Shown here piece by piece: positions 1 through 16,772 of a DNA stretch of 16,772 nt; the stretch's first letter is position 1, and every line of letters begins with the position of its first letter. The stretch spans positions 1 to 16,772 of the forward strand of contig PXEK01000169.1 of assembly GCA_003564735.1 (NCBI GenBank). Direction: 5' to 3'. The notes beneath the pieces were generated by a model that saw nothing but the letters and a program-made list of their open reading frames with translations, was not told the DNA's origin and ran no database searches. Source of the DNA: Cryomorphaceae bacterium (GTDB lineage: Bacteria; Bacteroidota; Bacteroidia; Flavobacteriales_G; Salibacteraceae). A program made the position numbers and the translations under genes.

Positions 1-962
1 CGGTGAAGCAACTCCTGTGATTTGTAATAGTCTTTTATTAGAGTTACAGAGTCCTGCATATATGCTAAATCATCGGTATCCAAACGGTGCAAATGAGGAT
101 AGTTATAGAATACTTTTGTGGCATCTACTCCCATAGGGCTGTCGAGATATGCCGGTATTGACGGAATTCGTTTTTCGCGTTTTAGACGACTTATAAAGTA
201 AATGAGCTCTTGGGCACGTTCAACAGCGAAGGAGGGAATAATCAATGTACCGCCCGCATCATGCGTTTCATTAATTACGCGAGCCAAATCATCTAAAGGG
301 TCTACATCGGGGTGGTTCTTGCTACCGTAAGTGGATTCGAGTATAAGAACATCGGCATGTTTAAACTTTTTTGGCGGATAAAGGACATGCGAATCAAAAC
401 GACCCAAGTCTCCCGAAAAAATAATTGTTTTCCCGTACGCCTCCACCTCAACAATTGCCGCTCCCAATATATGTCCCGCATTATGGAACTTGAATTTGAA
501 TTCATCTCCTATGATTACCGCAGACTGATAATCTACACTGTGGAATAAGGGGGTTGTTTGTTCCACATCCGCAAGTGTATAAAGTGCTGTAGCCGGGTTA
601 TGCTTGGAGTAACCTTCACGATTGGCTCTCTCCGCCTCTTCCTCTTGTATTTTGGCACTATCTTTCAGTATTATCGATGCCAATTCAATAGTGGGTTGAG
701 TGGCGTGTATGGGCCCGGCGAAACCACCCTTAACCAATAAAGGCAACCTTCCGCAATGATCTAAATGCGCGTGGGTAAGAATGACCTCATCTATTTCGGC
801 GGGGTTAAAAGGAAACTCGCGCCGGTTCAACAAACGAAGTGCCTTTAGACCTTGAAACATACCGCAATCCACCAATACCTTTTTATCACCGCACTCAAGC
901 AAAATACATGAGCCGGTGACTGTTTCGGCTCCCCCGCAAAATTTGATACTACATAAACTCAT
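1..962 (-). CDS. MBL-fold beta-CASP family hydrolase (partial, C-terminus off window)
   Basis: This is the N-terminal 320 residues of a metallo-beta-lactamase-fold protein of the RNA-processing (beta-CASP/CPSF-like) branch; the reading frame is open to the window edge, so the C-terminus is missing. Visible signatures are the family opening GAETVTGSC (11-19), the metal motif HAHLDHCG (64-71), the third-motif His in GHILG (H164), SGDLGR with D185, and beta-CASP motif A around E209 (LEST), followed by IPSFAVERAQE (242-252). Known members are ribonucleases or exonucleases of RNA. The true substrate here cannot be read from sequence. The ATG at 962 fits because conserved family sequence begins within ten residues. 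The gene diverges from mscS and has a perfect TATATTTG -7 element only 5 nt before the ATG. Confidence 0.9.
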   Translation of the reverse strand, partial: MSLCSIKFCGGAETVTGSCILLECGDKKVLVDCGMFQGLKALRLLNRREFPFNPAEIDEVILTHAHLDHCGRLPLLVKGGFAGPIHATQPTIELASIILKDSAKIQEEEAERANREGYSKHNPATALYTLADVEQTTPLFHSVDYQSAVIIGDEFKFKFHNAGHILGAAIVEVEAYGKTIIFSGDLGRFDSHVLYPPKKFKHADVLILESTYGSKNHPDVDPLDDLARVINETHDAGGTLIIPSFAVERAQELIYFISRLKREKRIPSIPAYLDSPMGVDATKVFYNYPHLHRLDTDDLAYMQDSVTLIKDYYKSQELLH

Positions 963-967
963 GGTAA

Positions 968-975
968 CAAATATA
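968..975 (-). promoter_or_regulatory. Bacteroidota -7 promoter element (TATATTTG) for the MBL gene
   Basis: TATATTTG on the minus strand matches TAnnTTTG exactly. A TTG on the same strand (complement of CAA at 999-1001) lies 23 nt upstream, at the long end of the usual -33 spacing. The element ends 5 nt before the ATG at 962, so the transcript would have little or no leader. Confidence 0.6.
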
Positions 976-1058
976 TCCATTTCAGAGCCAACCCCGGACA
1001 AATCAAGAAAAATTCTTTCATTGAAATTACTATGAATTTCATGTGTGCCGATTATATT

Positions 1059-1066
1059 TACCTTTG
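1059..1066 (+). promoter_or_regulatory. Bacteroidota -7 promoter element (TACCTTTG) for mscS
   Basis: TACCTTTG matches TAnnTTTG and lies 34 nt before the ATG at 1101. It falls downstream of an in-frame upstream ATG at 1032, which argues that 1101 is the true start. No clear TTG -33 element is seen at the right spacing. Confidence 0.55.
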
Positions 1067-1100
1067 CTCATTGTTATCAATAATAAAAATATTTTCACGA

Positions 1101-1937
1101 ATGGATGAACTAAACGATTCAATCACGGATTTAGGTGAAGTTTCGGGAGTATTGACCGAAATGGTTTTGGATTACGGCCCGAGAGTCATATTGGCCATAA
1201 TTGCACTTTTTTTAGGTTTCAAATTAGCGGGTTATATAAAAAACACCTTTGGTAAAGCTCTTGAAAAAAAGGATTTTGACCCTACGTTAAAACCTTTCTT
1301 AATCAACTTGGTGGGGTGGCTCATTAAAATTTTGGTTCTCCTATCCGTGGCAGGAGTAGTAGGTATAGAAACCACGAGTTTTATTGCTGTTTTAGGTGCT
1401 GCGGGCTTGGCTGTGGGTCTATCACTTCAAGGCACTTTAGCCAACTTTGCGGGGGGTATTCTATTGCTATTATTAAAACCGTTTAAAGTGGGAGATGTTA
1501 TCGATACCGGTGACTTTATGGGAACGGTTGAAGAAATTCAAATTTTTTACACCAAGCTGGCCACCTTTCAAAACCGCCAAGTTGTTATTCCAAATGCCAA
1601 ATTATCTAACGGCAGTATTACCAACTTCTCAGCTAAAGACATTGCGCGATGTGATATGGTTTTTGGTATCGGCTATGGTTCTGACCTAAAAAAGGCTAAA
1701 GAAATTCTCATGGAAATGGTTGAAGCGGATGAGCGCTGTTTAAAAGACCCGGCCCCTCTGGTTGCTGTGGGTGCCTTGGGAGACAGCTCAGTTGATATTT
1801 TGTGCCGACCTTGGACTTCTGTAGCCGACTACTGGACTGTTCATCGAGATTTTCAAGAAAAAGTGAAATTGAGATTTGATAAAGAGGGCATTGAAATACC
1901 ATTCCCTCAGCGTCAAGTGCACATGTCCAAATCATAA
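1101..1937 (+). CDS. mscS: Small-conductance mechanosensitive channel MscS
   Basis: This 278-residue inner-membrane channel opens under membrane tension to release solutes on hypo-osmotic shock. Its length is close to the E. coli protein (286). Three hydrophobic segments are visible (about 27-47, 67-88 and 94-126). The pore helix carries the hallmark run AVLGAAGLAVGLSLQGTLAN (96-115), and the beta domain has KPFKVGD, GTVEEIQIFYT and VVIPNAKLSNGSITNFS. An in-frame ATG at 1032 would add 23 residues, but the -7 promoter element at 1059-1066 lies inside that extension, so the ATG at 1101 is preferred. The gene is transcribed away from the MBL hydrolase and ends at a strong hairpin terminator shared with the converging cmk unit. 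Confidence 0.95.
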   Translation: MDELNDSITDLGEVSGVLTEMVLDYGPRVILAIIALFLGFKLAGYIKNTFGKALEKKDFDPTLKPFLINLVGWLIKILVLLSVAGVVGIETTSFIAVLGAAGLAVGLSLQGTLANFAGGILLLLLKPFKVGDVIDTGDFMGTVEEIQIFYTKLATFQNRQVVIPNAKLSNGSITNFSAKDIARCDMVFGIGYGSDLKKAKEILMEMVEADERCLKDPAPLVAVGALGDSSVDILCRPWTSVADYWTVHRDFQEKVKLRFDKEGIEIPFPQRQVHMSKS

Positions 1938-1963
1938 TTCCACCTCATACACTTAATATTGAG

Positions 1964-1998
1964 AGCCGAAGTACCATGGTGGTATTTCGGCTTTTTTA
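1964..1998. terminator. Bidirectional intrinsic terminator between mscS and the DUF3817 gene
   Basis: AGCCGAA (1964-1970) pairs with TTCGGCT (1986-1992), and TACCA (1972-1976) pairs with TGGTA (1980-1984), leaving a TGG loop. A run of six T from the end of the stem (1992-1997) follows on the plus strand. It lies between two converging genes and touches the TAA of the minus-strand gene. Confidence 0.85.
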
Positions 1999-2304
1999 TT
2001 CGGTTTGTTTGATGTACTTTTTATCGGCGTAAAATGGTCCAAAAGGCAATACCGCACACAAAATGACTATGGCCAAACCTTTCAAATTCCACTTTAACTT
2101 TTCATACATCAATACGGCTCCAAGGACATACGCCACAAACAGAACACCGTGAGCCATTCCCGTTACGCGTACATACTCAGGCATATCCCAAATGTATTTT
2201 AGCGGCATAGCGATGAAGAGTAGCACCAAGAAAGAAACTCCTTCAATAATACTTACCCACCTGAATAGTTCAATAGTCCAATCCTTATTCTTTTTATCTG
2301 CCAT
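1996..2304 (-). CDS. DUF3817 family small membrane protein
   Basis: This is a 102-residue membrane protein of the DUF3817 family, whose function is not known. It has three hydrophobic stretches (about 16-34, 45-64 and 71-88) and the family-type features FRWVSIIEGVSFLVLL near the N-terminus, MAHGVLFVAYV in the middle and LPFGPFYADKK at the end. The ATG lies 1 nt after the cmk stop codon, so the two are almost certainly co-transcribed, with cmk first. A role together with Cmk is not implied by the family. The stop codon abuts the bidirectional terminator. Confidence 0.8.
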   Translation of the reverse strand: MADKKNKDWTIELFRWVSIIEGVSFLVLLFIAMPLKYIWDMPEYVRVTGMAHGVLFVAYVLGAVLMYEKLKWNLKGLAIVILCAVLPFGPFYADKKYIKQTE

Positions 2305-2305
2305 A

Positions 2306-2995
2306 TTATTCGTTTATTCGGTTTGATGCCCACTCTAAAGCTAATGCCAACTGCTTTTCTTTCGATAGTTTTGAATTATCCAAAACCACCGCATCATCAG
2401 CCTGCCTCAAAGGGTCTTCTTTTCTTGTGGTGTCTATATGGTCTCGCTTTTTTAGGTTTTCACTCACCTCGACTTTTGTAACTTGATCACCCTTATCCAT
2501 TAACTCCTGATATCGGCGTTCTGTTCGTACTTCGTGAGAGGCCGTCATAAAAATTTTGAGTTCGGCATCCGGAAAAACTACGGTTCCAATATCTCTGCCA
2601 TCCATCACAACGCCCTTCTTCTCCCCCATTTTTTGTTGTTGGGCTACCAGCAATTTCCTCACCTCCTTAATAGCCGCGACAGCACTTACGTTGTTGCTTA
2701 TGCTCATTTGACGAATTCGCGACTCCACATTCTCCCCGTTTAGGTGCACCTCGGGTTTATTTTTACTGTTATTTACAAAAGTAATTTCAATATCCTTGAG
2801 CCGGGATTTCAACTTTGGCACATCGGGCACGCCGTCTTCAATAATTCCCGAATCTACGGCGAATAAGGTAACGGCCCGGTACATAGCACCCGTATCTACG
2901 TAAATATAATTTAATTCCCTGGCCATTTGCTTAGCCAACGTACTTTTCCCGCAAGAGGAATACCCATCAATGGCAATATTGATTTTTCGCGACAT
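2306..2995 (-). CDS. cmk: Cytidylate kinase
   Basis: This 229-residue cytosolic enzyme phosphorylates CMP and dCMP to the diphosphates with ATP in pyrimidine nucleotide salvage and supply. The P-loop is GYSSCGKST (11-19), followed by YVDTGAMYRAVTLFA, the family segment MDGRDIGTVVFPDAELKIF, and the LID-type RRYQELMDKG with a later DTTRKEDPLRQADDAVVLD. Length matches the usual 220-230. It is the first gene of a unit with the DUF3817 gene 1 nt downstream, and is divergent from rseP across a 180-nt spacer. No clean TAnnTTTG element is seen directly upstream; TAATTTTA is the nearest, with one mismatch. Confidence 0.96.
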   Translation of the reverse strand: MSRKINIAIDGYSSCGKSTLAKQMARELNYIYVDTGAMYRAVTLFAVDSGIIEDGVPDVPKLKSRLKDIEITFVNNSKNKPEVHLNGENVESRIRQMSISNNVSAVAAIKEVRKLLVAQQQKMGEKKGVVMDGRDIGTVVFPDAELKIFMTASHEVRTERRYQELMDKGDQVTKVEVSENLKKRDHIDTTRKEDPLRQADDAVVLDNSKLSKEKQLALALEWASNRINE

Positions 2996-3121
2996 TTTAC
3001 AATTGATTTTCCGGACAAATTACGGAAATAAAATTAAGCCCCCGACCGGTTAAACAAAAAAACGTTTTGAGGCTTTACAAGAATAACAAAACGGGCTAAT
3101 ATCAAATGAATATAGCGTAAA

Positions 3122-3142
3122 TAGGTGAGGTAATTTCACCTA
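3122..3142. repeat. Inverted repeat overlapping the rseP promoter
   Basis: TAGGTGA (3122-3128) and TCACCTA (3136-3142) are perfect 7-bp inverted arms separated by 7 nt. The right arm ends on the first two bases of the -7 element TACTTTTG. The position suits a repressor operator, but no regulator is identified. Confidence 0.5.
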
Positions 3143-3148
3143 CTTTTG
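3141..3148 (+). promoter_or_regulatory. Bacteroidota -7 promoter element (TACTTTTG) for rseP
   Basis: TACTTTTG is an exact TAnnTTTG match 27 nt before the rseP ATG at 3176. No TTG is seen at the normal -33 spacing; the inverted repeat occupies that area instead. Confidence 0.6.
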
Positions 3149-3175
3149 CCGTCGCAAAAATGGTAATCACTTTTT

Positions 3176-4507
3176 ATGGAAGATATTTTAATTAAAGCCG
3201 CCCAACTCATTTTGAGTTTATCAATATTGGTTGTACTTCACGAATTCGGTCATTTTTTACCCGCAAAGCTATTTGGCGTAAGAGTGGAGAAGTTCTACCT
3301 GTTTTTCGACCCTAAATTCTCGCTTTTCAAAACCAAGCACGGCGACACAGAGTACGGTATAGGGTGGTTACCGCTTGGCGGTTACGTGAAGCTTTCGGGC
3401 ATGATTGATGAGAGTATGGATAAAGAACAAATGAGTAAACCCGCCGAGCCTCATGAGTTTCGTTCAAAGCCGGCTTGGCAGCGTTTGATTATTATGTTGG
3501 GCGGCGTCATCGTCAACCTCATTTTGGGTTTTGTGATTTACTCCGGTATTCTTTACGTGTGGGGTAAAAGTTATTTAAGTGTCGAGGCGGCAGGCTACGG
3601 AGTTCATGTGAGTGAAACGGCAAAAGAGTCGGGATTCCGTGACGGTGACCGGGTTATAGCGCTGAACGGCGACAACATACCCGCTGAATACACCTACGAA
3701 AAAATCACTCAGGAGCTACTTTTAAATGATGACATTAAAGAAGTCACCGTAACAAACAACGGAGAAACACGTCAAATTTCTTTACCCGATGATTTTGCTC
3801 GACGGGTGGTGGGAGCTCGCGAGGCCGGAATGTTTTCTCCTCGAGTTCCCTTTATTGCCGATACCATTTTAGAGAATAGTCCGGCACGTGAAGCCGGGTT
3901 TCAAAAAGGTGACCGCTTCATTACCGTTAACGGTGATTCGGCATTATACTTTCAAGATTTTGTGAAAGCCGTAAGCGGAAGACCCGGTGAAGAAATCACC
4001 GTGGGCGTTGAACGCAACAATCAATACACCACACTAGCCGTTACCGTGAGTGAGGAAGGAACCATCGGTGTTGGAAATATGCCACCATCGCATTACTTCG
4101 AATTTACGAAAAAACAGTACGGATTTTTTGAAGCTATCCCCGCGGGATTCACCGAAGCGATGAACACCATGAAAATGTACATCGACCAATTTAAACTGGT
4201 TTTCACGAAAGAAGGAGCGAGTCAAATTGGTGGGTTCGGAACCATAGGCAACCTGTTCCCGAGCACATGGAACTGGCAAATGTTTTGGAGTATGACCGCG
4301 TTTTTATCGCTCATTTTGGCCATAATGAACATTTTACCCATCCCTGCATTGGACGGGGGTCACGTTATGTTCTTGCTTTATGAAATCATAAGCGGGAGAA
4401 AGCCCGGCGAAAAATTCATGGAGTACGCTCAAATTACCGGCATGGTATTGTTACTCGCACTTTTACTCTGGGCAAACGGCAACGACGTTTTGCGAGCGTT
4501 TGAATAA
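3176..4507 (+). CDS. rseP: RIP metalloprotease RseP (site-2 protease, M50)
   Basis: This 443-residue inner-membrane zinc protease cuts substrates within the membrane, classically anti-sigma factors and leftover signal peptides. The zinc motif HEFGH is at 22-26 in the first helix and the third ligand is in LDGGH (392-396, D393) near the C-terminus. Between them lie a YGIGWLPLGGYVKLSGM segment (residues about 60-76), a second helix with LGGVIVNLILGFV and two PDZ-like periplasmic stretches, the second marked by ENSPAREAGFQKGDRFITVNG. Length is close to E. coli RseP (450). It is transcribed from its own promoter. A short out-of-frame ATG at 3160 precedes it but is not a credible gene. The substrate is not encoded here: no sigma/anti-sigma pair is visible in the window. 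Confidence 0.95.
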   Translation: MEDILIKAAQLILSLSILVVLHEFGHFLPAKLFGVRVEKFYLFFDPKFSLFKTKHGDTEYGIGWLPLGGYVKLSGMIDESMDKEQMSKPAEPHEFRSKPAWQRLIIMLGGVIVNLILGFVIYSGILYVWGKSYLSVEAAGYGVHVSETAKESGFRDGDRVIALNGDNIPAEYTYEKITQELLLNDDIKEVTVTNNGETRQISLPDDFARRVVGAREAGMFSPRVPFIADTILENSPAREAGFQKGDRFITVNGDSALYFQDFVKAVSGRPGEEITVGVERNNQYTTLAVTVSEEGTIGVGNMPPSHYFEFTKKQYGFFEAIPAGFTEAMNTMKMYIDQFKLVFTKEGASQIGGFGTIGNLFPSTWNWQMFWSMTAFLSLILAIMNILPIPALDGGHVMFLLYEIISGRKPGEKFMEYAQITGMVLLLALLLWANGNDVLRAFE

Positions 4508-4560
4508 CCGCCGGCACAGGCTCCTCGATTTTTTATATATTGTGCCTTGAAAACAGACCT

Positions 4561-5151
4561 ATGCGAGAAGAAATGCCTATAGACATTCAGGGATTCAGCC
4601 AGGTAGAGTATCTCACCGTATTTTACACCATCGTTTTTGGTGTCATTGCCACGGAGTACTTCAGTGGTTGGGGCAGCATGTTAAGACATCGTAAAAAAGT
4701 CTCGCTTTACCCGGTTCACTTGGTGTGGAGTCTATTTGCCTTTTTAACCCTTATACAAAACTGGTACGGTATTTGGCCTCGGGTAAAGTTCATCAACACA
4801 AGTATTTTGTACTTTATATTCGGGTTGTTACCTCTCTTTATGTTTTACCTCATGAGCGTAGTACTGTTCCCTAAAATTCGTTTTTCCACACACCAAGACT
4901 ACAAGCAACACTATCTTGAAAATTCACGCGTTTTGTTTATACTCTTCGCCGCATACTTACTTATTACCATCATCGCCTCCTTTGTTTACGAAGATATAGG
5001 CGACGTAGTAATGCAAAATGTTTTGCGCGCGTGTGGTTTGGCTCTGGCCGTAACCGGAGCGATTTTTCATCACAAAATAAACTATCACATATTCTTTTTA
5101 ACCTTGATGTTTGGCGGACTGAGCGCATTCATTCTATTCATACCAAAATAA
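4561..5151 (+). CDS. Unrecognised six-helix membrane protein
   Basis: I do not recognise this 196-residue protein beyond it being an integral membrane protein. Six hydrophobic segments are visible (about 15-37, 48-70, 80-103, 122-143, 150-169 and 173-194). Short charged loops include LRHRKKVS (41-48) and a longer one at about 104-121. There is no signal peptide or known enzymatic motif. The frame opens with a TTG at 4540, but the ATG at 4561 is the likelier start; an ATG at 4573 (MPIDIQGF) is also possible. It starts 53 nt after rseP with no terminator between, so read-through from rseP is plausible. Its stop is 5 nt before the next ATG, which suggests translational linkage to the secreted protein downstream. 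Confidence 0.8.
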   Translation: MREEMPIDIQGFSQVEYLTVFYTIVFGVIATEYFSGWGSMLRHRKKVSLYPVHLVWSLFAFLTLIQNWYGIWPRVKFINTSILYFIFGLLPLFMFYLMSVVLFPKIRFSTHQDYKQHYLENSRVLFILFAAYLLITIIASFVYEDIGDVVMQNVLRACGLALAVTGAIFHHKINYHIFFLTLMFGGLSAFILFIPK

Positions 5152-5156
5152 CCATT

Positions 5157-6008
5157 ATGTTACTAAAAATAATTACCACAACCGTCTTGATTTTTGCATT
5201 CACTGCATTGTTTGCGCAAATTGATGACACTTATGATACACGCAAAAGCGGGGAGCACAAAGTCGACTCTGCCAACATGCTGTTGGGTGAAATTTATATC
5301 ATCCCCTTTCAGGATGAATTGTTCAACTGTATGTTTTCTAAAGAAATCATGCGTGAAAACAATGTCAACTTTGATGAAATGCGCGATATCATCAAAGCTG
5401 CTCTCATGAAGCAACTTACACAGCACCTCACCGATTCATTGACCGCACTTTCATACACAAAACTTCCTGAGGCAACCAAAAGACAAAACGATTTTGCCAC
5501 AGCCAACACCATGACCTACGTTTATCGCGAACTGCCCGACGGTAACAAAGAAAAAGACCAAGCCACACTGAAGCAAAAACTCAAAAAGAAAAAGAAGAAA
5601 AAAGAAAAGCAAGAGGGCACCTACATAAAAGACGGTCAAATCCTTAGTGAGCGCTCAACTGTTGAAAAATTCATGGATGCAGAGTTTAAAAACAATGATC
5701 TCCTTTTTTTCCTCAAAGATGTGCACCAAACAAAATACGTGATCACAATTAACCAACTTGACATTGAACTTCCTCCGGGGGCGACGCAACTTCACTTACA
5801 GCACAACAAATTCGAGCGACTCATTAAAGCCCACTATACCATATTTGATGAAAACGGATTGGCCGTACACGGAGGCATTGGAACCGTTCGGTTTCCCAAT
5901 AACCAAAACAACTTAAGAATCATAACCGAGGAAATATTGGCAGAACTGGCCAAAGGGTTATCTGATACTTTTTACACTGCCGTAAAAAAACACGAAAATA
6001 AAAAGTAG
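5157..6008 (+). CDS. Unrecognised secreted Lys-rich protein
   Basis: This is a 283-residue protein of unknown function. The N-terminus is a signal peptide (1-20), with likely cleavage at LFA|Q as is common in this phylum, and there is no lipobox. The mature part begins acidic, then has a GEIYIIPFQDELFN segment (about 47-60) that reads like the start of a folded domain. A lysine tract (K139 to K151, including seven consecutive Lys) splits the protein into two parts. The second part is rich in predicted strands, such as KYVITINQLDIELP and KAHYTIFDENG. The frame could open 42 codons earlier, inside the previous gene, but the ATG at 5157 gives a clean signal peptide and a 5-nt gap after the preceding stop. 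Confidence 0.8.
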   Translation: MLLKIITTTVLIFAFTALFAQIDDTYDTRKSGEHKVDSANMLLGEIYIIPFQDELFNCMFSKEIMRENNVNFDEMRDIIKAALMKQLTQHLTDSLTALSYTKLPEATKRQNDFATANTMTYVYRELPDGNKEKDQATLKQKLKKKKKKKEKQEGTYIKDGQILSERSTVEKFMDAEFKNNDLLFFLKDVHQTKYVITINQLDIELPPGATQLHLQHNKFERLIKAHYTIFDENGLAVHGGIGTVRFPNNQNNLRIITEEILAELAKGLSDTFYTAVKKHENKK

Positions 6009-6023
6009 CTTACTTTTTTATTT

Positions 6024-6041
6024 TTTTGGTCAGAGCCAAAA
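6024..6041 (+). repeat. TTTTGGTCAGA repeat, copy 1 (hairpin)
   Basis: TTTTGGTCAGA sits 16 nt after the stop of the secreted Lys-rich protein. TTTTGG and CCAAAA pair across a 6-nt loop (TCAGAG). It follows a T-rich run rather than preceding one, so it does not look like a normal intrinsic terminator in this orientation. Confidence 0.55.
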
Positions 6042-6083
6042 CCAATGAAAACCAACACGATAAAATTAAGCCCAATTAAAGAA

Positions 6084-6113
6084 ATTTCGTTCTCTTGCGA
6101 AATGAGATTTTTT
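6084..6113 (+). terminator. Possible weak terminator after the secreted protein gene
   Basis: ATTTCG (6084-6089) pairs with CGAAAT (6098-6103) around an 8-nt loop, followed 4 nt later by six T (6108-6113). The stem is short and AT-rich, so this is tentative. The rest of the 237-nt spacer to the next gene holds one repeat copy and a promoter element. Confidence 0.35.
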
Positions 6114-6188
6114 AATCCGGTCTTCTCACAAATGGGGAAAACCTGAACTTTGTACACGAGCTAAGTGAGGATATTGCCAAACTGTGAT

Positions 6189-6196
6189 TAATTTTG
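6189..6196 (+). promoter_or_regulatory. Bacteroidota -7 promoter element (TAATTTTG) for the M23 gene
   Basis: TAATTTTG is an exact TAnnTTTG match 49 nt before the ATG at 6246. No TTG is found at the best -33 spacing. Confidence 0.5.
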
Positions 6197-6245
6197 CAAA
6201 CATTTATACCCTTCGTAATCCCGCCCTATACGACACACAAAAAAC

Positions 6246-7538
6246 ATGAAGAAAAATACAACCGTACTCATTATTGCCGCCACAGCCGTAATCACCTTAA
6301 TTACATTACTCGTTTTTCACTTTAAAGATACCGGAGAGAAAAATCTTTTAGCGCATAATGAAAAACCGGGTGTGGTTTTGGATAGTGTTCCCGAGCAACC
6401 TACAAACATCGAGTACGGCCTACAAACCGACTCCTTTTCAGTAATCAAAGGACAAATAAAACGCAACGAATTTTTAGCCGACATACTACTTAAATACAAT
6501 GTTACCTATCCCGAAATTGACCAAATGGTAAAAACCGCCCAAGATATTTTTGACGTACGAAAAATAAGATCAGGGGGAAATTATGCCGTTTATTGCAGCA
6601 ACGATTCATTGGGAAAAGCAAAATGCTTTGTTTACGAAAACTCTCCAACAGAATACGTGGTTTTTGACTTTAGAGACTCACTCAAAGTATTTAAAGGAGA
6701 AAAAGAAGTGGAAATCAAAACCAAAGAGGCGTCGGGCGTCATCACTTCATCATTATTCAACACACTAAAAGACAACAACCTAAGTCCGGCCATTGCCATG
6801 GAAATGAGTGAAATTTACGCTTGGACCATTGATTTTTACCGCATACAAAAAGGTGATTACTTTAAAATTATTTACGACGAACATTATGTTGAGGATAAAT
6901 TCATAGGTATAGGTACCATCCACGCCTCATTGTTTAGCCACATGGGTAACGACTTTTTTGCCTTTTTATATGATAAAGTCGAACATCCCGACTATTTTGA
7001 TGAAAAAGGAGAAAGCTTGCGCAAGGCGTTTTTGCAGTCTCCCGTAAAGTTTGGCAGAATATCATCGGGCTACAGCAAAAACAGGTTTCACCCTGTACAA
7101 AAAAGGAATAAACCTCACTTGGGCACTGATTATGCTGCACCTACGGGTACTCCCATATTGAGCACCGGTGACGGAGTAGTGACCAAGGCACAGTTTGCCA
7201 AATACAACGGGAACTATGTTAAAATCAGGCACAACTCAACGTACTCAACACAGTACTTACACATGTCAAAAATCAAACCCGGCATTAAGCCCGGCGCAAA
7301 AGTTAGACAAGGAGACGTCATCGGTTATGTGGGCTCTACCGGTTTGGCCACCGGACCGCACGTTTGTTACCGTTTTTGGAAAAACGGAGAACAAGTCAAC
7401 CACAGAAGAGAAAAGCTCCCGCCTTCCAAACCCGTGCCTGAGGAACACAGAGAGCACTTCGAGGAGTTTTCAAAACAACGTCGCAAAGAATTGAAAAAAA
7501 TTGCGCTTCCCGAAAAGGAAGAACCCCAATTGAGTTGA
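6246..7538 (+). CDS. M23 family metallopeptidase (LytM-type, peptidoglycan)
   Basis: This 430-residue protein has an N-terminal signal anchor (about 5-25), a periplasmic region of about 250 residues and a C-terminal M23/LytM domain (about 285-385). Family members cut peptide cross-links in peptidoglycan or, when inactive, activate amidases. Seen motifs are HLGTD with zinc ligands H291 and D295, YLHMS with the catalytic-type H339, and TGPHVCYRF (370-377). In the last motif the usual HxH is H372-V-C374, so a Cys replaces the second His, which is the third zinc ligand in LytM. The middle segment RSGGNYAVYCSNDSLGKAKC resembles the OapA/LysM-like region found in related hydrolases, though I cannot confirm it. 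A charged Lys/Glu-rich tail closes the protein. It starts from its own promoter and converges on dxs. Confidence 0.88.
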   Translation: MKKNTTVLIIAATAVITLITLLVFHFKDTGEKNLLAHNEKPGVVLDSVPEQPTNIEYGLQTDSFSVIKGQIKRNEFLADILLKYNVTYPEIDQMVKTAQDIFDVRKIRSGGNYAVYCSNDSLGKAKCFVYENSPTEYVVFDFRDSLKVFKGEKEVEIKTKEASGVITSSLFNTLKDNNLSPAIAMEMSEIYAWTIDFYRIQKGDYFKIIYDEHYVEDKFIGIGTIHASLFSHMGNDFFAFLYDKVEHPDYFDEKGESLRKAFLQSPVKFGRISSGYSKNRFHPVQKRNKPHLGTDYAAPTGTPILSTGDGVVTKAQFAKYNGNYVKIRHNSTYSTQYLHMSKIKPGIKPGAKVRQGDVIGYVGSTGLATGPHVCYRFWKNGEQVNHRREKLPPSKPVPEEHREHFEEFSKQRRKELKKIALPEKEEPQLS

Positions 7539-7546
7539 TCGGGGTT
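7522..7546. terminator. Weak candidate terminator hairpin between M23 gene and dxs
   Basis: AACCCC (7522-7527) pairs with GGGGTT (7541-7546) across a 13-nt loop, overlapping the last codons of the M23 gene. There is no T run of note on either strand, so termination here is doubtful. Confidence 0.25.
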
Positions 7547-7592
7547 TATCCGTAGCCAAAGGGTTTTTAAAAATTGAATCCGAAGTTGACCG

Positions 7593-9422
7593 TTACTTCA
7601 ACAACTCATAAAGCGACTGCGCGTCGAGGCCGCACTGAGCGTGTTGTTGCGACTGAGTGGAATGCTCGATGAGTTCATCGGGCACTCCTCTAACAACAAT
7701 CTGTTTTTGATAACCGTTTTGAGCTGCAAATTCACAAACGGCACTTCCCGGCCCACCAATTGCGGTACCGTCCTCTACGGTGATGATTCTGTGGTAAGAT
7801 TCAAAAACTTCATGCAGCAACCCTTCATCTAACGGCTTCAAAAACCTCAAGTCATAATGTGCCGGCAGGTTTGTTTCACCTTCCTCCTTAAGTTTTATAA
7901 TGGCCTCTTGAACAGCTGTAGCAACCGTACCGATGGACAATATTGCAGTCCCGCGCCCGGCTGATATTCTTTCCCCCTTACCAAGTTCAATTTTACGAGA
8001 AGCGCGTGAATAGTCATATTTTTTCATAAAGCCCCTACCCCTGGGATACCGAATAGCTACCGGGCCGCTCACGTCATGTTCAACCACCCTATACATAATA
8101 TCCACCAACTCCTGCTCGTTACGCGGTGCAACAATCATCAAACCCGGTAGCGGCCTCAAATACGCCATGTCATAAACGCCCTGGTGTGTGCCGCCGTCTT
8201 CACCAACCAAGCCCGCCCTGTCAATACAAAAAATCACCTTGAGTTTTTGAACCACCACATCGTGAATAAGCTGATCGTAACCGCGCTGTAAGAATGTACT
8301 GTAAATCACGCAAAACGGGAGTCCGCCACTTTTGGCAATACCCGCCGAAAACGTTACCGCATGTTGCTCGGCAATTCCTACGTCAAATGTGCGCTCAGGG
8401 AATTTCTCCATCATATAAGTAAGTGAACTACCGGTGGGCATGGCCGGGGTAACACCGTAAACGTTCCTGTGCTTTGTCGCGATTGACACCAAGGTTTTGC
8501 CAAAAACGTCTTGAAACTTATCGGGTTTATCGGAGTTGCCGGCATCTTTCAGTACTTTTCCGGTTTGCGGATTGAATAGCCCGGGGGCGTGCCATTTGGT
8601 AGGGTTGCCCGATTCGGCAGGTTCGTAACCGCGCCCCTTCACGGTGAGCACATGAAGCAACTTGGGGCCGCGTATAGCTTTCATCTTCTCAAAGGCCGCT
8701 AAGAGTGTTTGAACGTCATGACCGTCTATCGGACCAAAATACCTAATGCCCAAATCCTCAAAAATATTCGAGGGACGCCGGGGTTCGGGTTCTGACCAAA
8801 ATTGATTCATTGAAGCGGTAGGATTTTCCTTAAAGCCAGCTGCCGATTTTTGTAAAAAAGCATTTAACGCCCCCACGCTGGGATCAATACTCATGCAATT
8901 GTCATTGAGCACCACAAGTACATCATAATCGGTATCGCCCAAGTGATTCAACGCCTCAAAAGCCATCCCGGCCTGCATGGCGGCATCACCTATAACGGCA
9001 ATATGCTTTCGTTTAATGTTTCTGTTTTCGGCATCTGCCGCCATACCCAAAATGGCACTTATAGAAGTTGATGAATGCCCCGTACCAAATGCATCAAACA
9101 AACTTTCCTCAACTTTTGGAAACCCGGACAAACCGTCATTTTTGCGCAACGTTTCAAACGCGGTATTGCGACCCGTGATGATTTTATGTCCGTATGCCTG
9201 ATGCCCCACATCCCAAATGAGCTGATCATCGGGGGTTTGATAGCAGTAGTGCAGCGCCGCGGTAAGTTCCACCGTTCCCAAGCTCGCGCCCAGGTGTCCG
9301 CCCGCTTTTGATACTACCTCAATAATTCGGTTACGCATTTCGCGTACCACTTGGCCCAGCTCGTTTTTGTCGAGTAAGCGCAAATCGGCCGGGGACTTTA
9401 TTTGATTTAAGATATCACTCAT
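7593..9422 (-). CDS. dxs: 1-deoxy-D-xylulose-5-phosphate synthase
   Basis: This 609-residue thiamine-diphosphate enzyme condenses pyruvate and glyceraldehyde 3-phosphate, the first step of the MEP isoprenoid pathway. It has KAGGHLGASLG (39-49), DVGHQAYGHK (71-80) and FGTGHSSTS. The cofactor motif reads GDA (145-147) and ends at NDN (173-175), where the textbook form is GDG. The Glu of DVGIAEQHAVTFSAG and DRAGLVGEDGGTHQG are also present. Length is close to E. coli Dxs (620). The frame can start at a TTG at 9434, but the ATG at 9422 begins the family-like sequence and is preferred. Upstream, AAGGTTTG (9440-9447 minus) is a one-mismatch -7 element. The gene lies downstream of a strong terminator, so it is a separate unit. 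Confidence 0.96.
   Translation of the reverse strand: MSDILNQIKSPADLRLLDKNELGQVVREMRNRIIEVVSKAGGHLGASLGTVELTAALHYCYQTPDDQLIWDVGHQAYGHKIITGRNTAFETLRKNDGLSGFPKVEESLFDAFGTGHSSTSISAILGMAADAENRNIKRKHIAVIGDAAMQAGMAFEALNHLGDTDYDVLVVLNDNCMSIDPSVGALNAFLQKSAAGFKENPTASMNQFWSEPEPRRPSNIFEDLGIRYFGPIDGHDVQTLLAAFEKMKAIRGPKLLHVLTVKGRGYEPAESGNPTKWHAPGLFNPQTGKVLKDAGNSDKPDKFQDVFGKTLVSIATKHRNVYGVTPAMPTGSSLTYMMEKFPERTFDVGIAEQHAVTFSAGIAKSGGLPFCVIYSTFLQRGYDQLIHDVVVQKLKVIFCIDRAGLVGEDGGTHQGVYDMAYLRPLPGLMIVAPRNEQELVDIMYRVVEHDVSGPVAIRYPRGRGFMKKYDYSRASRKIELGKGERISAGRGTAILSIGTVATAVQEAIIKLKEEGETNLPAHYDLRFLKPLDEGLLHEVFESYHRIITVEDGTAIGGPGSAVCEFAAQNGYQKQIVVRGVPDELIEHSTQSQQHAQCGLDAQSLYELLK
8788..8802 (-). repeat. TTTTGGTCAGA repeat, copy 2 (inside dxs)
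   Basis: The 15-mer GGTTCTGACCAAAAT on the plus strand here is identical to that at 15193-15207. In this copy it encodes part of FWSEP in dxs, so it may be coincidental coding sequence. Confidence 0.4.
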
Positions 9423-9439
9423 TACTTGTTGCAATAATA

Positions 9440-9447
9440 CAAACCTT
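9440..9447 (-). promoter_or_regulatory. Imperfect -7 promoter element (AAGGTTTG) for dxs
   Basis: On the minus strand AAGGTTTG differs from TAnnTTTG at one position and lies 17 nt before the ATG at 9422. It is the best candidate in the short gap between the upstream terminator and dxs. Confidence 0.35.
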
Positions 9448-9481
9448 GGCTCTATTGGTTTATTGGATACCCCGCTTTATG

Positions 9482-9519
9482 TAAACAAAAAAAGCCTCGA
9501 TTTTTGGACCGAGGCTTTT
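9482..9519 (-). terminator. Intrinsic terminator of the Cys-rich small protein gene
   Basis: AAAAGCCTCG (9490-9499) pairs perfectly over 10 bp with CGAGGCTTTT (9510-9519), loop 10 nt. Read on the minus strand it is followed by a run of T (the A run at 9484-9493), the correct side for ending the minus-strand gene at 9540. It also insulates dxs from that gene. Confidence 0.88.
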
Positions 9520-9539
9520 CAATGATTCTTTAGTAGGGC

Positions 9540-9875
9540 TTATTTTTTGCCGTGAGCGCAGCAACCGCCTTTTTTACCGGTCTTTGATTTTGAGCAGCCC
9601 TCTTTTTTATCCTTCTGCCGGTCTTTTTTGTCTTTTGACGTTTCAGCCTTTTTTTGCTTATCCTCTTTTTTGGCCTTTTTATCCTTTTTATCCTTTTCCC
9701 CCTTGTTTTCAGCTAGTGTTTTTTCGCACTTGGCTTCACACTTTTCTTTATCGGCGGTTGTACACTCTTTGGTACATTCGGGAGAACAAATATCGCAGCA
9801 GTCAGCGGCGAAAGCGGGTGCTGCAACCATCAATAAAATAGCGGCAACTAAAGTTTTAAATCGTTTCATATTCAT
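9540..9875 (-). CDS. Small secreted Cys- and Lys-rich protein, probable metal binding
   Basis: This is a 111-residue protein that I cannot place in a named family. Residues 1-23 form a signal peptide ending AFA|A. The mature N-terminus packs seven cysteines at 26, 27, 30, 34, 38, 46 and 50, mostly in CxxxC spacing. A Lys/Asp/Glu-rich low-complexity stretch follows (about 57-91). The tail carries three more cysteines and a His (C94, C105, C106, H108). The spacing suggests a helix with thiols on one face and hence metal binding or disulfides; this is inference. An ATG two codons on (9869) is an alternative start. It has its own -7 element and its own strong terminator, so it appears to be expressed as a single gene. 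The plus-strand open frame over it is a shadow. Confidence 0.8.
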   Translation of the reverse strand: MNMKRFKTLVAAILLMVAAPAFAADCCDICSPECTKECTTADKEKCEAKCEKTLAENKGEKDKKDKKAKKEDKQKKAETSKDKKDRQKDKKEGCSKSKTGKKGGCCAHGKK

Positions 9876-9908
9876 TATTTTTTATGGATGAATTTAAATT
9901 TGATTTCA

Positions 9909-9916
9909 CAAATATA
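9909..9916 (-). promoter_or_regulatory. Bacteroidota -7 promoter element (TATATTTG) for the Cys-rich protein gene
   Basis: TATATTTG on the minus strand is an exact match and lies 33 nt before the ATG at 9875, a normal leader length. No TTG is seen at the usual -33 distance. Confidence 0.6.
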
Positions 9917-9988
9917 CAATAATAACGCTTTCCTAAACATTTTGGTTACTCTGTACTTATTAGTGATGCTACGACCTATTTGTAAACT

Positions 9989-10006
9989 CGGGTTATTGTT
10001 AACCCG
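9989..10006. repeat. Inverted repeat in the divergent spacer
   Basis: CGGGTTA (9989-9995) and TAACCCG (10000-10006) are perfect 7-bp arms around TTGT. It lies between the divergent Cys-rich and EamA genes, with a T5 run six bases later on the plus strand. It could be an operator or a short hairpin; the rest of this 232-nt spacer holds only promoter elements. Confidence 0.45.
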
Positions 10007-10076
10007 CATAGTTTTTCATCATATTTTGTTTGCGCATTGCGTTACACAAAAACAAATTTCGGATTAAAAAAACACG

Positions 10077-10084
10077 TACTATTG
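10077..10084 (+). promoter_or_regulatory. Imperfect -7 promoter element (TACTATTG) for the EamA gene
   Basis: TACTATTG differs from TAnnTTTG at one base and lies 23 nt before the ATG at 10108. It is the only reasonable candidate close to the start. Confidence 0.3.
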
Positions 10085-10107
10085 CACGCCCTTTTAAACA
10101 TCGCTAA

Positions 10108-11055
10108 ATGATTGATTATTCGTCGAAACCCGTACAGTACATAACTCTGGTTTTATTGGCCTTTACATGGGGCTCATCATTTATTTTGATGAAGCGCGGG
10201 TTATTGGCTTTTACCCCTGAAGAAATCGCCGCCTACCGCATTGTTTGTACCACGGCGGTACTTTTACCTTTTGCGGGTAAGCACCTGAAAGCATTTGTAA
10301 AAAACTACAATAAGAGAGACGCTTGGGCATTGTTTTTAACGGGACTATTCGGTGCACTTTTCCCGTATTTTTTATTCGTCAAAGGCCAAACGCAAATAGA
10401 CAGCTCACTTACCGGAATCCTCAACTCCACTACCCCAATATTTGCATTACTCATTTCGTTATTTGTTTTCAAGCAAAAAGTAAAGCCGCTGAGCGGCATT
10501 GGGGTAATTGCAGGTTTTATAGGCGCTGCGGGATTAGTGGCTTACGGGAGTGAAAACACATTTAACCTCAATGCTTTTAACCTGTACGTATTAATGCCCG
10601 TTGCCGGTGCTGCCTGCTACGGTGCCAACGTGAACATCGTAAAACTTTACCTTCAGGAAATGAAACCTATGGCCATTTCAGCCTTATCGTTTTTATCTGT
10701 TGCGCCTTTTGCACTGGTTTATCTCATTTTACAAACATCATTTTTTGAAAAATTAAGCGCTATGGAGACTCAAACCGTTCAATCTTTCGGTTACGTGACT
10801 ATTTTAGCTGTTGTGGGTACAGCCATAGCTGTTTTGATATTCAACAACTTAATTAAACACACCGGAGCTTTGGCCGCATCAAGCGTAACGTATATGATTC
10901 CGCTTTTCGCCATTTTTTGGGGAGTGCTTGACGGCGAATCGTTTACCTTGGTTCGGTTCATGTTTGCCCTACTCATTCTCACCGGCGTGGGACTCATCAA
11001 CACCAACCGCACATGGAGAGAAATACGGGTTAAGGTTCTGAATAAAATGCCTTAA
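10108..11055 (+). CDS. DMT superfamily transporter (EamA domains)
   Basis: This 315-residue inner-membrane transporter of the drug/metabolite superfamily has about ten hydrophobic helices arranged as two EamA repeats. The first repeat opens with LVLLAFTWGSSFILMKRGL (13-31), a typical EamA signature, and contains FGALFPYFLFVKG and a GILNSTTPIFALLISLFVF segment. The second contains VNIVKLYLQEMKP and ALAASSVTYMIPLFAIFWGV. The family exports amino acids or other metabolites; the substrate cannot be read from sequence. The start ATG follows an imperfect -7 element. It is a single gene followed closely by a copy of the TTTTGGTCAGA repeat. Confidence 0.9.
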   Translation: MIDYSSKPVQYITLVLLAFTWGSSFILMKRGLLAFTPEEIAAYRIVCTTAVLLPFAGKHLKAFVKNYNKRDAWALFLTGLFGALFPYFLFVKGQTQIDSSLTGILNSTTPIFALLISLFVFKQKVKPLSGIGVIAGFIGAAGLVAYGSENTFNLNAFNLYVLMPVAGAACYGANVNIVKLYLQEMKPMAISALSFLSVAPFALVYLILQTSFFEKLSAMETQTVQSFGYVTILAVVGTAIAVLIFNNLIKHTGALAASSVTYMIPLFAIFWGVLDGESFTLVRFMFALLILTGVGLINTNRTWREIRVKVLNKMP

Positions 11056-11058
11056 TTC

Positions 11059-11077
11059 TTTTGGTCAGAACACCAAA
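11059..11077 (+). repeat. TTTTGGTCAGA repeat, copy 3 (hairpin after EamA gene)
   Basis: TTTTGGTCAGAAC begins 4 nt after the EamA stop codon. TTTGGT (11060-11065) pairs with ACCAAA (11072-11077) around CAGAAC. No T run follows. Confidence 0.55.
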
Positions 11078-11141
11078 CCCTCTGCACGTCACCACACACG
11101 CTTCTATGCTTCTTTGAGTCCGATTGTGTCAAACTAATTCG

Positions 11142-11149
11142 TATATTTG
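11142..11149 (+). promoter_or_regulatory. Bacteroidota -7 promoter element (TATATTTG) for the peroxiredoxin gene
   Basis: TATATTTG is an exact match 41 nt before the ATG at 11190. TTG at 11124-11126 (15 nt apart) and 11114-11116 (25 nt apart) bracket, but do not hit, the usual spacing. The element lies inside the longest open frame and so rules out the upstream start at 11124. Confidence 0.6.
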
Positions 11150-11189
11150 CTGTTATGCTTACACCTTACTAATTCTAATAAATAACAAT

Positions 11190-11648
11190 ATGACAACTTT
11201 AGACAAAGGAGATAAAGCTCCTCATTTTGAGAGTACCGATCAAAACGGTAACACGGTATCATTAAACGACTTCAAAGGGAAAAAAGTGATTCTGTATTTT
11301 TACCCTAAGGATATGACTCCGGGTTGCACCAAAGAAGCGTGCAACCTGCGCGATCACAACAGTGAACTGAAAGAAAAGGGATTTGAAATTGTGGGCGTAT
11401 CTGCCGATGACGAGAAAAAGCACGCCAAATTTGCGGAGAAGTACGATTTAAACTTTCCCCTTTTGGCCGATACTGAAAAAGAAGTGATTCAAGCTTACGG
11501 CGTTTGGGGTCCCAAAACATTTATGGGTAAAACGCGTGACGGTATTCACCGTACTACCTTTGTGATTGACGAACACGGTGTTATTGAAAACGTCATCAAA
11601 AAAGTAAAAACCAAAGAGCACGCCGAGCAAATTTTAGAGCATTACTAA
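11190..11648 (+). CDS. bcp: Thioredoxin-dependent thiol peroxidase (Bcp/PrxQ type)
   Basis: This 152-residue cytosolic peroxiredoxin reduces hydrogen peroxide and organic hydroperoxides with electrons from thioredoxin. The PrxQ/Bcp signature YPKDMTPGCTKEACNLRD is present, with peroxidatic C46 and resolving C51 five residues later, as in E. coli Bcp. GVSADDEKKHAKFAEKYDLNFPLLAD and the late GIHRTTFVIDEHG segments agree with the family. Length is typical (about 150-156). The open frame extends back to 11124, but the family sequence starts at MTTLDKGDKAP and the -7 element lies between, so 11190 is preferred. Confidence 0.94.
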   Translation: MTTLDKGDKAPHFESTDQNGNTVSLNDFKGKKVILYFYPKDMTPGCTKEACNLRDHNSELKEKGFEIVGVSADDEKKHAKFAEKYDLNFPLLADTEKEVIQAYGVWGPKTFMGKTRDGIHRTTFVIDEHGVIENVIKKVKTKEHAEQILEHY

Positions 11649-11653
11649 AATAA

Positions 11654-11669
11654 ATTTACCTACGTAAAT
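11654..11669. repeat. Inverted repeat upstream of recA
   Basis: ATTTAC (11654-11659) and GTAAAT (11664-11669) are perfect 6-bp arms around CTAC. The repeat starts 6 nt after the peroxiredoxin stop and lies 57-72 nt before the recA ATG, upstream of the -7-like element. No T run follows, so it is more like an operator than a terminator. Confidence 0.4.
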
Positions 11670-11688
11670 AGATTATGTTCGGGGGATT

Positions 11689-11696
11689 CACCTTTG
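11689..11696 (+). promoter_or_regulatory. Imperfect -7 promoter element (CACCTTTG) for recA
   Basis: CACCTTTG differs from TAnnTTTG only in the first base and lies 29 nt before the recA ATG. It is the best promoter candidate in the 77-nt spacer. Confidence 0.4.
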
Positions 11697-11725
11697 CAAC
11701 CAATTAATAACAAAAACACTGAAAC

Positions 11726-12760
11726 ATGGCAAAAGATATAGCAAAAGAAAAACTTAAAGCCTTGCAAATGACAATGGATCGTATGGAAAAAACATACGGT
11801 AAAGGCTCGGTAATGAAATTGGGAGACCAAGTAATTGATGATGTAGAAGCCATTCCTACCGGCTCACTAACGCTGGATTTAGCTTTGGGAGTCGGGGGGT
11901 TCCCGCGCGGACGCATTGTAGAAATTTACGGCCCTGAGTCATCAGGTAAAACCACCGTTGCCATTCATGCCATTGCAGAAGTTCAAAAACAAGGCGGTAT
12001 TGCGGCCTTTATTGATGCCGAGCACGCCTTTGACCGCACCTATGCGGAGGCACTGGGCGTGGACACCGAAAACCTCTTGATTTCACAACCCGACCATGGC
12101 GAACAAGCCTTAGAAATAACCGAAAATTTAATTCGGTCCGGCGCCATTGACCTCATTGTTATTGACTCGGTAGCCGCGCTTACGCCTAAAGCCGAAATTG
12201 AAGGCGAAATGGGTGATTCAAAAATGGGACTTCAAGCGAGGTTGATGTCACAGGCCTTGCGAAAACTCACCGGAACGGTAAGCCGCACACAATGTACGGC
12301 TATATTTATCAATCAACTTCGAGAGAAAATAGGTGTGATGTTTGGAAATCCCGAAACCACTACGGGCGGTAATGCACTCAAGTTTTATTCATCTGTGCGA
12401 CTCGACATTCGCCGTTCAGGACAGTTAAAGTCGGGAGATGAAGTGTTGGGTAACACCACAAAGGTGAAGGTGATTAAAAATAAGGTGGCACCACCGTTTA
12501 AAAAAGCTCAATTCGATATCATGTATGGTAAAGGAATCTCCAAAGAGGGTGAGATTATTGATATGGGAGTTGAAGTGAACGTGATTAAAAAGAGCGGCTC
12601 TTGGTTCTCATACGGCGATACTAAATTAGGACAAGGCCGTGATGCGGTGAAACAACTATTGGAGGAAAACCCCGACTTGATGGAAGAGCTCGAAAACAAA
12701 ATCAAAGAGGCACTCTCCCCCGAGCCCAAAGAGGCTGAACCCAAAAAAGAAGAAGCGTAA
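11726..12760 (+). CDS. recA: DNA recombinase RecA
   Basis: This 344-residue ATP-dependent recombinase forms filaments on single-stranded DNA, drives strand exchange and activates the SOS coprotease reaction where LexA exists. It has Walker A GPESSGKT (69-76), the catalytic Glu in DAEH (E99), Walker B LIVIDS (143-148), the L1-region [20 protein letters not shown] and the L2-region [17 protein letters not shown]. The C-terminal tail is acidic with Lys/Pro ([12 protein letters not shown]), as usual. The segment QPDHGEQ has His where E. coli has Thr. The start follows a -7-like element and an inverted repeat. No lexA or recX is adjacent. Confidence 0.98.
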
Positions 12761-12771
12761 AACCTTTTGAG

Positions 12772-12801
12772 TTGACAAACAACTCTTAAATATTACTTTT
12801 G
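12772..12801 (+). promoter_or_regulatory. Full Bacteroidota promoter TTG-N19-TACTTTTG after recA
   Basis: TTG (12772-12774, within TTGACA) is followed after exactly 19 nt by TACTTTTG (12794-12801). This is the best promoter match in the window and the only one with both elements at consensus spacing. Transcription would start near 12806-12808, directly in front of a 12-bp hairpin. Confidence 0.75.
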
Positions 12802-12805
12802 CACT

Positions 12806-12938
12806 AATCAATCAGGCTGCGTTTTGCAGCCTGATTGCTTTAAAACCCAACGGTGTACTACGGGAAACCCTATTGGTGAAAACTGCTTTATGTTTTAAGA
12901 GAATCTAAAACTTTTTCCCGGTGAAAGTGCCGTTTTTT
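12806..12938 (+). ncRNA. Candidate structured small RNA or leader between recA and the TPR gene
   Basis: From the predicted start near 12806 the sequence folds into successive helices. H1 is a perfect 12-bp hairpin (12809-12820 with 12826-12837, loop GTTTT). H2 is TA(C)GGG-AAA-CCCTA (12859-12872) inside a CCAA/TTGG closing helix (12847-12850 with 12873-12876). H3 is an 8-bp stem with one bulged A and a GAA loop (12892-12911). H4 is CGGTG/TGCCG (12919-12932, two G-U pairs), followed by TTTTTT (12933-12938). The last resembles an intrinsic terminator and would end a transcript of about 130 nt. No open frame is evident. It could instead be the 5' leader of the TPR gene at 12981. I do not recognise it as a known RNA family. 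Confidence 0.4.
12809..12840 (+). terminator. 12-bp perfect hairpin after recA
   Basis: CAATCAGGCTGC and GCAGCCTGATTG are perfect inverted arms with a GTTTT loop. It could terminate recA, but only CTTT follows, a poor U tract, and it lies downstream of a separate promoter. Its role is therefore ambiguous: terminator, or the 5' helix of the candidate RNA. Confidence 0.5.
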
Positions 12939-12980
12939 AGTTACAAATGACATGTAAACCGCAAACAACATAAATAAATT

Positions 12981-14015
12981 ATGAGAGTCGTATATTTTCT
13001 TCTTTTTCTCACCGTGGGCATTTCCGCTTGCGATAACGAATCAAGTACAGCCAAATCAGCCGCTAAGGATAATTCCACCAATGAAGATAACAATGAACGT
13101 TTTGATTCGCTTGATTATTTCGATGAACAAATTCGAAAAAACCCGAAAGACATTGACCTGTATTTTGCTAAAGCCAAGCATTTAGCGGCCAGGCTCAATT
13201 ACAATGACGCCATAAGCGCTTTGGATAAAGGAGTTACGATAGATTCTGCGAACGCTGAACTGTACGCCTTCCGCTCTGATTTACATTACAAAATGAAGCA
13301 AATTGAGAAATCCATGTCAGATGTTGAAACTGCTTTAGATTTAGACGAAACCAACATACGTGCCAACAGGAGAGCCGCTTGGATTTATTATATACTGCAA
13401 GATTACGAGAATACTTTCAAGTATGTAAATAAAGTTTTAGCTGAAGATGAAAATGACGCAGAAAGTTATTTGATTAAAGGCATGGCTTACAAGGAACAGG
13501 AAAAACTCAATTTGTCCATTTCCTCATTTCGCACGGCGGTTGAGCAAGACAACGACTATTACGATGCTTGGATTCAGTTGGGGTTATTGCACGGTTTGGC
13601 GGAGCATGAGCACACGCCGTTTTACTATGATAATGCCATACGCGTTGATTCTACTAAGTATGAAGCTCATTACAACAAGGCATATTACCTGCAAGAAAGT
13701 TTGGGAGAGTACCGTGAGGCTATAAAAAGTTATGATGCAATACTGCGCCACAATCCCAATTTTTACAACGCCTACTTCAATAAGGGATATATTTATTTGG
13801 AGTATTTGGATGTTTATGACAGTGCCCAAATGATGTTTACCCGCGTGACTGAAATCAACCCCTCGAGTTACAAGTCATATTTGCACAGAGGTATCGCCTT
13901 TGAACGACAAGGAGATTTACAAAGAGCAATTGAAGATATTAATAAGGCTCTTAAAATGAAGCCGGATTATGATGCGGCGGCTCTTGCAAAAAGTAGGGTT
14001 GCCGGCCAACTTTAG
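12981..14015 (+). CDS. TPR-repeat lipoprotein
   Basis: This 344-residue lipoprotein has a signal peptide ending in lipobox ISAC with C17, followed by an acidic Ser/Asn-rich linker (about 18-45). The rest is a series of about eight TPR-like 34-residue repeats (about 48-340). Clear examples are NYNDAISALDKGVTIDS, GEYREAIKSYDAILRHNPN and GDLQRAIEDINKALKMKPD. TPRs mediate protein-protein contacts, so it is probably a scaffold or assembly factor at the membrane; no specific partner is shown. Asp follows the lipid Cys (CDNE), so sorting is uncertain: in Bacteroidota acidic residues after the Cys can favour surface export. It starts 42 nt after the T6 run and has no closer -7 element, so it may depend on the promoter at 12772. 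Confidence 0.88.
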   Translation: MRVVYFLLFLTVGISACDNESSTAKSAAKDNSTNEDNNERFDSLDYFDEQIRKNPKDIDLYFAKAKHLAARLNYNDAISALDKGVTIDSANAELYAFRSDLHYKMKQIEKSMSDVETALDLDETNIRANRRAAWIYYILQDYENTFKYVNKVLAEDENDAESYLIKGMAYKEQEKLNLSISSFRTAVEQDNDYYDAWIQLGLLHGLAEHEHTPFYYDNAIRVDSTKYEAHYNKAYYLQESLGEYREAIKSYDAILRHNPNFYNAYFNKGYIYLEYLDVYDSAQMMFTRVTEINPSSYKSYLHRGIAFERQGDLQRAIEDINKALKMKPDYDAAALAKSRVAGQL

Positions 14016-14028
14016 ATTGTTTCTAAAA

Positions 14029-15141
14029 TTAGGTAACGTCAAACGAAGAAATAAACCAAGGGTTATTTTCAAGTTGCGTTTCCTGCTCCTTAGACAGGTT
14101 CAGGCTATTCACTACTACCGCATTGGGTGACGGTTTATAGAGTGTTTTGATCCACCCCAATTCACGAGATTGCAGCAGCATTTTATAGTAGGGTGATTCG
14201 GTATCAAACCACATGAGGGCAAGTTTGAGACGGAATTTCCACAGAAGAGACTCAAACAAATCGATTAAAACGCGTTCTTTACCCGGGGCATAATACAGAT
14301 GGTCGAAACTGAGAAACCGAAGGTTTTTTACGTCTAAGATTTTTTTGGCCATCCCGGTAGACTCAAGTACATGAACTACGTTATTAAATACTTTACTTCC
14401 TGTATTTTCAATGTGAAACATACAATCATTTACCTGGCATGCGGCTATAATTTCACCGGAATCGCTTTTCACGGTAAAAAAATTATCATGATGGAATAAG
14501 TAATGAAATTGCAGCGCATTGTGATTGGAGTAATGCTTTTTCAATAATTGCTCAATACCCTGTTTTTCCTTTTCTAAAACCCTGCTGAACTCAACTTTTT
14601 TTCGCGGCTTTAACCTTGTAAACGGTAAGGTTTGAAAAAGCCGAATGATTTTAAACTCGAAGCCCAAGGCATGATGCAGACTTCTCATGTTGTCGGGTTC
14701 GATATAAGCAAAATGCAAAGCGGGATGATTATGTAATTCGCCATATCCCACACCTTGTGCCGTAGGGTGATTGGCCATAATTTTACTCACCATTTTTTTA
14801 ACAATGCTATTTCCTTTTGTTTCTCTATTTTGATTTTCCGAAGTTTTATAGTCACTTCGAAAGGCGAAATAACGCACATAGTAGGCATTGCACTTACCAA
14901 AGGTCATTAGAGTTTCATACCCTCCGAAAGTAAGATTTGCTATGATGCGGTTTTTGCGCGAAATCCAAAGGTGGTATGGGTGATGCAGATGGGCAAGCCT
15001 GTCATCTACTCTACCGTGGGTATATTTCAGTCCATTAGTCCCCAGCACGGTATCTTTTATGAGTGTGGGGAGACCTTCGGGTACGCACTCCGTAGTGATT
15101 TTTATTTGTATTGAAGCTCTATCAAAAAGCGTTTTTTCCAT
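14029..15141 (-). CDS. GNAT-like acyltransferase family protein
   Basis: This 370-residue cytosolic protein has a GNAT-type acetyl-CoA-binding signature in its first half: FAYIEPDNMRSLHHALGFE (144-162) matches the usual Asn...Ser...Leu...LGF end of the GNAT core. The preceding TKGNSIVKKMVSKIMANHP (108-126) would be the pantetheine-binding helix region. The second half (about 180-370) contains SGEIIAACQVND and a FLSFDHLYYAPG run, which could be a second degenerate GNAT fold. The substrate is unknown. It follows purS after 67 nt in the same direction with no T-run terminator between, so it may be the last gene of the pssA-purS unit. It converges on the TPR gene with only 13 nt between stops. 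Confidence 0.65.
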   Translation of the reverse strand: MEKTLFDRASIQIKITTECVPEGLPTLIKDTVLGTNGLKYTHGRVDDRLAHLHHPYHLWISRKNRIIANLTFGGYETLMTFGKCNAYYVRYFAFRSDYKTSENQNRETKGNSIVKKMVSKIMANHPTAQGVGYGELHNHPALHFAYIEPDNMRSLHHALGFEFKIIRLFQTLPFTRLKPRKKVEFSRVLEKEKQGIEQLLKKHYSNHNALQFHYLFHHDNFFTVKSDSGEIIAACQVNDCMFHIENTGSKVFNNVVHVLESTGMAKKILDVKNLRFLSFDHLYYAPGKERVLIDLFESLLWKFRLKLALMWFDTESPYYKMLLQSRELGWIKTLYKPSPNAVVVNSLNLSKEQETQLENNPWFISSFDVT

Positions 15142-15192
15142 CTAATTCCCTCTGTTGTGGTTCAGCCCTTTCGCAATGGATTGACCGGTGTC

Positions 15193-15207
15193 GGTTCTGA
15201 CCAAAAT
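15193..15207 (-). repeat. TTTTGGTCAGA repeat, copy 4 (after purS)
   Basis: On the minus strand ATTTTGGTCAGAACC starts 1 nt past the purS stop codon. TTGGT can pair with ACCGA around CAGA, with one wobble. The 15-mer is identical to the copy within dxs at 8788-8802. Confidence 0.55.
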
Positions 15208-15208
15208 A

Positions 15209-15469
15209 TTATGCCTTTTGAAGTTCTACAACCTCAAATTCAAAGTAATCCATGATTTTGTTGGCAAGAAGTTCTTCACATGCCTTTTGCGTAGCTTCTT
15301 CGGCTTTTTGTTTTGAATCGGCAGTGATGTTCATGGTAATTCTTTTACCCAAGCGCACGCTGTCAACATTTTGAATGCCCAAGTTTTTTAGTCCTTCCAT
15401 TACAGCTTTTCCTTGGGGGTCGAGTAATACTTCATGCGGTAAAATATTGATTAAGGCCTTGTATTCCAT
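15209..15469 (-). CDS. purS: Phosphoribosylformylglycinamidine synthase subunit PurS
   Basis: This is the 86-residue small subunit of the three-part FGAM synthase (PurS with PurQ and small PurL). It bridges the glutaminase and synthetase in step four of purine synthesis. The full length matches PurS (about 80-86), with the typical VLLDPQGKAVMEGLKNLG and VDSVRLGKRI segments and a C-terminal helix-strand ending FEFEVVEL. Its ATG overlaps the pssA stop by one base (TAATG), which implies translational coupling. purL and purQ are not in the window. A copy of the TTTTGGTCAGA repeat follows the stop directly. Confidence 0.93.
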   Translation of the reverse strand: MEYKALINILPHEVLLDPQGKAVMEGLKNLGIQNVDSVRLGKRITMNITADSKQKAEEATQKACEELLANKIMDYFEFEVVELQKA

Positions 15470-16332
15470 TACTTACGGGGTTTAATTATGAATAGTATAA
15501 ATGAATAAACAATGTACAAAAGTATAATTATAGGGATAACTGAATAATCTAAGAATGGCAAACGCAATGCGCGTAAAAAAGGTACATAGGGTAAAAAGAC
15601 CAAGGCGATGCAAACGATTACGAGTGCCAAAAAGATATAGCGATGTTTATTATCGCTAAAACTGAAGTTTTTAAATTTAAAATTGAGCAGAGGAAAGGGA
15701 GCTACCAACAAACCTGCCGAAATAAGAGAAACCGAGATATGGAATGCGGGAGACCATAACAACTGTAAAAGTGAAAACTCATACGGGGTTAAAAAGTTCA
15801 TTCTTACGATGTAACTGAGTATTTCGGGATCAGTGGTCGGGCTGTAATAGTTCACATTGAGTTGCCACTGCATAATGAGAGGAAAAGAGGCTATGAATAC
15901 AGCGTTTGCGGGGGTGGGCACACCTATAAAAACATCAGATTGTTTGGTATCAATATTAAATATGGCAAGACGCAGCACAGAAAATAATGCCACTAGCAAT
16001 CCTACACCGGCCAATAGTTGATTTGATATGTCGCGTTCAAAAAATGGAATAAAGTAATCGCCAAGTGAAATGGAAATCCATTGAAACATCATTATGCCGG
16101 GTAAAACCCCAAAGGTAACGGCATCAGCCAGCGAGTCAAGTTGTTTTCCCAGTTCCCCGTTTACGCCGAGGGCTCGAGCCACGAAACCATCAAAAAAGTC
16201 GAGAATACCGGCTATAGCGATGAATATAGAGGCGGTGAGCATAGACTCCTCAAAACAGGCAATGATTCCCAAACAACCGCACAAGAGGTTTCCCAGTGTA
16301 AATGAGTTAGGGATGGCTGCTTTCCAATTCAT
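15469..16332 (-). CDS. pssA: CDP-diacylglycerol-serine O-phosphatidyltransferase
   Basis: This 287-residue membrane enzyme makes phosphatidylserine from CDP-diacylglycerol and serine, the precursor of phosphatidylethanolamine. The CDP-alcohol phosphotransferase motif is complete: D48-G49-xx-A52-R53-x8-G62-xxx-D66-xxx-D70, preceded by D45. The N-terminus IPNSFTLGNLLCGCLGIIACF is typical for the family, and several further helices follow. The N-terminal start is supported by that homology. An exact TACCTTTG element on the minus strand ends only 4 nt before the ATG, which suggests a leaderless message. It is the first gene of a unit with purS overlapping by one base. Confidence 0.93.
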   Translation of the reverse strand: MNWKAAIPNSFTLGNLLCGCLGIIACFEESMLTASIFIAIAGILDFFDGFVARALGVNGELGKQLDSLADAVTFGVLPGIMMFQWISISLGDYFIPFFERDISNQLLAGVGLLVALFSVLRLAIFNIDTKQSDVFIGVPTPANAVFIASFPLIMQWQLNVNYYSPTTDPEILSYIVRMNFLTPYEFSLLQLLWSPAFHISVSLISAGLLVAPFPLLNFKFKNFSFSDNKHRYIFLALVIVCIALVFLPYVPFLRALRLPFLDYSVIPIIILLYIVYSFILFIIKPRK

Positions 16333-16336
16333 ATTG

Positions 16337-16344
16337 CAAAGGTA
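16337..16344 (-). promoter_or_regulatory. Bacteroidota -7 promoter element (TACCTTTG) for pssA
   Basis: TACCTTTG on the minus strand is an exact match ending 4 nt before the ATG at 16332. No TTG is seen at the standard -33 distance. Confidence 0.55.
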
Positions 16345-16380
16345 ACTTATACCGGATAAGCACGGGTTGGAAGGTAGTAG

Positions 16381-16412
16381 AAATAAAAATGCCCGATTTT
16401 CCCGGGCATTTT
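16381..16412 (-). terminator. Intrinsic terminator of the T9SS cargo gene
   Basis: AAAATGCCCG (16386-16395) pairs perfectly with CGGGCATTTT (16403-16412), loop 7 nt. On the minus strand the stem runs into TTTTTATTT, the correct order for ending the gene at 16435. Confidence 0.87.
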
Positions 16413-16434
16413 AAGCTCATATTTTATGAGAAAA

Positions 16435-16772
16435 TTATTGTACCGATACCCTCTCAATGGATATCACTTCGTCATTTGAAACTACTTTAACCAAATAAAT
16501 ACCTGACGCCACGTTATTCAAATTCACTTGGTGAGTAAGTTTACCGTTGACGATCCCAACTTGCTCTAATTGAATCAACCTTCCTTGCATGTCGAGGATT
16601 TCAAGTCGCACATTCTCGAGTTGATCGGCAGCGAGTTCTACGTTGAACAACCCGTTACTTGGGTTGGGATACACTGTTATTCCGTAAGGATTTTCCATAT
16701 TACCGGTAGAAACGGGATCCACACCAACGCGATTAAATATGCTCCTTTGGCCGCAAAGGTTGAACGCAGTGA
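16435..16772 (-). CDS. C-terminal end of a T9SS-secreted protein (type A sorting domain; 5' end off window)
   Basis: The reading frame runs without a stop to the right window edge, so only the last 112 codons of a longer secreted protein are seen. The in-frame GTG at 16722 is not a start. The final 85 or so residues form a type IX secretion C-terminal sorting domain: ITVYPNPSNGLFNVEL, then LEILDMQGRLI, then NNVASGIYLVKVVSND and a short Val-rich end VSVQ. This domain directs passage across the outer membrane and is normally removed by the sortase PorU. The nature of the cargo is not visible. The short N-terminal piece includes NLCGQRS. A strong terminator follows. Confidence 0.9.
   Translation of the reverse strand, partial: TAFNLCGQRSIFNRVGVDPVSTGNMENPYGITVYPNPSNGLFNVELAADQLENVRLEILDMQGRLIQLEQVGIVNGKLTHQVNLNNVASGIYLVKVVSNDEVISIERVSVQ

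Follow-up and report, generated by a model that had tools for sequence, protein, structure and literature searches.

The 220 bp (12761-12980) that separate recA from a TPR lipoprotein gene in the DNA studied here quite probably represent a junction between these two genes, in which a promoter for the TPR gene would be followed by an inherited recA terminator hairpin, a decayed T-tract, and additional sequence peculiar to this lineage. The window (the whole 16,772-nt stretch that was analysed) is a contig of an incomplete genome, G000, which is 83% complete, and both genes lie on its + strand. No ORF of at least 60 aa overlaps the 12761-12980 spacer, in agreement with the preliminary description of this DNA, according to which no coding frame could explain the element. 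The features discussed below are the following:

11726 to 12760, + strand: recA coding sequence, 344 aa (Pfam RecA, E 8.2e-142), 95% identical to the recA of G002
12772 to 12774, + strand: TTG element of the -33 type, within GAGTTGACA (12769-12777), which is identical in G002
12794 to 12801, + strand: TACTTTTG, a TAnnTTTG (-7) box located 19 nt after the TTG, with equal spacing in G002; box present in 25 of 56 spacers
12806, + strand: predicted transcription start, with the last G of the box at -5 (position taken from the accessible text of PMC9723704)
12809 to 12837, + strand: 12-bp hairpin with a loop of 5, for which orthology with the intrinsic terminator hairpin of recA is the best reading
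12838 to 12960 (ends approximate), + strand: lineage-specific extra leader, absent from G002 and not structured beyond chance
12919 to 12938, + strand: weak hairpin (12919-12932) plus T6 (12933-12938), at chance level
12981 to 14015, + strand: TPR lipoprotein gene, 344 aa, with a lipoprotein-like N-terminus and Cys17, judged by eye

Past the TPR gene, on the - strand, positions 14029-15141 hold a gene for a predicted 370-aa protein with no Pfam or NCBIfam match at E 0.001.

For comparison, recA was found in 57 of 60 genomes, G000 included, and the sequence following its stop codon was read in 56 of them, with G057 left out and an additional, weaker recA-like match of G004 disregarded. In all 33 family genomes examined in this way, and in 17 of the remaining 23, recA is followed by a TPR homologue. 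The genus itself was sampled through three genomes, namely G000, G001 (Salibacter halophilus), and G002, and the organism of the window can accordingly be called a Salibacter-like flavobacterium.

The TTG and the box 19 nt downstream of it, at 12772-12801, are present just as first described, and they match in sequence the sigma-A promoters of Bacteroidota, in which a TAnnTTTG -7 box is accompanied by an upstream TTG/TTTG element. The exact box and the 19-nt distance are also kept in G002, and the only feature that sets this site apart from such promoters is its position before the terminator of the preceding gene. Because the box was mapped at -12 to -5 in Flavobacterium psychrophilum, according to the accessible text of PMC9723704, we infer a start at 12806, which agrees with the position initially predicted. 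The site had been put forward as the best promoter in the window, and it does exist and match that of G002; its pattern, however, is not more frequent in the window than expected, as TTG-17..21-TAnnTTTG occurs 2 times against a shuffle mean of 2.29 (sd 1.61, 100 shuffles) and TAnnTTTG alone occurs 20 times against 19.6. With the pattern itself at chance in the window, support for a promoter comes from the relatives. A perfect 6-bp inverted repeat, GAGTTG-ACAAA-CAACTC, spans the TTG at 12769-12785, and G002 keeps only its outer GAG...CTC.

The hairpin that follows, which begins 48 nt past the recA stop codon, stands well apart from chance. Its perfect stem (12809-12820/12826-12837) folds at -21.3 kcal/mol (z -6.37), with none of 200 shuffles equally good. 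For loops of 3-10 the window holds no longer perfect stem, and stems of at least 12 bp average 0.05 per shuffled window (20 shuffles). The earlier report of a 12-bp perfect hairpin about 3 nt from the predicted start was therefore accurate (12809 against 12806). A stable G+C-rich hairpin at the 3' end of recA is what an intrinsic terminator would be expected to provide, and such hairpins recur after recA, in that a hairpin-plus-T site was found by script in 26 of 36 spacers (3 of the 26 inside the next gene), while several of the 10 spacers where the script gave none hold, by eye, a hairpin with a longer loop. The T-tract of the window reads only CTTTAAAA, or TTGCTTTA after a shorter stem, compared to T8 in G002. 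In short, the element resembles an intrinsic (Rho-independent) recA terminator in having a strong G+C hairpin right after recA, with T8 in G002 and with counterparts in the family, and it departs from one in its degraded T-tract and in the promoter-like site lying upstream of it.

G002 is the only genome close enough to align, and the conservation reported here rests on this one pair. Its spacer measures 99 bp and reads TTG-19-TAATTTTG, ACAGGCTGCC-TTTT-GGCGGCCTGT, T8, and then the ATG of the TPR gene; it carries GAGTTGACA as well as a 10-bp hairpin that shares the CAGGCTGC core with that of the window, and its promoter-like site, as in the window, has the form TTG-19-TAnTTTTG. All 9 consensus promoter positions are identical between the two genomes, and 8 of the 19 linker bases agree (counted by eye, ungapped). 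Because G002 has the same core followed by T8, the most plausible reading of the window hairpin is that it is orthologous to the intrinsic terminator of recA. When 10 stem pairs were aligned by hand (MAFFT had put the loop-length difference in the wrong arm), 7 were unchanged, one was swapped on both sides (T-A to A-T), one had changed on one side (T-A to T-G), and one was lost in G002. The compensatory change for which the preliminary description had called is hence seen in a single pair by hand alignment, but not in the formal pair count, which detected no covariation in the MAFFT alignment of G000 and G002 with 70% of cells paired; we regard the stem changes as weak covariation, coming from two sequences only. 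As regards synteny, also proposed as a check, the promoter-like site and the hairpin lie after recA and before the TPR gene in G002, but neither the exact box nor the window hairpin occurs in the recA-TPR spacer of S. halophilus, a member of the same genus. The latter spacer (L053:2565-2718) contains a MITE-like repeat, about 155 nt long and bounded by the inverted ends GGGAGTGTATCAAAA ... TTTTGATACACTCCC; that genome has a second copy of it, 74% identical, at G001:C1:407700-407857, and a fragment measuring about 50 nt on C6.

Across the wider set of genomes, 25 of the 56 post-recA spacers contain TAnnTTTG within their first 110 nt, whereas the other 29 orders of its letters have a median of 4 spacers and reach at most 8. 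Genomes of one genus are not independent, and 10 of the 25 box-bearing ones belong to a single genus (g10). When counted by genus over the same distance, the box appears in 10 of 34 (letter-permuted motifs: median 4, maximum 6), and, when only the first 52 nt are considered, in 12 of 56 spacers from 8 genera (permuted motifs: median 1, maximum 4). Among 38 spacers re-read to 110 nt, 23 had one exact box, none had two, and 15 had none. One of the 25 boxes, that of G035, seemingly lies inside the TPR gene, and G052 has no obvious terminator. Two layouts were seen. In 13 genomes the box comes after the recA terminator, a few bases before the TPR start codon (terminators assigned partly by eye), while in 10 of the 33 family genomes, representing 6 of 14 genera, it precedes or abuts the hairpin, as listed here:

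Box before or abutting the hairpin: G000, G002, G004, G007, G009, G012, G019, G023, G025, G027

Four g11 genomes that carry the upstream box also have a near-box (TATTTTG or TATTTTTT) close to the ATG, and the upstream box may thus not be the sole promoter there. The simplest reading of these data is that the box would serve as promoter for the TPR gene, its place with respect to the recA terminator differing between genomes. That the box recurs ahead of the recA hairpin in six genera is a modest and seemingly undescribed observation, made of elements that are all known; a literature search, with subscription journals mostly outside of it, yielded among the matches listed no title on the recA-TPR junction.

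Under the reading that we favor, 12772-12801 would act as a sigma-A-type promoter of the TPR lipoprotein gene, and the hairpin would be the recA intrinsic terminator, inherited from the common ancestor with G002. On recA transcripts the hairpin would mark the 3' end. Because the promoter lies upstream of the recA terminator, the hairpin would also be contained in the TPR message, with TPR transcripts starting at about 12806, carrying the hairpin from +4, and running through a 175-nt leader; the same start rule applied to G002 places its hairpin from about +8 in a leader of 56 nt. In the window genome the T-tract would have decayed to the present one, with about 120 nt of lineage-specific sequence after it, so that termination at the hairpin is probably partial.

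A stronger form of this junction reading, which we entertain only tentatively and whose confidence overlaps with that given to the junction reading, is that of a promoter-proximal attenuator of the GraL type, where most transcripts from the TPR promoter would stop at the hairpin or at T6 and leave a short stable RNA, and the remainder would become TPR mRNA. In the E. coli greA leader, as described in the accessible text of PMC6829880, a promoter is followed at once by an intrinsic terminator within the leader of the downstream gene, and about two thirds of the transcripts end as RNAs of 37-59 nt. Judged by sequence, the layout here is similar, in that a promoter-like site stands directly before a terminator-like hairpin in the predicted leader of the TPR gene, with the hairpin at about +4 in the window or +8 in G002, and with T8 in the latter. 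In greA, by contrast, the hairpin starts after 19 nt, and nothing pointing to a sequence relation or to a GreA-like feedback was noticed. Partial termination at the hairpin could in principle yield a GraL-like RNA of about 40 nt. On the other hand, the T-tract is poor in the window (CTTTAAAA), the T6 hairpin is weak, and the predicted start of G007 and G009 lies within the 5' arm, which leaves a much weaker fold, so that the layout is not uniformly attenuator-like. If an attenuator is present, the first hairpin is more likely to be responsible than the T6 hairpin.

The relation between start and hairpin was evaluated by folding 8 of the 10 genomes with the box before or abutting the hairpin, leaving out G004 and G019. 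For the above-mentioned G007, -17.2 kcal/mol becomes -8.0 once the fold begins at the predicted start, and for G009 -17.8 becomes -9.6. The predicted start also lies inside the arm in G012, G023, G025, and G027, where the drop is only 0.9 to 3.7. The hairpin of G000 is left intact, and the drop of 3.6 seen in G002 comes from pairs outside its hairpin. Such differing positions imply no single mechanism for all the genomes with this layout. A general rule placing boxes before terminators was also considered and set aside, as boxes at a gap of -8 to +12 before the hairpin were not clearly enriched (6 were counted, while the 30 letter orders have a median of 3 and reach at most 9) around 362 of 367 predicted terminators in about 1.19 Mb from four relatives, 5 having no full 100-nt flank and a 10-kb overlap of L197 having been removed. 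In the same four-relative set no box enrichment was seen downstream of terminators either, which indicates that this test has limited power.

It could also be argued that the promoter-like site is fortuitous, and that recA and the TPR gene are co-transcribed, with partial termination at the hairpin. The chance frequency of the promoter pattern in the window would fit such a scenario, as would the TPR genes that abut or nearly abut recA in G006, G008, and G010; the identity of promoter positions and spacing in G002 and the over-representation of the box in post-recA spacers argue against it, and we consider it unlikely.

With regard to the remainder of the leader, the approximately 120 nt beyond the hairpin are missing from G002, and no convincing copy was identified either in the genome of origin (best other match, E 0.285) or by BLAST in 59 relatives (best E 0.003, over 28 nt). 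The stretch 12838-12980 folds no better than shuffled sequence (z +0.71; 152 of 200 shuffles at least as good), and neither does 12905-12940, which holds the T6 hairpin (-4.1 kcal/mol, z -0.36; matched or surpassed by 61 of 200 shuffles). Terminator-like sites in 11500-14200 number 5, against 3.1 (sd 1.7) in shuffles. The z of -3.74 obtained for 12803-12940 as a whole stems mainly from the first hairpin, because the remaining stretch folds at chance. The two further helices and the G/C hairpin with T6 that the preliminary description had reported consequently do not rise above background, and the T6 hairpin is too weak to be credited with the control of read-through once suggested for it, even though the broader alternative offered at that time, a TPR leader with its own promoter, holds in outline, given the promoter positions in G002 and the enrichment of the box. 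Rfam returned no match at gathering score, with 6S, Flavo-1, and others among the families covered, in the window or in 16 loci that included the window's own; at a permissive threshold there were four matches far below the cut-offs, the best being RsaOG (17.1 bits against 50, E 2.9). Structured 5' regions, Flavo-1 among them, are described for flavobacteria in the accessible text of PMC9723704, and the window, which comes from the same bacterial order, would also have a long leader, but differs from them in giving no Rfam match at gathering score and in a body not structured beyond chance. A dedicated trans-acting sRNA gene of about 130 nt (12806-12938), as initially proposed, does find the order of promoter, hairpin, and hairpin with T6 in the sequence, but is very improbable, as its body is missing in the nearest relative, G002, folds no better than shuffles, and has neither a convincing copy elsewhere nor an Rfam match, so that the conserved body and strong terminator of its own that would mark an intergenic sRNA gene are not seen.

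Other observations concern the extra sequence itself. A mobile insertion was considered as its possible source; the genome holds it only once, and no terminal repeats were convincing. The BLAST search had matched it in G005 (E 0.003 for that one genome, 60 searched), which suggested a shared motif around GTGAAAACTGCTTTAT (12876-12891), which was dropped as unsupported rather than disproved; the G005 sequence (L002:1263-1286, GTGAAAACTGCTTAATCTTTTAAG) resembles window positions 12876-12899, perhaps by chance, and a pattern built from both copies matched only those two in 60 genomes, while its reversed control had 6 matches. For another pattern, spanning 12865-12883, the 60 genomes held 69 matches, compared with 38 for its reversed control. 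Of two loci inspected, one match straddles a start codon and one falls within a long reading frame. Part of the pattern reads as common codons, and the excess may therefore reflect codon usage. Also within the extra leader, 12853-12879 could be read as an 8-codon frame (GTG TAC TAC GGG AAA CCC TAT TGG TGA) with three Tyr codons and one Trp codon, which is probably there by chance.

Taken as the gene junction that we favor, this interval illustrates how a promoter, a hairpin, and a T-run can mimic an sRNA gene while being a compact boundary between two genes. A further possibility, which we find doubtful, is that the recA terminator in this family may have a double role, ending the recA mRNA and at the same time attenuating the TPR gene with release of a short hairpin RNA. 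A promoter placed just before the terminator would, in some genera, give the TPR gene a built-in attenuator. In other genera, represented by G007 and G009, where the start falls inside the 5' arm, the terminator would be effective on transcripts from recA and crippled in those of the TPR gene, acting as a one-way stop for polymerase arriving from recA. If this were true, it would offer a simple example, open to testing, of one terminator acting differently on two incoming transcripts, located beside recA, in a little-studied group of flavobacteria.
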